Shown: positions 1-64,000 of the stretch, in pieces
Numbering within the stretch: position 1 is the first letter of the stretch
Layout: the number at the start of each line of letters is the position of its first letter
DNA from: Candidatus Poribacteria bacterium
Lineage (GTDB): Bacteria > Poribacteria > WGA-4E > WGA-3G
NCBI GenBank assembly: GCA_026702755.1
Contig: JAPPBX010000096.1
Location: 1-64,000, forward strand
Direction of reading: 5' to 3'
DNA length: 64,000 nt
Notes under the pieces: model-generated
What the model saw: only the letters and a program-made list of their open reading frames with translations
What the model was told of the DNA's origin: nothing
Database searches by the model: none
Made by a program: the position numbers and the translations under genes

Positions 1-1
1 T

Positions 2-277
2 AAACGAGGTAGAGTGACATTTCGTAATTACCCTACACCGTTGGTGTTTTCTCCTGATGGCGCGATTCTCGTCAATGGAACGAGCAGCGGAATGATCCTG
101 GTAAGGGATGTTGAAACGGGCGAGCAAATCGCTGCGCTTGATGGGCATACGCTGGAAGTGGAGACATTGAAGTTTTCTCCTGATGGGAAAACACTCGTCA
201 GCACTGCCATGGATGGTACAATCTTCTTGTGGGATTGGGATGAAGTCTTCAAAGATGTATCCACAGTCAACAAGTAG
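2..277 (+). CDS. WD40 repeat protein, C-terminal fragment
   Basis: The reading frame is open to the left edge, so only the C-terminus of a beta-propeller protein is present. Two WD40 blades are visible: one with FSPDGAILVNGTSSG followed by VRDVETGEQIAALDGH, and a second with FSPDGKTLVSTAMDG followed by IFLWDWD. The GH...SPDG...WD pattern is diagnostic of WD40 propellers, which usually serve as binding platforms. The gene ends shortly before a nested inverted repeat. Partners cannot be told from this fragment. Confidence 0.85.
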   Translation, partial: KRGRVTFRNYPTPLVFSPDGAILVNGTSSGMILVRDVETGEQIAALDGHTLEVETLKFSPDGKTLVSTAMDGTIFLWDWDEVFKDVSTVNK

Positions 278-315
278 CACCCAATCCAATAAGGGCGAGG
301 GAACCTTGAAGAAAT

Positions 316-389
316 ACCCAAGCAAAAATTCCCTGCGGGGAGGCGAGGATACAATCCTCGCCAGCAGCCGTGGCGTGTTTTGCTTGGGT
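316..389. repeat. nested inverted repeat between WD40 and LamG genes
   Basis: A perfect 12-bp outer arm (acccaagcaaaa at 316-327, complement at 378-389) encloses a perfect 9-bp inner hairpin (ggcgaggat at 342-350, atcctcgcc at 354-362) with a 3-nt loop. It sits 38 nt after the WD40 stop codon. It may act as a bidirectional terminator or be a palindromic mobile repeat. There is no clear U-tract, so the repeat reading is as likely as the terminator reading. Confidence 0.7.
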
Positions 390-446
390 GTTTCCCTGGC
401 TCACTCTCCTAATTCCGCATGACTATAAGAGGTTAAACAAAACAGA

Positions 447-1277
447 ATGAAACGATCAGTTCTCTACGCCTCACTCATCGCTCTGACGCTTATCACAAGC
501 GGATATGCAATCGCAGATTTTGATAAAGGTCTTGTCGTTTACTTTACGTTCGACAACATCAAGGGTAAACGGATTCTCGATGAATCTGGCAATGGGCTTG
601 ATGCTGAAGTTGTCAAAGACACCAAATTTGTTAAGGGTAAATATGGAAACGGCATCCATATTACTAATGATACCGAAGATTGTGTGAATGTCCCTACCAC
701 TGATGAACTGGAAATCAGTGAAGAAATCACGATGATGGCATGGATATATCACGACGATTGGAAGGGGAGCTCTTCTCAGTGGTTTGATAAAGGGTGTTAT
801 AGTGCAAGATCCAATAGCCTGTATGGTATGGGAGTTTTTGATGAAAATGATGATCCAGATCTCGCATTCCTTCCCAATGGTTCAGGAATTGGGATTATTT
901 TAGGGACGCGAGAATTTCACGTGCGAATGGCGGTAGAGAACAAAATGAGGAATGGAAAGTGGCATCATGTTGTCGGCGTATGTGAGGATCTCAACGTGAG
1001 AATGTACCTTGATGGTGAAAACATTCTTGAAAATGATGAGAAACCACCTTTTATTTTTAATGGCATAAACGAGGAAGATTTGCGGATCGGATGTGCCAAA
1101 GGTAAGTCTGAGTATGCGTTTGAGGGAGGTTCTATTGACGAAGTCGCGATATGGAATCGTGCGCTCAGTGAAACCGAAATCAGAGCTGTGATGCGCGGTG
1201 CCTTGTTCGCGGTTTCACCGAAGGATAAAGTCGCCACGACGTGGGGAAATATTAAACGGAAAGCACTTCAACCGTAG
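447..1277 (+). CDS. secreted LamG (concanavalin-like) domain protein
   Basis: A 276-residue protein. Residues 1-23 form a signal peptide (basic MKR, hydrophobic stretch, cleavage near YAIA-D). Residues about 25-245 look like a single LamG/concanavalin A-like jelly roll: VVYFTFD, DESGNGLDA, an AWIYHDD strand, WHHVVGVCEDLNVRMYLDG, and the closing IDEVAIWNRALSETEI typical of the family. These domains bind carbohydrate or protein ligands outside the cell. A short tail (VSPKDKVATTWGNIK) follows. Such small LamG proteins are common in Poribacteria and Planctomycetes (family knowledge). No ligand can be inferred. The nearest purine-rich site (aagagg) lies 15 nt upstream, so the start is not firm. 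Confidence 0.8.
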   Translation: MKRSVLYASLIALTLITSGYAIADFDKGLVVYFTFDNIKGKRILDESGNGLDAEVVKDTKFVKGKYGNGIHITNDTEDCVNVPTTDELEISEEITMMAWIYHDDWKGSSSQWFDKGCYSARSNSLYGMGVFDENDDPDLAFLPNGSGIGIILGTREFHVRMAVENKMRNGKWHHVVGVCEDLNVRMYLDGENILENDEKPPFIFNGINEEDLRIGCAKGKSEYAFEGGSIDEVAIWNRALSETEIRAVMRGALFAVSPKDKVATTWGNIKRKALQP

Positions 1278-1327
1278 CGGAAACTATAATATAATCCAAG
1301 CAGCACCCAATTTGGAGTAGCCCCATT

Positions 1328-2158
1328 ATGAGAAGTACATCCACATTTTTGAAGGCATTTTATAGACTTTTCACTGTTTTATGCATTTGTTCCATTTTCC
1401 TCTTTCTGGATTATTCTATCGAACCGGATCGAACCTTAGAACCGAAGGAGGCAGTAGCAGAGGAAACAACAGATGGGAATCTTGAAGTTACGAGAAAAGA
1501 ATTGTACGAGCAGACGTTCAAAGCGTTGCAGCGACAGTTTCAATCCCCAATTTTAGATGAAGAGTTTGAGATCCTTCACCAGATTATTAGTACGAGTCCT
1601 ATCTATCTGGATTTTCTCAGAGATGTTTATCCGAACGTGCCACATCAAAACTTTAAAACATTCGTTAAAGCATCTGTTGAGAATAGCCCACCAAACACCG
1701 AATTGTATAGGGGTGTGTTAAAGAAACACTTTGGGGAGGCTATGAAGGAAGAACTTATTATCATGCACCGTATGCACCAAGCCTTCCAGAGTGCGCGGAT
1801 TCTAATCTATCATGGAGCAGATAAAACCACAGCGGAGGAAAAAATCCTTCTACCCGTTTTTCAGGAAGGGACAATTTTTGAATGGGGTATCAAACGTCTA
1901 CAAGGAAATGATAAAATAATTGAGTCATTTGGTGAAGATTTTGATCGGTTGAGTTTAGATATCGAGCAAGCGAATATCGAAAAAATAAAGAAAGTCCTTA
2001 AGGATCGGCGTACTGAGCAACGTCCTGATGATGGGTTCATTTGGCTTATGCTAACGGAACCCGTTTTGATGGGAGAGGTCCTCGAAAGCTTTACCGACAC
2101 CGAGGTATTTCTGAAATGGCTTAAAGGGGAATTTAAGGAACCTGAAATAAGGTTCTAA
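1328..2158 (+). CDS. hypothetical secreted or membrane-anchored protein
   Basis: A 276-residue protein I do not recognise. Residues about 10-30 (FLKAFYRLFTVLCICSIFLFLDY) form an N-terminal signal anchor. The rest is charged and probably mostly helical, with many Glu and Lys and a C-terminal FLKWLKGEFKEPEIRF. A good ribosome site (ggag, 10 nt spacing) precedes the ATG. It lies 50 nt after the LamG gene on the same strand and converges with the SprA-like gene. The function is unknown. Confidence 0.65.
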   Translation: MRSTSTFLKAFYRLFTVLCICSIFLFLDYSIEPDRTLEPKEAVAEETTDGNLEVTRKELYEQTFKALQRQFQSPILDEEFEILHQIISTSPIYLDFLRDVYPNVPHQNFKTFVKASVENSPPNTELYRGVLKKHFGEAMKEELIIMHRMHQAFQSARILIYHGADKTTAEEKILLPVFQEGTIFEWGIKRLQGNDKIIESFGEDFDRLSLDIEQANIEKIKKVLKDRRTEQRPDDGFIWLMLTEPVLMGEVLESFTDTEVFLKWLKGEFKEPEIRF

Positions 2159-2193
2159 ACGAGCTCCTGATAGGAAAACACTCCGATTCGCGA

Positions 2194-5100
2194 TTAGAGC
2201 TCTGCACTGACTGTCATTTCTAAACGGTGTTCGGGTTTCCGCTGTTTTGTGGAGAGCAAGCGGTAATTGAGCCGAAACAGGAGATCGGTGAATTTTCGCA
2301 ATCTGTAATCTGCTGTCGTACGGACTTCGTGACTGATGCCTTCGTAGAAGGTGTATTGCGCAAAAGGTATCCCGCCGCTGCTCTCGCCATAGCCGAGTTT
2401 GTAGTTGACATCAACACGTCCCTTGCCGATGAGGCTGTAGGTGATGCGGTTTTCAAACGAGAAAGTGCGCGTTTTCGCTTCAGGTTCCTCGTCAAGTTGT
2501 TCCTCATCAATGGTGCGTTTATATCCGCCAGTCCCACTCCATCTGATTGAATTGCTCAATTCATACCGGAGGCTCAATTCAGTCGTCTGTTCAAATTGGC
2601 GCAGGTCTGAGATGGGCATTGACGGCAATTCTGCCACGTTCTTCATAGATTCGGTTTCCCCCGCGAGTTCTTCAAATTGGAATTGACTATACTTCTCGGT
2701 TTCTCGGCGTTGTTCCCAGTTGGCACCGACAGATAAGCGTTGCGTTGGGTTCACGGAGAAACCGACATCCCAAGTGTTGTGCAGTCTGTGGCGTTCTTGG
2801 TTGTTAATTCGTCGGTTGAGGGTCTCACCCGCGCGAAGGTTAATCTCGAAATTGAACGCCGGTGAGGGTGAAAATTCGAGCCGATGGTGCTGATTCAACC
2901 GCCCGAAAAGCGTTTCTGAACCTTGTAGACTTTGGAGCAGATAGAGAGACACCGCATCCTCTACTTCCTGTTCTTCGGTCAGCCACAACCGCGTTTGACC
3001 TCTGAGAGCCTTCAGAAACCATTCTACGCGGCTTTCGGCTTTCGGCTTTCGGCTTTCAGTAGAAAAGGGATCTAATGAACCAGAGTCCTCTTGCTGACTG
3101 CCGACTGCTGATGGCTGACTGCTATTTCGCGTTGGACGTAAACTATCACGCTTCATCATCAGATCCCGTTGCTGCTGTTGTCTTGCTCGGTCGCGTCGTG
3201 CAAAAAACTGACGCGGTTGAAAACGCATTCGGAATTCTGCCTCCACTGCTGTTGTCGGTTTATCTCCGACATTTTGATAGATTTTGATGTAGGTGCCTTC
3301 TTCGGGATCCTCTACATAGTGCAAGTCGTCCAACTTCACGTAGTATCCTTCACCGGGTTGGAGCAGCACACCAGTGTGTGGATGGATGTCGGTATAAACT
3401 TCGCGCCGTTGACTTGTGAGTTTTTTGTCTAATTCATAGCTGATTTCTATATCAATCGCTCGGCTAAGTGGCGTGAGTTGGAGGTTGACATCCGCGAGTT
3501 GAGTTGTTGTATTTGCACCGAGATCGGTGTGTGCTTTCAACATCCGGCGTGCAAGGTTTGCAGTCAGATTCACTCCCCCGCCGAGCAAGGATTCTTGTTG
3601 CGATAAGATACCGATTTTCCAAGTCCGTGCAGTGGTACTCCGCTGCCAATCCGACAAACCGATAGGCATGTCATCCACGGTGAGCAACGGTTCTTTCGCA
3701 AACGCCTCCTCGAGTTCATAACTCGTGTTGAGAGATGCCCACTTGAACTCAGTCAAGTCAACACGTCCAGTTGCACGGTTCCGCTTTCGGTTGAGCGTGG
3801 CGTTACGCGCCTCGTTCGATTCCACTCGTCCCAATGTTCCTAAGATTCTGAACGGACCGAGCGGATACGAAAGATTACCTTCCTGCCGTGATTTCTGCAG
3901 CGACTCCGCCCTTGTTGAATCTTCACCTTCCGTCCGAGAATTACTCAGGTAGTTGTCCCAGCGGAGATTTGGTAATTTCTTCAATAACTCTGTTCCCGCA
4001 GATGTACGCTGTTCCGATGCGCCGGTATTCGTCTCTTGTCTGTCTCTGCGTGTGTTTGCTCGGATGCCGGTGAGGGGTGCGATTCCACCGCCTGAACGCC
4101 GATTGAAGTTGACACCCCAGTTGAAATTGTTGCGGATGGTTGCGTTTGCAACAGGGAAAGGTTCTGTCTCGTCTGTGGGTTCTGTCACCTCCTGAACGGT
4201 CTTTTCACGTTCCGGTTCTCTTTCTTCACTCCTACCGACACCAGCGTCAACCTCCAGCCAATCTATCGGAATCATCTGGATGTCAAAGTTCAGGGTCCTC
4301 TCGTCCTGAGGTGTTCGCGAAGGGCCTTCGAGATTGAGCAGAAATGCGTCATCGAAACCCTCTTTGGCGTATTGTGTTTCGTAACGGGAACGGGTGCGGT
4401 TGCTGCTTGAGGCACCGACAGGCACGAAGCCAGCATCCATTGACCGTATGTCGAGATTTGTGTGTAGGAGGGGCTTGTAACCCTGATTTCGTTTATCTGA
4501 CCCTATTGGGAATTCCCAATCGGCATAACCGCTCAGTTTCCATGCCCGACTCACCTCTTTCCGATCAACAGTGGAATAGGTATTTTTGTCAAGATTACTG
4601 TAAGCGAGTTCACCTTGGATCCACGCTTGTTCAGTGAAATTCAGACGGCTCTCCAATCCCCATACAGTATGTTTTTGTGGTGCTATGAGGAGGGATCCCT
4701 CTCCCTCTAAATCAAGGATATTTTGGCGAAGTGCTTCCAACTCCTCATCGTTAAAATCGATTAAAGCCTGTTCTGGTTGATTTAGATCTGCTTCAACAGC
4801 ATAAGATGCCCCGAAGGTTAAACGTTCACCGGGCAGTGCGAACACGCTGCTAAGTCCGTAAAGATTCTGTTGATACGCACGCTCTTCGGGGATGTATTCA
4901 AAATCGATCCGAATTACGTCGTTGCTTGTTATCAGATGTTTGCTGTTAAACTCAACAATCGGGTCCCCGTATTCGCGGATGATGTAATCGTTGTTTTCGC
5001 CGCGCCGCATCCTTTCGCCGTTCAACCAGACGATTTCACTCCCGGCTTTCACGATGACGTATTGTCCATCGACGGTGAGCCGATATTCGCTCCGTCCTTC

Positions 5101-6000
5101 CTCACCCTGCAGGACTAAACTTGTGGATTGCCCCTTCGGAATGGCACTCGGAATGAGGTGAAAGTCTACCGACTTGAAATCGCCTTCAACCTGTACACCC
5201 TCTAATGCACGTGGAAAGAAAATAAACTCTGATGGACCGAGAGATCCTTCAAAATCGCCTAAGGTACCCGTCATGTTGGGATGTGTGATACGAATCAGTT
5301 TCTGATCGATGTCTTGGATATTTTCGGTTGTTCCTTCGGGTTGGATCGGCAAATCTTGGTCGGAGAGCAGTGCAAGAACACTGATATTTTCAGAGACTTT
5401 ACCCTCTACGTTGACGCGAAGTTCCTGGTTTTGCGTCACGCCGCGGTTGCTGCCGACTGAGATGCCAAATGTTTGGCTTCCAGACACTTCTAATTGGCTG
5501 TCGGTTGCCGGAAGCCGTCGATTGTCAGCAAGAACATCTGTTTGCTGTGGGGAACCGTCGGTTGTCAACTGACTGCTATCTTGTTGACTACCGCCTGCTG
5601 TCCCGTAGAGATCGCGTTTATAAACCTGTTTGATCGCGAAGGGCAGTGTTCGGTAAGTTATCTCTAATCTGTACGGACGATCTGTGGACGGTTCGGTCGT
5701 GGAATGACGCTCTTCTAAAGTGATTTTTCCCAAATAGAAATCGATCTGGTAATCGACACCTCGCACAAGTACTTTTCCACCCGTTTCCCTTATCTGTTCA
5801 CTGTTTGGAAGAATTGGTGGATACTTCACCGTAAATTCTTGTGTTTCTGCTTTCAGTTCAAAGCGTTCGGCTTTCTGGAGGACCGAAAAGGTAGGAAGTT
5901 CAAGGACTTTTTCTGCATCGTCGGGAGGGTTTTGCGCTGTCCTTCCAAGACTGGGAGGTATACATAAACAGAACGCAAGGAGAAAAAGTAAAATACGCAT
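2194..6000 (-). CDS. large SprA-like outer-membrane/cell-surface protein
   Basis: A 1268-residue protein with an N-terminal signal peptide (about residues 1-19). Residues about 170-400 contain GISVGSNRGVTQNQELRVN..., VLALLSDQDLPIQPEGTTEN and LGPSEFIFFPRALEGVQVEG. These recall the SprA/surface translocon family, in which a very large beta-barrel secretes proteins. The remainder has alternating beta-strand patterns rich in aromatic residues and Arg/Glu, as in large barrels. It is shorter than SprA of Bacteroidetes (over 2000 residues), so it may be only a relative. Two low-complexity segments (about residues 133-173 and 957-993) are encoded by heptamer-repeat DNA inserted in frame. The ribosome site lies inside a 23-nt sequence shared with the gatB upstream region. 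SprA homology is from memory; barrel location is inferred. Confidence 0.6.
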   Translation of the reverse strand: MRILLFLLAFCLCIPPSLGRTAQNPPDDAEKVLELPTFSVLQKAERFELKAETQEFTVKYPPILPNSEQIRETGGKVLVRGVDYQIDFYLGKITLEERHSTTEPSTDRPYRLEITYRTLPFAIKQVYKRDLYGTAGGSQQDSSQLTTDGSPQQTDVLADNRRLPATDSQLEVSGSQTFGISVGSNRGVTQNQELRVNVEGKVSENISVLALLSDQDLPIQPEGTTENIQDIDQKLIRITHPNMTGTLGDFEGSLGPSEFIFFPRALEGVQVEGDFKSVDFHLIPSAIPKGQSTSLVLQGEEGRSEYRLTVDGQYVIVKAGSEIVWLNGERMRRGENNDYIIREYGDPIVEFNSKHLITSNDVIRIDFEYIPEERAYQQNLYGLSSVFALPGERLTFGASYAVEADLNQPEQALIDFNDEELEALRQNILDLEGEGSLLIAPQKHTVWGLESRLNFTEQAWIQGELAYSNLDKNTYSTVDRKEVSRAWKLSGYADWEFPIGSDKRNQGYKPLLHTNLDIRSMDAGFVPVGASSSNRTRSRYETQYAKEGFDDAFLLNLEGPSRTPQDERTLNFDIQMIPIDWLEVDAGVGRSEEREPEREKTVQEVTEPTDETEPFPVANATIRNNFNWGVNFNRRSGGGIAPLTGIRANTRRDRQETNTGASEQRTSAGTELLKKLPNLRWDNYLSNSRTEGEDSTRAESLQKSRQEGNLSYPLGPFRILGTLGRVESNEARNATLNRKRNRATGRVDLTEFKWASLNTSYELEEAFAKEPLLTVDDMPIGLSDWQRSTTARTWKIGILSQQESLLGGGVNLTANLARRMLKAHTDLGANTTTQLADVNLQLTPLSRAIDIEISYELDKKLTSQRREVYTDIHPHTGVLLQPGEGYYVKLDDLHYVEDPEEGTYIKIYQNVGDKPTTAVEAEFRMRFQPRQFFARRDRARQQQQRDLMMKRDSLRPTRNSSQPSAVGSQQEDSGSLDPFSTESRKPKAESRVEWFLKALRGQTRLWLTEEQEVEDAVSLYLLQSLQGSETLFGRLNQHHRLEFSPSPAFNFEINLRAGETLNRRINNQERHRLHNTWDVGFSVNPTQRLSVGANWEQRRETEKYSQFQFEELAGETESMKNVAELPSMPISDLRQFEQTTELSLRYELSNSIRWSGTGGYKRTIDEEQLDEEPEAKTRTFSFENRITYSLIGKGRVDVNYKLGYGESSGGIPFAQYTFYEGISHEVRTTADYRLRKFTDLLFRLNYRLLSTKQRKPEHRLEMTVSAEL
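3029..3126. repeat. heptamer-repeat element inside the SprA-like gene
   Basis: The left arm has four exact CGGCTTT units (3029-3056) followed by cag. The right arm has five related units, TGCTGAC, TGCCGAC, TGCTGAT, GGCTGAC and TGCTATT (3092-3126). The arms are roughly inverted copies. The reading frame passes through and encodes a low-complexity Ser/Gln/Lys/Pro stretch near residues 957-993. It is a member of the dispersed 7-nt-periodic family seen elsewhere in the window. Confidence 0.75.
5493..5600. repeat. degenerate heptamer-type element inside the SprA-like gene
   Basis: Units such as ggctgtc, ggttgcc and gattgtc on the left, and ggttgtc, aactgac and tgctatc on the right, flank a less ordered core. 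The stretch is read in frame as a Gln/Ser/Thr/Asp-rich segment (about residues 133-173) between the N-terminal domain and the conserved GISVGSNRG region. Boundaries are approximate. Confidence 0.5.
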
Positions 6001-6064
6001 TTTTTAATTTACCTTGCGGTTCGTTTAGGGAAATTTCGCAAGAACGTTCCTGCCCGTATATCCG
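6001..6064. repeat. upstream repeat (copy 1) carrying a ribosome site
   Basis: The 23 nt at 6001-6023 are identical to 40177-40199. Both copies carry ccgtatatccg at the same distance further out (6054-6064 and 40232-40242). Read on the minus strand, the shared block contains aaggt shortly before the ATG of the SprA-like gene, so the repeat supplies the Shine-Dalgarno sequence. The rest of the 214-nt interval up to the NHL gene has only a short palindromic piece (gtaggggtaggt... at about 6112-6140). Confidence 0.65.
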
Positions 6065-6214
6065 GTTTCCCGGCGCGATGCTTGGGCTTACAATCTCTGG
6101 CCAAAGACGCTGTAGGGGTAGGTCTTGTGCCTACCTACCATCGGTGAGACTGGATTCTCTCATCAATTGTTATATGCCAGACGTGCATAATTGACCGCAA
6201 GGAAGAATAAAAAA

Positions 6215-7231
6215 CTATTTTTTACGGAAAACTTGGAATACCTTTATGTCATTCGCTTCGGCATCGCTCACAAAGACACGTCCTGTTTTTGAGACGGCGA
6301 TGCCTGCGGGGTCTAAGAGCGCAGCGGCACTGAATTCGGTGATGGTTTTACCATCAGGCGCAAAAACTTGAATACGTCGGTTGCCGCTGTCTGTTACATA
6401 AAGATAATTCCATTCGTCCAAGGTGATGCACTTCGGTTCCCGTAGTTGTCCAAGCGCGTCGCCTTCACCGCCCCATGTATTGATAGGGTTGCCACTGAAG
6501 TCGTATTTTTTAATGAGATGGTTCCCTGTATCAACGACATAAACGTTCCCGTGAGCATCAACGTCCAAGTCTGTTGGGTTCCAGAGTTGTTCCTTACCGC
6601 TCCCGAAGCTTCCGCGTGCGACAACGGGTACCCCTGCGACATTAAATTCAATCCAGCGATGATTGCCCGTATCAACAACGTAAACCTCGCCATTTCGTCC
6701 GATACCGATGCCTTCGGGTCGGTCCAATAGAATATCATCTACGCTTTCACTGAGTGGATAGAAAATACGGTCAACGAAATTGCAGTATTGTACGCGATTG
6801 TTACCCGTATCTGCTACATAGAGGCGGTAACTGCGTTGGAAACTCAGAGCGATGTCTGTTGGATGGTCAAATTCCCCTGTTTGCCACCCGCGACTTCCGA
6901 ATTCCGTCATGAAATTCCCAGCATCGTCAATCACTTGCACCCGATTGTTACCAGCGTCGGCGATGTAAATCCTGTCCGCTTCGTCTATAGTGAGTCCCAA
7001 TGGGGTCCGAAATTCGCCCGCCCCTTGTCCAGTTCTACCGAGTGTTTCAATATAACGGACACCCAATATAGGTGGCGCATTCCGTTCGCGGTTTGAGGGT
7101 AGAATTTCAACCGGCTGTGCGACTTCACTTTTGGGTAGACCGCAGCTCACACAGAACAGAAGAAAAAGACAACCGAGACTTCTAATAATGGCACTTTGGG
7201 CGGACTTCAGGAGTGATGTTTGAAATTTCAC
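6215..7231 (-). CDS. NHL-repeat lipoprotein
   Basis: A beta-propeller protein with at least five NHL repeats (repeated YVADTGNNRVQ, YVVDTGNHRW, YVVDTGNHLI, YVTDSGNRRIQVF, FVSDAEANDIKVF). The open frame extends to 7324, but that start would overlap the upstream gene by 77 nt and add a 31-residue polar leader. I prefer the GTG at 7231, 17 nt after the upstream stop. It gives a compact lipoprotein signal (basic start, hydrophobic SLGCLFLLF, then CVSC). No clear ribosome site precedes the GTG. NHL propellers bind proteins, RNA or ligands. Its partner is unknown, possibly the lipoprotein encoded just upstream. Confidence 0.75.
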   Translation of the reverse strand: MKFQTSLLKSAQSAIIRSLGCLFLLFCVSCGLPKSEVAQPVEILPSNRERNAPPILGVRYIETLGRTGQGAGEFRTPLGLTIDEADRIYIADAGNNRVQVIDDAGNFMTEFGSRGWQTGEFDHPTDIALSFQRSYRLYVADTGNNRVQYCNFVDRIFYPLSESVDDILLDRPEGIGIGRNGEVYVVDTGNHRWIEFNVAGVPVVARGSFGSGKEQLWNPTDLDVDAHGNVYVVDTGNHLIKKYDFSGNPINTWGGEGDALGQLREPKCITLDEWNYLYVTDSGNRRIQVFAPDGKTITEFSAAALLDPAGIAVSKTGRVFVSDAEANDIKVFQVFRKK

Positions 7232-7247
7232 TTCATTGGGGGTTTGT

Positions 7248-7883
7248 TTAGCCTCGCTGTACCCTGAATTTGAAGACAAATGTCGTTTGCTGTTCATTAA
7301 AATCACTTGTGACTCTGGGAACAATGATTCGCAAGTTGCTGTAATTAATGCTTCGTTTACGGAAATAGAGGAAGAATCTCGTATGTTGGCCCGGCATTAC
7401 TGTCGTTCGCTCAAGGTCTGCTCTGGGAAGAACCGCCGGGGTGCCTTGTACCCGAATAGTTTTGTCCCATCGAAACACTTCTGCCCCAAACTCAGGCGGC
7501 AGCTTGGGTCTGAAATTCTTTTTTAAGTAAAAGGATTCTTGGGACTTATCGATTGTCTTCGTAACGTTTCCGGTTCCATCCAACATCTGACAGTCCTCCT
7601 TTTTGAAGGAGATCCAGTGATTCGTCCGGTTATAAATGATAACACCGAACGCGTCAACTGCCTTCACATCGTTGAGTGGGACAACCATTGCTGTGATGCC
7701 GTTTTTGACATAGCCGACAGTGCCCGTCTGTGGCATAATGTGGGCATCTGGGTCGAACACGGGGACGATCATCTCTGGTTGGAAGGTGTCTTTGATAAAG
7801 TCAGGGACCTTTGAACAACTCAGCGAAATTAATGACAGACAAAGGACTGCTAAAATTTGTAACGGATTTATTTTATTTTTCAT
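7248..7883 (-). CDS. hypothetical lipoprotein
   Basis: I do not recognise this protein. The ATG at 7883 is chosen over the longer frame (7922) because it is preceded by ggag with 7-nt spacing. It also gives a classic lipoprotein signal: MKNKINPL, a hydrophobic core, then LISLSC with the lipidated Cys at about residue 23. The mature part (about 189 residues) looks beta-rich, with phrases such as GVIIYNRTNHWISFKKEDC and a C-terminal TTFVFKFRVQRG. It is probably co-transcribed with the NHL lipoprotein that follows and lies 45 nt after the ROK kinase gene. Confidence 0.7.
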   Translation of the reverse strand: MKNKINPLQILAVLCLSLISLSCSKVPDFIKDTFQPEMIVPVFDPDAHIMPQTGTVGYVKNGITAMVVPLNDVKAVDAFGVIIYNRTNHWISFKKEDCQMLDGTGNVTKTIDKSQESFYLKKNFRPKLPPEFGAEVFRWDKTIRVQGTPAVLPRADLERTTVMPGQHTRFFLYFRKRSINYSNLRIIVPRVTSDFNEQQTTFVFKFRVQRG

Positions 7884-7928
7884 TTCTTTTCTCCATGGTA
7901 GATTGATGAGAAATCTGAGCATTACGTC

Positions 7929-8978
7929 TTACAATGCCGGTCCCTCACTTTCAAAGGCGAGCACCGCTGCACCTACAATGCCGGCATCATTTCCGAGGTG
8001 TGCCTTTACGATTTTCATTTGTGCTGGAATGTCCATGGCACGTTTGGCGAGTTCAGCGCGAATCGGTTCAAAAAGGAGTTTTTCACCGGCTTCCGCTATA
8101 CCACCTCCGATGATTGCGATTTGTGGATTGAGAATATGCGCTATTGAAGTGAGCGCGATGCCGATATACCGTCCTGTTTCAGCAAAAATTTCCATTGCGA
8201 GTTGGTCCCCTGCTTGGGCTGCCTCCGCTATTTGCCGTGGTGTTAGTGATGTTCCGTCGCTGGCGAGGTTTGTAACCTCGCCGAGTAAAATCGTTTCTCG
8301 TCCTGTTTTGATTCTTTCCTCAGTGCGTTCAACGATATTTTTCGCGCCAGCATACGCCTCAAGACACCCCTGATTGCCACAGCCACAGTAACGCCCGTTG
8401 GGGTCAACGATCGTATGTCCGAGTTCGCCCGCAGTATTTTGACTTCCATGATAGAGTTGCCCATCAATGACAACACCTCCACCGACCCCTGTACCGAGCG
8501 TTAATGCGACAATGCTTTTGTATCCAACACCAGCACCGTGACGAAATTCCCCCAATGTCATCACGTTCACGTCGTTATCCATACCCTTTAATATGAGTTT
8601 GTAGTTCTTGATTTGTGAGTTACGCTTTACAGCATTCTTCGGGATACTCAACTTCGCCAGTTCTGCGTTCACATAATCCACAAGTGGTATGTCACTCCAG
8701 CCGGGGAAGTTAGGAGAAAAATGGACAACACCTGTTTCAGCGATGATAAGTCCGGGTGCTCCTAATCCGATCCAAATCTCACTTGTGTCCCGGTGATTTT
8801 CAGGTGCTTTCACAATCACCTGACGAACGGCTTCCGCGATTCGAGCCGCTACGAATTTAGGACCACCTACTTCAACATCTGTAGGAAGAATGACGCGGCA
8901 AGAAATATCGCCTACCGATGAGACTAATCCTGCCTTGATGTCTGTTCCGCCGAGGTCAACGCCGATGCTGTATTTCAT
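7929..8978 (-). CDS. ROK-family sugar kinase (glucokinase-like)
   Basis: A 349-residue kinase of the ROK family, which phosphorylates glucose, N-acetylmannosamine or related sugars with ATP. Visible are the N-terminal phosphate loop GVDLGGTDIKAGLV, the catalytic DNDVNVMTLGEFRHGAG, the nucleotide loop LTLGTGVGGGVVIDG, GELGHTIVDPNGR, and the zinc motif CGCGNQGCLEAYAG. Just before DNDVN, residues about 113-131 (KNAVKRNSQIKNYKLILKG) look extra relative to family members, where IPVFxDND is usual. Downstream genes encode lipoproteins; galactokinase is upstream, so a sugar-catabolic setting is likely. The exact sugar is unknown. Confidence 0.88.
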   Translation of the reverse strand: MKYSIGVDLGGTDIKAGLVSSVGDISCRVILPTDVEVGGPKFVAARIAEAVRQVIVKAPENHRDTSEIWIGLGAPGLIIAETGVVHFSPNFPGWSDIPLVDYVNAELAKLSIPKNAVKRNSQIKNYKLILKGMDNDVNVMTLGEFRHGAGVGYKSIVALTLGTGVGGGVVIDGQLYHGSQNTAGELGHTIVDPNGRYCGCGNQGCLEAYAGAKNIVERTEERIKTGRETILLGEVTNLASDGTSLTPRQIAEAAQAGDQLAMEIFAETGRYIGIALTSIAHILNPQIAIIGGGIAEAGEKLLFEPIRAELAKRAMDIPAQMKIVKAHLGNDAGIVGAAVLAFESEGPAL

Positions 8979-8984
8979 TTTTTT

Positions 8985-9115
8985 AATAGTTATCAGTTGT
9001 CAGTTTTAACCATCAACTCGCGCCTTAGCAAAAGTATCTGTAGACGAGTTGATGGTTAAAGTCAAGAAATGGCTTAGATAAGTCAGATACCTCTTTAACC
9101 GATAACCAGATTATT
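8985..9115. repeat. heptamer-end element between galK and the ROK kinase gene
   Basis: It starts aatagttatcagttgtcag and ends aaccgataaccagattatt, a rough terminal inverted repeat. The galactokinase TAA stop lies within the right end. Inside is a perfect 16-bp inverted repeat (tttaaccatcaactcg at 9005-9020 and its complement at 9045-9060). Confidence 0.7.
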
Positions 9116-10337
9116 CCCAAAAAACTTGTGCACCGCCACTGACATTGCAGAGATAAATTTCGGGTTCAATGCCGGTCTGTTTGTGGTATTCCTTCGTCAC
9201 GAGCGTTCGGAACGTTTCTAAAGCGTCTTCGTGAACGATGCTGACTGTACATCCGCCGAAACCAGCCCCCGTCATTCGGCTGCCGATCACGCCTTCGATG
9301 CTGCGTGCAAGGTCAGTAAGCAGATCTAACTCTACGCAACTAACTTCGTAATCGTCCCGCAATCCTTTGTGTGATACGTTCATGAGTCTACCGAATTGTC
9401 CAAGCGATTCGTCTGTTCGCGTCTTAAGCGCGAAGACAGCATCAAGAACACGCGCGTTCTCCTCAATCACATACCGACACCTCTTTTGTGTTAACGCCGG
9501 AAGTTCATCTTCATATTTTTTGAAATCTGCTAACGAAATATCGCGAAGTGAGGAGATACCGGGTAACCACTGTTCGAGGATGTCAACACCTCTTTCGCAT
9601 TCTGCACGTCGCTTATTATATTCAGAAGCAGCGAGCTCGCGTTTTACTTTCGTGTTGCAAATGGCAATATGATGCGCTTTCAAATTGAGGGGGATATGCT
9701 CGTGTTCAAGCGAGCGGCAGTCGAGGAAAAGTGCTTGATCCTCCCGCCCCAGCAGGGAGATGGTCTGGTCCATGATACCGCAATTAACACCGGCAAATTC
9801 GTGTTCTACCTGTTGGCATAACGCGGCGAGTTCTTTGTTATCAATCTTTGGTTTTGACGGATTTTCCAGTGATGAGGTTTCAGAACTGGCGGTTAAAAAA
9901 GTGAGCGCAGCTGAGACTGAAAGTGCTGCCGAAGAACTCAAGCCTGCACCAATCGGCACATCGCCTGTAATGACGGCATCTATACCGGATATTTTTTTCC
10001 CAGATGCTTGTAGGAGGGACGCGACCCCCAAGAGGTAATGACTCCATGCTGGTGCCTGTTCAGTAGACGGAGGGCTGCTAAGGTTGAATTCGTAAGAATC
10101 TTTGACATCCAAGGCGTGTAACCTGACATATCTATCAGATCGTTGACGTGCGGCGATATTGAGATACTTATCAATCGCGACTGGAAACACATAACCGTCA
10201 TTGTAATCCGTGTGCTCACCGATGAGGTTTACTCTGCCCGGGGCTGATGCGGTGAATGTGGATGGACCACCGAAGATTTCTTCAAATTTCTGCGCAGCGA
10301 AGGAGATGCGATTCTCAACCGTTTTGGTTGTTATCAT
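9111..10337 (-). CDS. galK: galactokinase
   Basis: Phosphorylates galactose to galactose-1-phosphate in the Leloir pathway (GHMP kinase family). Motifs: the galactokinase signature GRVNLIGEHTDYNDGYVFPVAI near residues 30-51, the ATP-binding PIGAGLSSSAALS, CGIMDQ, and GSRMTGAGFGGCTVSIV near the C-terminus. Length 408 is slightly above the usual 380-395. A Ser/Lys-rich stretch (about residues 145-163) before LAALCQQVEHEFAG accounts for part of this. The ribosome site aaagga lies 7 nt before the ATG. No galT or galE is seen in the window. Confidence 0.93.
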   Translation of the reverse strand: MITTKTVENRISFAAQKFEEIFGGPSTFTASAPGRVNLIGEHTDYNDGYVFPVAIDKYLNIAARQRSDRYVRLHALDVKDSYEFNLSSPPSTEQAPAWSHYLLGVASLLQASGKKISGIDAVITGDVPIGAGLSSSAALSVSAALTFLTASSETSSLENPSKPKIDNKELAALCQQVEHEFAGVNCGIMDQTISLLGREDQALFLDCRSLEHEHIPLNLKAHHIAICNTKVKRELAASEYNKRRAECERGVDILEQWLPGISSLRDISLADFKKYEDELPALTQKRCRYVIEENARVLDAVFALKTRTDESLGQFGRLMNVSHKGLRDDYEVSCVELDLLTDLARSIEGVIGSRMTGAGFGGCTVSIVHEDALETFRTLVTKEYHKQTGIEPEIYLCNVSGGAQVFWE

Positions 10338-10373
10338 GACAATATCCTTTGTGGAAGGTGTGGTTCCCGCGAG

Positions 10374-11096
10374 TTATACTGAAAAAAATTTCAGAAATAA
10401 TCCGAGCGTACTCGGCAGCTCTTCACGAGGGACATAGCAATCAACACTTATGTTAGGCACTACGTCAGTTTCTGATGTCGGTGTCTGCGTCAGCAGTTGT
10501 TCTTCCGGTGCGTGCAGTGCGGGTTGTAAATTCGGTGGTGCTGTCTTTTTAGTGGGTGCTGTGCCCTCTGCGATAATTAATTCGCCGACGGGGAGATGCG
10601 TAGCGAGTGGATACACCTCTGTTTCAGTTAAAACAGTGATGTGGGGAAGTGAGGCCTCCGCTAACCGCTCCATCTGCATTGTCAAGTAGGTGATTTCTGT
10701 CAGAGCTGGTCGCGACCCGTTTGGTTGGCACGCGATAATTGTAATCAATGGTATCTGTTTTTGCAAGGCATTTTCAAGTGCTGTGAGAAAAAAAGAAATA
10801 TCAATCTCAGTAGGGAGTACATCCATATCTGCGATGAATAGACAAGTCGGATGCTCTGAAATCATCCCTTCGGCAATGAGCCCCGTGTTCTCGGTAACTC
10901 TGACTTCCGCGGTTGTTAGATCGTCTAACAGGAACTCAAGCCGTTTTTCAGCAAGTAGTGGGAACAGTGCCCCGCAGTATGAACAGATATATAGGTTACG
11001 TTCGAGTTCACTCCTAAAAGCGAACTCTTGACACTGGGTACATTTGTGCCACAGACTAACGCTCTGTTCAGTGTCCTTAGAGATACGCGTTTCCAT
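10374..11096 (-). CDS. AccD-like zinc-ribbon protein lacking catalytic motifs
   Basis: A 240-residue protein. Residues 16-60 match the zinc ribbon of acetyl-CoA carboxylase carboxyltransferase beta (AccD): LWHKCTQCQEFAF...LERNLYICSYCG...RLEFLLDD, with C19, C22, C38 and C41 spaced as in E. coli AccD. Residues 107-157 (ALENALQKQIPLITI, then MERLAEASLPHITVLTE) follow the AccD crotonase fold, but the glycine-rich GGARMQE and GGSMGS regions are gone and the core is shortened. A Pro/Thr-rich tail follows. It therefore probably cannot act as a carboxyltransferase and may be a decayed or repurposed subunit. It follows the STAS gene by 23 nt in the partner-switching operon and precedes galK. The ribosome site agga is 7 nt upstream. 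Confidence 0.7.
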   Translation of the reverse strand: METRISKDTEQSVSLWHKCTQCQEFAFRSELERNLYICSYCGALFPLLAEKRLEFLLDDLTTAEVRVTENTGLIAEGMISEHPTCLFIADMDVLPTEIDISFFLTALENALQKQIPLITIIACQPNGSRPALTEITYLTMQMERLAEASLPHITVLTETEVYPLATHLPVGELIIAEGTAPTKKTAPPNLQPALHAPEEQLLTQTPTSETDVVPNISVDCYVPREELPSTLGLFLKFFSV

Positions 11097-11119
11097 GTTT
11101 TTATCCTGGTGCGAAACAT

Positions 11120-11485
11120 TTAAGCCTTCATAATTCCGGCTATCGCTTCTGCTTCTGTATTATAGCAGTCAAAAATTGTCATCAACTTTGCCATGACAAT
11201 TAGACTTCTGACGTTGCCACCGAGGTTCAAGAGTACAACGTTTCCTCCACCCCGTCGGATAGCAGTATGAGAAGCGACAAGTGCGCCTAAGCCGGAGCTG
11301 TCCATCATCTGGACCCGCTCCATATTTAGAATTAAATTGAGTTTCTCCGCGTGCTCATCTTCACTATCTATTACTTGAATTTGTTGATCAATGATGGTTT
11401 TGAGAGCTAAGGCATCTGCCCCAATAATTCTTCCCTCAATATCCAGAATTGTAATACTGCCTTTGTGTCGAAGGTTGACTTGCAT
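11120..11485 (-). CDS. STAS-domain anti-sigma factor antagonist
   Basis: A 121-residue single STAS domain of the SpoIIAA/RsbV type. The phosphorylatable serine lies in the motif MMDSSGLGALVASH. Unphosphorylated, such proteins bind the anti-sigma kinase and release its sigma factor or other target. The gene follows the HATPase anti-sigma kinase gene, separated by a heptamer-end element. The ribosome site aaggaa has 6-nt spacing. It is one of two STAS proteins in the operon. Confidence 0.88.
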   Translation of the reverse strand: MQVNLRHKGSITILDIEGRIIGADALALKTIIDQQIQVIDSEDEHAEKLNLILNMERVQMMDSSGLGALVASHTAIRRGGGNVVLLNLGGNVRSLIVMAKLMTIFDCYNTEAEAIAGIMKA

Positions 11486-11589
11486 AGAAGTTCCTTGAAG
11501 ATTGAATATACGCCCAAACCTGAAGTATAATTTCGACTTTCGGGCCCCTAAATATTTCCTATGAAGTAGGTTCGGCGATTTTCTAATAC

Positions 11590-11715
11590 GAATAGTTGTC
11601 AGTTAATAGTTTTCAGTTTGCCTCACAGTGAGAGTTAAACACTTGGGGCGGTCACTTTTATTGTTACTGCCACAAGACGCCTCTTAACTGATAACTGAGT
11701 ACTGAGTACGATTAT
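11590..11715. repeat. heptamer-end element between HATPase and STAS genes
   Basis: It begins aatagttgtcagttaatag and ends with aactgataactgagtactga followed by gtacgattat. The TAA stop codon of the HATPase gene (11712-11714) lies in its right end. The ends are rough inverted copies built of 7-nt units. Confidence 0.7.
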
Positions 11716-12410
11716 GCGGTTTCCTTATATTTAACCATTTTGATGATGGTACCATTGGCTTCATAGGTTACAGAGTCCATACAGGCTTCCATCAAAAATA
11801 AACCTCTACCACTACTTTTGAGCAGGTTCTCTGGATCAAGCGGATCGGCGACTTCTTTGCGTGTAAACCCGACCCCTTCGTCTTTAATAAGGATCGCCAG
11901 TTTATCCTCAGCAAGCGTGAATTCGAGGGTCGCTTTTTTGTTCGGATCCTCTTTGTTGCCGTGTTTGATCGCGTTTGTACCCGCTTCAATGACAGCAAGA
12001 TTAATCTGCTCTTGTATGTCCTCGGTAAAATCTGTCTCTTTCAAAATCTCCGTGACAACAACGTCAAGTAGGTAAACATGTTGCATTGAACTTGGAAGCG
12101 TAAGCGTGATGACGTGTTCAGTTTCAGTATCTTTAGGGGTAAATCCTCCGCCTTCGTCCTCGGTGTCAATGGTTAGTTTATCCTCGGCGAGAATTAACTG
12201 AAAAGCAATTTTTCTGCCCGGATCCTCTTCGTTGCCATGCTTGGTTGCGTTTGTACCCGCTTCAATGACAGCAAGATTAATCTGCTCTTGTATGTCCTCG
12301 GTAAAATCTGTCTCTTTCAAAATCTCCGTGACAATAACCTTGAGCAGACCAACATGTTGCATTGAACTTGGGAGAGAAAGTGTAATAATCTGTTTAGTTC
12401 TCTCACCCAC
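11712..12410 (-). CDS. RsbW/SpoIIAB-type anti-sigma kinase with an internal tandem duplication
   Basis: HATPase-type serine kinase that binds a partner (usually a sigma factor) and phosphorylates the STAS antagonist. The start is set at GTG 12410, which has aaggag 8 nt upstream; the frame also contains an upstream TTG. The protein (about 232 residues) carries the N-terminal half of the domain twice: ITLxLPSSMQHVxLL...INLAVIEAGTNAxKHGN...DEGxGFT. The unit is 92 residues, and 88 nt are identical between copies (11971-12058 and 12247-12334). Only the second copy continues into the G-box region (SSGRGLFLMEACMD), so the first is a partial, probably inactive ATPase half. It lies in the partner-switching operon. 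Confidence 0.85.
   Translation of the reverse strand: MGERTKQIITLSLPSSMQHVGLLKVIVTEILKETDFTEDIQEQINLAVIEAGTNATKHGNEEDPGRKIAFQLILAEDKLTIDTEDEGGGFTPKDTETEHVITLTLPSSMQHVYLLDVVVTEILKETDFTEDIQEQINLAVIEAGTNAIKHGNKEDPNKKATLEFTLAEDKLAILIKDEGVGFTRKEVADPLDPENLLKSSGRGLFLMEACMDSVTYEANGTIIKMVKYKETA
11971..12334. repeat. intragenic direct repeat in the HATPase gene (92-codon unit)
   Basis: The 88-nt stretch 11971-12058 recurs without change at 12247-12334, an offset of 276 nt or 92 codons. Flanking parts of the unit have diverged moderately. The exact match implies a recent duplication or ongoing gene conversion, or possibly an assembly effect. Confidence 0.9.
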
Positions 12411-12552
12411 GTTTGAAACTCCTTCTTTGGGTTCCCATTGGATATTTTCCAAAGGAAACCCCTACAAGACGGGGTTTGGGAATGATCCCGCCTTTCGTTA
12501 TTTTTGCCAAGTTTTGGCATTGTTAAGATTCATTATGCCAAAAATACATTAT

Positions 12553-12587
12553 ACGGTAGGGGGCGAGGGGACCTCGCCCCCTACCGT
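12553..12587. repeat. 35-nt GC-rich perfect palindrome
   Basis: Arms acggtagggggcgagg (12553-12568) and its exact complement (12572-12587) with a 3-nt loop form a 16-bp hairpin. It lies 10 nt after the stop codon of the REC-PP2C gene and before the HATPase gene. It could attenuate transcription within the operon. No U-tract follows on either strand. A related shorter unit recurs at 48789-48838. A second small repeat, tgccaa-gtt-ttggca, lies at about 12507-12521. Confidence 0.8.
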
Positions 12588-12597
12588 CCGTCCTGAT

Positions 12598-13842
12598 TTA
12601 AGTGTCTCGTTTGATAATGATTAATGCTCTGTCGTCATGAGGTGTTGTGCTTCCACTAAACACTGCTAAATCGTCAACGACCGCTTCACATAACGCGGAT
12701 GCTGGCAATGCGGCATTTTTGGAAAGGCAGTCGGCGAGCCTGTCTCCACCGTAAAACATATCCATCGGTATCACATCTTGGAACGCGTCATCTTGTGTTG
12801 ACTTTGTAGCCTCTCCCTGATTTTCACCGGAAACTGCGCTATCGCTGGCAGCTGTTTCAGTAATACCGTCGGTATAAAAAAGGAGGGCATCGCCCGGAGA
12901 TAACGAACAGGTCTCGCTGGCAAATGTTGCTTCTTCAAACGCGCCTATCAACATGCCCCCCGTTTTTAGGAGTGTTATCTCTTGCGTATTCTTCTGATGA
13001 AATGGATAGCAGTGTCCTCCATTTGAATATGTGAAAGTTGAACTCGTTATGTCCAATATACCGTAAATCATTGTTGCGAACAGATCTGCCTCGGTGTCCC
13101 GCACCACTAAATCATTAATTCGTTTGAGGATCAACGCGGGGGTCTCTTCCTCATGACAGAGTAAACGGAGTGCTGTCCGAATCATTACCATTAAGAGTGC
13201 TGCCGGAATGCCGTTACCCTTTACATCCCCAAGAACGATCCCCATCCGTGTTTCGCTCAACGGAATGAAATCATAGAAATCGCCAGAGACAGATGTTGAA
13301 CTTTGAAGTAGGGTTGCAATGTCGAATCCTTTAAGAGTTGGTGCCTGTTCTGGTAATAATTTTTTTTGAATAGCAGCGGCGGCTTGAAGATGCCCCGCGA
13401 GTCGTTGTACCCCTTCTTCACTGAACCCGTCCCCCATTGCATGCATTAATGGGTTGATGTATTTGATGGGTCGGGTTCTACCTAAAACTGCTTCGACCCG
13501 CGCCGTTACTTCACGGAGATCGAAAGGTTTCGTGATATAATCGTCTGCGCCGGTATCCAAACCGCGGACTTTATCCTCCGTCTGTCCACGGGCAGTGAGC
13601 AAAATGACTGGCACGTTTTTTGTGTGTTCCGTCTCCTTCAATTCCTCAATGACTTGGAGACCGTCTTTATGTGGCATCATTACATCAAGAAGGATAAGAT
13701 CCGGCGGATCCATATATGCGCTTTGCACTGCACTCTCACCGTCATTTGCAGTCCGGACGTTGTAGCCCTCCGGTTCGAGATTCATCTTTAGCAATTCGAG
13801 GATATCAAGATCGTCATCGACAACCAAAATCGTTTCAGCCAT
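12598..13842 (-). CDS. response regulator with PP2C (RsbU/SpoIIE) phosphatase domain
   Basis: A 414-residue protein. Residues 1-125 are a receiver domain (phosphoacceptor D53 in LILLDVMMP, T/K residues in LLTARG and ITKPFD). Residues about 175-412 are a SpoIIE/RsbU PP2C phosphatase with metal-binding SGDFYDF, GDVKGNGIPAALLM and LLFYTDGITE. It should dephosphorylate the STAS antagonist when activated by the histidine kinase encoded just upstream. Start and stop codons overlap by 8 nt with the kinase gene, which suggests translational coupling. This arrangement links a two-component input to partner switching. Confidence 0.9.
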   Translation of the reverse strand: MAETILVVDDDLDILELLKMNLEPEGYNVRTANDGESAVQSAYMDPPDLILLDVMMPHKDGLQVIEELKETEHTKNVPVILLTARGQTEDKVRGLDTGADDYITKPFDLREVTARVEAVLGRTRPIKYINPLMHAMGDGFSEEGVQRLAGHLQAAAAIQKKLLPEQAPTLKGFDIATLLQSSTSVSGDFYDFIPLSETRMGIVLGDVKGNGIPAALLMVMIRTALRLLCHEEETPALILKRINDLVVRDTEADLFATMIYGILDITSSTFTYSNGGHCYPFHQKNTQEITLLKTGGMLIGAFEEATFASETCSLSPGDALLFYTDGITETAASDSAVSGENQGEATKSTQDDAFQDVIPMDMFYGGDRLADCLSKNAALPASALCEAVVDDLAVFSGSTTPHDDRALIIIKRDT

Positions 13843-16234
13843 TTTTCCCCTTTTCCAACGGGATGAAAAACTGGAAGTTGGACCCTATTCCATTATCGCC
13901 AGCATCCACCCATAAGCGTCCACCGTGTGCTTCAACGATGCCAGCGGCGATTGAAAGCCCTAAGCCAGTACCTCCGTATGGTTGTCGAGTCTGAACACTC
14001 CCAAGTTGTTGGAATTTATCAAAAACCTTTTCCCTCTCTTCAGTGGGGATCCCGGGTCCTGTGTCAACGACTTCAACGTGGACCCCTTCGGTAAGGCTCC
14101 CGTTCTGCTGAGCTTTTGATATTCGGACCGTCACCTTTCCATTATCTGGTGTAAATTTGATAGCATTTCCGATGAGGTTAACAAAAATTTGCCCAATTCG
14201 ATCTGCGTCCGCAATCATTGATGGTAGATTAGATTGTGCCTTCAAGAATAGAGAGATGGCTTTCTCGTCTGCTTGTGGACGAAGTTCCTCAATTCTGCGT
14301 TCGGCTACCCAGTCTATTTTTACGTGCTCCTGCTTCAGTTCAATACGTCCCGCTTCAATCCGGGAAACATCAAGTAGATCATTAATAAGGGCGGCGAGTC
14401 GTTTCGACTGGCGATGCGCTCGACTCAGACTTTCGTGTTGTTTCTGATTAATTTTGCCAGTTTTCCCATCAAGTATTAGCGAAATAAATCCGATGATGGA
14501 GGTCAGCGGTGTTCGCAATTCGTGCGAAACAAGGGAAACGAACTCCGACTTCATTTGTTCTATTTCGTGTTCATTCGTGATGTCATCAAAAACATAAACA
14601 GTGCCAGCAACGTTATTGTGTTCATCAGGGAAATGACTTGATATAATGCGAAGAACTCGGGAACTGTCACCGTTTGATTGATTCCCGTTGACGTTCACCT
14701 CAGCAATCATCGTTTGATGTTGTGACACTTCACGTTGAGAGGAAGACAAAATTTTCGTATCAACCGTTCTTGTCTCTGTTTTTGTGCCCTCGACACCTTC
14801 TGATGTTTTCCTCCAATTGATTACACCTGCCCCTGTGTCAATGACGATAAAGTTCTCGTAATCAGCAGTATTTCCGAGATTCAGAAGACGTTCAGCCACA
14901 GGATTGACGTACAGGACCCGTCCAGTAGGTTCAACAACAATCAGACCTTCCCCGAGGTTGTCTACGATAGCAGTAAGTTTCCTTTCTTCCTGTGTGAGCT
15001 GATCGACCGCGGTTTTCAGATTCCGACGCATCTCATTGAATTCTTTGGCGAGGACACCGACTTCGTCATCACTGTCAACGGTAATTTCGCTGTCGAATTC
15101 GCCTTGCCCAACGTTACGTGCTGCTTGTGCAACTTTCAGGATCGGTGTCGCTATCCGCTGTGCCGCCCACCACGCAATTAGTATAACGATACAACTTGAC
15201 GCAATGGTAACATAAAAAATATATCTGTTCAATCTGACAACACCAGCGTAAGCGGAGGAAATAGGACGCGAAGTAAAAACTATCCAGTTGCTAAAATTTT
15301 GTTGAACCTTCCAAGGTTCTGTATTTAAAGGTTGTGTCCGTGCCCAGCCATAGATGCGCGGTTCAGCGAATGCATCGGTCTCACCTTCCGGTTCATAACC
15401 GTAAAACTTTCCATCAACGCCCTTTTTTCCCTCAATAATTGCCTCCTCTACAGCGTTGCTCATCTCTATATAACTGTCTACTTGATACCCACTTTGTGGT
15501 GAGCTGGCAACTATCTTGCCAGATTCGTTTGTTAAAATCGTGTATGTTTCAGCCAATTCCGGTTGTGATTCAACTAAACTGGTGAGTTCGGGCAGAAATA
15601 GAAACGTTCTCAGCACACCCACCGTGTTATTTTTTTCTTCATTAACAACTGGCAATGCAATTGGAAGAAGATGCACGCCTCGCGTTTTATCATAGATGAC
15701 ATCTTCCACAAATGGGTAACCTATGCCATTGTTATAGGCTCTTTGCCACCAATACCTGTCTTGCACTTGGTGTGGGAGCATTTTTGTTGCGTCGTAATCC
15801 AGTCGTTGGTTATTCGAGCGAAGGACATACCCGAAGGCGTTGGTAATGGTTACTTCGGTTTTATAGCCTGCATACGTTTCAAGCAGACGGATGCTATCTT
15901 CGAGCCGTTCCCATGCGCTGAGAAATACGATCTGTTTGTCATTAGCAGTATTCGAATACACAACTGCTGATTGAATGTTTGGAAGTTCTCCCTGTATCTT
16001 TGTAATTTTTTCGGAGATGGCGTTGTCTGCACGGGCAAGTTTTTCTTGTGCAAGAAGAACGAGGTTTTCGCCAACGGTCTCTTTTAGCGCATTTTCACCT
16101 AAAAACTTGATGGTTAATGAAACGACAAACAACGGCATCAGGGCGACTAACAGAAATAGAACCACCTGTTGACCGCGTAAACCCACCTTAAACCGAGAGT
16201 GCTTCGTAGGATTTTTATCTTTTATGTTCGCCAC
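13835..16234 (-). CDS. membrane sensor histidine kinase (Cache-HAMP-PAS-HisKA-HATPase)
   Basis: A 799-residue hybrid-less sensor kinase. TM1 is at about residues 24-46, followed by an extracytoplasmic sensor region (about 50-330, dCache-like by length), TM2 at about 335-357, HAMP at about 358-412, and PAS at about 430-540. HisKA has the phosphorylated H571 in SHELRTPLTSIIGF. HATPase_c runs from about 680 to 795 (N box NLIGNAIKF, DTGPGIP, GGTGLGLS). It probably phosphorylates the receiver of the overlapping REC-PP2C gene. The start lies 78 nt before a STAS gene stop, so all five genes may form one operon. The signal sensed is unknown. Confidence 0.9.
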   Translation of the reverse strand: MANIKDKNPTKHSRFKVGLRGQQVVLFLLVALMPLFVVSLTIKFLGENALKETVGENLVLLAQEKLARADNAISEKITKIQGELPNIQSAVVYSNTANDKQIVFLSAWERLEDSIRLLETYAGYKTEVTITNAFGYVLRSNNQRLDYDATKMLPHQVQDRYWWQRAYNNGIGYPFVEDVIYDKTRGVHLLPIALPVVNEEKNNTVGVLRTFLFLPELTSLVESQPELAETYTILTNESGKIVASSPQSGYQVDSYIEMSNAVEEAIIEGKKGVDGKFYGYEPEGETDAFAEPRIYGWARTQPLNTEPWKVQQNFSNWIVFTSRPISSAYAGVVRLNRYIFYVTIASSCIVILIAWWAAQRIATPILKVAQAARNVGQGEFDSEITVDSDDEVGVLAKEFNEMRRNLKTAVDQLTQEERKLTAIVDNLGEGLIVVEPTGRVLYVNPVAERLLNLGNTADYENFIVIDTGAGVINWRKTSEGVEGTKTETRTVDTKILSSSQREVSQHQTMIAEVNVNGNQSNGDSSRVLRIISSHFPDEHNNVAGTVYVFDDITNEHEIEQMKSEFVSLVSHELRTPLTSIIGFISLILDGKTGKINQKQHESLSRAHRQSKRLAALINDLLDVSRIEAGRIELKQEHVKIDWVAERRIEELRPQADEKAISLFLKAQSNLPSMIADADRIGQIFVNLIGNAIKFTPDNGKVTVRISKAQQNGSLTEGVHVEVVDTGPGIPTEEREKVFDKFQQLGSVQTRQPYGGTGLGLSIAAGIVEAHGGRLWVDAGDNGIGSNFQFFIPLEKGKNG

Positions 16235-16312
16235 GGTAGTTTACCGGCGCGTTTTCTATCTAATACCGAGAGTCATCAAGCAACACGCTACGTGTTGTCT
16301 TGAATCAAGTCT

Positions 16313-16651
16313 CTATGTGAAAGCGGCGCACGCGCCTTCCTCCGTATCATAAATCTCAATGACGGTGTTGAGCTGCGTTACCTCCAAAACTTCCCTAACG
16401 GCTTTCTGTGGGTTGAGTAGAACCAACTTTCCACCTGATTGCTGACAGGACTTCAAAGTGATCACGATTGCGCCTAATGCGCTGCTATCGATTAATGGAA
16501 CGTTCATTAGATTAACCACTAACTTATCACGTCCAGTTTGAAGTTGCTCATTCATTTCTCTGCGAAACACATCTGCCGCATTTCCAAGAATTTTCCCTTC
16601 CACGTGAAGAATGGAAATATTTTCTCCCCCAATCGTTGTCTCGAAATTCAT
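16313..16651 (-). CDS. STAS-domain anti-sigma factor antagonist
   Basis: A 112-residue STAS protein with the conserved serine in LIDSSALGAIVITLK. The ATG at 16651 is chosen because of aagga 7 nt upstream; the longer open frame to 16771 adds an unlikely Asn/Ser/Tyr-rich leader. It is the first gene of the partner-switching cluster and pairs with the second STAS gene at 11120-11485. Two antagonists may integrate two inputs on one kinase. Confidence 0.86.
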   Translation of the reverse strand: MNFETTIGGENISILHVEGKILGNAADVFRREMNEQLQTGRDKLVVNLMNVPLIDSSALGAIVITLKSCQQSGGKLVLLNPQKAVREVLEVTQLNTVIEIYDTEEGACAAFT

Positions 16652-16784
16652 AGTATTTTCCTTAGTATTTTTAGTCAGCGTTTTGTATTTTTTATGATTT
16701 CGCCTTGAATCACTGTAATATGAGATACTATTGTAATTCCTGTGGAACGTGCTAAACATAAAAAAAATCACAGTGAATTCTGTT

Positions 16785-17456
16785 CTATAGCTTGACGCGA
16801 CGCATCACAATATAACTCCGATCGAACTTTGGGTTTTGGAGGACATTTTCAATTGTTCCGCCGAGTGCCCTAAGACACGTAGCACTTTCGTCAATTTCAG
16901 ATTTGATTGTTTCTTCACCAGACTTATACGCTACCCACTTTCCGGTCGGTTTCAGCAAAGGCATGCAATACACTGCCGAGTCCCGAATCGCTGCGACATA
17001 ACGGGTAAATACCCAATCGTACGTTCCAATATGTTCCTGCTGTTGCGAACAGACTTCCGCACGTTCCGCGAGGATTTCAACGCTGGCTCTTCGGTGCAGG
17101 TCCAATTGCGGAACCAGAAATTTTAGAAAACCCACCTTCTTTTTCGACGATTCAACCAGCGTTAAGCGTATGTCAGGGATGTAAATTTTCAACGCAATCC
17201 CTGGGAATCCGGCACCTGTTCCAATATCAATCACGGAATCGTCTGTCTTTAGTGAGATGTGTTCCAAGACGCTCAGCGAATCAAGAAAATGTTTATGAAT
17301 AATTTCGTCATTATCTGTGATCGCTGTCAGGTTAATGTGTTCATTCCACCGCAGCAGCTCGGTACGATATCGGTCAAATTGTGCTACCTGATGTGCTGTT
17401 AATGGAAATCCGTAATGATTGAATGTCTCTTTTAAATGTTGCTCGTACTTCACCAC
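16785..17456 (-). CDS. rsmG: 16S rRNA (guanine527-N7)-methyltransferase
   Basis: A 223-residue SAM-dependent methyltransferase of the GidB/RsmG family. The SAM-binding motif VIDIGTGAGFPGIALKI and the family NEHINLTAITDNDEIIHKHFLDSLS region are present, as is TRYVAAI. It starts 17 nt after mnmG, the classical gidA-gidB order. Modification of G527 affects ribosome decoding and streptomycin sensitivity (family knowledge). Confidence 0.94.
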   Translation of the reverse strand: MVKYEQHLKETFNHYGFPLTAHQVAQFDRYRTELLRWNEHINLTAITDNDEIIHKHFLDSLSVLEHISLKTDDSVIDIGTGAGFPGIALKIYIPDIRLTLVESSKKKVGFLKFLVPQLDLHRRASVEILAERAEVCSQQQEHIGTYDWVFTRYVAAIRDSAVYCMPLLKPTGKWVAYKSGEETIKSEIDESATCLRALGGTIENVLQNPKFDRSYIVMRRVKL

Positions 17457-17472
17457 TTGCTATGCACCCAGA

Positions 17473-19350
17473 TTACTGTGCGTTGTGTTGATGAAGGATA
17501 ACCGTCAAAATTGAGATGTCTGCTGGCGAAACACCGGGCAAACGCGATGCTTGCCCAATAGAGGCGGGCCGAATCTTCGCAAGTTTCTCGCGCGCTTCTG
17601 TCTTTAATCCGTGAACATCGGTGTAATCAAACGTATCCGGAATTCGGAAATTTTCCAATTTTTTGAATTGGTGGATCTGTCGCTGTTGTCGTTGAATGTA
17701 TCCATCATATTTAATCTGAATTTCCACCTGTTCTGCCACGACTGGTGACAGAATTTCAGAGGACGGCGCAATCTGGCTTATCTGCTCGTAACGAAGTTCA
17801 GGACGCTTTAGAAGCTCCGCCAACGATGTCGGTTGCTTTAGTTCACCTGTCTCGCGGATGCCCGCCAAGTTATTCAAAGTCGCAGTGTTTGGGTTAAGAC
17901 GTGTGTCTTGCAACCGTTTCAATTCTGTCTGAATGTCCTCTACTTTCTTTTCAAACCGGTGATATGTATTATCATCAACCAGTCCGATCTGTCTACCAAT
18001 TTCGGTGAGTCGCAGATCCGCGTTGTCCTCTCGCAGTGTTAACCTGTATTCAGCACGCGATGTGAACATACGGTAAGGTTCACGGATGTCCAAACTAACG
18101 AGATCATCGATAAGGACTGCTATATAGGCTTGTGATCTGTCAAGAATAAGTGGTTGTTCATCTTTGACCTTTAAGGCAGCGTTAATTCCCGCCATAAGTC
18201 CTTGTGCAGCGGCTTCCTCGTACCCCGTGGTGCCATTGAGTTGTCCAGCAAAATAGAGTCCCGGTACCTGTTTGGTCTCAAGCGTCGGTTTTAATTGCGT
18301 TGCTGGTGCGAAATCGTATTCTACTGCATATCCGAAGCGCATGATCTCAGCATTTTCCAACCCTTTGATGCTATGTACCATCTCCACCTGCACGTCTTCG
18401 GGTAAACTTGCGGAGATGCCGTTGAGGTAAATCTCATCAGTATCTCGTCCCTCTGGCTCCACAAAGACTTGATGCTCTGTTTTTTCTTCAAACCGGACGA
18501 CCTTATCCTCGATTGAAGGGCAGTAACGGGGACCGATGCCGACAATGCGACCGCTATACATCGCGGATCGGTGAAGATTCTCGCGGATGACATCGTGTGT
18601 TTTTTCATTTGTGTAAGTTAGATAACAGGGGAGTTGCGGTTGCGTAATTCGTTCGGTTGAGAATGAAAAAGGGAGAGGATTCTCATCACCCGGCTGGATC
18701 TCCATCTGGTTGAAGTCAACCGTCTGGGCATTGACACGCGGCGGCGTGCCGGTTTTGAGTCTGCCGATCTCAAATCCAAGGCTCAAAAAACTTTCTGAGA
18801 GTTTCTCTGCGGAAGATTCACCCGCCCTACCCGCACTATATGAGACATCCCCGATGTGAATTATACCTTTCAGGAAGGTACCGGTGGTCAGAATCACAGT
18901 CTGCGCGAAATAAGCGGTTTTCGTCTGGCTGAGGATTCCAATGCATTGCCCGTTTTCCACGAGCAGCTCTTCAACCAACACCTGTTTGATGTCAAGCCGT
19001 TGTTGTGCTTCAAGGACTCGTTTCATCTCGTCTTGATACGCTTTTTTGTCGGCTTGCGCGCGACTTGAGCGAACTGCTGGTCCCTTTTTAGTATTCAAAC
19101 GTCGGAATTGGATCCCAGTTTTATCAATGTTTTTTGCCATCTCACCGCCAAGCGCGTCTATCTCTTTAACGAGATGCCCCTTGGCAAGTCCACCAATCGC
19201 GGGGTTGCAGGACATCTTTGCGATGGTATCCAGATTGATAGTGACGATGAGCGTTTCGCAGCCCATTCGTGCGGCAGCAAGTGCGGCTTCGCAACCTGCG
19301 TGTCCTGCACCAACTACGATAACGTCATAATGTTTGTTATAGGTGTTCAT
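17473..19350 (-). CDS. mnmG: tRNA uridine-5-carboxymethylaminomethyl modification enzyme
   Basis: A 625-residue FAD protein that, with MnmE, modifies wobble U34 of certain tRNAs. Motifs: N-terminal dinucleotide fold [19 protein letters not shown], the family signature [32 protein letters not shown]-type ([11 protein letters not shown]), [16 protein letters not shown], and [15 protein letters not shown] near the C-terminus. The length is normal. Forms a pair with rsmG. MnmE is not in the window. Confidence 0.96.
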
Positions 19351-19375
19351 CTTTTTTAGTGGCTTTCAGCAATCG

Positions 19376-19481
19376 GTTTGCTTCGCAGTGAGAACTATCA
19401 GTTAAGAGAATTTTTGTGGCAGTGAAAACATTTGCGATCGCCACAAGTATTAACTGACCGCTGATGGCTGATGGCTAATTA
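19376..19481. repeat. heptamer-end element between the M28 peptidase gene and mnmG
   Basis: Left end gaactatcagttaagag; right end built of ctgaccg, ctgatgg and ctgatgg units followed by ctaatt. The stop codon of the M28 gene (19479-19481) overlaps the right end. The left boundary is approximate. Confidence 0.6.
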
Positions 19482-20447
19482 AAGTCCATCATAAATGATA
19501 CTGATAACAAGCATGGCAGCAACTTCTAAGCTTTTCGGACTACATTTGTCGACTGTATCTTCGACTGTGTGCCAATACGGATAGGTGAAGTCGATAATAT
19601 TAACCATCGGGATGCCTACCTCGATTAATGGAACGTGATCGTCCATGATTGCGTCCCCTAAGCGGTATTGAAACGGCGTTAAACCGAGTGTTGCCGCGCG
19701 CCGCCAAATTGCCTCCGTGTACCCCTGATTTGCGTTCCAAGAGTAGCGTTCTATCGGGAACGCCAAATCCTTGTCTCCAACCATATCCAGCAGAATTCCA
19801 TAGTCAGGTTTCCATCTTCCCATGTTTCGCGCGAAGAATCGGGAGCCGATAAACATATGCTCAATGGATCTGCCATAGTCCTCGCCATCGAAAAGAACAA
19901 TAACAACTCGCCGTGGCGGTGGGTGCGTTTTTAAGACTCTCGCCATTTCAAGAAGGACAGCGACACCAGAGGCACCATCGTTGGCACCGAGGATCGGTTT
20001 GTCTTGATTTTCGGGCTTTGGGTCTCTATCAGCGAAAGGACGCGTGTCCCAATGTGCAGCGAGTAAAAGTGTCTCCCCACCAGTTGATGGTCCGAATTCT
20101 GCCAAGATATTGTTCAGTTGAAGCGTTACCTTTCCAGCTTCATATTGATGCGGTTGGAAGTCTACGCTGTTCGCGTATTTCTGGAGTTCCGTGAATAGGT
20201 AATCCCGCGTCTCATTATGCGCTGCGGAACCCGGCGGTCGTGGTCCAAATTCGCACTGTTTCTTCAATATTGCGAAAGCGCGCTGTGCATCGAAAGCGGC
20301 ACTCGCCGCGCGTGACGTACTTGCACGAACTCGAGCAGTGTTTTTTGATTCAGCGTTTGGACTATTTGCGTCTGACTCCGCCCATGCGATATTCAATACA
20401 CTGTAACACACGCTGATTAAAAGTGCTGCAAACCACTGCTTTCTCAT
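19479..20447 (-). CDS. secreted M28-family peptidase (glutaminyl-cyclase-like)
   Basis: A 322-residue zinc aminopeptidase fold with a signal peptide (residues 1-23, ending AWA-E). Zinc and catalytic motifs: LLAAHWDTRPFADRDP, GANDGASGVAVLLEMAR, LFDGEDYG, LLDMVGD and WHTVEDTVDKC. The motif set resembles glutaminyl-peptide cyclotransferase-like M28 proteins. Start abuts the recR stop directly, so it is co-transcribed with the DNA-repair genes. Acts outside the cytoplasm on peptides; the true substrate is unknown. Confidence 0.88.
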   Translation of the reverse strand: MRKQWFAALLISVCYSVLNIAWAESDANSPNAESKNTARVRASTSRAASAAFDAQRAFAILKKQCEFGPRPPGSAAHNETRDYLFTELQKYANSVDFQPHQYEAGKVTLQLNNILAEFGPSTGGETLLLAAHWDTRPFADRDPKPENQDKPILGANDGASGVAVLLEMARVLKTHPPPRRVVIVLFDGEDYGRSIEHMFIGSRFFARNMGRWKPDYGILLDMVGDKDLAFPIERYSWNANQGYTEAIWRRAATLGLTPFQYRLGDAIMDDHVPLIEVGIPMVNIIDFTYPYWHTVEDTVDKCSPKSLEVAAMLVISIIYDGL

Positions 20448-21062
20448 TTAAGCCTTCCTTCTACCTTCCAATGCTTTTGCGAGGGTTACCTCATCAATGT
20501 ACTCCAAATCACCACCCACAGGAATACCATAAGCGATTCGAGTTACAGCGACTTCAAACGCTTCCAAGTGTTGTGTAAGATAGAGGGCCGTCGCTTGTCC
20601 TTCTGTTGTCCAGTTTGTCGCGAGGATGACTTCTTGCACCGGTTCTGCGTTTACAGCGGCAGTTTGAATTCGTTGAAACAGCGTGTTAATTCCGAGTTCA
20701 TCGGGTCCAGTCCCGTCAAGCGGTGAAAGAACACCACCAAGTACATGATAAAGTCCTTTATAACCGTTGGTCCGCTCGATTGCCCAAAGATCATCGGATT
20801 CTTCGACAACGCAGATTACCTGCCGATCGCGGCGTGGACTTGTACAGATGTAACACGGATTTGTGTCGGTAATAGTGCCACATACGTCACAATAACATAA
20901 CTCTTGTTTCACCTGCGCGATAGCTTCAGCAATTTGAGCCGTCTCGGTGTCAGGTAACTTTAGCATAAAAAACGCTAAGCGTTGTGCTGTCTTCTGACCA
21001 ATCGTTGGCAGCTTTTGGAGCTCTGTGATGAGTTTCGCCAGCGGTTTTGGGTATTCTTGCAT
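20448..21062 (-). CDS. recR: recombination mediator protein RecR
   Basis: A 204-residue protein of the RecFOR pathway. It shows the helix-hairpin-helix LPTIGQKTAQRLAFFML, the four-Cys zinc finger (CYCDVCGTITDTNPCYIC), and the Toprim domain (ICVVEESDDLWAIE...GYKGLYHVLGG.LSPLDGTGPDELGI). The usual TNPTVEGEATA motif appears as TNWTTEGQATA. It lies downstream of ybaB and dnaX in the conserved dnaX-ybaB-recR order. Confidence 0.95.
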   Translation of the reverse strand: MQEYPKPLAKLITELQKLPTIGQKTAQRLAFFMLKLPDTETAQIAEAIAQVKQELCYCDVCGTITDTNPCYICTSPRRDRQVICVVEESDDLWAIERTNGYKGLYHVLGGVLSPLDGTGPDELGINTLFQRIQTAAVNAEPVQEVILATNWTTEGQATALYLTQHLEAFEVAVTRIAYGIPVGGDLEYIDEVTLAKALEGRRKA

Positions 21063-21252
21063 AGATTTTTTGTGCTAATTCCCACAGCACGGATGAGGAT
21101 TAAAAGAGCGGTAGGGTGATGTCGTGACGATACCCACTTCGGTTTGGCAAAAGGGCCTACCGTTGTTAGAACATCGACGAGATTACCCATTTAAATTCTT
21201 AATCTTCATGATGAGGTAGAGACACCTGTGCCTTCACCTTTTACGCTTCTTA

Positions 21253-21561
21253 TTACGGGAGCCCTGGAATTTTAATGCCACCGGTTAACTTGCTCATTTC
21301 TGCTGACATCATTTCTTGTGACTGTTGCAGTGCTTCATTGACAGCTGCGACGATTAAATCTTCGAGCATTTCCGTATCTTCTGGATCAACGACTTCCGGT
21401 GTAATACGGAGCGATACAACTTCCTGTTGTCCATTGACGACAGCGGTTACCATTCCGCCACCGACGGTTGCTTCAACGGTGCGATTTGCGAGTTCCTCTC
21501 GAATTTCAAGCATCCGCTTTTGCATTTGCTGTGCCTGTTTCATCAGGTCATTCATCTTCAT
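21253..21561 (-). CDS. YbaB/EbfC family nucleoid-associated protein
   Basis: A small DNA-binding protein (about 102 residues) with the family pattern LMKQAQQMQKRMLEIREELANRTVEATVGGGMVTAVVNGQQEV...ITPEVVDPEDTEMLEDLIVAAVNEAL. The start at 21561 is used because of agga 8 nt upstream; the longer frame to 21624 adds an unlikely leader. Lies between dnaX and recR as in many bacteria. The 190-nt gap to recR has a loose cggtagg...cctaccg inverted repeat and no gene. Confidence 0.93.
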   Translation of the reverse strand: MKMNDLMKQAQQMQKRMLEIREELANRTVEATVGGGMVTAVVNGQQEVVSLRITPEVVDPEDTEMLEDLIVAAVNEALQQSQEMMSAEMSKLTGGIKIPGLP

Positions 21562-21686
21562 AATTCTGGTCCTGTCCCCAAGCGGCTTTGTATCATATCT
21601 GTGTGGATTTTCGTCTTGGTACAAAAATACTTGGAACGTTAGAAATTTCCTTATAGAATCTGCTTCTCCAATTTGGAAAGAAGCGA

Positions 21687-23435
21687 TTATTGGGTTTCAA
21701 CAACTGTTGCCTCAAAAAGTTCGAGTGCGGTTTTAAGTTGTGGATCATCTTGGGCTTCAAGTTTACGCATGAGCGGTGTCTTTCGTGTCGCTTCCTTTGT
21801 CTCATCCTCGGCGGCTATCGGTTGCGGGACGGTATCTAAGGCAACTAACTCAATTTTCACAGGTTTACCGACTTCTTGCGTTAGTGTTTCGGCTATAGCT
21901 TCTTTGTCTTTCTCTACTATCATGGAAAGGTATGAGGGTGAACATGCGATTTGAACTCTGTTTGCGCCGTTCACAGTGGGGACAGCTCCCTCTAACAAGC
22001 CATGCCTGAGTTTTACTGGGAGTTTTGATTTTACCGCGTCCCAAAATGATGGCAGATTTGCTAGATCTCGATGTTCAGGTGAGACAGAAAAAGAAGTTGA
22101 CGCGTTTAAGTCCAATGAAGGGGGCGTTGCGGTTTGTTCTTCGTAATGTGTCCTTGCTGTTTCCTTGGAGGTAGGGGTATCCTGGTTTGTGAGAAGAGGC
22201 ATCTGTGGTGATGTCTCTTGTGGATGTGGTGCGGATTGCCCCGTTGCGGAAAGTCCTGCTGAATCAAACTTCTGTTCCAACGCAGACAATTTTTTGAGAA
22301 TTTCCTCAAGTGGGATACCTTCTTCAAGCGAGTTTAGTTGAATGAGTGCTGTTTCTAATTGAAGTTGAGGATAACCGTATTGCTTGATATCGCGACTGGT
22401 GTGCATCAAAATCTTGATAATCCGTGAGAGTCTACCTACGGACATCCGTTCTGCCTCTTGCTTGAGTTTAGGCAGATCTGATCTCGGACTCTGAATCTGT
22501 TCACTAAGGGCATCATCAATTGCCAAAAGCCGGAGGTCTCGGAAATGGTCTATCAGTTGATCTAAACATTGCGACAAATCAGTCCCTTGTTTCATTAGAT
22601 TGTTTAGTGTTTTTAATGCGTTTGCCAGATTTCTTTCCGTAATTGCCGCCGTAAGCTCCCCAAGAAGCGAGCTCGAACTAAGCCCGATAGTCTGCTCAAC
22701 GGTTTCAACCGTCAAATCCTTGCCTACAGAAGATATAAGCCGTTCTAATAGGTTTTCTGCGTCCCGTAAGCACCCCTCGGATTGGCGCGTGATAAGGGTG
22801 AGTACGTCCAAATCAGCTGAAACCCCTTCCTCCTTGATGAGTAATTGTAGGCGTTCAATTATCTTTTCATCTTCGAGGTGTCGGAAATCGAAATCTTGAC
22901 AGCGAGAACTGATTGTTTTTGGGATTTTGGCATGTTCAGTTGTTGCCATGATGAATATGACATGCGACGGTGGCTCTTCAAGCGTTTTCAGCAAGGCGTT
23001 GAACGCCTCCGGTGAGAGCATGTGCGCTTCATCTATGATGTAGATTTTGTAGGTACAGGTGGCTGGCGAGAGTTTGACGTTTTCACGGAGGTCTCGGATT
23101 GTATCAATACCGCGATTGGAGGCGGCATCCATCTCAATAACATCGAAGGATCTGTCTTGGGAGATGTCGTTACAAAATTCGCATTGATTGCAGGGTTCCG
23201 CGGTCTTGATGGAGTCAAATTCGGTTTCTTGAAATCGGTTGGGACAGTTGACAGCTTTGGCGAGAATGCGAGCGACTGTGGTTTTACCAGTGCCACGTGG
23301 TCCCCAGAAAAGGTAGGCATGCCCGATACGTCCAGATAGGATCTGATTCTTTAGCGTTGTCGTAACGTGCTCCTGTCCGACAACATCACTAAAGTTTTGG
23401 GGACGCCATTTTTGGGCGAGAACCTCGTAAGACAT
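21687..23435 (-). CDS. dnaX: DNA polymerase III gamma/tau subunit
   Basis: A 582-residue clamp-loader ATPase. Walker A GPRGTGKTT, zinc-binding cysteines (CNQCEFC region), Walker B IIDEAHMLS, sensor SRCQDFDFR, and FNALLKTLEEPPSHVIFI are all visible. Domain III and a variable C-terminal tail (from about residue 370) follow. aagga lies 8 nt before the ATG. The SRP RNA gene lies about 70 nt upstream on the same strand. Confidence 0.95.
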   Translation of the reverse strand: MSYEVLAQKWRPQNFSDVVGQEHVTTTLKNQILSGRIGHAYLFWGPRGTGKTTVARILAKAVNCPNRFQETEFDSIKTAEPCNQCEFCNDISQDRSFDVIEMDAASNRGIDTIRDLRENVKLSPATCTYKIYIIDEAHMLSPEAFNALLKTLEEPPSHVIFIMATTEHAKIPKTISSRCQDFDFRHLEDEKIIERLQLLIKEEGVSADLDVLTLITRQSEGCLRDAENLLERLISSVGKDLTVETVEQTIGLSSSSLLGELTAAITERNLANALKTLNNLMKQGTDLSQCLDQLIDHFRDLRLLAIDDALSEQIQSPRSDLPKLKQEAERMSVGRLSRIIKILMHTSRDIKQYGYPQLQLETALIQLNSLEEGIPLEEILKKLSALEQKFDSAGLSATGQSAPHPQETSPQMPLLTNQDTPTSKETARTHYEEQTATPPSLDLNASTSFSVSPEHRDLANLPSFWDAVKSKLPVKLRHGLLEGAVPTVNGANRVQIACSPSYLSMIVEKDKEAIAETLTQEVGKPVKIELVALDTVPQPIAAEDETKEATRKTPLMRKLEAQDDPQLKTALELFEATVVETQ

Positions 23436-23506
23436 TAGGCAATCCTTTTTTGTACGACCCGAGTTTAGGCATGCAGTGTGGTCAGTCCAACGAATACGCC
23501 CGAAAA

Positions 23507-23779
23507 ATGACTATGCACCCAAGGTTGACAAATTCCTCCAAGCGTTGCCCACGTCGTTAACTCAGGCCAGGCACCCTTGCGTCACACGAGGAACTCATCT
23601 ACCGCTGCTTCCTTCCGGACCTGACGGGGTTCAACAAGCACTCGTTGCTCAAGACCCAACCATCAACACCACGTGCGCGGGACAGGCCCCACAGAAACAG
23701 GCCGCATCCTGGGGATTCAGTTCTGCTTTAGCGGATTGCAGATACAGGGCACCGCTACCTCCCCACCTAGCATAGCCAA
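23507..23779 (-). ncRNA. ffs: signal recognition particle RNA, large type with Alu domain
   Basis: Read on the minus strand, the S domain has the apical GNAR loop sequence gtcaggtccggaaggaagc and the pairing strand gcagcggta. Upstream lies the Alu domain (gctaggtggggaggtagcgg, tgccctgta, tgcaatccgct), the hallmark of the approximately 270-nt SRP RNA of Bacillus and Thermotoga. The terminal strands ggctatgc (23770-23777) and gcatagtc (23509-23516) pair over 8 bp, so the ends are placed within a few bases. The gene lies between the tRNA cluster and dnaX, as scr does in Bacillus. The RNA binds Ffh for cotranslational targeting. Confidence 0.93.
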
Positions 23780-23802
23780 GGCGTTAATTATTAAAAAACT
23801 GG

Positions 23803-23891
23803 CGGAGAGAGTGGGATTCGAACCCACGGTACTGCAAAACAGCACACATGATTTCCAGTCATGCCAGTTCAGCCAACTCCTGCATCTCTCC
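23803..23891 (-). tRNA. tRNA-Ser (anticodon GGA)
   Basis: An 89-nt class II tRNA with a long variable arm. The acceptor pair is GGAGAGA/TCTCTCC with discriminator G. The anticodon loop is ctGGAaa between cleanly pairing stems, and the T loop is GGTTCGAATCC. The 3' CCA is encoded (23800-23802). Confidence 0.95.
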
Positions 23892-23892
23892 G

Positions 23893-23980
23893 TTTTATAG
23901 TTTTCAGTTAAGCGCGAGTTTAAATCGACAAACTCCCCCTTTAACCAGTAACTGACGACTGACAACTGAAAACCATTAAG
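23893..23980. repeat. heptamer-end element between tRNA-Ser and tRNA-Ala
   Basis: Left end tatagttttcagttaag; right end with actgacgactgacaactga followed by aaaacca. Inverted ends of 7-nt units fill the spacer between two tRNA genes. Confidence 0.65.
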
Positions 23981-23982
23981 TA

Positions 23983-24055
23983 TGGAGCAGACGGGATTTG
24001 AACCCGTGACCTCATCCGTGCGAGGGATGCACTCTCCCAACTGAGCTACTGCCCC
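23983..24055 (-). tRNA. tRNA-Ala (anticodon CGC)
   Basis: A 73-nt tRNA with acceptor GGGGCAG/CTGCTCC (one G-U), discriminator A, D arm tagctcagttgggaga, anticodon loop ctCGCac, and T arm GGGTTCAAATCCC. CCA is not encoded. It reads GCG alanine codons. Confidence 0.94.
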
Positions 24056-24132
24056 ACAAGCCGCAAAAATTAGACATTTCGCGACAGTAAAATCTTTTTG
24101 AGTCCTATTATTAAGCGAAAGCGAAAAAAAAA

Positions 24133-24217
24133 CGGAGAGAGTGGGATTCGAACCCACGGTGACTTGCGCCACAACAGTTTTCGAGACTGTCCAGTTCAAC
24201 CACTCCTGCATCTCTCC
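24133..24217 (-). tRNA. tRNA-Ser (anticodon CGA)
   Basis: An 85-nt class II tRNA. Acceptor GGAGAGA/TCTCTCC, discriminator G, anticodon loop ctCGAaa closed by acagt/actgt, and long variable arm ttgtggcgcaagtcacc. CCA is not encoded. Its acceptor is identical to that of the GGA isoacceptor. Confidence 0.94.
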
Positions 24218-24285
24218 TTCTGATGTAAGCTATCTACCCTTTAGCGACGGGATAGTGCGTACGTCCGAACTTTGATAGCCTCTTC

Positions 24286-24744
24286 TTAAAATGGACGACG
24301 ACGTTCTTGAAAAAAGGATTTTAACAGGGTGCTGCTCTCTTCTGCTAACACGCCACTCACCACTTCAACCCAATGGTTCAACCGTTCATCTTGGAGGATG
24401 TTATAGAGTGTCCCGGCTGCCCCTGATTTTGGGTCTGTTGCGGCGTAAACGACCTTCGGGATACGCGCTAATACGATTGCGCCTGCACACATCGGGCAGG
24501 GTTCTAAAGTTACATAAAGGGTCGTATCAGTGAACCGCCAATCGCCGATTTTTTCGGATGCTGCTTGTATGACGAGCATTTCTGCGTGGGCAATAGGACT
24601 GCCGCACGATTCTCGCAAGTTGTGCGCTTCAGCCACCAAGGTGTCACCACTCACAAGCAGAGCACCAACTGGAACTTCATCCTTTTCCCCTGCTTGCTGC
24701 GCTAATTTAAGTGCTTGTCGCATCCAGAAAGAATCGCTATCCAA
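24286..24744 (-). CDS. tadA: tRNA-specific adenosine deaminase
   Basis: A 152-residue zinc deaminase that converts wobble A34 to inosine in tRNA-Arg(ACG). The zinc and catalytic motif HAEMLV (HAE) and PCPMCAGAIVLARIP (PCxxC) are present, and the N-terminal FWMRQALKLAQQA matches the family. The start is TTG 24744 (an internal ATG at 24723 would trim part of the first helix). Its own expected substrate, tRNA-Arg(ACG), is encoded 24 nt upstream on the same strand. Confidence 0.94.
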   Translation of the reverse strand: MDSDSFWMRQALKLAQQAGEKDEVPVGALLVSGDTLVAEAHNLRESCGSPIAHAEMLVIQAASEKIGDWRFTDTTLYVTLEPCPMCAGAIVLARIPKVVYAATDPKSGAAGTLYNILQDERLNHWVEVVSGVLAEESSTLLKSFFQERRRPF

Positions 24745-24768
24745 ATTCTATCCAACAAATGGGTTTGA

Positions 24769-24842
24769 AGCGCCTGAGAGGATTCGAACCCCCGGCCTTC
24801 TGATCCGTAGTCAGATGCTCTAATCCACTGAGCTACAGGCGC
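24769..24842 (-). tRNA. tRNA-Arg (anticodon ACG)
   Basis: A 74-nt tRNA with acceptor GCGCCTG/CAGGCGC, D arm tagctcagtggattagagc, anticodon loop ctACGga, and T arm GGGGGTTCGAATCCTCT. The discriminator reads T, which is unusual, and CCA is not encoded. A34 is the expected target of TadA, whose gene follows directly. Confidence 0.93.
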
Positions 24843-24845
24843 GTA

Positions 24846-24945
24846 TAGTAATAGTTATCAGTTAAGACGGGTTGCAGCGCGCAAGCAAAATGGAACTGCC
24901 ACAACAAGTTACTCAAAACTGACAACCAACAACGGATGATTATTA
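24846..24945. repeat. heptamer-end element between tRNA-Arg and tRNA-Ser
   Basis: Left end agtaatagttatcagttaag; right end ctcaaaactgacaaccaac followed by gatgattatt. Weak inverted ends of the same 7-nt type. Boundaries are approximate. Confidence 0.55.
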
Positions 24946-24948
24946 GAA

Positions 24949-25033
24949 CGGAGAGGGTGGGATTCGAACCCACGATGGCTTTCGCCATAATCGCTTAGCA
25001 GGCGATCCAGTTCAACCACTCCTGCACCTCTCC
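24949..25033 (-). tRNA. tRNA-Ser (anticodon GCT)
   Basis: An 85-nt class II tRNA with acceptor GGAGAGG/CCTCTCC, discriminator G, anticodon loop ctGCTaa closed by atcgc/gcgat, and long variable arm tatggcgaaagccatc. CCA is not encoded. It reads AGC/AGT codons. Confidence 0.94.
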
Positions 25034-25040
25034 TTATGAC

Positions 25041-25130
25041 GGTGGGAGTAGGATTCAAACCCACGATGGCTTTCACTATAACGCCCTTATCAAAAGACAA
25101 GACCGCCGCATTCGTCCACCCCAACCGTTT
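25041..25130 (-). pseudogene. degenerate tRNA-Ser(TGA) copy 1
   Basis: Its sequence follows the intact tRNA-Ser(TGA) at 25261-25345 through the T arm and variable arm. The anticodon-loop region is replaced by a longer unpaired stretch (about gtcttttgataaggg on the minus strand). About 8 nt are missing from the acceptor/D-arm 5' part, so neither stem can form. The variable-arm loop also has changes (actata against gccata). It is the first unit of a three-unit tandem array with 112/109-nt periods. Confidence 0.85.
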
Positions 25131-25152
25131 TATCTTTATCTATTATAATGGC

Positions 25153-25239
25153 GGTGGGAGTAGGATTCAAACCCACGATGGCTTTCGCCATAACGCCCTT
25201 ATCAAAAGACAAGACCGCCGCATTCGTCCACCCCAACCG
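25153..25239 (-). pseudogene. degenerate tRNA-Ser(TGA) copy 2
   Basis: It shares the anticodon-arm replacement and the 5' deletion of copy 1, so the lesion came before the duplication. The variable arm here is intact (ttcgccat). It lies 112 nt from copy 1 and 109 nt from the intact gene. No functional cloverleaf is possible. Confidence 0.85.
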
Positions 25240-25260
25240 TTTTATCTTTATCTATAATGG

Positions 25261-25345
25261 CGGTGGGAGTAGGATTCGAACCCACGATGGCTTTCGCCAT
25301 AACGGTTTTCAAGACCGCCGCATTCGTCCACTCTGCCATCCCACC
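25261..25345 (-). tRNA. tRNA-Ser (anticodon TGA)
   Basis: An 85-nt class II tRNA with acceptor GGTGGGA/TCCCACC, discriminator G, encoded CCA (25258-25260), anticodon loop ctTGAaa closed by gcggt/accgt, and long variable arm tatggcgaaagccatc. With the GGA, CGA and GCT genes it completes the serine set. The following 267 nt up to the sigma-factor gene hold only a loose gcactac.../...gtagtgc inverted repeat at about 25497-25569. Confidence 0.94.
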
Positions 25346-25612
25346 TATACTACTTAGTTTCCGTATTAATTATACGATATATAAAATATTGTGTCAAGGA
25401 AATTATCACTTTTTTCGGCGGTGTATCGTTTCAGCCTATCTTCTAATGGTGTTTCAGGGATTTTCTAAGACGCTTGAAAGGTAAGTTTGTTTTTACGCAC
25501 TACAATTAAGAGATCATCGTTACAGAATTGCATTAACGAAAGTTTACTTTTTAATGTAGTGCGGGTCGCGGATCCGCAAGCCAATTTCCTTAAATATCTA
25601 TTGCAGCGTCTA

Positions 25613-26257
25613 CTAAATTTCTCCATGCCACTCCAGTGGTTCGTTTCGTAAATAAGGAAGCAGCATATCTTGGAGCCGCCGATGTGCATGGTGCAAGTGT
25701 GTTTTAATGGTGCCTTCCGACCTGTTTAGCAGCACTGCTATCTCTTTAATCGCGAGCTCTCTCCGATGTCGTAGATTGAAAACGCGACGCTGACCCGGCG
25801 GAAGTTTCCGCACTGCCTTTCGAATCATTTTACCAAGTTCCTTTTCTTCAAGGAGTTTCTCAGGCGATGGGTGAGAATCCATCATTGTTAGGACATCGTC
25901 CGCATCAAGTGGTAATTCTTCAAACGTAAGAAGTTTACTACGGTTACACTGCCTCTGAAAGTCGATGCTGCAATTGATAGCAATCCGGTAAATCCAACTG
26001 TAAAACGCGGAGCCACCTTTGAAGTTGGGCAGTGCTTTAAACGCTTTCAGAAAGACCTCTTGGCAAAGGTCTTTTGCTGTCTCCCGATCGCGAACTCGCT
26101 GGTACATGAGGTTATAAATTTTCTTTTCATATTTGAGGAAAAGGGGATTAAAAGCCTCTGTGTCCCCATCCTTAAACCGATTGACAAGCGCATCTTCGTC
26201 AATCTGTTCAAGCTCCGATTCTGTGTACGCGGTGGCGAATTTCTGCGGATAAGTCAT
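25613..26257 (-). CDS. ECF (RpoE-like) RNA polymerase sigma factor
   Basis: A 214-residue sigma factor with region 2 (LFLKYEKKIYNLMYQRVRDRETAKDLCQEVFLKAFKALPNF, SWIYRIAIN) and region 4 (LPPGQRRVFNLRHRRELAIKEIAVLLNRSEGTIKTHLHHAHRRLQ). The ATG at 26257 has a perfect ggaggt 7 nt upstream and is preferred to the ATG at 26272. It is transcribed away from a histidine kinase gene across a 455-nt regulatory region. No anti-sigma gene is adjacent. On the minus strand, gggaacttt and ggaaacttt (near 26360 and 26387) resemble ECF -35 elements and could allow autoregulation. Confidence 0.9.
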   Translation of the reverse strand: MTYPQKFATAYTESELEQIDEDALVNRFKDGDTEAFNPLFLKYEKKIYNLMYQRVRDRETAKDLCQEVFLKAFKALPNFKGGSAFYSWIYRIAINCSIDFQRQCNRSKLLTFEELPLDADDVLTMMDSHPSPEKLLEEKELGKMIRKAVRKLPPGQRRVFNLRHRRELAIKEIAVLLNRSEGTIKTHLHHAHRRLQDMLLPYLRNEPLEWHGEI

Positions 26258-26538
26258 GCTTGTTACCTCCATATTGAACGAAGTTAAATTTGAGGGACCT
26301 AAATTTGTAATGCCATCATTGAAAGCAAAATATCTTAAAGATTACACACTATAAGCACCAGAAAGTTCCCATTTTTTTCTGTTTTAAAGTTTCCATTTCC
26401 ACATACTATTTAGACAGATTTGATTAGGATTTTGTTCGATTAAAATCTTTGTCCGCCGAACCGCATTTCTCGTAAAAATTTGCAAAATCGTAATGTGCTT
26501 TTATATATGACCAAATAGATTCGCTATCCTAATTGCTC

Positions 26539-26556
26539 CAGTTGACAGGTCAACTG
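26539..26556. promoter_or_regulatory. palindromic operator overlapping the kinase promoter -35
   Basis: CAGTTGAC-AG-GTCAACTG is a perfect 8-bp inverted repeat with a 2-nt centre. It covers the TTGACA hexamer of the predicted promoter. It looks like a repressor or response-regulator site. It also resembles two heptamer units (cagttga, caggtca), so a repeat remnant is an alternative. Confidence 0.5.
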
Positions 26557-26570
26557 CTTTCGGTTATACT
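26542..26570 (+). promoter_or_regulatory. predicted sigma-70 promoter of the histidine kinase gene
   Basis: TTGACA (26542-26547), a 17-nt spacer, and TATACT (26565-26570) match the consensus at 11 of 12 positions. Transcription would start near 26577, giving a leader of about 135 nt before the kinase ATG. Confidence 0.6.
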
Positions 26571-26657
26571 AAAGACCACCTTAGCATTTAAAGTTATCTC
26601 GTAAGTAAAAAAATAGGTTCCTATTGTTAGTGACGCGATTTGTTGGGTAAAAAGGTG

Positions 26658-26684
26658 CAAAATTTCAGAAAAACTGAAATTTTG
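26658..26684 (+). promoter_or_regulatory. 11-bp hairpin in the kinase 5' leader
   Basis: caaaatttcag and its exact complement, separated by aaaaa, form a hairpin 28 nt upstream of the kinase ATG. The ribosome site aagaagg follows it. It could be an operator or modulate translation. No U-tract is present, so it is not a clear terminator. Confidence 0.5.
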
Positions 26685-26712
26685 TAGGAAAAATTAAAAA
26701 AAGAAGGTCCCG

Positions 26713-28095
26713 ATGCGTCGGTATAGCATTCAAACCAAAATTGTTCTTCCATTTCTGCTCCTTTTTGCTTGTGTCACTGTCTTTGTGCCGTTGCTAACCG
26801 TTGAGCTTTTCGCGTGGAAGTACAGTGAGCAGTTTACAAGTGAAACCCAAGGCTGGCTCGACACCATCGTAGAAACTGGGTTTATTCGGGAAGATAGTGA
26901 GAAGGTCAAGAAAGCATATAGTGTAGAAATTATGGTTTTCGGTTCCGATTACACGCTTAATGATAGCACATTGGTTGGGCTTTCCGACGCTGAGCGAGAT
27001 TGGACAAATTTAGCGAAAAAGATGCGGCTGAGTGAGGTAAAAAAGCACTTCCAAGAAGCGGATGGCCCCCCTTTCACGCACGATGTAACGCTCGCTGGAA
27101 AGCCTTATAAAGTTTTTTATCTTTCAATCAATCCTGGACGTTTCTACTGCTTGTTGCGTCCGATGGATAAGATCGCCGAAGCGAAGCGAACCCTGACGTG
27201 GTATATGTTAGGCATCGCTGTTCTCGTTATGGCACTGATTGCTTTCATCAGTTATCGTATTGGGAAGAATTTGACGAATCCGATTAAAATTTTGGTCGAT
27301 TCTACGACTCGCGTCGCAACAGGCGACTTGGATGAGCAGTGTGAGATTAAAACACACGATGAAATCGGTGATCTTGCTGCTGCATTTAATCAGATGACGC
27401 AGGACCTTAAGCAGTCAAGAGACCAGTTAATTCAAGCGGAACGGTTGGCGACAGCAGGAAAAATGTCTGCCTCGTTTGCCCACGAGATTCGTAATCCGTT
27501 GTCGTCGATGCGGATGTTAGCACAGATGTTAATGCAGAAATCTGAAATGTCGCAGGAACAACATCAACAATCTCTCCGCTATATCCTTGAGGAAATTGAA
27601 CGGATTGACACCATAGTTAAAGGGTTGATGGACTTCGCGCGTCCTTCGACCCTTGACCTGAAGCAACAATCCCTCGCGCCTGTCCTACAATCTGTTTTGG
27701 ATTTGATGGAAGCCAACTTAGCACATCACAAAATCCAGTTAGTCTTAGACTTGTTACCTGAAACCCCAGAAATCCAATTTGATTCAGATAAATTGAAGCA
27801 GGCGTTTATGAATGTGGTCTTGAATGCAATGGAGGCGATGCCGCAGGGTGGTGTATTGAAGGTGTCTACACTTATGGAAGACGACAGCGTGTGCATAAAG
27901 GTTGTGGACACTGGCGTTGGAATACCAGAGGAAGATTTAGAATATCTGTTTGAACCGTTCTTTACCCGAAAAACGAGAGGGACAGGACTTGGATTGGCGA
28001 ATGTCAAGCGGATTCTTGAGGAACACGGTGGTAGCGTAGAAATGGACAGCACGCCGGATGAAGGGACACAAGTATCGTTGTGGTTGCCGTTGTAA
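26713..28095 (+). CDS. membrane sensor histidine kinase (NtrB-like)
   Basis: A 460-residue kinase: TM1 at about residues 12-32, a periplasmic region to about 155, TM2 at about 160-182, HAMP at about 184-236, then HisKA with H257 in SFAHEIRNPLSSMRML, and HATPase_c with NVVLNAMEAM, DTGVGIP, FFTRKTRGTGLGL. The HEIRNPL form is typical of kinases paired with NtrC-type, sigma-54-dependent regulators. No response regulator is adjacent, so it is an orphan here. Its promoter region is shared with the ECF sigma factor gene. Confidence 0.9.
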   Translation: MRRYSIQTKIVLPFLLLFACVTVFVPLLTVELFAWKYSEQFTSETQGWLDTIVETGFIREDSEKVKKAYSVEIMVFGSDYTLNDSTLVGLSDAERDWTNLAKKMRLSEVKKHFQEADGPPFTHDVTLAGKPYKVFYLSINPGRFYCLLRPMDKIAEAKRTLTWYMLGIAVLVMALIAFISYRIGKNLTNPIKILVDSTTRVATGDLDEQCEIKTHDEIGDLAAAFNQMTQDLKQSRDQLIQAERLATAGKMSASFAHEIRNPLSSMRMLAQMLMQKSEMSQEQHQQSLRYILEEIERIDTIVKGLMDFARPSTLDLKQQSLAPVLQSVLDLMEANLAHHKIQLVLDLLPETPEIQFDSDKLKQAFMNVVLNAMEAMPQGGVLKVSTLMEDDSVCIKVVDTGVGIPEEDLEYLFEPFFTRKTRGTGLGLANVKRILEEHGGSVEMDSTPDEGTQVSLWLPL

Positions 28096-28200
28096 GATGT
28101 ATCGTTGAAATGGAATTAGATTTTAGAGAAAAAGAGACTGTGGTATACTGTGCTGTGTTATCAGGATAGTCTGTAGAAATCTTGTTTGAAAGGCAATAAA

Positions 28201-30117
28201 TTGATTCAGGAACGAACCCGAGATAGTCTCACATGGCGTGCTGTGCTGATCGGTTTGACATGCGCCACTATTGAGTGTCTCTTTGCGCCTTATAACGATT
28301 ACGTCATCCGCAATATCTTCCTTGCAGGTGGCCACTTTCCTGTCGCGCCCTTCTTTGTCCTAACAATTTTTGTGTTGGGTATCAATGTTTTCCTGAAACA
28401 GGTCCACCCTGCCTCGGCGTTCTCACCTGGGGAACTCGTCACAATCTGGTGTATCATGATCGCACCGGCGGGCATTCCGTCTTCAGGGATGATGCGCTAT
28501 GCTCTCAGTCCAATGGTGGCGTATCAATATCTCGCCACACCGGAAAACGACTGGGAGTCACTATTCCACCACTACATTCCACACTGGCGCGTCGTTCGCG
28601 ATCACACCGCAGCGCAGTCTTTCTTTGAAGGTTTATTCGCAGGAGAATCCGTGCCGTGGGGGGCATGGATAGTTCCTATCTTAACATGGAGTGCCTATGT
28701 CCTGGTGGTCTATTTCGTGATGATCTGCCTCTCTGTACTGCTCCGCAGACAGTGGGTGGAATATGAACGCTGCGCTTTTCCACTTGTTAAGTTACCTGTG
28801 GAGATGGCAGCGCAAGGCAGAGGTAGCCTCGGTCCGCTCTTTAAAAACAGCGCGCTCTGGTTCGGCTTTGCGTTCCCAGTATTCCTTCATACGATGAATG
28901 GTCTCCATACGTTCTTTCCGTCCATGCCGCATGTTCCACGCGATTTCTGGCTCAATCAATATCTCGTCGAGCGTCCTTGGAACGCGTTACGTCCGTTTCA
29001 GATTGTCATTTTCTGGTCGATGGTAGGGTTTAGTTATCTACTCACCCTGGAGGTATCTTTTAGCATCTGGTTTTTCTTTGTGTTCTACAAACTCCAATGT
29101 CTTTTGGGTGTAATGCTCGGCTTCCAGCTCACTTCGGGACCCGGTGTGCAGTGGACAGGTAAATCATTTAGTGCTGCACAGGAAGCGGGTGCATGCCTGA
29201 CGTTTGTTGCCATCGCACTCTGGAAAGCGCGACATCACATTAAAGGCATGTTCCAGTTCCGACCTTCCGACGAAGCCTTACCGCATGGCGTTACAATCTT
29301 CGGACTTCTCGGCGGTATCTGTGTGCTTGCGTTTTTTAATCATTTGATGGGGATGTCCCTCATATTCGCGTTCGGCTTCGTTCTGTTTCTGCTTGCGATG
29401 TATGTCCTGCTAACGTGGCAGGTGATTAACGGCGGCATTCCGTTCATCAATCCATCGTTTTCACCACAGAGTTTCTTCCTGACCACCTTAGGCACCTCAA
29501 AAATTCACCCTTCCACGTTGACTTCGCTGATGATGCACCCTGTGTGTCTCACATTAGACCTTCGCGAATTCATGATGCCAAACATCATGAACGGACTAAA
29601 AGCTGCGGATGAGGCACGCGTCAAACGACGGCAGCTACTCATCGCTATGGCAGTTGCAATGGTTATCGGGCTTGGTGTTTCCTATTACTCTGCGATTAAA
29701 GTTAGTTATGCACACGGGGCACCTTATACCGGTGGTAGTTGGTTTATGCGTCAACTTGAGGGATTGCTTGTAAGCCCGAAAACAAGCACGAATTGGACAA
29801 ACACAGGGTTTATGGTATTCGGGAGCGGGTTCACGATTTGGCTGATGTGGATGCGTCAGACCTTTGTATGGTGGCCCCTGCATCCGCTCGGTTATACGAT
29901 GCTGAGTTCGTGGGCGACGTTTAAACTCTGGTTCTCTATATTCTTGGGGTGGGGCTTAAAGTTTAGTATCGTGAAATATGGCGGCTTGAAGGCGTATCGG
30001 AGTGCAAGACCGATATTCCTTGGACTCGTTCTCGGAGAGATGACATGTGCTGGACTCTGGGCGATTATCGGGATGATTACTGGGATTAGCACGGGGTACC
30101 GTATCTTGCCGGATTAG
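28201..30117 (+). CDS. polytopic membrane protein, DUF6785/DUF6784-like
   Basis: About 638 residues with roughly a dozen hydrophobic segments (for example ILTWSAYVLVVYFVMICLSVLL and IFGLLGGICVLAFFN). It resembles the large DUF6785/DUF6784 membrane proteins known mainly from Planctomycetes and Poribacteria. The function of the family is not established; a transporter is possible. No ATG occurs near the N-terminus. TTG at 28201 is chosen because aaagg lies 8 nt upstream; TTG at 28186 is the alternative. Downstream is a small heptamer-repeat remnant. Confidence 0.75.
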   Translation: MIQERTRDSLTWRAVLIGLTCATIECLFAPYNDYVIRNIFLAGGHFPVAPFFVLTIFVLGINVFLKQVHPASAFSPGELVTIWCIMIAPAGIPSSGMMRYALSPMVAYQYLATPENDWESLFHHYIPHWRVVRDHTAAQSFFEGLFAGESVPWGAWIVPILTWSAYVLVVYFVMICLSVLLRRQWVEYERCAFPLVKLPVEMAAQGRGSLGPLFKNSALWFGFAFPVFLHTMNGLHTFFPSMPHVPRDFWLNQYLVERPWNALRPFQIVIFWSMVGFSYLLTLEVSFSIWFFFVFYKLQCLLGVMLGFQLTSGPGVQWTGKSFSAAQEAGACLTFVAIALWKARHHIKGMFQFRPSDEALPHGVTIFGLLGGICVLAFFNHLMGMSLIFAFGFVLFLLAMYVLLTWQVINGGIPFINPSFSPQSFFLTTLGTSKIHPSTLTSLMMHPVCLTLDLREFMMPNIMNGLKAADEARVKRRQLLIAMAVAMVIGLGVSYYSAIKVSYAHGAPYTGGSWFMRQLEGLLVSPKTSTNWTNTGFMVFGSGFTIWLMWMRQTFVWWPLHPLGYTMLSSWATFKLWFSIFLGWGLKFSIVKYGGLKAYRSARPIFLGLVLGEMTCAGLWAIIGMITGISTGYRILPD

Positions 30118-30118
30118 A

Positions 30119-30150
30119 TAATAGCAGTTAGCAGTCAGCAATCAGTTACT
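30119..30150. repeat. partial heptamer repeat
   Basis: Consecutive 7-nt units gcagtta, gcagtca and gcaatca followed by gtta, immediately after the DUF6785 stop codon. No second arm is obvious, so this may be a remnant. Confidence 0.5.
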
Positions 30151-30303
30151 ATTTGGTGGATTGGGATGGTTATTAGGGAAAACGGAATGGCTCTGGTCAG
30201 AAGACGTTTTGCCTTGACATTCAGATGAGAAGCATGTACCCTATTAATGGCGTTTAAGGCAGCAGGTAAACACCAATAACCTCTATTACTAAAAGAAATT
30301 CTG

Positions 30304-30780
30304 ATGAGAAACTGGATAATAGTGATTTGTCTCTTATTTACGTCTTCGGCGTTTGCCGAATTGACACCCGAAGATATCCTAACGATTTCCGATATTGTAG
30401 AAAAAGCCGTTACTGCATCGGAGAAACGGACGCGTGAATATATTGATAAATCGGAGGAACGCATGCGCGCATATATTGATAAATCAGAAAAGCAGACGCG
30501 CGAATATGTTGATACAAAACTTGAATCACTTGAACACAAACTCGACGGTAGAATAGGGCGTTTGGAGGGTAGATTAAATGGTACCGACAGAAACATAACG
30601 ATAGTTGTGGCACTGGTGGTGGGTGTCATGGCATTAATTGTGTTAGCAGTTGGTATACCACAACTCATCCTCGTCTCCAGACAAAGTAATCAAAACGCGA
30701 TGCAAAAAGAACTTGAAGCGATGCGAGTTGAGATACAACAATTCCGTAAAGAACTTGCCCTTCTGTTGCAGGAGCACTAA
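30304..30780 (+). CDS. small signal-anchored coiled-coil protein
   Basis: 158 residues that I do not recognise as a named family. The signal peptide covers residues 1-18 (MRNWIIVICLLFTSSAFA). Residues about 25-95 are heptad-rich with near-tandem units (REYIDKSEE, RAYIDKSEK, REYVDTKLE), followed by LEGRLNG. A transmembrane segment at about 99-124 (ITIVVALVVGVMALIVLAVGIPQLILV) leads to a C-terminal charged helix. The next gene starts 9 nt downstream, so the two are co-transcribed. A structural or scaffold role is possible. Confidence 0.7.
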   Translation: MRNWIIVICLLFTSSAFAELTPEDILTISDIVEKAVTASEKRTREYIDKSEERMRAYIDKSEKQTREYVDTKLESLEHKLDGRIGRLEGRLNGTDRNITIVVALVVGVMALIVLAVGIPQLILVSRQSNQNAMQKELEAMRVEIQQFRKELALLLQEH

Positions 30781-30788
30781 GCGAAAAG

Positions 30789-32798
30789 ATGAAAAATACA
30801 ACTCTTACAATACTACTCACATTCTGTTCGTTATGCCTTGGATTACCTTCCGCTTTTTCGGTGGATTTTATCCAATTAGAGCGTGAATTTGCAGGCAAAG
30901 GCTCAACACAAGGACGGTTCGGTAAGGATATTCATCTCGCCTTTGATAAGCAGCATATCTACGTTAGCGACGCTGAGAATCGACTTATCCAGAAGTTGTC
31001 GGCAACAGGAGAATTTCTGTTTCAGATCCCGGAAGCACCGGAATCGCTGGATAATATCTTACGGAAACCGGGGCATCTTACTGTGGATAGTTTAGGAAAC
31101 ATCTACGTTGCCGATGTGACCGTGCATCATATTGCTGAGAGCAAGGATCCGAAAGTTTATATGTTCGCGCCGTGTGTCTACAAGTTCAGTGGGACGGGTG
31201 AATTGTTAGACACTTACTTTGTTGATCCGGTGGATGTCCATCCCAAGGTTGTTTTGCCAGTGAATCTTATCATTGACGAAGAAGGGAAAACGGCTTTCGC
31301 CATTCAGCCCAAGGGACACGACAGAGCTCTCCGCGTCGCTCTCAATTCCCAAAATGAACTTTATGTTTTAGACGCAGAACTGGGGCGAGTTCATAAATTC
31401 AGTGCTGATGGAGAAAAGTTGTTTGCCTTTGGTAGATATGGCGCAGGTGAAGGTGAATTTGATATGGATGCCGCGGACATCGCCATTGATGCGCGTGGGA
31501 ACGTCCTCATTGCAGATACCGGTAACCACCGCATTGTGAGATTCGATGCAGCAGGGAAACCTCTCGGTAGTTTTGGGAGAGAAGGACGCGGCAACGGTGA
31601 ATTCGTGAAGCCAATGGCACTCGTTACCTTGCCCACTGGCGAAATCCTCGTTAAAGATGCCAGCCAATTTCGTAGGAAAGTCGGTGGACTGCCGGAGGTT
31701 ATTGCGCTCTCTCCCACATTGACGCAGCTAACGGAGAGTACGCCGGGGCAAGCTGAACTCGCGGATACTATTGTCAATGCGACGCAGTCACGATACGGTC
31801 CGTTTGCACAGAGTGCCGCTGCAGCTGCCGACACTGCCGCCTTGAATAGACGTGTACGGTTATTGGAAGAAGCAGAATACAGTCGATATTACGCCGATGA
31901 AACCTATGACGAGGATAAAGAAGAACTCGCTGAAGAACTCAAACGGAAAGACATCCGCTTGACCCTCTTTCATAATATCATCTCACGCGTTCAGAAGTTT
32001 GATCCCAACGGACGGTATCTGGGACGGATCGTTTATGAAACAGATCAGCTCAGCGAGGAAAAACACGATCTGACCTTCTTGGATTTGGATGCTGCGGGGC
32101 ACCTTTATCTACGGGATGCCAGCGATTTTACGATCGCGCAGTATTCTGTAAGCGGATTTACCGTGAAGCCCTCGCACATGAACGGATTTTACAGTGTTCG
32201 CGCTGCGAGTTTGCACAACAACTATCTGGAAGATTATGAGGACATTGACTTTTCAACCGATGTCCAAGATGAACTCAGCCAGTTGGAACTTAAAAATCTA
32301 TTTGGATGGACCTACAGCCTCTCGGAGCGGTGGCATTTGACGTTCCTTGACGAATTAACGTACGGCGAACAAGATGAACGCTATGTTACCCCGGCGAAGG
32401 TAGAGGATAGTTACGATTTTGAGACACAGGCGTTAGAGAATGCGTTCGCCGCGAACCTGAAGTTTATCACGAATCCAAATCCATATCGGTATAAGGAACT
32501 CAATTTGTCTGTTGGGCGCGTTGATGGCACGTCTGATTTGATGCAGGACGCGCTCTTTCCTGACCTCAACAAACAGCGCAGAATAGATACCGGTGATGCA
32601 AGTTCTACGGTTGTTGAACTCAATTGGGATATCTGGTCAAGGGCAAATCTTTGGCTTCGCTATGCTGATCTCAACCCTGCTGAAACGAGTCGCAATTTTA
32701 TCCGTCGGTTTTACGATGTCTCCGGGGACCTCTACGAGGTGTTTGGGAGCCGCAATGAGGCGCGCCAGTTCCTTGGAGAGTTGACCATAAAGTTTTAA
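30789..32798 (+). CDS. large secreted NHL-repeat protein with possible outer-membrane tail
   Basis: A 669-residue protein with a signal peptide (1-24). NHL-type blades occur at about residues 30-300: DKQHIYVSDAENRLIQKLS, SLGNIYVADVTVHHI, SQNELYVLDAELGRVHKFS, ARGNVLIADTGNHRIVRFD. A middle alpha-helical stretch with an acidic run (YADETYDEDKEELAEEL) follows, then one more blade. The last 150 residues show alternating polar and aromatic residues and end in GELTIKF. A terminal Phe after a beta strand is typical of outer-membrane proteins, so the C-terminus may be a barrel or plug. Function unknown. Confidence 0.72.
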   Translation: MKNTTLTILLTFCSLCLGLPSAFSVDFIQLEREFAGKGSTQGRFGKDIHLAFDKQHIYVSDAENRLIQKLSATGEFLFQIPEAPESLDNILRKPGHLTVDSLGNIYVADVTVHHIAESKDPKVYMFAPCVYKFSGTGELLDTYFVDPVDVHPKVVLPVNLIIDEEGKTAFAIQPKGHDRALRVALNSQNELYVLDAELGRVHKFSADGEKLFAFGRYGAGEGEFDMDAADIAIDARGNVLIADTGNHRIVRFDAAGKPLGSFGREGRGNGEFVKPMALVTLPTGEILVKDASQFRRKVGGLPEVIALSPTLTQLTESTPGQAELADTIVNATQSRYGPFAQSAAAAADTAALNRRVRLLEEAEYSRYYADETYDEDKEELAEELKRKDIRLTLFHNIISRVQKFDPNGRYLGRIVYETDQLSEEKHDLTFLDLDAAGHLYLRDASDFTIAQYSVSGFTVKPSHMNGFYSVRAASLHNNYLEDYEDIDFSTDVQDELSQLELKNLFGWTYSLSERWHLTFLDELTYGEQDERYVTPAKVEDSYDFETQALENAFAANLKFITNPNPYRYKELNLSVGRVDGTSDLMQDALFPDLNKQRRIDTGDASSTVVELNWDIWSRANLWLRYADLNPAETSRNFIRRFYDVSGDLYEVFGSRNEARQFLGELTIKF

Positions 32799-32862
32799 AG
32801 TAGTAGGCACAGTCCCTGTGCCGTTCCAAAAGTAGTAGGCACAGTCCCTGTGCCGTTCCAAA
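32799..32862. repeat. two perfect 32-nt tandem hairpin units
   Basis: Two identical 32-nt units follow the NHL gene stop directly. Each contains ggcacag-tcc-ctgtgcc, a 7-bp hairpin. They may work as stacked terminators or mRNA 3'-end stabilisers, or be a mobile palindromic repeat. There is no T-tract. Confidence 0.8.
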
Positions 32863-32882
32863 AGTGAGGTCTATCAATAAAA

Positions 32883-33845
32883 ATGGAGTTTCGCGCCCTT
32901 TACCCTGAAGAATTGGAGGCGTGGCTGGACCATGTTACGACTGTCTTTACAGGGGGTCGCCAATATTTTTCTAATCATTGGCACAACGATCCCTGGAGAG
33001 ATCCTGAAGGCATTCGTGTTGCCGTTGACAATGGTACGATCGTTAGCACAGTGCGGGTTTTTATTCGGAAGATGTTTTTGCATGGGGAGCCGATAACCGT
33101 CGGTGGTATCGGTGAGGTCAGCACGCGCTCAGAATACCGGCGGCGTGGACTCGCTTCACAACTGCTTAAGGATTCGATCGAGTTTATGGAGTCCCGTGAT
33201 ATTGCCGTCTCTTTGCTCTTCGGAAGCCAACGCATCTATTCCATTGAAGGATGGGAAAAGGTACCTCGCTATTACGCAAGACAATCTTTCGCAGCTGAAA
33301 AAGGTTCGGAATGTGAAGTTCGTCCAGCTAATTTTGATGATGACACCGAAGTTAAGCGAATCGCTGCACTTTATGACGGATACGCCCGCAAATTCAATGG
33401 CACCATCGTCAGAGATGAAATAGCGTATTGGACAAAGTGGGTACGAACCGAGTCACCGAATGCTTGGGTTGCTGAACGGGATGGGGATATTGAAGGATAT
33501 GTTTCCGTCGTTCGGAACGAAAGTCAACTAAACGTTAAGGAGTTCATCGCCTCAGAACCATCCTTTGCCCAGGAGAAAGGTAAACAACTTTTTGAAAGCA
33601 TGCTCTCTAATATTATAGCCCAAATGGATGTGGAATCATTTGAGGTCGTCTATCCAGCACCTATTGCAGACGGTTTTAATGCTCCAACGATTGACGAACA
33701 GAGCAGTGCGATGTATCGCATCAATCGACCCGACGCACTTCCGAATTCTTATGATTCAATCCCGAATCTATTACACAACCAACCACAGTCTTTATCACAA
33801 GGCATCAAGTCGCATCATATCTTTTGGTATACCGATGGGTATTAG
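32883..33845 (+). CDS. GNAT-family N-acetyltransferase
   Basis: A 320-residue protein with an N-terminal GNAT domain. The acetyl-CoA loop is EVSTRSEYRRRGLASQLLKDSIEFM (about residues 79-103), preceded by the strand VGGI; SLLFGSQRIYSIEGWEKVPRYY fits motif B. The C-terminal half (about residues 140-320) resembles the second GNAT-like or sterol-carrier half of Eis-type enzymes, but I cannot confirm that. The substrate is unknown. Confidence 0.8.
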   Translation: MEFRALYPEELEAWLDHVTTVFTGGRQYFSNHWHNDPWRDPEGIRVAVDNGTIVSTVRVFIRKMFLHGEPITVGGIGEVSTRSEYRRRGLASQLLKDSIEFMESRDIAVSLLFGSQRIYSIEGWEKVPRYYARQSFAAEKGSECEVRPANFDDDTEVKRIAALYDGYARKFNGTIVRDEIAYWTKWVRTESPNAWVAERDGDIEGYVSVVRNESQLNVKEFIASEPSFAQEKGKQLFESMLSNIIAQMDVESFEVVYPAPIADGFNAPTIDEQSSAMYRINRPDALPNSYDSIPNLLHNQPQSLSQGIKSHHIFWYTDGY

Positions 33846-33860
33846 GGGACATACCTTACC

Positions 33861-34226
33861 CTAAAGTCGACGAAGCCTTAGGCGTCCAGATCGATACACG
33901 GCGATCAAAGGCGGAGTCCAATCCACCTGCATTTTGAGTAACTCTTGTAGGTCATCAATTACTTCAATTGGCGTACGCCCACCTGGACGCAGAAGGATAA
34001 TTCCTGTAGTAGGGTGTTTCCGATAGACTGCAAGTTTCCCGAAATCGGAATCGTGCGTTAGAACAAACCTACTCATCATATATGCATTAGCGAGAATGTC
34101 CTCGTCTTTGTAAAGATGCCACCCCTCTTCAAAAGCAGAAACTACATCAACCCCTTGAGAGCGTAGAAACTGAACAACTGGGGTCGTTATATTCATATCC
34201 GCGACAAGTGGGGGTAGCATTGTCAA
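33861..34226 (-). CDS. DUF5615 PIN-like toxin
   Basis: A 121-residue PIN-like protein with VADMNITTPVVQFLRSQGVDV at the N-terminus and VLTHDSDFGKLAVY in the middle, the Asp residues that mark the DUF5615 fold. Such proteins are probable ribonucleases and are typically paired with DUF433 antitoxins. The start overlaps the stop of the DUF433 gene by 4 nt (translational coupling). Confidence 0.85.
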   Translation of the reverse strand: MTMLPPLVADMNITTPVVQFLRSQGVDVVSAFEEGWHLYKDEDILANAYMMSRFVLTHDSDFGKLAVYRKHPTTGIILLRPGGRTPIEVIDDLQELLKMQVDWTPPLIAVYRSGRLRLRRL

Positions 34227-34462
34227 GATGCTCCATCGCGCGGAAAAGGCATATCTATGAAGATGTCGTTTTGCAATGCGCGTGCTGCGTAGCCAAGGAC
34301 AGCCCGAATGCTTTCTTCACTTAATATCGGATAAGATTCAATAATCTCCTCGTTTGTCATACCTTTTGCCAATAAACCCAACACCTGTTCCACGCTTATA
34401 CGCGTGCCTTCAATTACCGGTTTTCCACCAAGTATTTCCGAATTAGCGATAATTCTAACCAC
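34223..34462 (-). CDS. DUF433 antitoxin
   Basis: A 79-residue DUF433 protein with the signature ILGGKPVIEGTRISVEQVLGLLAKGMTNEEIIESYPILSEESIRAVLGYAARAL. It has a helix-turn-helix DNA-binding fold and normally neutralises its partner and represses its own operon. The GTG start is preceded by ggagg at 9-nt spacing. First gene of the pair. Confidence 0.88.
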   Translation of the reverse strand: MVRIIANSEILGGKPVIEGTRISVEQVLGLLAKGMTNEEIIESYPILSEESIRAVLGYAARALQNDIFIDMPFPRDGAS

Positions 34463-34691
34463 AATTATTTTCCTCCATAATGAGATTGGTTAATCTTGCA
34501 TGGATATTTTATCATAATTTTCGGTTTGTATCAAATCGTTTTGCTGAATTACCTACCGATCCACCACAAAAAATTTGACTTCTAATCTGATGCGGTATAT
34601 AATCGCTTCCGTAGCAAAATAGTTAATCTCGTAGGCATTTCGTTTGCAGTTTTCCATAGTTTGAAGTTACAGGATATAGGGGGACATAGAC

Positions 34692-35690
34692 ATGGCAAAT
34701 TTACGTGTTGGGGTTATTGGGTGTAGCGGTATCGGCACGACACATGCATCAGGGATCGTCGGGCTGCCGAATGTTGAATTAGCCGCTGGCTGCGATTTTG
34801 TTCAGAGTACGTTAGATGCTTTTAAGGAAAAATATCAGGACAATTGGGATAACATCTCTCTGTATACCAACCATCAGGAGATGCTCGCCGCTGAGAATTT
34901 AGATGTCGTGACGGTGGCGACTTCTGACCATCGGCACGCGGACCTGGTTGTTGACGCAGCGAACGCCGGTGTAAAGGGTGTTTTCTGTGAAAAGCCGATG
35001 GCGACGAGTGTTGAAGATGCGGACAGAATGATAGAGGCAACCGAGCGAAACGGCACGATTCTGTCGATTGACCATACCCGACGGTGGCAACCCTTATGGC
35101 GGCATACGCATGATGTGATTGTCGGTGGTGGACGCATCGGGGATGTCCAATATGTCATCGGTACCTTGAGTGGTGGTCGCGCAATGCTTTTCCGTAACGG
35201 GACACACCTTGTCGATGCTATCTGCTATTTCGCAGACTCGGATCCAGAGTGGGTCTCTGCCGAATTAGAGGACGGCTACGAGGACTACAACGAATATAAA
35301 GGTGATGGCGGACACGTTCCAGCAACGGAACCGTCGGCGCACGGATATATTCATTTCGCAAATGGTGTGCGCGGTTACTATGCTGGCGGTCCGAAAACGA
35401 CACTCTCCGGGTTCCGTGTAGAGATTGTTGGCACCAACGGCTATATTCTTATCAGTGACAAAGGGGCAACACTCCACCAAGACGACGTTGTCGAAACGAT
35501 TGAGGCACCGACATGGGATATGACAGGTATCCCCGCAGGCGTTCGAGAGTTGGTAGGTCTTGTTGCAGAGGGTGGGCAACCCGTTTCGCCTGGGAGCGAA
35601 GGTTATAAGGTCGTCCAGATTATCATCGGCTTCTTGACCTCGCAACAGCAAGACAATGGGAAAGTCAAACTGCCGTTGTCTGGCGGTTAG
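34692..35690 (+). CDS. Gfo/Idh/MocA family oxidoreductase
   Basis: A 332-residue NAD(P)-dependent sugar or inositol dehydrogenase-like protein. Rossmann motif VGVIGCSGIGTTHASGI, TVATSDHRHADLVVDAANAGVKGVFCEKPMA (EKP motif), and a C-terminal substrate domain including DHTRRWQPLWRHTHDVI are present. The end overlaps the PotA-like gene on the other strand by 4 nt. The substrate is unknown. ggggg lies 7 nt upstream of the ATG. The region to the left holds divergent starts only. Confidence 0.88.
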   Translation: MANLRVGVIGCSGIGTTHASGIVGLPNVELAAGCDFVQSTLDAFKEKYQDNWDNISLYTNHQEMLAAENLDVVTVATSDHRHADLVVDAANAGVKGVFCEKPMATSVEDADRMIEATERNGTILSIDHTRRWQPLWRHTHDVIVGGGRIGDVQYVIGTLSGGRAMLFRNGTHLVDAICYFADSDPEWVSAELEDGYEDYNEYKGDGGHVPATEPSAHGYIHFANGVRGYYAGGPKTTLSGFRVEIVGTNGYILISDKGATLHQDDVVETIEAPTWDMTGIPAGVRELVGLVAEGGQPVSPGSEGYKVVQIIIGFLTSQQQDNGKVKLPLSGG

Positions 35691-36778
35691 TCTTCTTCAG
35701 TTTTCAGGACAATCGCATTTTCAGGTGCCCATTGCAGATAGACCTTATCACCGCGTTGGAAGTGATGTGTGTCTCTCATACCTGTATTCTGTTGCTGAGC
35801 GATAAGTGGCGTTGGGTAATCGGTCTGCACCGTATATTGAAGCGTCGTGCCGAGGTAACTTTCGTCCTGAATCGTGCCTTGTAAGAGATTCACGGCATCA
35901 GTGGTCGGAGTTGTTGTTAAGTCAATACGTTCTGGGCGAATCGCAACGGTGACAGGTGTGTTCAAGGGAATATCGCTGGTCGGTGCGCAGACAATTTTAG
36001 ACGGTGGTTCTATTGTCAGGGCAACCGCGTTTTCGCTGATAAGTGTTCCTTCAAGGAAATTGGAGGTGCCGATAAAGTCCGCGACGAAACGACTCTGCGG
36101 TGAGTCGTAGATTTCAGCGGGTGTTCCGACCTGAAGGATTTTCCCGCCATTCATTACCGCTATGCGATCAGAGAGTGCCAACGCTTCACCTTGATCATGC
36201 GTGACATAAACGAACGTAATACCGACTTTACGTTGCAATGCCTTTAGTTCCGATTGCATCTGTTTTCGGAGTTTTAGATCGAGTGCTGAGAGCGGTTCAT
36301 CTAACAGCAGGATGGTGGGTTCATTGATTAATGCACGCGCGAGTGCCACGCGCTGTCTCTCGCCACCGGAGAGTTCGCTCGGTTTCCTATCCGCGTACCC
36401 TGGTAACTGAATTAAATCTAATGAACGTTCAACGGCATCTGAAATTTCTGATTTCGATGCCCTTTTCATTTGTAGTCCGAATGCAATATTCTGTGCGACG
36501 GTTTTGTGCGGGAACAGGGCGTAATTTTGGAAGACGGTGTTGACTGGACGACGATAAGGCGGTGTTTCTGCCATCAATTCATCGTTGATGTAAACCTCTC
36601 CAGTGGTAGGGTACACAAATCCACCGATAATACGAAGCGTTGTCGTTTTGCCGCATCCACTCGGTCCGAGCAGTGAAAAAAACTCGCCGCCCTCTATCTG
36701 TAACGATACATCATCAACGGCGACCGTATCGCCGAACCGTTTTGTTACAGATGTAAGCGTAATCTGTCCTACAGACAT
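35687..36778 (-). CDS. PotA-like ABC transporter ATP-binding protein (orphan)
   Basis: About 363 residues. Walker A GPSGCGKTT, Q loop FQNYALFPHKTV, signature LSGGERQRVALARAL, Walker B ILLLDEPLSALD, and a C-terminal TOBE domain (about 285-360) are visible, as in spermidine/putrescine or Fe3+ importers. The ATG at 36778 is used: aagga lies upstream, whereas the longer frame begins with a TTG. It overlaps the methyltransferase gene end by 10 nt. No permease or binding protein gene is in the window. Confidence 0.9.
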   Translation of the reverse strand: MSVGQITLTSVTKRFGDTVAVDDVSLQIEGGEFFSLLGPSGCGKTTTLRIIGGFVYPTTGEVYINDELMAETPPYRRPVNTVFQNYALFPHKTVAQNIAFGLQMKRASKSEISDAVERSLDLIQLPGYADRKPSELSGGERQRVALARALINEPTILLLDEPLSALDLKLRKQMQSELKALQRKVGITFVYVTHDQGEALALSDRIAVMNGGKILQVGTPAEIYDSPQSRFVADFIGTSNFLEGTLISENAVALTIEPPSKIVCAPTSDIPLNTPVTVAIRPERIDLTTTPTTDAVNLLQGTIQDESYLGTTLQYTVQTDYPTPLIAQQQNTGMRDTHHFQRGDKVYLQWAPENAIVLKTEED

Positions 36779-38034
36779 GTATGAGTCGTCCTTTGGCAAA
36801 CGACGATGTTTTCTTCGTGCATTGTTGTGGAGGTTTGACCTGCAATATTGGAAGGGCTGTTCTTCTTTGGCATCCGTTTGTTTGGAATGTTTCTGACAAT
36901 AGTTGCCTTATGGGTAAAGCCGTGCTGACCAAATGCTGAAACAATAAAGGCATCAGTTGGCAGCATAACCTCTTTGACGCGACGATTGCCAACAACATAG
37001 CAAATTGTAGCATTTGATGAAAGCATTTGTGCCACTGAATTGATGCTACGCTCAAGATCAATATAAAACGCTGACACTTCACACGCTCGTTTTTTGTCAA
37101 CCGAATGAATTTTCTCAATGGCAGACGATACTGGTGAGCCTGTCAGCGTTTCTTTTGAACGCTGCCCACCCATTGCGAGTTTGTCGATTTTGCGAGCATT
37201 CGGCAAGCCTATCCATTCCGCTGCAAGTCGAGAAAACTGTCCATAAGCTACCGTGGTATGCGAATCTCCATAAGGAGGCGATGTAATCACCATGTCATAA
37301 CCGCCGAGTGGACGCGGTAGTGGGAATTCACCTTGAACAGTGTTTGCATCGGATACTGATGCCTCAACGCTTTTCCGTTTTTCGAGAAACGCTGCCAAAC
37401 CTTGCCGATTTCTGTTGAGTTTTTTGCTAAAAATTCCGAAAACGTCTGGGTTGAAGTCCTTGAGTTTGTCAGTAGGCATGCGGTATAATTTAAACTCTCC
37501 GTTCCGCGTATAGGAGACTTCACGAACCGTTTCCGAAAAAGCGACCAGTATGAAGTTTTGGGCAGTTTTGTCTTCTACCTTGTTAATCCAATCACGTAGA
37601 TAAGCGAGACATTTGATAACCTCTTCAGAGAACCAATACGTCAGATTGAGGATATTCGGAATCGGCGCGTCAGGTATCTTGTCCGTTCCAAACTCGACCT
37701 GAAAGAGATCGGCATTCAACCTGTTCAGCACTTTGTCTAAGGTAGATAGGCAAATCGGAGTTGATTTGGCAGTTGCTATGAGGCGCACGAGGGGGTTAAT
37801 GTCACATCCAACGCTGTGCATGCCGAATAGAGATGCCTCAACCAGAGAGGTACCGGTCCCACAATACGGATCAAGCAGCCATCCGTTTTCTATACCATAC
37901 TCCTTAAGAAGTTTCCGTGCGATTTGCGGGATCATCATTGCTGGGTAGGTGTGGAAGCAGTGGGAGTACTCTTTGGTATCAGCGACTCGGAAGTCCCACG
38001 TTTCATCTTTATATTTCAGATTGTCTGTGCTCAT
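36769..38034 (-). CDS. type II DNA methyltransferase, probable N4-cytosine
   Basis: A 421-residue SAM-dependent DNA methyltransferase. Motif I LLDPYCGTGTS (D55-G61) comes before the catalytic motif IV TSPPY (T251-Y255). TSPPY is typical of N4-cytosine methylases. Partner endonuclease gene lies directly upstream with an ATGA 4-nt overlap. The MvaI/BcnI-type endonuclease suggests a CCNGG-type site (CCWGG or CCSGG), but the sequence alone does not fix it. Confidence 0.88.
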   Translation of the reverse strand: MSTDNLKYKDETWDFRVADTKEYSHCFHTYPAMMIPQIARKLLKEYGIENGWLLDPYCGTGTSLVEASLFGMHSVGCDINPLVRLIATAKSTPICLSTLDKVLNRLNADLFQVEFGTDKIPDAPIPNILNLTYWFSEEVIKCLAYLRDWINKVEDKTAQNFILVAFSETVREVSYTRNGEFKLYRMPTDKLKDFNPDVFGIFSKKLNRNRQGLAAFLEKRKSVEASVSDANTVQGEFPLPRPLGGYDMVITSPPYGDSHTTVAYGQFSRLAAEWIGLPNARKIDKLAMGGQRSKETLTGSPVSSAIEKIHSVDKKRACEVSAFYIDLERSINSVAQMLSSNATICYVVGNRRVKEVMLPTDAFIVSAFGQHGFTHKATIVRNIPNKRMPKKNSPSNIAGQTSTTMHEENIVVCQRTTHTCL

Positions 38035-38720
38035 ATCAGTTTTTCCCGATTACCAAAGCATAGATTCCAGAATCTTTCGTCAATTCTAAAAGCGGTGCCG
38101 TGATTTCTAACTGATCCACTTTCTTTTAGGTGCATTCTCACATCAACGACAATAATATCCTGTTTAATTAAATCCAGTAAATTATCTTCATTTGGTTGTG
38201 TTAGGTAGAATGCCTCATTAAACCAAAACTCTTCCTTTTCTTCTGAATTGATACGGGTATCTGCATAAACAATAACCAGGGCAGGCATCTTCTTCATGAA
38301 ACTATTAATTAAGTTTTCACCTGCCCATTCAGCACCGAGGGACCCATCTACGTGATAGAGCCTGACTGCTTCCTGCTCAACTTTCACGTAAAGTCCCTGA
38401 TTGTTCGGTTTGCTATTGACGGTGCAGTATAAGGACGAACGGTCGTTTGTATCTATATAACCGTATTTCTCAATCAAGGACTTCTGTTTCATCTTCCAAG
38501 TCCCACGGTTGAAAGTGAACATAGTTACCCGATTGCTAACTCCATTTCTCTGGGATTTCAGTTCGACATCCCCAAAATCAGGGGTCTTAAGATTGTTTTC
38601 CTCCAATCCAAGTAAAGTCTCCAGCGTGTAGCCTATGCCAGTATTACTTCTCCGCAATGAAACGACAAAGCCCATCTGTTTAATCTCAGACAGTTTGTCT
38701 TTTAACTGGGCTATGTCCAT
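38031..38720 (-). CDS. MvaI/BcnI-family restriction endonuclease
   Basis: A 229-residue nuclease matching the MvaI/BcnI family from memory. The core NTGIGYTLETLLGLEENN (residues 26-43), the active site PDFGDVELK with D48, E53 and K55, and a C-terminal VDVRMHLKESGS followed by NHGTAFRI are present. These enzymes act as monomers on CCWGG or CCSGG. gaggg precedes the ATG. The gene starts 9 nt after gatB and overlaps the methyltransferase. Confidence 0.88.
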   Translation of the reverse strand: MDIAQLKDKLSEIKQMGFVVSLRRSNTGIGYTLETLLGLEENNLKTPDFGDVELKSQRNGVSNRVTMFTFNRGTWKMKQKSLIEKYGYIDTNDRSSLYCTVNSKPNNQGLYVKVEQEAVRLYHVDGSLGAEWAGENLINSFMKKMPALVIVYADTRINSEEKEEFWFNEAFYLTQPNEDNLLDLIKQDIIVVDVRMHLKESGSVRNHGTAFRIDERFWNLCFGNREKLI

Positions 38721-38729
38721 TCGGGGCCC

Positions 38730-40175
38730 TCAATCTGTCGATAAAACCCGCGCCAAAATCTGATTCACGAGTTGTGGGTTCGCCTTTCCGCGAGTGGCAC
38801 GCATCACCTGACCTACAAGAAATCCAATCGCTTTTTTCGTGCCGTCTCGGTAATCTTGGGCGGGACCGGGGTTTTCCTCTACAACTTGTAAGACGATCGC
38901 TTCTATTTCCGAGGTATCCGTAATCTGCGCTAACCCTTTTTCCGAAACAATCTCTTTCGGCATTTTGCCTGACGCAAATGCGTCGTCAAGCACGGATTTA
39001 GCGATTTTACCGCTGATGGTCGCATCTTCGATTAACTGGATGAGTTCATTGAGGTGTGCTGGCGTAACCTTTGAGTCTTGAATCTCAATTTCCACCGTGT
39101 TAAGTAGACGTGTCAAGTCTCCCATCATCCAGTTTGCACAGGCGTTAGGTTCACCACTGAGTTGGGCAGCTTCGTCAAAGAACTCAGCGAGTTGTCGGGT
39201 ACTGGTCAGGAATTCGGCGTTTTCGGACGAGATGTCGTAGTCTGAAATGAAACGCTCTCGGCGGGCAGCGGGGAGTTCGGGGAGTGTTGGCTGAATTTCC
39301 TCAACCCATTCGTCTCTTATTTCGACATGGACGAGATCCGGTTCAGGGAAGTAGCGGTAATCGTCCGCTTCTTCCTTACCACGCATCGCAACGGTTTTGC
39401 CCGTACTTGCGTCAAACAGGAGTGTCTCTTGGACAACTTCCTCACCTGCATCTAAAATTCGCGCCTGCCGTTTTACCTCGTACTCCATTGCTTCGATCAA
39501 CTTTTGGAATGAGTTTTTATTCTTAATCTCTGTGCGTGTACCGAGTTCTTTACTGCCCTTGGGTCGCAGGGAGAGATTCGGCTCGCATCGCAGGCTTCCC
39601 TCTTCCATGTTGCAGTCGCTGACTTCAATATATTCTAAAATTTCCTTAACAGCACGGCAATAGGCAATAGCCTCTTCGGGAGAGTGGAGTTCCGGTTCAC
39701 TGACGATTTCAAGGAGGGGCACCCCAGCACGGTTGAAATCCATAAAACTACGGGTTGGATCGCCAGTGACTTCGGCATGGATGGATTTCCCAGCATCCTC
39801 TTCCAAGTGAATTCTACGAAGGGCAACAGTGCGAGTTTCCTCTTCAAATTCAAATGTTACTTGTCCGTTTTGGCACAAAGGGATGTCGTATTGCGAAATT
39901 TGGTAGTTCTTCGGCAGGTCAGGATAGAAATAGTTCTTCCGATCAAATTTACTGGAAGCGGTGATTTCACACTCCATCGCCAAGCCTGCGCGAACCGCGA
40001 ACTCTACCGCGCGTCTATTGATGACCGGTAATGTTCCCGGCATCCCCAAGCAGATCGGGCAGGTGCAATCGTTCGCCGCTGCCCCGAAAGTATAAGCACA
40101 ATTACAGAAGAGTTTACTCTCTGTGCACAATTCCGCGTGGATTTCCAATCCAATAACTATCTCATATTTTTCCAT
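38730..40175 (-). CDS. gatB: aspartyl/glutamyl-tRNA(Asn/Gln) amidotransferase subunit B
   Basis: A 481-residue subunit with the family motifs EIVIGLEIHAELCTESKLFC, LPVINRRAVEFAVRAGLA, YFYPDLPKNYQISQYDIP, and DFNRAGVPLLEIVSEPELHS, plus a C-terminal YqeY-like domain. It forms Gln-tRNA or Asn-tRNA by amidation. gatA and gatC are not in the window. Its ribosome site lies inside the upstream repeat at 40177-40242, and a restriction-modification pair follows it. Confidence 0.95.
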   Translation of the reverse strand: MEKYEIVIGLEIHAELCTESKLFCNCAYTFGAAANDCTCPICLGMPGTLPVINRRAVEFAVRAGLAMECEITASSKFDRKNYFYPDLPKNYQISQYDIPLCQNGQVTFEFEEETRTVALRRIHLEEDAGKSIHAEVTGDPTRSFMDFNRAGVPLLEIVSEPELHSPEEAIAYCRAVKEILEYIEVSDCNMEEGSLRCEPNLSLRPKGSKELGTRTEIKNKNSFQKLIEAMEYEVKRQARILDAGEEVVQETLLFDASTGKTVAMRGKEEADDYRYFPEPDLVHVEIRDEWVEEIQPTLPELPAARRERFISDYDISSENAEFLTSTRQLAEFFDEAAQLSGEPNACANWMMGDLTRLLNTVEIEIQDSKVTPAHLNELIQLIEDATISGKIAKSVLDDAFASGKMPKEIVSEKGLAQITDTSEIEAIVLQVVEENPGPAQDYRDGTKKAIGFLVGQVMRATRGKANPQLVNQILARVLSTD

Positions 40176-40176
40176 A

Positions 40177-40242
40177 TTTTTAATTTACCTTGCGGTTCGG
40201 TAAGCGTGGATTCAACTGCCCAAGCACCTTTCCGTATATCCG
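40177..40242. repeat. upstream repeat (copy 2) carrying a ribosome site
   Basis: The 23 nt at 40177-40199 equal 6001-6023, with ccgtatatccg at the same further distance. On the minus strand it places aaggt before the gatB start. A further partial copy (ttccttgcggttcggtaa) lies at 40313-40331, just after the aldo/keto reductase stop. Between them is only low-information sequence. Confidence 0.65.
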
Positions 40243-40345
40243 CCCTCCACTGCGTTACGGGCTACGGTATTTGCCGCAGATGCGCCAACCTACTAACTCC
40301 GCATCTTTAATGTTCCTTGCGGTTCGGTAAATGTGGATTCAACCT

Positions 40346-41119
40346 CTAAATACCCTTCTCCGACAGTTCGTTAACGACAGCAACATTCGCTTCCACTTCA
40401 CTCTCAGAAGTCATACCGATGGTCATCGCGTGTACACATGGAAGCCCCATCACAAATTCAATTGCTTCCCGCTGGCTCTCCGCATCTTGTGCCAGTTTCC
40501 CCATACCTAAGACTTTCATACCGTAAATACCCTTGCCAGCAAATGCCATCTGTTCCATTGTTCGGATAACATCAGCAGGCGATGCGTCCATGCTAACCCC
40601 GGCGTGATTAATCCGTGCCAACACAACTTCGACCCATTCTGTCATCGCGGAGGTTTGGAACGCACCGTAGTCGTGACAAGATACGCCGTGCGCCCGAATC
40701 AATCCCTGTTCCTTACAACGTGCGAGTGCTTCCATAGCATCTGGATAGCGTTGTGGCCAGTCTACCTGCGTGAGACAGTGGAGCAGTACAATATCCACAT
40801 AATCAGAGCCGATTTCTTTGAGAAATCGCTTTACGTCTGCTTCTACGGTCTCTCGCGTTCGAGATGTAGTTTTTGTGGTGATAGTGACACTCTCACGCGG
40901 TAATTCTTTCAGGGCTGCCTTGACGTGTGGGTGACTTCCGTACTGGTCGGCGGAATCCCAAAACTTTACACCTTTTTCATAAGAAAACAGCAATAGGTCC
41001 CGGAACGTTTCAAATCCTAAATCTGTCTGATTTGAACGACCATTCCAACCATTTGATCCGGTTCCAATTGAAAGCCGTGAAACGTTTAAACCTGTTTTTC
41101 CTAATGCTACAATTTCCAT
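40346..41119 (-). CDS. aldo/keto reductase
   Basis: A 257-residue NADPH-dependent reductase with the catalytic tetrad visible as D and Y in FWDSADQYGSHPHV, K in ITTKTTS and H in VLLHCL. The protein is shorter than typical (about 280-330) and resembles the short Poribacteria/Planctomycetes versions. ggag precedes the ATG by 8 nt. The substrate is unknown. Confidence 0.87.
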   Translation of the reverse strand: MEIVALGKTGLNVSRLSIGTGSNGWNGRSNQTDLGFETFRDLLLFSYEKGVKFWDSADQYGSHPHVKAALKELPRESVTITTKTTSRTRETVEADVKRFLKEIGSDYVDIVLLHCLTQVDWPQRYPDAMEALARCKEQGLIRAHGVSCHDYGAFQTSAMTEWVEVVLARINHAGVSMDASPADVIRTMEQMAFAGKGIYGMKVLGMGKLAQDAESQREAIEFVMGLPCVHAMTIGMTSESEVEANVAVVNELSEKGI

Positions 41120-41260
41120 TGCGATTTCTCCTTTATTTCAAGGGACAATTTGGTTAACTGCAGTAAGTATAACATAATATATCCAATTTGACAACCGAAT
41201 TTATAAAATTCGCAGGTTCACTTAGTTCTCCATATTTTTGCTGGTTTGTTCACTTTTTTG

Positions 41261-41290
41261 TTGCTTTTCGTCTTTAAGAAACGTTACAAT
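41261..41290 (+). promoter_or_regulatory. predicted sigma-70-like promoter of the transglycosylase gene
   Basis: TTGCTT (41261-41266), an 18-nt spacer and TACAAT (41285-41290). The -10 is good (5/6) and the -35 weak (3/6). It lies about 90 nt upstream of the ATG of the transglycosylase gene, in a 261-nt divergent intergenic region. Confidence 0.35.
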
Positions 41291-41380
41291 ATCATTATGA
41301 TAATGGAGTCAAGAAAAATCTATGTTCATTTCAATTGAATCCGCAGGAACTGACATGAGGAGGACCCAAAAAAGGGCGAA

Positions 41381-43660
41381 ATGAAATATTTGAAGTTTTT
41401 TCGCAGAAACCGAATACGATCCAGCAGAAAAATAGGTTTGAGTGCTGCGTTAGATACTATCATAATCCAAAAGTTTTTTTTAGGTTTGCTCGCGCTGGTT
41501 TACGGCTGCTTATCCATCGGAATATCGGTTTCAGCTGATGAGGTTCGTAGTGCTGCATGGCAAGAGGCTTTCGCATTGGTTGATAAAGGTAACCGCAGAA
41601 AAGCAGTCCTGAAACTGGAGGCTTTATTGCAAACCGACTTGTCTGAGTCAGAAAAGCTTGAAATTCATCATGCACTCGGCTATAACTATGAGAAGCTTCG
41701 GAACCGTCCGAAAGCGGTTGGTCACTACGCACGAGTTGCCACGCGGAGTTATCCGCTGGCGGATTATGCTGTTTATCGCTTAGCAAAACTTTACGAAGAT
41801 ATGAATAACAACACGCGGGCGATAAAGTGGTACGCGCAGCTTGTTGAAGATTATCCTACAAGTTTTTATCTCTTAAAGGCAAAGTGGGCTTTATCGCAGC
41901 TGCATCTGGAGCAGAAAAAGTATGCGGCGGCGAAACCACACTTGGTGGATCTCGTCGATCATCCACACTATGCGAGAGCGGTCAACTTCGGCTTGGCACG
42001 CTGTAATGAAGAATTTGGTGACATTTCCGCAGCGTTCGAGGCTTATCGCGAACTTATTACAGAGAAACACTCCGATGGTGTCGCAGAGGAGGCACTCGGT
42101 CGACTCAAACAACTTGTGAGGACCAATAAAACTCTAAAGCTTACTCCGACGGATCGGCTTAATTGTGGTTTAGTCTTTTTTTCTCATAAGCAGTGGCGGG
42201 CTGCCGTGGCAGAATTGGAATTAATTCCTAAAACTGTGGAGTTCAATCTACGAGCACATGCGCTCTATCTTATCGGACAGAGTTATCAGGGACGAAAGTG
42301 GTATAATACAGCGATTAAGAGGTTTGAGGCTGTGATTGCACTGGGTGATAAGAATAAGTATATTACGCGTGCTACTTATCAAATAGCTCAATGTTATCGT
42401 CGGAAAGGACATATTAGAACTGCTATTACTCGACTTGAGAATTTTGTGAAGACTTATGCTTGGAGTGAGTTAGTGGATGATGCATTGTACGATATTGCAC
42501 AGCTCCGCGAAAAGCAGGGCAAATCGGAGTTAGCACTTGATGCGTATTCACGCTTGATTAAGGTCGCACCTAAGAGTCCTTACGCGGATGTTGCCGCATG
42601 GCGAACCGGTTGGAAGCGTTTTGACGAGCGTCGTTATGAAGAAAGTTACAATGCGTTCAAGGTGTTGAAAGAAAACTTCCCCGGAAATCGCTATGCGATG
42701 GGCGCGCACTTTTGGATGGCGAAGATCCGCGAACGTCAAAACAAGCCTGCCCTTGCACACAAGTTGTATAAAGAAGTCGCAGAGGCGGATTATTGGTACT
42801 ACACAGCAAGGGCGAAGGTGATCTTGGATATTTCTATACCTGCGTTAGATCCAAAAGCCGTTCAGGATGCAAAATTGCCAGCACGTGCGGAATGCCCACC
42901 ACAGGTGTCAGTGTTGATGGAACTTCGGCTCTATGACGACGCAATCACACAATTGAACGAACATATCAATACAACTCCGCTCTCCGAACGAAAGTGTTTT
43001 TATGATTTGATCACCTGTTATGAGGGACTCGCGATGTACGATAAAGCGAGAAAAGCAACGGAACAGTCCCTTAAAAACCCTGCTTTTGCAAATGCAACGC
43101 GTGTGGATTTAGAGACCCTTCAGCAGAAACTCTATCCACGCTACTATGCTGATACGGTTGAAAAATATGCGAAATTATATAACGTAGACACTTTCTTAGT
43201 TGCCGCAATGATTCTGGAAGAGAGTCGATACAATGCAGCGGCAGTTAGTTGGGCAGGCGCGATTGGACTGATGCAGATTATGCCAGCGACTGGAAGGGAG
43301 CTCGCACAGCAACTCAAAATTCGTCGCTTCCGAACCTCAATGCTTAAGCAGCCCGATGTTAATATTCGGATGGGGACGAAGTATATAGGAGACCTCAACT
43401 CGTGGTTTGATGACAACGCGATGCTCGTAATCGGTGCATATAACGGTGGTCCCGGACGAATGAGACGGTGGGTGAAATCCAAGAATATTAAGGACATTGA
43501 TGAATTTGTTGAGAAAATTACGATCCGAGAGACCCGACTTCATATCAAGAAGGTCATTGACAGCCACGACCGCTATGTTGCACTTTATGGAAAAACGAAA
43601 GAACCGCCTGCCATGAATTCAGCAACGGAAATCGGAGAAAAGCGGTTAGAAGGTTTTTAA
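41381..43660 (+). CDS. TPR-containing lytic transglycosylase (SLT domain)
   Basis: A 759-residue envelope protein. A hydrophobic signal anchor (about residues 30-48) follows a basic start. Many tetratricopeptide-like repeats cover about residues 55-560. The C-terminal SLT lysozyme-like domain (about 590-720) has the catalytic Glu at E614 in LEESRYN, then GAIGLMQIMPATG, and the closing AYNGGPGRM. It should cleave peptidoglycan between MurNAc and GlcNAc. The repeat region recalls Slt70 and tol-type scaffolds. Confidence 0.92.
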   Translation: MKYLKFFRRNRIRSSRKIGLSAALDTIIIQKFFLGLLALVYGCLSIGISVSADEVRSAAWQEAFALVDKGNRRKAVLKLEALLQTDLSESEKLEIHHALGYNYEKLRNRPKAVGHYARVATRSYPLADYAVYRLAKLYEDMNNNTRAIKWYAQLVEDYPTSFYLLKAKWALSQLHLEQKKYAAAKPHLVDLVDHPHYARAVNFGLARCNEEFGDISAAFEAYRELITEKHSDGVAEEALGRLKQLVRTNKTLKLTPTDRLNCGLVFFSHKQWRAAVAELELIPKTVEFNLRAHALYLIGQSYQGRKWYNTAIKRFEAVIALGDKNKYITRATYQIAQCYRRKGHIRTAITRLENFVKTYAWSELVDDALYDIAQLREKQGKSELALDAYSRLIKVAPKSPYADVAAWRTGWKRFDERRYEESYNAFKVLKENFPGNRYAMGAHFWMAKIRERQNKPALAHKLYKEVAEADYWYYTARAKVILDISIPALDPKAVQDAKLPARAECPPQVSVLMELRLYDDAITQLNEHINTTPLSERKCFYDLITCYEGLAMYDKARKATEQSLKNPAFANATRVDLETLQQKLYPRYYADTVEKYAKLYNVDTFLVAAMILEESRYNAAAVSWAGAIGLMQIMPATGRELAQQLKIRRFRTSMLKQPDVNIRMGTKYIGDLNSWFDDNAMLVIGAYNGGPGRMRRWVKSKNIKDIDEFVEKITIRETRLHIKKVIDSHDRYVALYGKTKEPPAMNSATEIGEKRLEGF

Positions 43661-43692
43661 AAGTTGTCCCTAAATCGTAACTTCGTGTTTTG

Positions 43693-45375
43693 CTATAAGG
43701 GGATTACTTCTGGTGAGTTATCGTGTGTCATAAGGATACGGTGGTGCCAATTCGTATCGTCTTGTGTCGGACAGTCAGCACGGTAGTGTGCACCGCGACT
43801 TTCAGTCCGCATAAGGGCAGATTGTGTTATCATCAAAGCAACATCAAGCATATTAACCGTTTCGATCACCCGGATAGCTGTCATTTCTGGTGCTGCTCGC
43901 ACCTCTTCTAAATGCACCGCTAAATCTTCCAATTCGGCGAGGGTTTGTCTTAAACCTTCGCCGTTTCGTTCAATACTCACATTTTCCCAGAGCGTTTCCT
44001 GGATCACATCCTTTACCGCTTCTATAGAATAGTTATCGGTTTTCAGTTTTCGGTTATCAGTTAAAGAATCTCTCGTGGCAGCTCCAGCCGCGTCTTGTAA
44101 CTGACGACTGATAACTGATGGCTGATGACTATTTGCAAAAGTTGCTGCGTTTGTACCAGCGCGGGTCCCATAAACGAGGCATTCCAGCAGAGAGTTGCTC
44201 GCCAAACGGTTTGCCCCGTGCACGCCAGTGCATGCCACTTCACCACACGCGTAAAGCCCTTTAAGGTTCGTTTCTGTATCGGTATTCGTGCGGATGCCAC
44301 CCATCATAAAGTGAGCACCGGGACGGACGGGAATTAAGTCAATGCTTATATCTAATCCGTAGCGTTTGGTAGTATCAGAGATGGTTGGAAATCGCTCGTG
44401 GATAAACTCGGCAGGTTTGTCGGTGATGTCAAGGTAGACGCATGGGAATGCAGTCAACTCCATCTCTTTCTGGTTGGCACGGCTAACGACATCACGTGGT
44501 GCGAGTTCGCCTTTTTCGTGATATTTCTCCATAAAGCGTTCACCACGAATGTTAATGAGTCGGCCACCTTCACCACGGACCGCTTCAGAGATTAAGAAGT
44601 TGGGGGCACCATCTAAGTAGAGCGTCGTTGGATGGAACTGAACGAATTCCATATCAACCATTTCGCATCCAGCGCGCCATGCTGCAGCGAATCCATCGCC
44701 TGTTGCCACTTTTGGGTTAGAGGTACAGGGATAGACACGTCCGAGACCACCAGTCGCGAGTATTGTGGCTTTCGCACGAATACAAACGACTTCTTCTTCT
44801 ACAATTGCAGTAACACCGTAGCATGTAACAGGTTCTCCACGCTCCTTTGCAACGTCTGCATCCGTTAAAAGGTCAATAGCAAATGTGTTTTGCAGGACAT
44901 GAATGCGTTCAGTGTTAAGGACACGCTGAATGAGAACATCCGTTGTTTCGCGTCCGGTTGCGTCCCCTTTGTGGACGATACGGCGACGACTGTGCGCGGC
45001 TTCTTGCGTGAAGCGCGGGAGCGTACCTTCCCAATCAAAGTTTGCACCCCAATCTAAAAGTTCGGCGACGCGTGGAATGCCTTCAGATACCATCATCTCA
45101 ACAGCTTCAACATCACAGAGTCCAGCACCTGCATCGCAGGTGTCCTTTATGTGCAAGGCGATCGTGTCATCAAGATTCATGGCAACTGCGATACCGCCTT
45201 GGGCGTAGTGTGTGTTGCTCTCTGTCAGCGTAGTTTTGGTGATTAACGTCACATTCGCATGCTCACTCGCAGCAAGAGCAGCACGTAACCCTGCAGCACC
45301 GCTACCGATGATGAGAACATCCGTGTCCCAATTTGGATGCCCTTTTGGATTCATCGCAGATGTTGAATTTTCCAT
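43693..45375 (-). CDS. nadB: L-aspartate oxidase, with an in-frame repeat insertion
   Basis: A 560-residue flavoprotein that oxidises aspartate to iminoaspartate for NAD synthesis. FAD fold LIIGSGAAGLRAALAASEHA, THYAQGGIAVAM, the active-site HSRRRIVHKGDATGRE, and RLASNSLLECLVYGTRAGTNAA are intact. Residues about 415-450 (NSHQPSVISRQLQDAA and following, to KLKTDNYS) have no counterpart in the family that I can recall. They are encoded by a complete copy of the heptamer-end element (44028-44133). The insertion is in frame and sits between the FAD region and the C-terminal helical domain, so the enzyme is probably active. nadA and nadC are not in the window. Confidence 0.93.
   Translation of the reverse strand: MENSTSAMNPKGHPNWDTDVLIIGSGAAGLRAALAASEHANVTLITKTTLTESNTHYAQGGIAVAMNLDDTIALHIKDTCDAGAGLCDVEAVEMMVSEGIPRVAELLDWGANFDWEGTLPRFTQEAAHSRRRIVHKGDATGRETTDVLIQRVLNTERIHVLQNTFAIDLLTDADVAKERGEPVTCYGVTAIVEEEVVCIRAKATILATGGLGRVYPCTSNPKVATGDGFAAAWRAGCEMVDMEFVQFHPTTLYLDGAPNFLISEAVRGEGGRLINIRGERFMEKYHEKGELAPRDVVSRANQKEMELTAFPCVYLDITDKPAEFIHERFPTISDTTKRYGLDISIDLIPVRPGAHFMMGGIRTNTDTETNLKGLYACGEVACTGVHGANRLASNSLLECLVYGTRAGTNAATFANSHQPSVISRQLQDAAGAATRDSLTDNRKLKTDNYSIEAVKDVIQETLWENVSIERNGEGLRQTLAELEDLAVHLEEVRAAPEMTAIRVIETVNMLDVALMITQSALMRTESRGAHYRADCPTQDDTNWHHRILMTHDNSPEVIPL
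44028..44133. repeat. complete heptamer-end element inside nadB
   Basis: The left arm begins aatagt and continues as GTTATCG, GTTTTCA, GTTTTCG, GTTATCA (44032-44059). The right arm is CTGACGA, CTGATAA, CTGATGG, CTGATGA (44101-44128), ending actatt. The ends aatagt and actatt are inverted. It is the same architecture as the intercistronic copies, but here it is translated. Confidence 0.85.
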
Positions 45376-45394
45376 AAGTTTCTTTGATAGACAG

Positions 45395-45485
45395 GTAAAC
45401 CTCGCAATCAGTCGTCAGTTAAACGTGTGGTCCTCGCAGACGTTTTCAATTCCACAAATGGGTTACTGAAAACTGATAATTATTC
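45395..45485. repeat. heptamer-end element upstream of nadB
   Basis: Left end with cagtcgt, cagttaa units; right end with actgaaa, actgata followed by attatt. It lies between nadB and the thioesterase gene. Boundaries are approximate. Confidence 0.55.
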
Positions 45486-45535
45486 CGCAAAAGTGTTTCT
45501 TCAACTTTTCTGTTGCACTTTTTTCAGGTAGACGC

Positions 45536-45967
45536 TTATGGCGTTGGTGAGTGAGGTGCGAAACTCTCACCAACCGGTACGACCTTACCAGTACCCGTAG
45601 CAATGAGGGTACCATCACTGAGTGTCACCTCTGCTTTCGCCTCGACTAACCTTTTGGAAACCTTAATACGCTGTGCACATACATGGAGTTTCACACCGGT
45701 TGGTGATGGTTTGCGAAAACGGACTTCAAGTTGTGCTGTTACCGCGGGTTGATCAAAGGTGCCTATTCCGACATAAGTAATCGCTTCATCTAATAGCGTG
45801 CTGAGGATGCCGCCGTGTAGAATATTTGCCCAACCTTGTAAATGTTCATTGGGCGTACATTCAATGCGAACAGATGCCCCGCCATCTATAATTTCAGGTT
45901 TCACCTGAAAGCCGAACGGATTTTTCATGCCGCAAACAAAGCAGTTGTCATTGTTTTCAATCGCCAT
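45536..45967 (-). CDS. PaaI-family hot-dog thioesterase
   Basis: About 143 residues. The fold signature NNDNCFVCGMKNPFGFQV (the GMxNPxG-type start), LQGWANILHGGILSTLLDEAITYVG, and AVTAQLEVRFRKPSPTGVKLHV fits acyl-CoA thioesterases of the PaaI/YiiD group. The ATG at 45967 is preferred over the GTG at 45973, with agga 8 nt upstream. It overlaps the valS 3' end by 11 nt, so the two are translationally coupled. The substrate is unknown. Confidence 0.85.
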   Translation of the reverse strand: MAIENNDNCFVCGMKNPFGFQVKPEIIDGGASVRIECTPNEHLQGWANILHGGILSTLLDEAITYVGIGTFDQPAVTAQLEVRFRKPSPTGVKLHVCAQRIKVSKRLVEAKAEVTLSDGTLIATGTGKVVPVGESFAPHSPTP

Positions 45968-48623
45968 TTTCACTTCCTGATTCGGTGAGCATTGTGAGGC
46001 TCCGTGCTAATTTTTCCTGCTCCATCATTAGCCGCGCGAGTTGCGCTCTTTTTTGTTCGACAACTTTTTCGGGGGCGCGCTGAATGAAGTTTGGGTTATC
46101 TAAAGTCTTCTGTGCTGCTGCAACGTCTTTAACTGCCTGTTGATGCCGTTTGCTGAGTCTCGCGTATTCCGCCTCCAAATCAATGATGTCAGCAAGGGGA
46201 ATATAGATGGCAAGCTCACCGATCACTGCTTCCGCTGAGGCAGTGGGTTTCGGCAGTGATTCGGCGATAGTAATGTCTGCTACTTTTGTGAAAGCGGGCA
46301 AGTACCGTGCGAGATATGTTTCCAGGCGTTGACGCACCTCAGCCTCTGGTGATTGGATGTGAACGTCTACAGATGCCCCGATTGGAACGTTCAACTCACC
46401 TCTAATACTACGAACACTATCAATGACTTCCATTAGCGTAGTCATCGTGGTTTCCGCTGTCGGATTTTCCGCTATCGGTTCTGGCCAAGAGGAAACTGTT
46501 ACAGAGCCTTCTTCTCTTCCACCACCGTGAGGGAGTTGTTGCCAGATCTCTTCGGTTAAGAAGGGCATGAGCGGGTGAAGGAGTCGCATTGTCTGCTCTA
46601 AAACATCGGCGGCTACCCAGAGTGCCTCTGGTTCATCTTGCGCGATCCGCTGTTTGGCGAATTCCAGATACCAATCACAGAATTCATGCCAAAGGAAGGC
46701 ATAGAGTGTTTGTGCTACTTCATAGAACCGGAAATTTTCAAGGGCATCGGTTGCTGTCTTGATGGTATGGCTAAGACGACTCCGTATCCACGTGATTTCT
46801 AATGTTTCCTCTGTAGTTTTCAGAGCTTCCGTTTCTGTAGGAACCGGGTGTTTCTCTAAATTCATCAAAATGAACCGAGCGGCATTCCAAATTTTGTTAG
46901 CAAATCGCCTGCCTGCTTCAATCTGAGGTTCTTGAAGCGGGACATAGGGAATTGGGGTGCTTGTGCTTGCGAGTGCGAATCGGAATGCATCTGTTCCGTA
47001 GGTGTCAATCGTTTCCAACGGATCGATGCTATTTCCCTTCGATTTGCTCATTTTCTGCCCCTTTTCATCGGCGACAAGCCCGTGTAGATAGACAGTACGG
47101 AACGGAACTTCGTCCATACACCCTAATCCTAACATAATCATTCTCGCCACCCAGAAAAATAGAATGTCCCAGCCGCTTACAAGAACGGAGGTCGGATAAA
47201 AGGTTTTCAGTTCTTCCGTTTTTTCTGGCCATCCCATTGTAGAGAAGGGCCACAACCCAGAGCTGAACCATGTGTCTAAAACGTCTTCTTCCTGATGAAA
47301 ATTGGTGGCACCACACTCACATTGCTGAGGAGCTTCCATTGCTGCGACGACTGCCTCACATGCGTTACAATACCATATTGGGAGTCGATGTCCCCACCAC
47401 CGTTGGCGTGAGATGGGCCACGGCTCGATGTTTTCCATCCAGTGGTAGAAGCGCGCTGTTTCCCGTTCTGGGATAAACTTTACTTCACCTTTTTGGGTTG
47501 CTTCAATGGCGCGCTGCGCGAGCGGACGGACATTCATGAACCATTGCAGCGATATAGTGGGTTCGACAATCGTGCCGCACCGATCATGATGTCCAACGGC
47601 GTGCCGATGCGGTACAATTTTGACGAGATAATCCGAATCTTGCAAATCTGCAACGACCCGTTTGCGACAATCCCATCGTGCTAAACCGACGTATTTCTCA
47701 GGTGCATTTTCGTTTATGTATCCATCTCGTGTGAAAATCGTGAGCTGTTCGAGGTTGTGTCGTCCGCCGATTTCGTAGTCGTTGGTATCGTGCGCGGGTG
47801 TAACTTTGAGGGCACCGGTGCCGAATTCTCTATCTACATAAGCGTCTGCGATTATCGGAATTTCTCTGTCACAGAGCGGTAGGAGTGCCGTCTTTCCTAT
47901 CAGATGTTGGTAGCGTTCATCGTCAGGATGCACAGCAACAGCGGTGTCCCCCAACATCGTTTCTGGACGTGTTGTGGCAATTTCAAGTACGACATCACTG
48001 TCCCTGATTGGGTAATGGATGTGATAAAAGTATCCATCTATCTCAATAGGTTCGACCTCAAGGTTACTTAAGACAGTGTTACAATTCGGACACCAGTTTG
48101 CCATATAAGTATCGCGATAGATAAGTCCTTGATTGTAAAGCTGAACAAAGGCAGTATTTACTGCTGTAACGAACCCTTCATCATAAGTGAACCGCTCCCG
48201 CGCCCAATCGCAGGAGCATCCGATCCGTTGGAGTTGAGAGATAATATAATCGCTAGTTTCCGCTTTCCACTGCCACATCCGTTCGACAAACTTTTCTCTG
48301 CCGAGCGCGATCCTACTGGTGCCTTCATCAACGAGATTTCGCTCCATGATGAGCTCAGTCATGATACCTGCGTGATCGGTACCGGGCATCCAGAGCGTGT
48401 TATACCCTTGCATGCGCCGCCATCGGATGAGGCAATCCTGGAGTGTATTATCAAGCGCGTGCCCAATGTGTAGGCTGCCCGTAATATTCGGTGGCGGGAT
48501 CACGATCGCGTAAGGCGGTTTTTCAGAAGTCGCCTCCGCGTGGAAGTAGCCGTTTTTCTGCCAAAATTGGTACCATTTCCCCTCAATTTCCTGAGGGGTA
48601 TAGGTTTTCGGAAGATTTGTCAT
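45957..48623 (-). CDS. valS: valyl-tRNA synthetase
   Basis: An 888-residue class I synthetase. The HIGH motif is in PPPNITGSLHIGHALDNTLQ (near residue 45-58) and KMSKS in GQKMSKSKGNSIDP. The editing domain (TTRPETMLGDTAVAVHPDD) and a C-terminal coiled coil (from about residue 810: YARLSKRHQQAVKDVAAAQKTL) are present. It charges tRNA-Val. It starts 226 nt after hpf; the gap holds a heptamer-end element and GC-rich palindromes. Confidence 0.97.
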   Translation of the reverse strand: MTNLPKTYTPQEIEGKWYQFWQKNGYFHAEATSEKPPYAIVIPPPNITGSLHIGHALDNTLQDCLIRWRRMQGYNTLWMPGTDHAGIMTELIMERNLVDEGTSRIALGREKFVERMWQWKAETSDYIISQLQRIGCSCDWARERFTYDEGFVTAVNTAFVQLYNQGLIYRDTYMANWCPNCNTVLSNLEVEPIEIDGYFYHIHYPIRDSDVVLEIATTRPETMLGDTAVAVHPDDERYQHLIGKTALLPLCDREIPIIADAYVDREFGTGALKVTPAHDTNDYEIGGRHNLEQLTIFTRDGYINENAPEKYVGLARWDCRKRVVADLQDSDYLVKIVPHRHAVGHHDRCGTIVEPTISLQWFMNVRPLAQRAIEATQKGEVKFIPERETARFYHWMENIEPWPISRQRWWGHRLPIWYCNACEAVVAAMEAPQQCECGATNFHQEEDVLDTWFSSGLWPFSTMGWPEKTEELKTFYPTSVLVSGWDILFFWVARMIMLGLGCMDEVPFRTVYLHGLVADEKGQKMSKSKGNSIDPLETIDTYGTDAFRFALASTSTPIPYVPLQEPQIEAGRRFANKIWNAARFILMNLEKHPVPTETEALKTTEETLEITWIRSRLSHTIKTATDALENFRFYEVAQTLYAFLWHEFCDWYLEFAKQRIAQDEPEALWVAADVLEQTMRLLHPLMPFLTEEIWQQLPHGGGREEGSVTVSSWPEPIAENPTAETTMTTLMEVIDSVRSIRGELNVPIGASVDVHIQSPEAEVRQRLETYLARYLPAFTKVADITIAESLPKPTASAEAVIGELAIYIPLADIIDLEAEYARLSKRHQQAVKDVAAAQKTLDNPNFIQRAPEKVVEQKRAQLARLMMEQEKLARSLTMLTESGSENGD

Positions 48624-48626
48624 TTT

Positions 48627-48710
48627 TTTAGTTGTCAGTTATCGGTTAAGAGATTTTCGTTTAAGAACGGTTCCTCTTAGAACTGATAATTGATAACCAT
48701 TCCTCATATT
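48627..48710. repeat. heptamer-end element upstream of valS
   Basis: Left end tagttgtcagttatcggtta; right end aactgataattgataaccat. It lies directly before the valS start. A second stretch of similar type (tgcctcgcaatgagagttgt...) follows to about 48770. Confidence 0.65.
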
Positions 48711-48788
48711 TGCAGTTTTTAGTTTGCCTCGCAATGAGAGTTGTCCGTTAAAAGTGGTTTGTAACAATTGATCGCTGCCCTGAAATAT

Positions 48789-48838
48789 GTAGGGGTTGGG
48801 TTTCCCAACCCGTGCGGGCGAGGTGACCTCGCCCCTAC
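48789..48838. repeat. compound GC-rich palindrome (Poribacteria-type)
   Basis: Outer arms gtagggg (48789-48795) and cccctac (48832-48838) enclose two inner hairpins, ttgggtttcccaa and gggcgaggtgacctcgccc. It lies just before the hpf stop at 48850. Shares the ggcgagg/cctcgcc core with 12553-12587 and 342-362. Confidence 0.75.
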
Positions 48839-48849
48839 AGAGATAACCA

Positions 48850-49407
48850 TTAGGCAAAGAGGGGTTCTACCCACCCGTATTTTCCCTTTTCCATTTCATA
48901 GAGTAGATTTACCTGTCGAGTTTCAGCGTTTAAAAAAAGAAGAAAGTCCGAATTTGAGGCTTGAAGTTCCATTGTCGCTTCTGCTACAGTCAGGGGTTTC
49001 GACGCAAATTTGTCTTGTGTTGACACAACAACCGGGGCATCATCAGTATCAACTTCTGGCAATGTTTCTTCCATGTTTGGATTGAGTCGCTCCACCACTT
49101 CTCGGTGCGGTGCGTTATGTCGTCTGTCTTTCACTCTATCCCTGTATCGTCGGATCTGGCTGACGATCTTATCTGTAACGCTGTCCAATGCAGATAAAAT
49201 CTCATGTGTCTCGCTTTTTGCATAGAACGATACGCGTGGCGCTGTCACTATCATCTCAGCATCAAAACGATGCTTCTCGGATTTAAGCACCACATTTAGT
49301 TCCTGCATCCCGTCGAAACGTGATTCGATTTTATCGGCACGCTTGAGGATGTATGCGTGAATGTCATCGGTAATCTTTAAGTTATGTCCGGAGTACGTTA
49401 CTTTCAT
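48850..49407 (-). CDS. hpf: long-form ribosome hibernation promoting factor
   Basis: About 185 residues. The N-terminal YfiA-type domain (MKVTYSGHNLKITDDIHAYILKRADKIESRF) binds the 30S subunit. The C-terminal half (TVAEATMELQASNSDFLLFLNAETRQVNLLYE) is the dimerisation domain of long HPF, which builds 100S ribosomes. ATG 49407 has a strong aggagg 6 nt upstream. The longer frame to 49518 runs into rpoN. The position directly after rpoN is typical. Confidence 0.93.
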   Translation of the reverse strand: MKVTYSGHNLKITDDIHAYILKRADKIESRFDGMQELNVVLKSEKHRFDAEMIVTAPRVSFYAKSETHEILSALDSVTDKIVSQIRRYRDRVKDRRHNAPHREVVERLNPNMEETLPEVDTDDAPVVVSTQDKFASKPLTVAEATMELQASNSDFLLFLNAETRQVNLLYEMEKGKYGWVEPLFA

Positions 49408-49477
49408 TTCAAGCCTCCTATTTTTTCTTTTATGAATAATTTGAAAAAATGAATCCCTGCTTGTAGGGAATCTGAAA

Positions 49478-51391
49478 TCAGCCAGCACGGGGGCTATCGG
49501 GTGAAGCAGACCTTTCACGTGATGTAGGAATGCCTAATTCGTCCCGATATTTTTGGACAGTTCGCCTCGCGAGCAAAATACCCTTCGCCTTCAAGGCGTT
49601 ACTAATTGCCTGGTCGCTCAGTGGTTTCTTCGGTGCCTCAGCACCAACCATCTCTTGAATGAGGTTTTTCACCTGTTTGGCGGAGACACCTTCTCCTTGT
49701 GTAGTTGCCAATTCATTGCTGAAGAAAAATCGGAGTGGGTACATGCCGTGTGGAGTTTGCACGTATTTGTTGCTTGTTACCCGGCTAACTGTTGACTCGT
49801 GAATGCCTACTTTTTGAGCGATGGTTCTCAGCGTTAGGGGTTTAATACTTTTAGCACCCTGTGTTAGGAATTCCGCTTGCACCTCAAAAATCGCTTCGGT
49901 GACTCGGGTGATTGTGCTGCCTCGCTGAGCGAGACTGTTGAGCAAATTTGAGGCATCACGATACCGCTTTTCTATCCATCCTTTTGTCTCCGCGTCTAAG
50001 GTATCTTGACGGTTCCGCATCAAATTCAGATAATAAGGATTCATCTGTAAGCGTGGTATGTAACTGTCAACAGAGATGGCTTGATATTTCCCGTTAAGGT
50101 ATTGTATCTCCACGTCCGGTGTGGCGAACTCTGTAACGGAGGATTTTCTGAACGAGCGAGTTGTTGGATCAGTGAAGTAGCGACCCGGATAAGGCGATAG
50201 TTTGCCTATCCACTTTGCGACTGTATCAATCACTGTGAGGTCAACTTTTAGCGTTTCCGCTATGCAATCCCATTGCTGATTCAAAAAGGCATCGTAATGA
50301 TTTTCAATGACTTCTCGGGCAAGGCACTGCAAAGGCACATTTTTATGTAAAAAATCACGCGGTGCGTTACATTCTACTATAGGGGTTGTATTGTTCTCTG
50401 CTTCGACCACATCAGAAATCTGCAAGTCGTACGCTATATCCACTCCTTCTTCTGGCTTCCGGTTGCGGATCTGGATGATCAGTGCTTCCCTAACATCTCG
50501 ATGTGCTATACCGAGGGGTTCAAAGGTATCTTGTATCTTACGAAGGACAGTTTCAACGAGTTGCGTATCACACCCAACTGCTTCGGCGATGTCCTCCAAT
50601 GTCAGTTGATAGAAGTTAAGGGCTGCTTTGTAGGGAATTGGTGTCTGTTCGTATAGAATCGTATACGTTTTTTTATTCTCTGGATCGTTAATTTTCCACG
50701 CGCGATTCGGGCATACACCTCCGTTTTCTATGGAGATGTACCCGGTATTTTTCACGGTAATTGTGGCATCTGTTGAGAATTGGATGTCCCTGTTGCCTGT
50801 GGTCGTTTGTAAATTTTTCTGAATAACCCTATGCAGTTCCGGCGAAAGGTTTTCTTGATCCAGTTCTGTCAGGAATTCGCACGGGATTTGAAACAATTTG
50901 AGTTCCAATTTCCCGTCATCGTTTAGATTTCCGAGAATCTGTTCCCCAATGGCGCGTTCCGTTTCTGATCCTATAATGTGGAGAGGGGCAAGTTCTAATT
51001 GTTCGGCGAGATGATCGTATAGCGAGCATTCGTATGGTAACTCTGATAGTGATTCCTCGTCAGCGTCTGAGTATCTGGAGTTCGTCCCTTCACTAAGGGA
51101 CACACGGTCTTCAAAAGCAGCTTCCCAGTCGATATCAATGGTACTATCTTCGCGATCAATATCTTCTTCCGGTTCACTCCATTCGAGTGCCGGATCGAAT
51201 TCCTCAGCGGTCGGTGCTGTTTCATCGTCTTCTTCGAGTTCGAGGAATGGATTCTGTTCGAGTTCTTGGGCGACGAAATGTTTCAGTTCCTGCAGCGGCA
51301 TGTTCAGCACTTTAAGTGCCTGTTGTAACCTCGGTGTAATAGACTTCTTCTGCGTCAGTTGAGGGGTTTGGGTAAGTTGCGCTTTGTACAT
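49478..51391 (-). CDS. rpoN: RNA polymerase sigma-54 factor with large internal insertion
   Basis: A 637-residue sigma-54, well above the usual 450-500. Region I (LTQTPQLTQKKSITPRLQQALKVLNMPLQELKHFVAQELEQNPFLELE) is intact, followed by an acidic region II. The RpoN box RRTVQKYRDELGIP and the HTH-like VGIHESTVSRVTSNKYVQTPHGMYPLRFFF confirm the family. Extra sequence of about 100 residues (about 158-270, ELKLFQIPCEFL to PYKAALNFYQ) sits in the core-binding domain, with a further shorter excess around residues 310-350. The frame is intact and normal flanks resume with LTLEDIAEAVGCDTQLVETVLRKIQ. It probably remains functional with lineage-specific insertions. Lies between lptB and hpf as in E. 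coli. Confidence 0.9.
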   Translation of the reverse strand: MYKAQLTQTPQLTQKKSITPRLQQALKVLNMPLQELKHFVAQELEQNPFLELEEDDETAPTAEEFDPALEWSEPEEDIDREDSTIDIDWEAAFEDRVSLSEGTNSRYSDADEESLSELPYECSLYDHLAEQLELAPLHIIGSETERAIGEQILGNLNDDGKLELKLFQIPCEFLTELDQENLSPELHRVIQKNLQTTTGNRDIQFSTDATITVKNTGYISIENGGVCPNRAWKINDPENKKTYTILYEQTPIPYKAALNFYQLTLEDIAEAVGCDTQLVETVLRKIQDTFEPLGIAHRDVREALIIQIRNRKPEEGVDIAYDLQISDVVEAENNTTPIVECNAPRDFLHKNVPLQCLAREVIENHYDAFLNQQWDCIAETLKVDLTVIDTVAKWIGKLSPYPGRYFTDPTTRSFRKSSVTEFATPDVEIQYLNGKYQAISVDSYIPRLQMNPYYLNLMRNRQDTLDAETKGWIEKRYRDASNLLNSLAQRGSTITRVTEAIFEVQAEFLTQGAKSIKPLTLRTIAQKVGIHESTVSRVTSNKYVQTPHGMYPLRFFFSNELATTQGEGVSAKQVKNLIQEMVGAEAPKKPLSDQAISNALKAKGILLARRTVQKYRDELGIPTSRERSASPDSPRAG

Positions 51392-51404
51392 TTCATCAAA
51401 TCTC

Positions 51405-51461
51405 CCGATTATCAGTTATCGGTTTTCAGAAAGGGAATCCTCTCTGAGTAATAACTAACTA
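51405..51461. repeat. heptamer-end element between rpoN and lptB
   Basis: Left end cagttatcggttttcagaa; right end gtaataactaactaataat. It spans the short spacer and reaches the lptB TAG stop (51459-51461). Confidence 0.6.
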
Positions 51462-52229
51462 ATAATCTGTCGATGTTCCAGGAGCGTTGCTACCCAGCCG
51501 ATAGGAGAAATTGTGTCCAAAATAGAGATCTCTTGCAGTCTCACTGTTTATGAGTTCCATAGGCGTTCCGGTAAGGGTAATTTTTCCGTCAACAATGATG
51601 TATGCCCTATCAACAATGTCAAGAGTTTCAGCGGCATTATGGTCCGTAATAAGTACCCCCAAGTTGCGGTCACGCAAATGTGCAATGAGCTGCTTAATGT
51701 CAGCGACAGCAATCGGATCTATTCCAGAAAGCGGTTCATCAAGTAAAATGAAATCGGGTTGTGCAGCGAGGGCTCGTGCTATCTCTGCCCGACGACACTC
51801 ACCCCCTGAAAGCGTATATGCTTTGCGTGATAAAAGATTTGAAATACCGAGTTCGTCTGTCAATTCACGGATACGAGGCTCCCGTTCTGATTTCGGTACG
51901 CCTTGTACTTCGAGAATCGCCTCAATGTTTTGTTGAACCGTCAGTTTACGGAAAATTGATGTCTCTTGTGCAAGGTAGCCGATGCCGAGTCTCGCGCGTT
52001 TATACATAGGGTAGAAGGTGATGTCCTTATTGTCATAAGTGATCCTACCAGCATTCGGACGGATCAACCCTACAACCATGTAAAATGTGGTCGATTTTCC
52101 GGCACCGTTGGGACCGAGTAAACCGACGACTTCGCCCTGCTGGACTGACAGGCTTACCTCGTTAACAACGATGGGACCACGTCGTGTATAACGTTTTACG
52201 AGTCTGTGTGCTTGTAATTCTATTGTCAT
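51459..52229 (-). CDS. lptB: LPS export ABC transporter ATP-binding protein
   Basis: A 256-residue ATPase with Walker A GPNGAGKST, Q loop LAQETSIFRKLTV, signature LSGGECRRAEIARALAAQ, and Walker B FILLDEPLSGIDP, as in LptB. It powers LptFG-dependent extraction of LPS from the inner membrane. The gene order lptC-lptA-lptB-rpoN-hpf supports the call. lptF and lptG are not in the window. Confidence 0.93.
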   Translation of the reverse strand: MTIELQAHRLVKRYTRRGPIVVNEVSLSVQQGEVVGLLGPNGAGKSTTFYMVVGLIRPNAGRITYDNKDITFYPMYKRARLGIGYLAQETSIFRKLTVQQNIEAILEVQGVPKSEREPRIRELTDELGISNLLSRKAYTLSGGECRRAEIARALAAQPDFILLDEPLSGIDPIAVADIKQLIAHLRDRNLGVLITDHNAAETLDIVDRAYIIVDGKITLTGTPMELINSETARDLYFGHNFSYRLGSNAPGTSTDY

Positions 52230-52231
52230 GA

Positions 52232-52325
52232 TTTTTTTAAGAGTTATCGGTTTTCAGTTTTCAGTTAAGAGATTTGCGTTTAACACGGGAAATCCACAAA
52301 AACACCTTCTTGTCACTGACAACCA
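52232..52325. repeat. heptamer-end element between lptB and lptA
   Basis: GTTATCG, GTTTTCA, GTTTTCA and GTTAAGA units on the left, and actgaca-acca on the right, fill the spacer between the lptB start and the lptA stop. Confidence 0.7.
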
Positions 52326-52336
52326 TTCCTTATATC

Positions 52337-53278
52337 TTAATTATCTTCAGATTCTTCCGTTTCGGTGTTTGAATCTGCGTCATCAGGATTTTCAGCATCC
52401 GTATCAGTTTCTTCTTCCGAATTCATATCCTCAGAGTTGCCAGCATCTGCATCGGATTCTTCTTCTTCTGCATCACCTTCAGCAGTGTTGGTCTCAGTGT
52501 CGATGTCTTCTTGAGTCTGATCTCCAGTTTCTTCAGGAGCAGTTGTAGAAGTTTCTTCTTCGCTGGTCTCTGCGCCACTCTCAGTGTTTTCGGTTTCTTC
52601 TGTAGTTACCGGTGCTGCTTGTGTAACAGTAACCTTAAATTTGACATCGCCCTCAGCAGTCTGTTTTCCTGTTATCCGATTGAAAGTAAAGAATTTAGTT
52701 TCGAGCCGGTCCTTATTTTGTAAGACGACGACGTTATCTTTAAGGATAATAGTACTTGTGAGGTTGTCCATGGTAGCGTGGTCACAGGTAGCAAAGATAT
52801 CTTGATCGCGGATTTCTACATTGCCCTCAGCGACGATTTCTTTTGTATCTCCGGTTTCTAAGTCACGCTTGAGGGTGATTCTGTCGGCGTTGAGAAACCC
52901 GATCTCAATTCCCTGCTCGTTACGCCGAACCGTCTTGGCTTCGCCAATAAGAATCGTTATGCCTTCCTGCTCGTAACTTTCCATCCTTTTCGAGGTGCCG
53001 GTGATTATTTCTTTCGCCATTTCTACTGGAGCACCGGTAACTTCAGCAGCACCGGTTTCTTGTTCAGTGTTCTCTGTGGTTGGCGTTCCCACACTGCTGG
53101 CTGAAGAAGATTCTTCCGTTGCCGTGTCCTCCGCGGCGAGAGTCAGGGAGACAAGACAGACAAAAAGGGTTAGGAAACCGATATATGTGCAAAGATTACA
53201 AAATTTGCGAAATTGAGATATGTGTTCGTACCTACTCTGGTTCAGTTGGGGTTTTATGGTGTTCATGCGTTTTCTCAT
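52337..53278 (-). CDS. lptA: LptA/OstA-like LPS transport protein with acidic tail
   Basis: A 313-residue protein: a signal sequence at about residues 30-49, then an OstA-type beta-jelly-roll (VEIRDQDIFATCDHATMDNLTSTIILKDNVVVLQNKDRLETKFFTFN..., TAEGDVKF). The last 85-90 residues are an extreme Glu/Asp/Thr tail (for example EEESDADAGNSEDM), unusual for LptA. The OstA domain bridges the periplasm for LPS export. The start (ATG 53278) overlaps lptC by 47 nt; ATG 53266 is possible. Confidence 0.82.
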   Translation of the reverse strand: MRKRMNTIKPQLNQSRYEHISQFRKFCNLCTYIGFLTLFVCLVSLTLAAEDTATEESSSASSVGTPTTENTEQETGAAEVTGAPVEMAKEIITGTSKRMESYEQEGITILIGEAKTVRRNEQGIEIGFLNADRITLKRDLETGDTKEIVAEGNVEIRDQDIFATCDHATMDNLTSTIILKDNVVVLQNKDRLETKFFTFNRITGKQTAEGDVKFKVTVTQAAPVTTEETENTESGAETSEEETSTTAPEETGDQTQEDIDTETNTAEGDAEEEESDADAGNSEDMNSEEETDTDAENPDDADSNTETEESEDN

Positions 53279-53906
53279 CTTTTGAGTGAAGTTTGAATTG
53301 ATTGTTTTTCATTTCTACGGTTTCCAGGGTCGGATTTGCGTACATTTCTACACCGACCCAAGTGGAATCTCCGCGTACGAGTGTCGCTTCGTCAGGAGCG
53401 TATAGTCTGCCCATCCGGTTTTGCCAATGGAGTGTATCGGTATACAAGGTGCCATCTTTACCGATACCGACGACGTTACCTGAGAGGTGCAGATTGTCCT
53501 TTTTGCCACCCGTGAGAAATTGTTTGCCTTTCTGGCTACTCACAGTGATAGAAACGGCACCATTTTCAAAAATTTCGACAGTCGGGTTTTCCACTTCAAT
53601 GTAACTTCCATGGAACGTTGAAGCGTCTCCGACAAGTGTCCATTTAATAATGCCTGCCTCGGTGTGTTGCGTAGAAAACCCTTCCAATTTCTGTGTTGGA
53701 ACCGCTTCTACAGATTCGTCAGTTACACTGACCGGGATGTCTGTGTTTTTACAACAAATTACGCAAAGTAGCAGACAAACGGACAACCACGCGCCGATCT
53801 TGCTAAGGTTGTGTTTTCCACCGTCGATGCATCCAAATCCACTGCGCTGGGTATTGTCGAATGTAAGATTCAATGATTTTTGTGAATCTCTGTGTATTGA
53901 TAACAA
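53232..53906 (-). CDS. lptC: LptC-like LPS export lipoprotein
   Basis: A 224-residue frame (some of the N-terminus is uncertain, because all good starts are TTG). A hydrophobic segment with CVICC near residues 40-52 looks like a lipoprotein or membrane anchor. The rest resembles the LptC jelly roll: IKWTLVGDASTFHGSYIEVENPTVEIFENGAVSITVSSQKG, DNLHLSGNVVGIGKDGTLYTDTLHWQNRMGRLYAPDEATLVRGDST. Overlaps the lpxL-like gene upstream and lptA downstream. TTG at 53906 and an internal TTG near 53873 are start candidates. Confidence 0.75.
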   Translation of the reverse strand: MLSIHRDSQKSLNLTFDNTQRSGFGCIDGGKHNLSKIGAWLSVCLLLCVICCKNTDIPVSVTDESVEAVPTQKLEGFSTQHTEAGIIKWTLVGDASTFHGSYIEVENPTVEIFENGAVSITVSSQKGKQFLTGGKKDNLHLSGNVVGIGKDGTLYTDTLHWQNRMGRLYAPDEATLVRGDSTWVGVEMYANPTLETVEMKNNQFKLHSKDEKTHEHHKTPTEPE

Positions 53907-54675
53907 GATCTTTCTCTTTCGTATCTGTCCGTTTCAACGCCAAGGGTGGTTCAATAATTGCGCGGTGTGAGCCATTGGGTTGACGAATAATAAACGTTGG
54001 CAGTATCGCCGCCCCTGTTTTGAGGGCAATAGCAACTGGGCTATACGGCGTATAGGCGTGTCGACCGAAAAAATCGACAAAAACGCCGTTCACGGCTGTA
54101 TCTACATCGGCAACGATTCCAAGCAATTCGTTACGCTTGAGACACCGAAGGGCATGGCGTACCCCTGTATCTCGATCAATAGTAGCATATCCCGCTTTCT
54201 CTCGGTAACTGGAGACCAAGGCGTTCAAACGAGGCGAACGCAATTCACGAACAATAGGCGTGAGAGGAGCAACTGTGGCGGAAATACTCGCAGCGAGAAG
54301 TTCCCAATTCCCAAAATGCCCAGTTAGAATGATTGCCCCTTTCCCTTTTGCAAGCGCTTGCTCCACATGTTCAGTCCCTTCAAAAGTAACATATCGTTGA
54401 ATCTGCTGCTTGTCTAAGCGTGGGAACTGCATGAACTCTATGACAGTTTTCCCTAAGTTTTTGAAGCACTGTTTTGCTATTGCTTTGACCCTGCGTTCGT
54501 CCACGAGCATCAAGCTGCACCTTAAATGTTCACATGTCAATTTTCTTTGCTGGGATGCCAGCCGAAATATGAAAGCACCTAACCATCCACCCATAGTCAG
54601 TGTTACTGGGCGCGGCAGTCGAGACACACAGAATCCGATCAATTTGGCAGCAAACTCATAACACCAGTCTTTCAT
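53803..54675 (-). CDS. LpxL/HtrB-like lipid A acyltransferase
   Basis: A 290-residue lysophospholipid/lauroyl acyltransferase-like protein. The catalytic HX4E motif is HFGNWE within TGHFGNWELLAASI; upstream is a membrane-anchoring N-terminus, and IVRELRSPRLNALVSSYREKAGY and PPLALKRTDTKEKDLV fit the family. It adds secondary acyl chains to lipid A or a related lipid at the inner membrane. First gene of the lpt-rpoN-hpf run, and its 3' end overlaps lptC. Confidence 0.86.
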   Translation of the reverse strand: MKDWCYEFAAKLIGFCVSRLPRPVTLTMGGWLGAFIFRLASQQRKLTCEHLRCSLMLVDERRVKAIAKQCFKNLGKTVIEFMQFPRLDKQQIQRYVTFEGTEHVEQALAKGKGAIILTGHFGNWELLAASISATVAPLTPIVRELRSPRLNALVSSYREKAGYATIDRDTGVRHALRCLKRNELLGIVADVDTAVNGVFVDFFGRHAYTPYSPVAIALKTGAAILPTFIIRQPNGSHRAIIEPPLALKRTDTKEKDLVINTQRFTKIIESYIRQYPAQWIWMHRRWKTQP

Positions 54676-54909
54676 CAGTTAAATAGTATACTAAATTTCT
54701 GGCAAAATTACAAAGAAAAATGCAAAGCAACCCAAATCCTTCCGCATACACGGCAGAATTTGATATTTTGTTGCATTACAAGTAGATTTCCTTTGTTTTT
54801 TAGAATATATTCTACGGGAACCGAATGCGTCTGCCCGTAGCGGAAATATCGCTTGCTTTTCATCGTAACCCGTGTTAAGTTATGCGACAGAAATGGAACG
54901 GAAATCTCT

Positions 54910-56211
54910 ATGAGCAACCCAAAAGATATCAATAAGCAGGTTTATCAACTTGCCCTTCCCAACATCATTAGTAACTTCTCCATTCCACTTTTAGGTGCTG
55001 TGGATACCGCCTTGATGGGGCGGCTGGAATCCGAAGACTACCTCGGTGCAGTCGGTATTGGTGGTATTATCTTCAGTTTTATCTATTGGGGGTTTGGATT
55101 TCTCAGAATGGCAACGACAGGACTGACAGCGCAAGCCTTCGGAGAAAAGGACCTCCGAGAATGCGGACGCTTGCTGCTAAGAGCGATATGCCTCGGCATC
55201 ACGTCAAGTCTATTACTCCTTATTTTCCAGTGGCAGCTGATTGATCTCAGTTTCCTCCTCATTGATACGAGTCCTGACGTGGAACATCTCGCACGCATCT
55301 ATTTCCATATCCGTATCTATGCGGCCCCAGCGACGTTATGCCTACACGCCTTTCACGGTGTCTTTTTGGGGTTACAGAATGCCCGCTATCCGATGCTATT
55401 GACGATTGTGGTGAACGTCGTTAACATCGTCCTGAACCTGGTGTTTGTGTGGTTACTCGATATGAAGGTGGCGGGGATCGCTTTGGCGACTGTTATTGCA
55501 CAATATGTTGGATTATTTGTAGCAATTCTACTCTTTTCAAGATACTATCGCGGTATTTTGCCAGCATGGGATTTCTGGGAAATCTTGGCATTTTCTAAAC
55601 TCAAGCGATTCCTTAACATTAGTGCGGACATTTTCATCAGGACCTGCTGTCTTGTGTTTAGCCACGCCGTTTTCACAGCGAAATCTGCGGCTTTGAGTGA
55701 TACTCTCCTCGCGATTAACACGATCTTACTCCAGTTTATCAACCTCTTATCTTATGCGATTGACGGACTCGCTTTTGCTGCCGAGAGTCTTATCGGTAAG
55801 TACAAAGGGGCACAGGATATAGAGAATCTGAAACGGACGACGCGTCAAATCTTCCTCTGGGCATTTCTGTTTGGCGGAGTACTCATGTTAATTTTCGTGC
55901 TGTTTGGGGAGCATTTGCTGCATCTTTTTACCAATCAGATGTCGCTCATTGAACAAGCAAAACCGTATCTAATTTGGATAATCATAGCACCTGTTATCAA
56001 TGTTGCCGCCTACATTTGGGATGGTATCTTTCTTGGAGCGACTGCTTCTAAGGCATTACGAAATTCTGTGATTGTCTCAACGATGCTCTTTTTAAGTGCT
56101 GTTTATCTACTGATACCCTTTGGCAATCACGGATTATGGGGTGCCTACACACTCCTTCTGATTGCCCGCGGTGTCTCGTTGACGGTGTTGGCACCGAAAT
56201 ATTTATTTTAA
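54910..56211 (+). CDS. MATE-family multidrug efflux transporter
   Basis: About 433 residues with 12 hydrophobic segments in two halves, for example VAGIALATVIAQYVGLFVAILLF and LFGGVLMLIFVLFGEHLLHLFT. The N-terminal QLALPNIISNFSIPLLGAVDTALMGR matches NorM/DinF-type MATE exporters. ATG 54910 is preferred over 54853. The divergent spacer to lpxL holds no gene. Confidence 0.88.
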   Translation: MSNPKDINKQVYQLALPNIISNFSIPLLGAVDTALMGRLESEDYLGAVGIGGIIFSFIYWGFGFLRMATTGLTAQAFGEKDLRECGRLLLRAICLGITSSLLLLIFQWQLIDLSFLLIDTSPDVEHLARIYFHIRIYAAPATLCLHAFHGVFLGLQNARYPMLLTIVVNVVNIVLNLVFVWLLDMKVAGIALATVIAQYVGLFVAILLFSRYYRGILPAWDFWEILAFSKLKRFLNISADIFIRTCCLVFSHAVFTAKSAALSDTLLAINTILLQFINLLSYAIDGLAFAAESLIGKYKGAQDIENLKRTTRQIFLWAFLFGGVLMLIFVLFGEHLLHLFTNQMSLIEQAKPYLIWIIIAPVINVAAYIWDGIFLGATASKALRNSVIVSTMLFLSAVYLLIPFGNHGLWGAYTLLLIARGVSLTVLAPKYLF

Positions 56212-56590
56212 CAAGAGTTCGATAATAAAAACCCAAGTACAAGTTTCTCAATGAACCTTGAAAGCCATTTTTTCTGTGCGACTTTCGGTAAGTTCCCGTT
56301 CAATCCAGTCTACGTGCTTAAGTTGAACTCATATTATCCTAAAAACTTGAGAAAAAAATGAATTCGTGATATGCTGTAATTTAAGTCCCATTTTGACAAA
56401 TAGAATTACTGTCATCTTGGGTTTATTTTCTGTACTTGTTGTTACCACACTAAGCCGTTTAAATAGATAGAAAGTTAGAAGGTTTACCCAAGTATACTGA
56501 AGGCTAATAACGCATCTCGCCAAGAGCCACCCCATCCGACCACAAAAGGTGCTACGCAGCAATTAGGTACCACAGTTGACTAAATAAATT
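56212..56590. other. 379-nt intergenic stretch, no gene seen
   Basis: AT-rich sequence between the MATE gene and the 1132-residue helicase-like gene. It has stops in all frames and no tRNA-like fold. A TTGACA at about 56394 has no good -10 partner. No Shine-Dalgarno is visible before the ATG at 56591. Confidence 0.5.
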
Positions 56591-59500
56591 ATGGATTTTT
56601 TAAAAGATGCCATTCAGCGTTGTCATCAACGACACAGAAATCCGCTTCGGCAGCGGAAGACAATTGTAACACCTGCCTTGTACAAGAGTCTTCCTTATCA
56701 TTTCAGGGTCTATTGCGCGTGGAGATATCCCGTAAGACTCTATGAACTTGAACAGGCAGACATCTCCTTCATGCCGATAGGATTTGCCCCTCAACACGAC
56801 CACGGTCCGCGGAATTTTGGAGGTAAACGGTTTTTAAAACGCCAAGGCATAGAAGATTGGGAAGCCGGACAATGGCACAGATCGTGGGGAATTCAGGTAT
56901 ATACCGGTGCTCCTTCCGAACGCGATGGTGCGCAGTGGCACGATATTGATTTTAAATATGAAGCAATCTGTGCCGCACCCGACGCTGTATTAGCCTGCGT
57001 GGAGGCACTCGTCAATGCTGTTGCGAACCCACTATTAACATTGTCAAAGTCCGGTGGGTTGCGTTTTTCTTGCAGAGTGCAAAATTATCTCCATCCGAAT
57101 ACTGATGAAGCGAAGCAGTATATCTATAAACATGCACCGACAGCAGAAAATCCATTCTATCGTGATGTGTATCTTGAAATTTTTGGTGACGAAAGTTACA
57201 GTCGCTGGGACGCACGCTACGAGATCCTGCATGGAAATCTTGTAGATCCACCTATTATTTCCAAGGAAGTACTCTTTGCCCCCATTGATATACTTCGTGC
57301 TGCACTTCACGAACCTGCACCACCTCAACAAGAAAAACTGAACCTTGTTTTGCAAACCACCAGTGCCCCGCCATCTTTTGGTTCATATAACCTAAATCTC
57401 GCGAAGGAAGCACTTCTGAAGCGCGGGTTTTCTTACGTCCAACAAAAAGACAGTATTTACCACTGGACACTACCCGATGGCAAAATAAACGATGAACACC
57501 TATCGTTATGGGAGCAAGAGGGGACTGTGTGGATCCGCGCATCTATGTCTGATGCTGGACTACCAATAGAAGCAACACGCATAACAGATGTCTGGGACGA
57601 TACTGGTATTCTTCCATCAATATCGGATGCTGGATTACCTGTGCCGGATAAGGTGCTCCCTGTACGGGAAGGAAAACTGAGTCCGTTGGCACTAAAGCGT
57701 CCATCTCCGGTGCTGCACAAGCAGGAACGCGAAGACAAGGTTTACGCGACACTTGAAGAGAGTGCTGTTCAGATGAGACATGTTTTCAATCGGGATGCAC
57801 GTATTCTTGGACTTATTGCCGAAGCAGGATCAGGAAAAAGTTACACAGCAGAATCCTATGTCCTCAACGGTGGGGCAATCAGTCTAACCGCGAAATCTCT
57901 TTTAGCTAACAAGGTGGAACAACGCTTTCAAAAACGGGACTTGCCATCGGTTGCCCGCAGGAAAACTCGAAGATACTTATGGGAGCAGGTGAAGGAGGTA
58001 CCCATTGAGGTGCGGATGGCGAACCCTTTTCAACGCGGCAGTGTTTGTGAGGATCCTGAGCGATGTGCCGCGCTTGAGAATAGGGGTGGGAATCCAAGTG
58101 AAAGTATCTGTCCGCAGTGCCCAGTCTATGCGGAGTGTCAGGAGCGCGGCTATTTATCGCAATTCACCACATTAAAAGATGCCAAGGTACAGATATCCAG
58201 CCCGGCTAGGCTATTTTTGGATCCACAACATTCAGAAATGGTAGAAGAAATACTTGAGCAAGTGGACGACACAGAGCGACTTTGTATCATTGATGAAGCG
58301 GAAGCGTATACGATGTTTTTACCGTGCGATATATCAAAGAGCACCTTGGAAGCGTGGCGTGTGAACTGGCAAGGAAATGCCTTGGGTAACTTTGCAAATG
58401 CCTTGCTAAACGCGTTGGAAATCAAAACCGGATTTAATGATAATGCTGTCGGGCGGGTCCGCGCAGCGATGCACGCATTTGAAGGACAAGAAGAAACACT
58501 CGTCGAACAGATGTGTCAAGTCAATATACCCGGTAAAGTGGTGACGCGCGACTTTGTTGATGATGAATCCGGAAAAGCATTGGCACGTTTTACTATTGAG
58601 TTTAAAGACGGAGCCTCTGCTTACGTTCCTTTGGACGCTGCCGCTGCTGATAAACTTATGGCAAAAGGGCTACCTGTTTTTGAACTTGATACCTCTGAAC
58701 TAAACGAAGACATAAAAATCCCAATGTCGATGACACAAGCGATCGAATTGGGGATCTTGGACGTGTCAAGCGTGGAGAGTATTCGGGCACTGCCGACAGT
58801 GTATAAGAATGCGAACTGGACGTTTTGGCATCAGCTCAAACGTTTTTTTGCATATTACACATGGGATGCCGATGCTCCAATGTCGTGGACTGGATATAAC
58901 ATGAAATTCTGGGTGCCACCAGTATTGCATCCGAGTGTCAAACGTCTTCTGTTCATGTCCTCAACGCTTTCTGAGCGCGATCTCCGTAGGGCGTTTCCAG
59001 ATGAGGAAATTGAGGTCTCCCATATCAAACCGACAGCCTGGCTCCCGGGAAATCGGGTCTTTCAGATTCGCACAGGTATCTATCCACGAGAAGCGGTCTT
59101 AAACTACGACACCGATTGGGATGTTCTCGGTATGTCTGAAACGGGGCGGCGCTTTTTTCTCGGTATCCAATCGGAAATTGAGAAGGATCCGAGCGTTAAG
59201 CATGCAATCATCACCTCCGCACCGGTAACGCGACATTTGCAGAACATCGCAGCAAAGGAGAATGTCTGTTTTGTGACAGGTTTCAAAAAGATAGAAGAGT
59301 CAGACGACTCTCCTTTTGAAACAGCAGAAGTCATTTGGATAGTCGGCGCACCGTATTGGACCCCGGGTATTATTTGGAAACGGGCGCAGATTTTGTTTGG
59401 AAATGACGAAAAACCCCTCTGTTATGATCGGGTAGTGGAATCTGGTATCTATAAAGACGAACGTGTCCAGAGCATTTATGAACGGAATACCACCGGTTTA

Positions 59501-59989
59501 CTTACACAGATTGTAGGCCGAGCGGGGTTGAACCGCTTCCCAAACAAGACAGTGGTATTACTCACGAGTTCGCCCTTGCCCAACATCACTGATAGACCTG
59601 AAACATTGCTTTTCGACTGGGAAGATTTTGAGATCGCTGGTGGGTTAGATAAACTCGCTGAGACAATAGCGGCTCGCGAGCATTTTGAAATTGAACGGGA
59701 CAACCTCACTGCGGAATCCAGCAGGGAGGAGATAGAACATGTTTTGGGAATCTCCAAAAGCCAAGCAAATCGTGTGTTAATGAAACTTAGGGGCGGGAAA
59801 CTCCAACGTATTCCCTTCCGCGAGCAGATTTTCTCGCTTCTCTCCAGTGGAGAGAAAAAGACAGCAAAACTCATTGAAGCTATTGAAGGACATCCAGGTT
59901 CCATAAAAAATGAACTCAAGCGTCTCGTTGATGCTGGTGAGATTGTGAAAGTCCGGCGGAGTATGTATGCTCTCCCACCTCAGCCATAA
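56591..59989 (+). CDS. solitary 1132-residue XPD/DinG-like helicase fusion protein
   Basis: Function not known. Residues about 400-1000 look like a superfamily 2 helicase of the XPD/DinG type: Walker A AEAGSGKS (410-417), then a cysteine group C486, C492, C507, C510, C516 between motifs I and II where XPD/DinG carry a 4Fe-4S cluster, Walker B IIDEAEAY (D568, E569), a motif III-like MSSTLS (789-794), a VGAPYWTPG segment (918-926), and motif VI-like QIVGRAGLNR (973-982). The C-terminal 120 residues contain two winged-helix-like stretches. Residues 1-390 are unrecognised; WHDIDF (116-121) and SKSGGLRFS (152-160) recall archaeo-eukaryotic primase motifs but lack the usual His. It stands alone with no Shine-Dalgarno. 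Possible roles: DNA repair or defence or a remnant replication module. Confidence 0.7.
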   Translation: MDFLKDAIQRCHQRHRNPLRQRKTIVTPALYKSLPYHFRVYCAWRYPVRLYELEQADISFMPIGFAPQHDHGPRNFGGKRFLKRQGIEDWEAGQWHRSWGIQVYTGAPSERDGAQWHDIDFKYEAICAAPDAVLACVEALVNAVANPLLTLSKSGGLRFSCRVQNYLHPNTDEAKQYIYKHAPTAENPFYRDVYLEIFGDESYSRWDARYEILHGNLVDPPIISKEVLFAPIDILRAALHEPAPPQQEKLNLVLQTTSAPPSFGSYNLNLAKEALLKRGFSYVQQKDSIYHWTLPDGKINDEHLSLWEQEGTVWIRASMSDAGLPIEATRITDVWDDTGILPSISDAGLPVPDKVLPVREGKLSPLALKRPSPVLHKQEREDKVYATLEESAVQMRHVFNRDARILGLIAEAGSGKSYTAESYVLNGGAISLTAKSLLANKVEQRFQKRDLPSVARRKTRRYLWEQVKEVPIEVRMANPFQRGSVCEDPERCAALENRGGNPSESICPQCPVYAECQERGYLSQFTTLKDAKVQISSPARLFLDPQHSEMVEEILEQVDDTERLCIIDEAEAYTMFLPCDISKSTLEAWRVNWQGNALGNFANALLNALEIKTGFNDNAVGRVRAAMHAFEGQEETLVEQMCQVNIPGKVVTRDFVDDESGKALARFTIEFKDGASAYVPLDAAAADKLMAKGLPVFELDTSELNEDIKIPMSMTQAIELGILDVSSVESIRALPTVYKNANWTFWHQLKRFFAYYTWDADAPMSWTGYNMKFWVPPVLHPSVKRLLFMSSTLSERDLRRAFPDEEIEVSHIKPTAWLPGNRVFQIRTGIYPREAVLNYDTDWDVLGMSETGRRFFLGIQSEIEKDPSVKHAIITSAPVTRHLQNIAAKENVCFVTGFKKIEESDDSPFETAEVIWIVGAPYWTPGIIWKRAQILFGNDEKPLCYDRVVESGIYKDERVQSIYERNTTGLLTQIVGRAGLNRFPNKTVVLLTSSPLPNITDRPETLLFDWEDFEIAGGLDKLAETIAAREHFEIERDNLTAESSREEIEHVLGISKSQANRVLMKLRGGKLQRIPFREQIFSLLSSGEKKTAKLIEAIEGHPGSIKNELKRLVDAGEIVKVRRSMYALPPQP

Positions 59990-60125
59990 GTGTGGTTTTC
60001 AACCTCGCTTTTGCAAAATTACTCCTACCGAACCTTGACTATTAGACCTCGGCAGGACTCTTTAGCGAACTGTTGCTGGCGAATACCCAATAACAGAATG
60101 TCTCTGGAAAGCTATCCGAAAAAAC

Positions 60126-60155
60126 TTGAAAACGCTTTGCAATTTGTGCTAAACT
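60126..60155 (+). promoter_or_regulatory. predicted sigma-70-like promoter
   Basis: TTGAAA (60126-60131), an 18-nt spacer, TAAACT (60150-60155), 41 nt before the ATG of the isomerase gene. Moderate match to consensus. Confidence 0.35.
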
Positions 60156-60196
60156 AAAAAAATATTACACGCTATTTTTAAGGAGAACAACACACA

Positions 60197-61048
60197 ATGC
60201 CAAAGTTTGGTGTAAATTTATTACTCTGGGCAGATAAGTTTGACAGAGAGACTGCAGACCTGATTCCTAAAGTTGCTGAAATGGGTTTTGATGGTGTCGA
60301 AATCCCTATCTTCGATCCAGATACAGTGGACATCCCTTATACCCAAGCATTACTGAAGGATACAGGTTTAGAACCCATCGGATGTAATATCATGGCAGGG
60401 GACAGAAATCCAATTGACGAGGATCCTGCTATTCGCGAGAACGGAAAAACCTATCTCAAACGTTGTTGTGAAATTGTTGCTGAATTGGGTGCCGATACAC
60501 TCGTCGGACCGATGTATAGTGCTGTTGGTAAACTCGTTGGACGCGCCAGAAACGAACAGGAATGGGAATGGTGCGTCGAAGGTATACAAGAGGTCGCAGA
60601 ATTCGGCGGCAAGCACGGTGTCACGCTCGCGAGTGAACCGCTCAACCGGTTTGAAACCTATTTTGTTAACATCGCTGCAGATGCTGTTAAACTTTGTGAA
60701 GCGGTGGATAATCCATACTTCAAGGTGCATCTGGATACGTTCCACATGAACATTGAAGAAAAAAATCAAGCGGATGCTATTATTGCGACTGGCGATTTCT
60801 TGCATCACGTTCACTGCTGTGAAAACGATCGTGGGACACCGGGGACAGGACTTGTAGATTGGGACGGTGTGTTCGGGGCACTTGCGAAAGTGAACTACGA
60901 CAGATGGCTCGTGATTGAATCATTTACACCGGCTGTAAAGGAAATCGCGGCTGCGACGTGCATCTGGCGCGACATCGCACCGAGTGCTGAGAGTCTTGCG
61001 ATAGATGGGCTCGCGTTTCTCAAACAGAAGGCAGCTGAGTATTTGTAG
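60197..61048 (+). CDS. sugar phosphate isomerase/epimerase (tagatose 3-epimerase-like)
   Basis: A 283-residue TIM-barrel enzyme of the xylose isomerase-like/AP endonuclease 2 superfamily. Metal and catalytic residues appear in ASEPLNRFE, HLDTFHMN, HHVHCCENDRGTPGTG and LVIESF. This resembles D-psicose/tagatose 3-epimerases. aaggag lies 11 nt before the ATG. A sugar-catabolic role fits the many other sugar genes in the window. The substrate is unknown. Confidence 0.88.
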   Translation: MPKFGVNLLLWADKFDRETADLIPKVAEMGFDGVEIPIFDPDTVDIPYTQALLKDTGLEPIGCNIMAGDRNPIDEDPAIRENGKTYLKRCCEIVAELGADTLVGPMYSAVGKLVGRARNEQEWEWCVEGIQEVAEFGGKHGVTLASEPLNRFETYFVNIAADAVKLCEAVDNPYFKVHLDTFHMNIEEKNQADAIIATGDFLHHVHCCENDRGTPGTGLVDWDGVFGALAKVNYDRWLVIESFTPAVKEIAAATCIWRDIAPSAESLAIDGLAFLKQKAAEYL

Positions 61049-61114
61049 TATACAGAGCGACCAAAATCGTACAAGTTTTTATAGTAAATTATGCCGGAGG
61101 TAGGAGGATTCGAG

Positions 61115-64000
61115 ATGCATTGCATCAAACGGATCGGTTTTTTCTGCGTGATATTCTTTGCCATTTCTCTGTGGAGCGGAGTCGTGGCACAGCACGCGAT
61201 GTCAAACGAAACAGAGGTAGATTCTGCTGAAGAATCCCAATTTCTCAGCAATATTCGACAACTCACTTATGATGGAAAACGTGCTGGTGAAGGTTATTTC
61301 TCCGAAGATGGTAACGCCCTTATCTTCCAAAGTGAACGTGAATCGGACAACCCATTTTATCAGATCTATCTTTTAGACCTGCTGACGGGTGATACACATC
61401 GCGTCTCTCCGGGTGTTGGTAAGACAACTTGTGCATTCTTTCGTCCAGGGACCGATGAAGTGCTTTACGCGTCAACACATCACGATGCTTTCGCGAAGGC
61501 GAAACAGGAAGAGGAACTGAAATTCCGGGCATCGGGGGAGGAAAGACGCTATAGTTGGGATTACGATGAAGCGATGGACATCTTCTCAGCAAATCGAGAT
61601 GGCAGCAATCTCACACAACTGACAGATGCCCCAGGTTATGATGCTGAAGCCTCATATTCACCTGATGGTAAACTGATCGTCTTCTGTTCGCTTCGAGATG
61701 CATACCCTAAAAATCAACTCTCTCCGAAAGAACTAAAGCAGCTGGAGGTAGATCCTGCCTATTTCGGTGAAATTTATATCATGAATGCCGACGGTTCTAA
61801 TCAGATACGCTTGACGGATTCACCCGGATACGATGGTGGTCCCTTCTTTACCCCTGATGGACAGCACATCGTCTGGCGGCACTTCACAGCTGATGGCAGT
61901 CAAGCGGACATCTATACGATGCGGATAGACGGTTCAAATGTGAGGCGACTGACCGATTTCAAGAGTATGTCCTGGGCACCTTACTTCCATCCGAGTGGTG
62001 CTTACGTTATCTTTGCTTCCAACAAACTCGGATTCTCTAACTTTGAGTTGTATCTCGTTGATGGGAGGGGCAGACACGAACCGGTTCGGGTTACCACAAC
62101 CGACGGATTTGATGGGCTTCCTGTCTTCTCACCTGACGGTAACCAGCTATGCTGGACCTCGCATCGAAACAGCCAAGAGGTTTCGCAACTCTATATCGCA
62201 AACTGGGATCACCAAGCCGCTTTAGAGGCAGTGTTGGATGCACCGAAAAGCCAGAATTCACCCGCGCATCCTGTGCGAACGGTTGCTGACTCCGAATCTT
62301 CCAATAAAACCAAAATGAGCATCCGACAACACATCGAATTTCTGGCTGACGACGCGCTGGAAGGCAGGATGACCGGTTCCAAAGGGGCAGAGCAGGCAGC
62401 AGCGCATATTGCCACTCAATTCGCACAACTTAATCTCAAGCCGATCGGCGATAAATCGGATTACTTTCAAGAATTTGAATTCACAGCGGGAAGACGGCTT
62501 ATAGATGGAGAAAATCACTTTCAGATCACAGGTCAAGTACACGGCTCCGAGCAAGTGATGGAATTCAGTGTGGAACGAGACTTTCAGCCGCTTTCCTTCT
62601 CTCGTAACGGTGTTGTTGAAGGTGAAGTCGTATTTGTCGGATACGGATTATTTGTGCCTGGTGAGTTAGGCGAAGGCTACAATGCCTATGCTGGCTTGGA
62701 TGTAAAGGATAAAATCGTTGTTGCACTCCGCTATGTTCCTGAAGAGGTTGAACCGGAACGCCGTCAACAGCTGAATCGATATGCGGGACTCCGCTACAAG
62801 GCGATGCAGGCACGGGAGCAAGGGGCTAAAGCATTTCTCGTCGTTGCCGGTCCGAACTCTCCAAATGCAGGGAAGTTGATCCCGCTTGATTTCGACAGTA
62901 GCCTCGCGGATTCAGGGATTGTTGCCGCCTCAATAAGCGATACTGTGGCGAATGCGCTTTTTGCGCCATCAGGTAAAGACCTAAAAGATGTTCAATCCGG
63001 GCTTGACGTGGAAAATCCACACTTTCTCGGACAATTTCCGTTACCCGATGTCAAAGTCAAAATTGTTGTCTCGGTTGAAAAAGTTAAGAAAACCGATCAG
63101 AACGTGGTTGCCCTTCTGCCTCCATCCGAACTAACAGACGATACTGAATATATTATTGTCGGGGCGCACTACGATCATATCGGTTACGGTGAAATCGGTT
63201 CCCTCGCACGGAAAGGTGAAGAAGGACAGATTCACAATGGAGCAGATGATAACGCTTCCGGCACCGCTGTTGTACTGGAATTGGCGACGACACTCAGTGA
63301 GGCGTTCCAGAAACACCCAGAAAAGTTCCGCAGAGGGGTCATCTTCGCACTCTGGTCGGGTGAGGAACTCGGACTCATCGGTTCTACCCATTTTGTTAAT
63401 CAACCCGTTATTCCTTTAGACAAAGTGGCGGCGTACGTCAACTTTGATATGGTAGGACGACTCCGTGACAACAAACTTATCTTACAAGGGGTTGGTTCAT
63501 CTTCTGTGTGGACGAAATTGATTGAAAAACGGAATGTTCCCATCGGCTTTAATCTGACCCTACAAGAGGACCCTTATCTGCCAACAGACGTAACCGCCTT
63601 CTATCCAAAGGAGGTACCGGTGCTCAGTTTTTTCACGGGTGGACATGAAGACTATAATCGTCCAACGGACGATCCAGAGACGCTTAACTATGACGGCATA
63701 GAGCGGATTTCGGATTTAGCACACGGCATCGTTTTAGATTTAGTCGGTGCCACTGAACGTCCCGAGTACGTCCGAGTGGAGCGAAATCAATCAGAGGAAG
63801 GGAGTCGTGATACGCTCCGTGCATATCTTGGCACGATCCCAGATTATACAACCGAAGGCACCGGTGTCAAACTCTCCGGCGTTCGCGCAGGGGGTCCCGC
63901 CGATAAAGCGGGTTTAAAGGGCGGCGATATCATCGTCCAGTTTGGTGGACAGGAGATTACCAACATCTATGATTATACTTATGCACTTGACGCTGTGAAA
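61115..64000 (+). CDS. TolB-propeller/M28 aminopeptidase/PDZ protein, 3' end beyond the window
   Basis: A continuous frame (962 codons with no stop) runs from ATG 61115, which has aggagg 7 nt upstream, to the right edge. Signal peptide at about residues 1-25 (MHCIKRIGFFCVIFFAISLWSG). PD40/TolB propeller blades at about 50-370 (YSPDGKLIVF, FTPDGQHIVW, FHPSGAYVIF, FSPDGNQLCW). Then an M28 peptidase with PA-like insert (about 410-880): zinc ligands and catalytic residues H685 (GAHYDH), D711 (GADDNASG), E750/E751 (SGEELG), D778 (NFDMVGR) and H844 (GGHEDY). A PDZ domain begins at about 900 (VKLSGVRAGGPADKAGLKGGDIIVQFGG). It is probably an extracytoplasmic aminopeptidase. Confidence 0.9.
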   Translation, partial: MHCIKRIGFFCVIFFAISLWSGVVAQHAMSNETEVDSAEESQFLSNIRQLTYDGKRAGEGYFSEDGNALIFQSERESDNPFYQIYLLDLLTGDTHRVSPGVGKTTCAFFRPGTDEVLYASTHHDAFAKAKQEEELKFRASGEERRYSWDYDEAMDIFSANRDGSNLTQLTDAPGYDAEASYSPDGKLIVFCSLRDAYPKNQLSPKELKQLEVDPAYFGEIYIMNADGSNQIRLTDSPGYDGGPFFTPDGQHIVWRHFTADGSQADIYTMRIDGSNVRRLTDFKSMSWAPYFHPSGAYVIFASNKLGFSNFELYLVDGRGRHEPVRVTTTDGFDGLPVFSPDGNQLCWTSHRNSQEVSQLYIANWDHQAALEAVLDAPKSQNSPAHPVRTVADSESSNKTKMSIRQHIEFLADDALEGRMTGSKGAEQAAAHIATQFAQLNLKPIGDKSDYFQEFEFTAGRRLIDGENHFQITGQVHGSEQVMEFSVERDFQPLSFSRNGVVEGEVVFVGYGLFVPGELGEGYNAYAGLDVKDKIVVALRYVPEEVEPERRQQLNRYAGLRYKAMQAREQGAKAFLVVAGPNSPNAGKLIPLDFDSSLADSGIVAASISDTVANALFAPSGKDLKDVQSGLDVENPHFLGQFPLPDVKVKIVVSVEKVKKTDQNVVALLPPSELTDDTEYIIVGAHYDHIGYGEIGSLARKGEEGQIHNGADDNASGTAVVLELATTLSEAFQKHPEKFRRGVIFALWSGEELGLIGSTHFVNQPVIPLDKVAAYVNFDMVGRLRDNKLILQGVGSSSVWTKLIEKRNVPIGFNLTLQEDPYLPTDVTAFYPKEVPVLSFFTGGHEDYNRPTDDPETLNYDGIERISDLAHGIVLDLVGATERPEYVRVERNQSEEGSRDTLRAYLGTIPDYTTEGTGVKLSGVRAGGPADKAGLKGGDIIVQFGGQEITNIYDYTYALDAVK

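Follow-up and report, generated by a model that had tools for sequence, protein, structure and literature searches.

An element replicase was probably captured and expanded in Poribacteria with altered catalysis; most copies of the resulting chromosomal family are without ATPase motifs, yet they are maintained by purifying selection. The member analyzed here lies at 56591..59989 (+) of the window, the whole 64,000-nucleotide stretch of DNA under analysis. It has an ATG start and no internal stop and encodes a 1132 aa protein. Its identity (a primase-polymerase of the archaeo-eukaryotic type, AEP, followed by an XPD/DinG-like helicase and a winged helix) and its origin from a mobile element are very likely. 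A full-length paralog elsewhere in the same genome was 57% identical to the window protein, and homologues in relatives were 45-81% identical from end to end, indicating that the ORF did not arise by chance but encodes a conserved protein. No significant family match to the window protein was found in Pfam, NCBIfam, PHROGs or PADLOC; the best PADLOC match was PprDinG, with a non-significant E-value of 0.06.

Domain composition of the window protein

The AlphaFold model of the full protein had a mean pLDDT of 83.3. In Foldseek its best structural matches were XPD structures (4a15, E 1.3e-9); the NrS-1 primase-polymerase of a phage was among the weaker ones, and viral structures annotated as DNA primase/polymerase (phage Prim_Pol) matched as well. 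Matches to PDB sequences in the profile searches were weak and of HTH type and were taken as chance.

The N-terminal region (residues 1-245; 56591..57325, +) is predicted from its motifs and model to be a divergent AEP (PrimPol-like) domain with the corresponding activity; the assignment draws on AlphaFold, on PDB matches and on identity to the primase-helicases of mobile elements (referred to below as element proteins). When residues 1-250 were modeled separately (pLDDT 84), the first PDB matches were NrS-1 PrimPol (E 0.013, probability 0.92), the pRN1 primase and the LigD polymerase domain, with CAPP and PriS lower among the matches. All the top matches were thus AEPs, at a modest level of similarity (TM about 0.34, no PDB match at E <= 0.001). 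AEP motifs have been defined as hhhDhD/E (I), sxH (II) and hD/E (III) (PMC5862659). The window protein carries motif I as WHDIDF (D118 and D120; 56936..56953, +) and motif III as LEI (E196; 57173..57181, +), the latter assigned by pattern and not by superposed coordinates. In the motif II region, SGGLR (57050..57064, +), the histidine is replaced by R158. The first-pass annotation had rightly picked out WHDIDF and SGG as primase-like hints, these being AEP motif I and the motif II region. D118 and R158 were present in 80/80 family copies (100%), E196 was 91% conserved with an acidic residue in 74/80, and D/E stood at position 120 in 56/80 (70%). Element proteins read TDLDF and TDFD at motif I, also have the motif II arginine, and are invariant at E196. 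Since the second acid of motif I was lost in 24/80 copies, polymerase activity may also be fading. The idea that the AEP domain is dead in most copies, as the helicase is, was rejected by these counts, the acidic residues being largely kept.

No Pfam AEP model matched the window protein or any of 64 family N-termini, indicating that these domains form a family new at the sequence level in a superfamily already known. The N-terminus, described at first as an unrecognised domain, is therefore without a match among curated families but recognizable by its fold, and the novelty claimed for the protein, which a common N-terminal domain was expected to diminish, drops somewhat. The linker that follows (residues 246-385; 57326..57745, +) aligns over the part of the element proteins where their zinc finger lies, but lacks its cysteines, and was among the fastest-evolving regions in most ortholog pairs.

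The helicase region (residues 386-1000; 57746..59590, +) has the fold of an XPD/DinG-like SF2 helicase, as the match to 4a15 indicates, which agrees with the initial reading of the gene. Walker A (motif I, AEAGSGKS, residues 410-417; 57818..57841, +) is intact and follows GxxxxGK[ST]. Motif II (residues 568-571; 58292..58303, +) reads DEAE as against the DEAH type, and motif III is SST (residues 790-792; 58958..58966, +). Between motifs I and II lies the predicted iron-sulfur site that had also been noticed at first, a cysteine cluster with the spacing C486-x5-C-x14-C-x2-C-x5-C516 (58046..58138, +). Its five conserved residues, predicted to hold a 4Fe-4S cluster, were C486, C507, C510 and C516, each at 100%, and C492 at 92%, in the 62 copies having the region. 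Motif VI of XPD/DinG helicases is expected as QxxGRxxR. The window protein reads QIVGRAGL there (59507..59530, +), and the absence of the last arginine bears out the earlier remark that the motif is degenerate, even in this copy. Judged from its intact motifs I and II, the window copy may keep some ATPase activity.

Residues 1001-1130 (59591..59980, +) contain winged-helix/HTH elements, as had been proposed. The assignment comes from a short structural match to the wHTH structure 3f6v and from weak Pfam matches to TrmB and AbiEi_4. This C-terminal region has little in common with the element proteins; its dN/dS was 0.00-0.26 among the ortholog pairs listed.

Copy number, motif loss and selection

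A search with the window protein found the family in 31/60 relatives, all of one genus. In the profile search 50/84 genomes of the phylum matched, nearly all of them from two genera (g1 and g22) of one Poribacteria family. One further genome (G047) gave a weak match (E 1.5e-6), another (G018) contained only a distant relative, no match was obtained in other Poribacteria genera among the 84 genomes, and a handful of g1 genomes (about five) were without a match. The window's own genome has seven copies, two being truncated where a contig ends, and five complete or nearly complete genomes had 12 (G021), at least 10 (G028), 9 (G009), 5 (G005) and 1 (G017). Copies within one genome were 41-86% identical to each other, indicating that the expansion is old. 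The gene thus stands alone locally, as first described, between a MatE transporter gene and a gene for a xylose-isomerase-like TIM barrel, but it belongs to a multicopy, lineage-wide family.

Shorter copies (about 770-1050 aa) lacked part or all of helicase domain 1. Two own-genome contigs (C108, L181:1-1525; C76, L183:5187-6717) end inside family copies near residue 500; those copies are 86% identical to each other, which suggests that the assembly broke on repeated family sequence. Clusters of four copies, two short and two long, were seen once each in G021 (L115) and G028 (L189), and in the G021 cluster a TnpB-like ORF lies between family copies.

Several ortholog groups share locus-specific neighbors, and these neighbors differ between the groups. 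Beyond such synteny and generic genes, no recurrent neighbor of the copies was found, so the neighborhood survey suggested by the first-pass annotation did not reveal the defence islands it was meant to find. Homology between copies at different loci was essentially confined to the CDS, and no conserved flanks or terminal repeats were seen by eye.

In most copies of the family the motor motifs have been lost. Walker A was kept in 15/74 scorable copies and lost in 59/74, and the DE of motif II was kept in 20/80 only. Over 80 copies, column conservation averaged 0.76 for the N-terminal domain and 0.77 for the C-terminal region, against 0.63 for each of the two helicase parts. Most catalytic positions of the helicase fell below its own mean: 0.41 for the Walker A glycine, 0.42 and 0.29 for D and E of motif II, and 0.36 and 0.31 for Q and R of motif VI, with the Walker lysine at 0.71. 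On the family tree (FastTree, root not known) the copies keeping Walker A were located in the clade of the window gene and on a few other branches, and Walker A required at least 5 changes, DE at least 10 and D/E120 at least 12.

Most family copies have open frames of 1100 codons, and some have stops or deletions. For most ortholog pairs dN/dS (approximate NG86 estimates throughout) was 0.11-0.28 across species. It was 0.21-0.28 for pairs from clades keeping a Walker-A-like sequence and 0.11-0.17 for ortholog pairs from a clade in which TGIGPWD(K/E) has taken the place of Walker A, showing that loss of the ATPase motifs was not simple decay. The window gene and its G017 ortholog gave 0.20; the latter has a TAG stop in place of W90.

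The MatE-TIM locus and element relatives

In G017 and G020, as in the window, the genes for MatE and the TIM barrel stand on either side of the family copy, and one of the two flanks was found in G006 and G014. In four relatives (G007, G028, G021 and G032) the two flanking homologies were only about 20-75 bp apart. The segment 56213..60110 of the window is absent from G007, which has 43 bp in place of 3.9 kb, and the G017 insert begins exactly at the end of homology with G007. The sequence AAAAACTTGA at both ends of the insert at the window locus is suggestive; it is also part of a common promoter, and therefore no insertion mechanism is claimed. A similar AAAAACTTGA context was found upstream of several other family copies. 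A site resembling a promoter (56347..56375, +), TTGAGA-N17-TATGCT with a TG preceding the second hexamer, lies 215 nt upstream of the ATG; the consensus scan gave 10 such sites against 5.6 expected, so this one is weak on its own. The window gene was more divergent (73-81%) than the flanking MatE (86-88%) and TIM-barrel (95-96%) proteins in the same genomes. By eye, the MatE-TIM site was variable in content (L165, L166, L174, L175), holding Uma2-type, TnpB-like or sigma-factor-like ORFs or almost nothing.

The distant relative in G018 (L114:4476-7454) is a 993 aa protein that joins a BT4734-type AEP (PF08800, E 6.6e-24) to a helicase of the window protein's type (24% identity over 625 aa, E 2e-17), indicating that one helicase lineage occurs with two different AEP families. 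It is encoded in a plasmid-like, integrative island (L114, L248) together with an integrase, ParA, Rep3 initiators and a DNA methylase. A search with this protein found two element proteins with the N-terminal domain of the window family, in G082 (L246:9336-12485) and G070 (L227:281-3622). In both, DxD and Walker A are intact and a zinc-finger-like C/H pattern is present; over 244 aa the G082 protein matched the window protein at 41% identity (E 5e-46). Its island contains an integrase, repressor-like HTHs and a Dam methylase around the primase-helicase gene. Profile-profile comparison linked the family to the element proteins at 100%, with E 5.6e-46 over 840 columns. A third element-type protein, in G026 (L247:5046-8012), has a truncated N-terminus, and a Rep3 initiator is located on the same contig. 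Intact ATPase motifs and the zinc-finger-like pattern were observed in the AEP-helicases of G082, G070 and G026; in the two of these proteins scanned with Pfam, neither the AEP nor the helicase gave a match.

A phage contig of 27.8 kb (IMGVR_UViG_3300027951_000001; L250:1726-4929) has HNH and tape-measure genes in the vicinity of a primase-helicase gene from the same lineage of helicases; the N-terminus of the encoded protein matches phage DNA primase families. No match to the window protein or the N-terminal profile was found in the viral contigs searched, and the phages and plasmids searched with both gave nothing credible, only two weak ABC-ATPase matches. The G082 element protein (L246) likewise had no match in the phages or plasmids searched. 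Because the element proteins have intact motifs and lie in mobile surroundings, we infer that the transfer went from element to chromosome. The first-pass annotation had considered a stranded replication module, which comes close to the origin, given the intact-motif relatives in islands with integrase, Rep3, ParA or methylase genes and on one phage contig. Purifying selection even on copies without ATPase motifs does not support stranded in the sense of useless.

Candidate roles and described systems

Retention by selection after loss of the motor indicates that the proteins probably have a new job, described by nobody. As a candidate for it we tentatively favor interference with the replication of related mobile elements, given the descent from an element replicase, the patchy distribution, the multiple divergent paralogs and the precedent, reviewed in PMC8987985, of exapted element genes serving mainly in conflict and defence. 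The ancestral replicase would have become an exapted, multicopy chromosomal family in which the winged helix and the cysteine domain target DNA, the AEP domain, whose acidic residues persist in roughly two thirds of the copies, binds or extends primer-template, and most copies can do without unwinding. By binding the intermediates formed as related elements replicate, the paralogs would then act as a protein-level decoy and hinder that replication. The full picture, lineage-wide exapted primase-helicases with the motor as scaffold and AEP and DNA binding kept, acting as a multi-paralog system against related elements, is rather speculative. Family copies and the presence of related elements had no visible relation, the elements seen being too few for a test, and neither PADLOC nor the neighbor survey pointed to a defence island or a known defence system at the copies.

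A one-gene defence system, the option raised at first, would sense foreign DNA and block it with an active polymerase and helicase. The intact motifs I and II and AEP acids of the window copy fit such a system, as do the multiple, patchily distributed and divergent paralogs and the greater divergence of the window gene relative to both flanking proteins. We nevertheless consider it unlikely, because most copies have lost the ATPase motifs, motif VI is degenerate even in the window copy, and direct evidence in the form of a PADLOC family or a recurrent neighbor was not obtained. A comparably low chance is given to a host regulator or genome-maintenance protein, whose winged helices would bind chromosomal sites, with the rest a scaffold, in transcription control or repair. 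It would account for the C-terminal region being among the most constrained parts and for several ortholog groups at conserved loci, and it would need no ATPase; but neighboring genes differ between those groups, about five genomes of the genus are without the family, and there is no obvious reason for such a protein to keep the AEP acids and the cysteine cluster.

A self-spreading gene, that is, a mobile element made up of one gene, with an active copy that moves and other copies that are passengers, appears improbable. The occurrence of one subfamily at different loci in different genomes, the MatE-TIM site, occupied in some close relatives and empty in others, with AAAAACTTGA on both sides, and the tandem clusters point in this direction. 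Against it, no terminal repeats were seen, homology between loci is essentially CDS only, copies within a genome are at most 86% identical and never near-identical, several ortholog groups have locus-specific neighbors, dead copies are kept by selection, and AAAAACTTGA is also part of the common promoter. Once stranded, the replication protein of a mobile element usually disappears or decays. That the copies are functionless relics of integrated elements would agree with the stops (as at W90 in G017) and deletions in some of them, but the open frames in most copies and the dN/dS values for most pairs already disfavor this explanation and make it very improbable.

Returning to the captured replicase, a family of up to twelve copies per genome that is preserved across species despite loss of the motor offers a test case for the conversion of a replicase into a host protein, and, since some paralogs in the series have ATPase and AEP residues that others lack, the question of its role can be taken apart by experiment. 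Should the anti-element role prove true, an uncultured sponge-symbiont phylum would possess protein-based immunity of a new kind.

TOTE-type conflict systems also fuse an AEP to an SF2 helicase and are suspected of a role in conflict; compared with these as generally understood, the window protein has an N-terminal domain that matches no Pfam AEP or PADLOC model. A literature search, thin on subscription journals, found no description of an AEP of this sequence joined to an XPD-like helicase as an exapted, multicopy family with a decayed motor. AEP-helicase fusions in mobile elements are already known (PMC5862659). Compared by description, the PrimPol-PV1 supergroup (PMC5862659) and NrS-1 PrimPol (PMC8718748) share with the window family an N-terminal AEP, a helicase region and a C-terminal winged helix, and proteins related to the family likewise reside in integrative elements. 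The family differs from them in having no Pfam match, an arginine for the motif II histidine and an XPD/DinG-like helicase of the Fe-S type, and in being chromosomal and multicopy with helicase motifs mostly lost. With the XPD/DinG SF2 Fe-S helicases the window protein has the fold, Walker A and the cysteine cluster between motifs I and II in common, but it differs in DEAE, in a motif VI without its last arginine and in the fused AEP and winged-helix domains, and most of its paralogs are without ATPase motifs. The BT4734-like primase-helicases of the G018 island and the phage contig share the helicase lineage and the conserved cysteines, and differ in having another AEP family (PF08800 in G018), intact ATPase motifs and an HTH in place of the C-terminal region.
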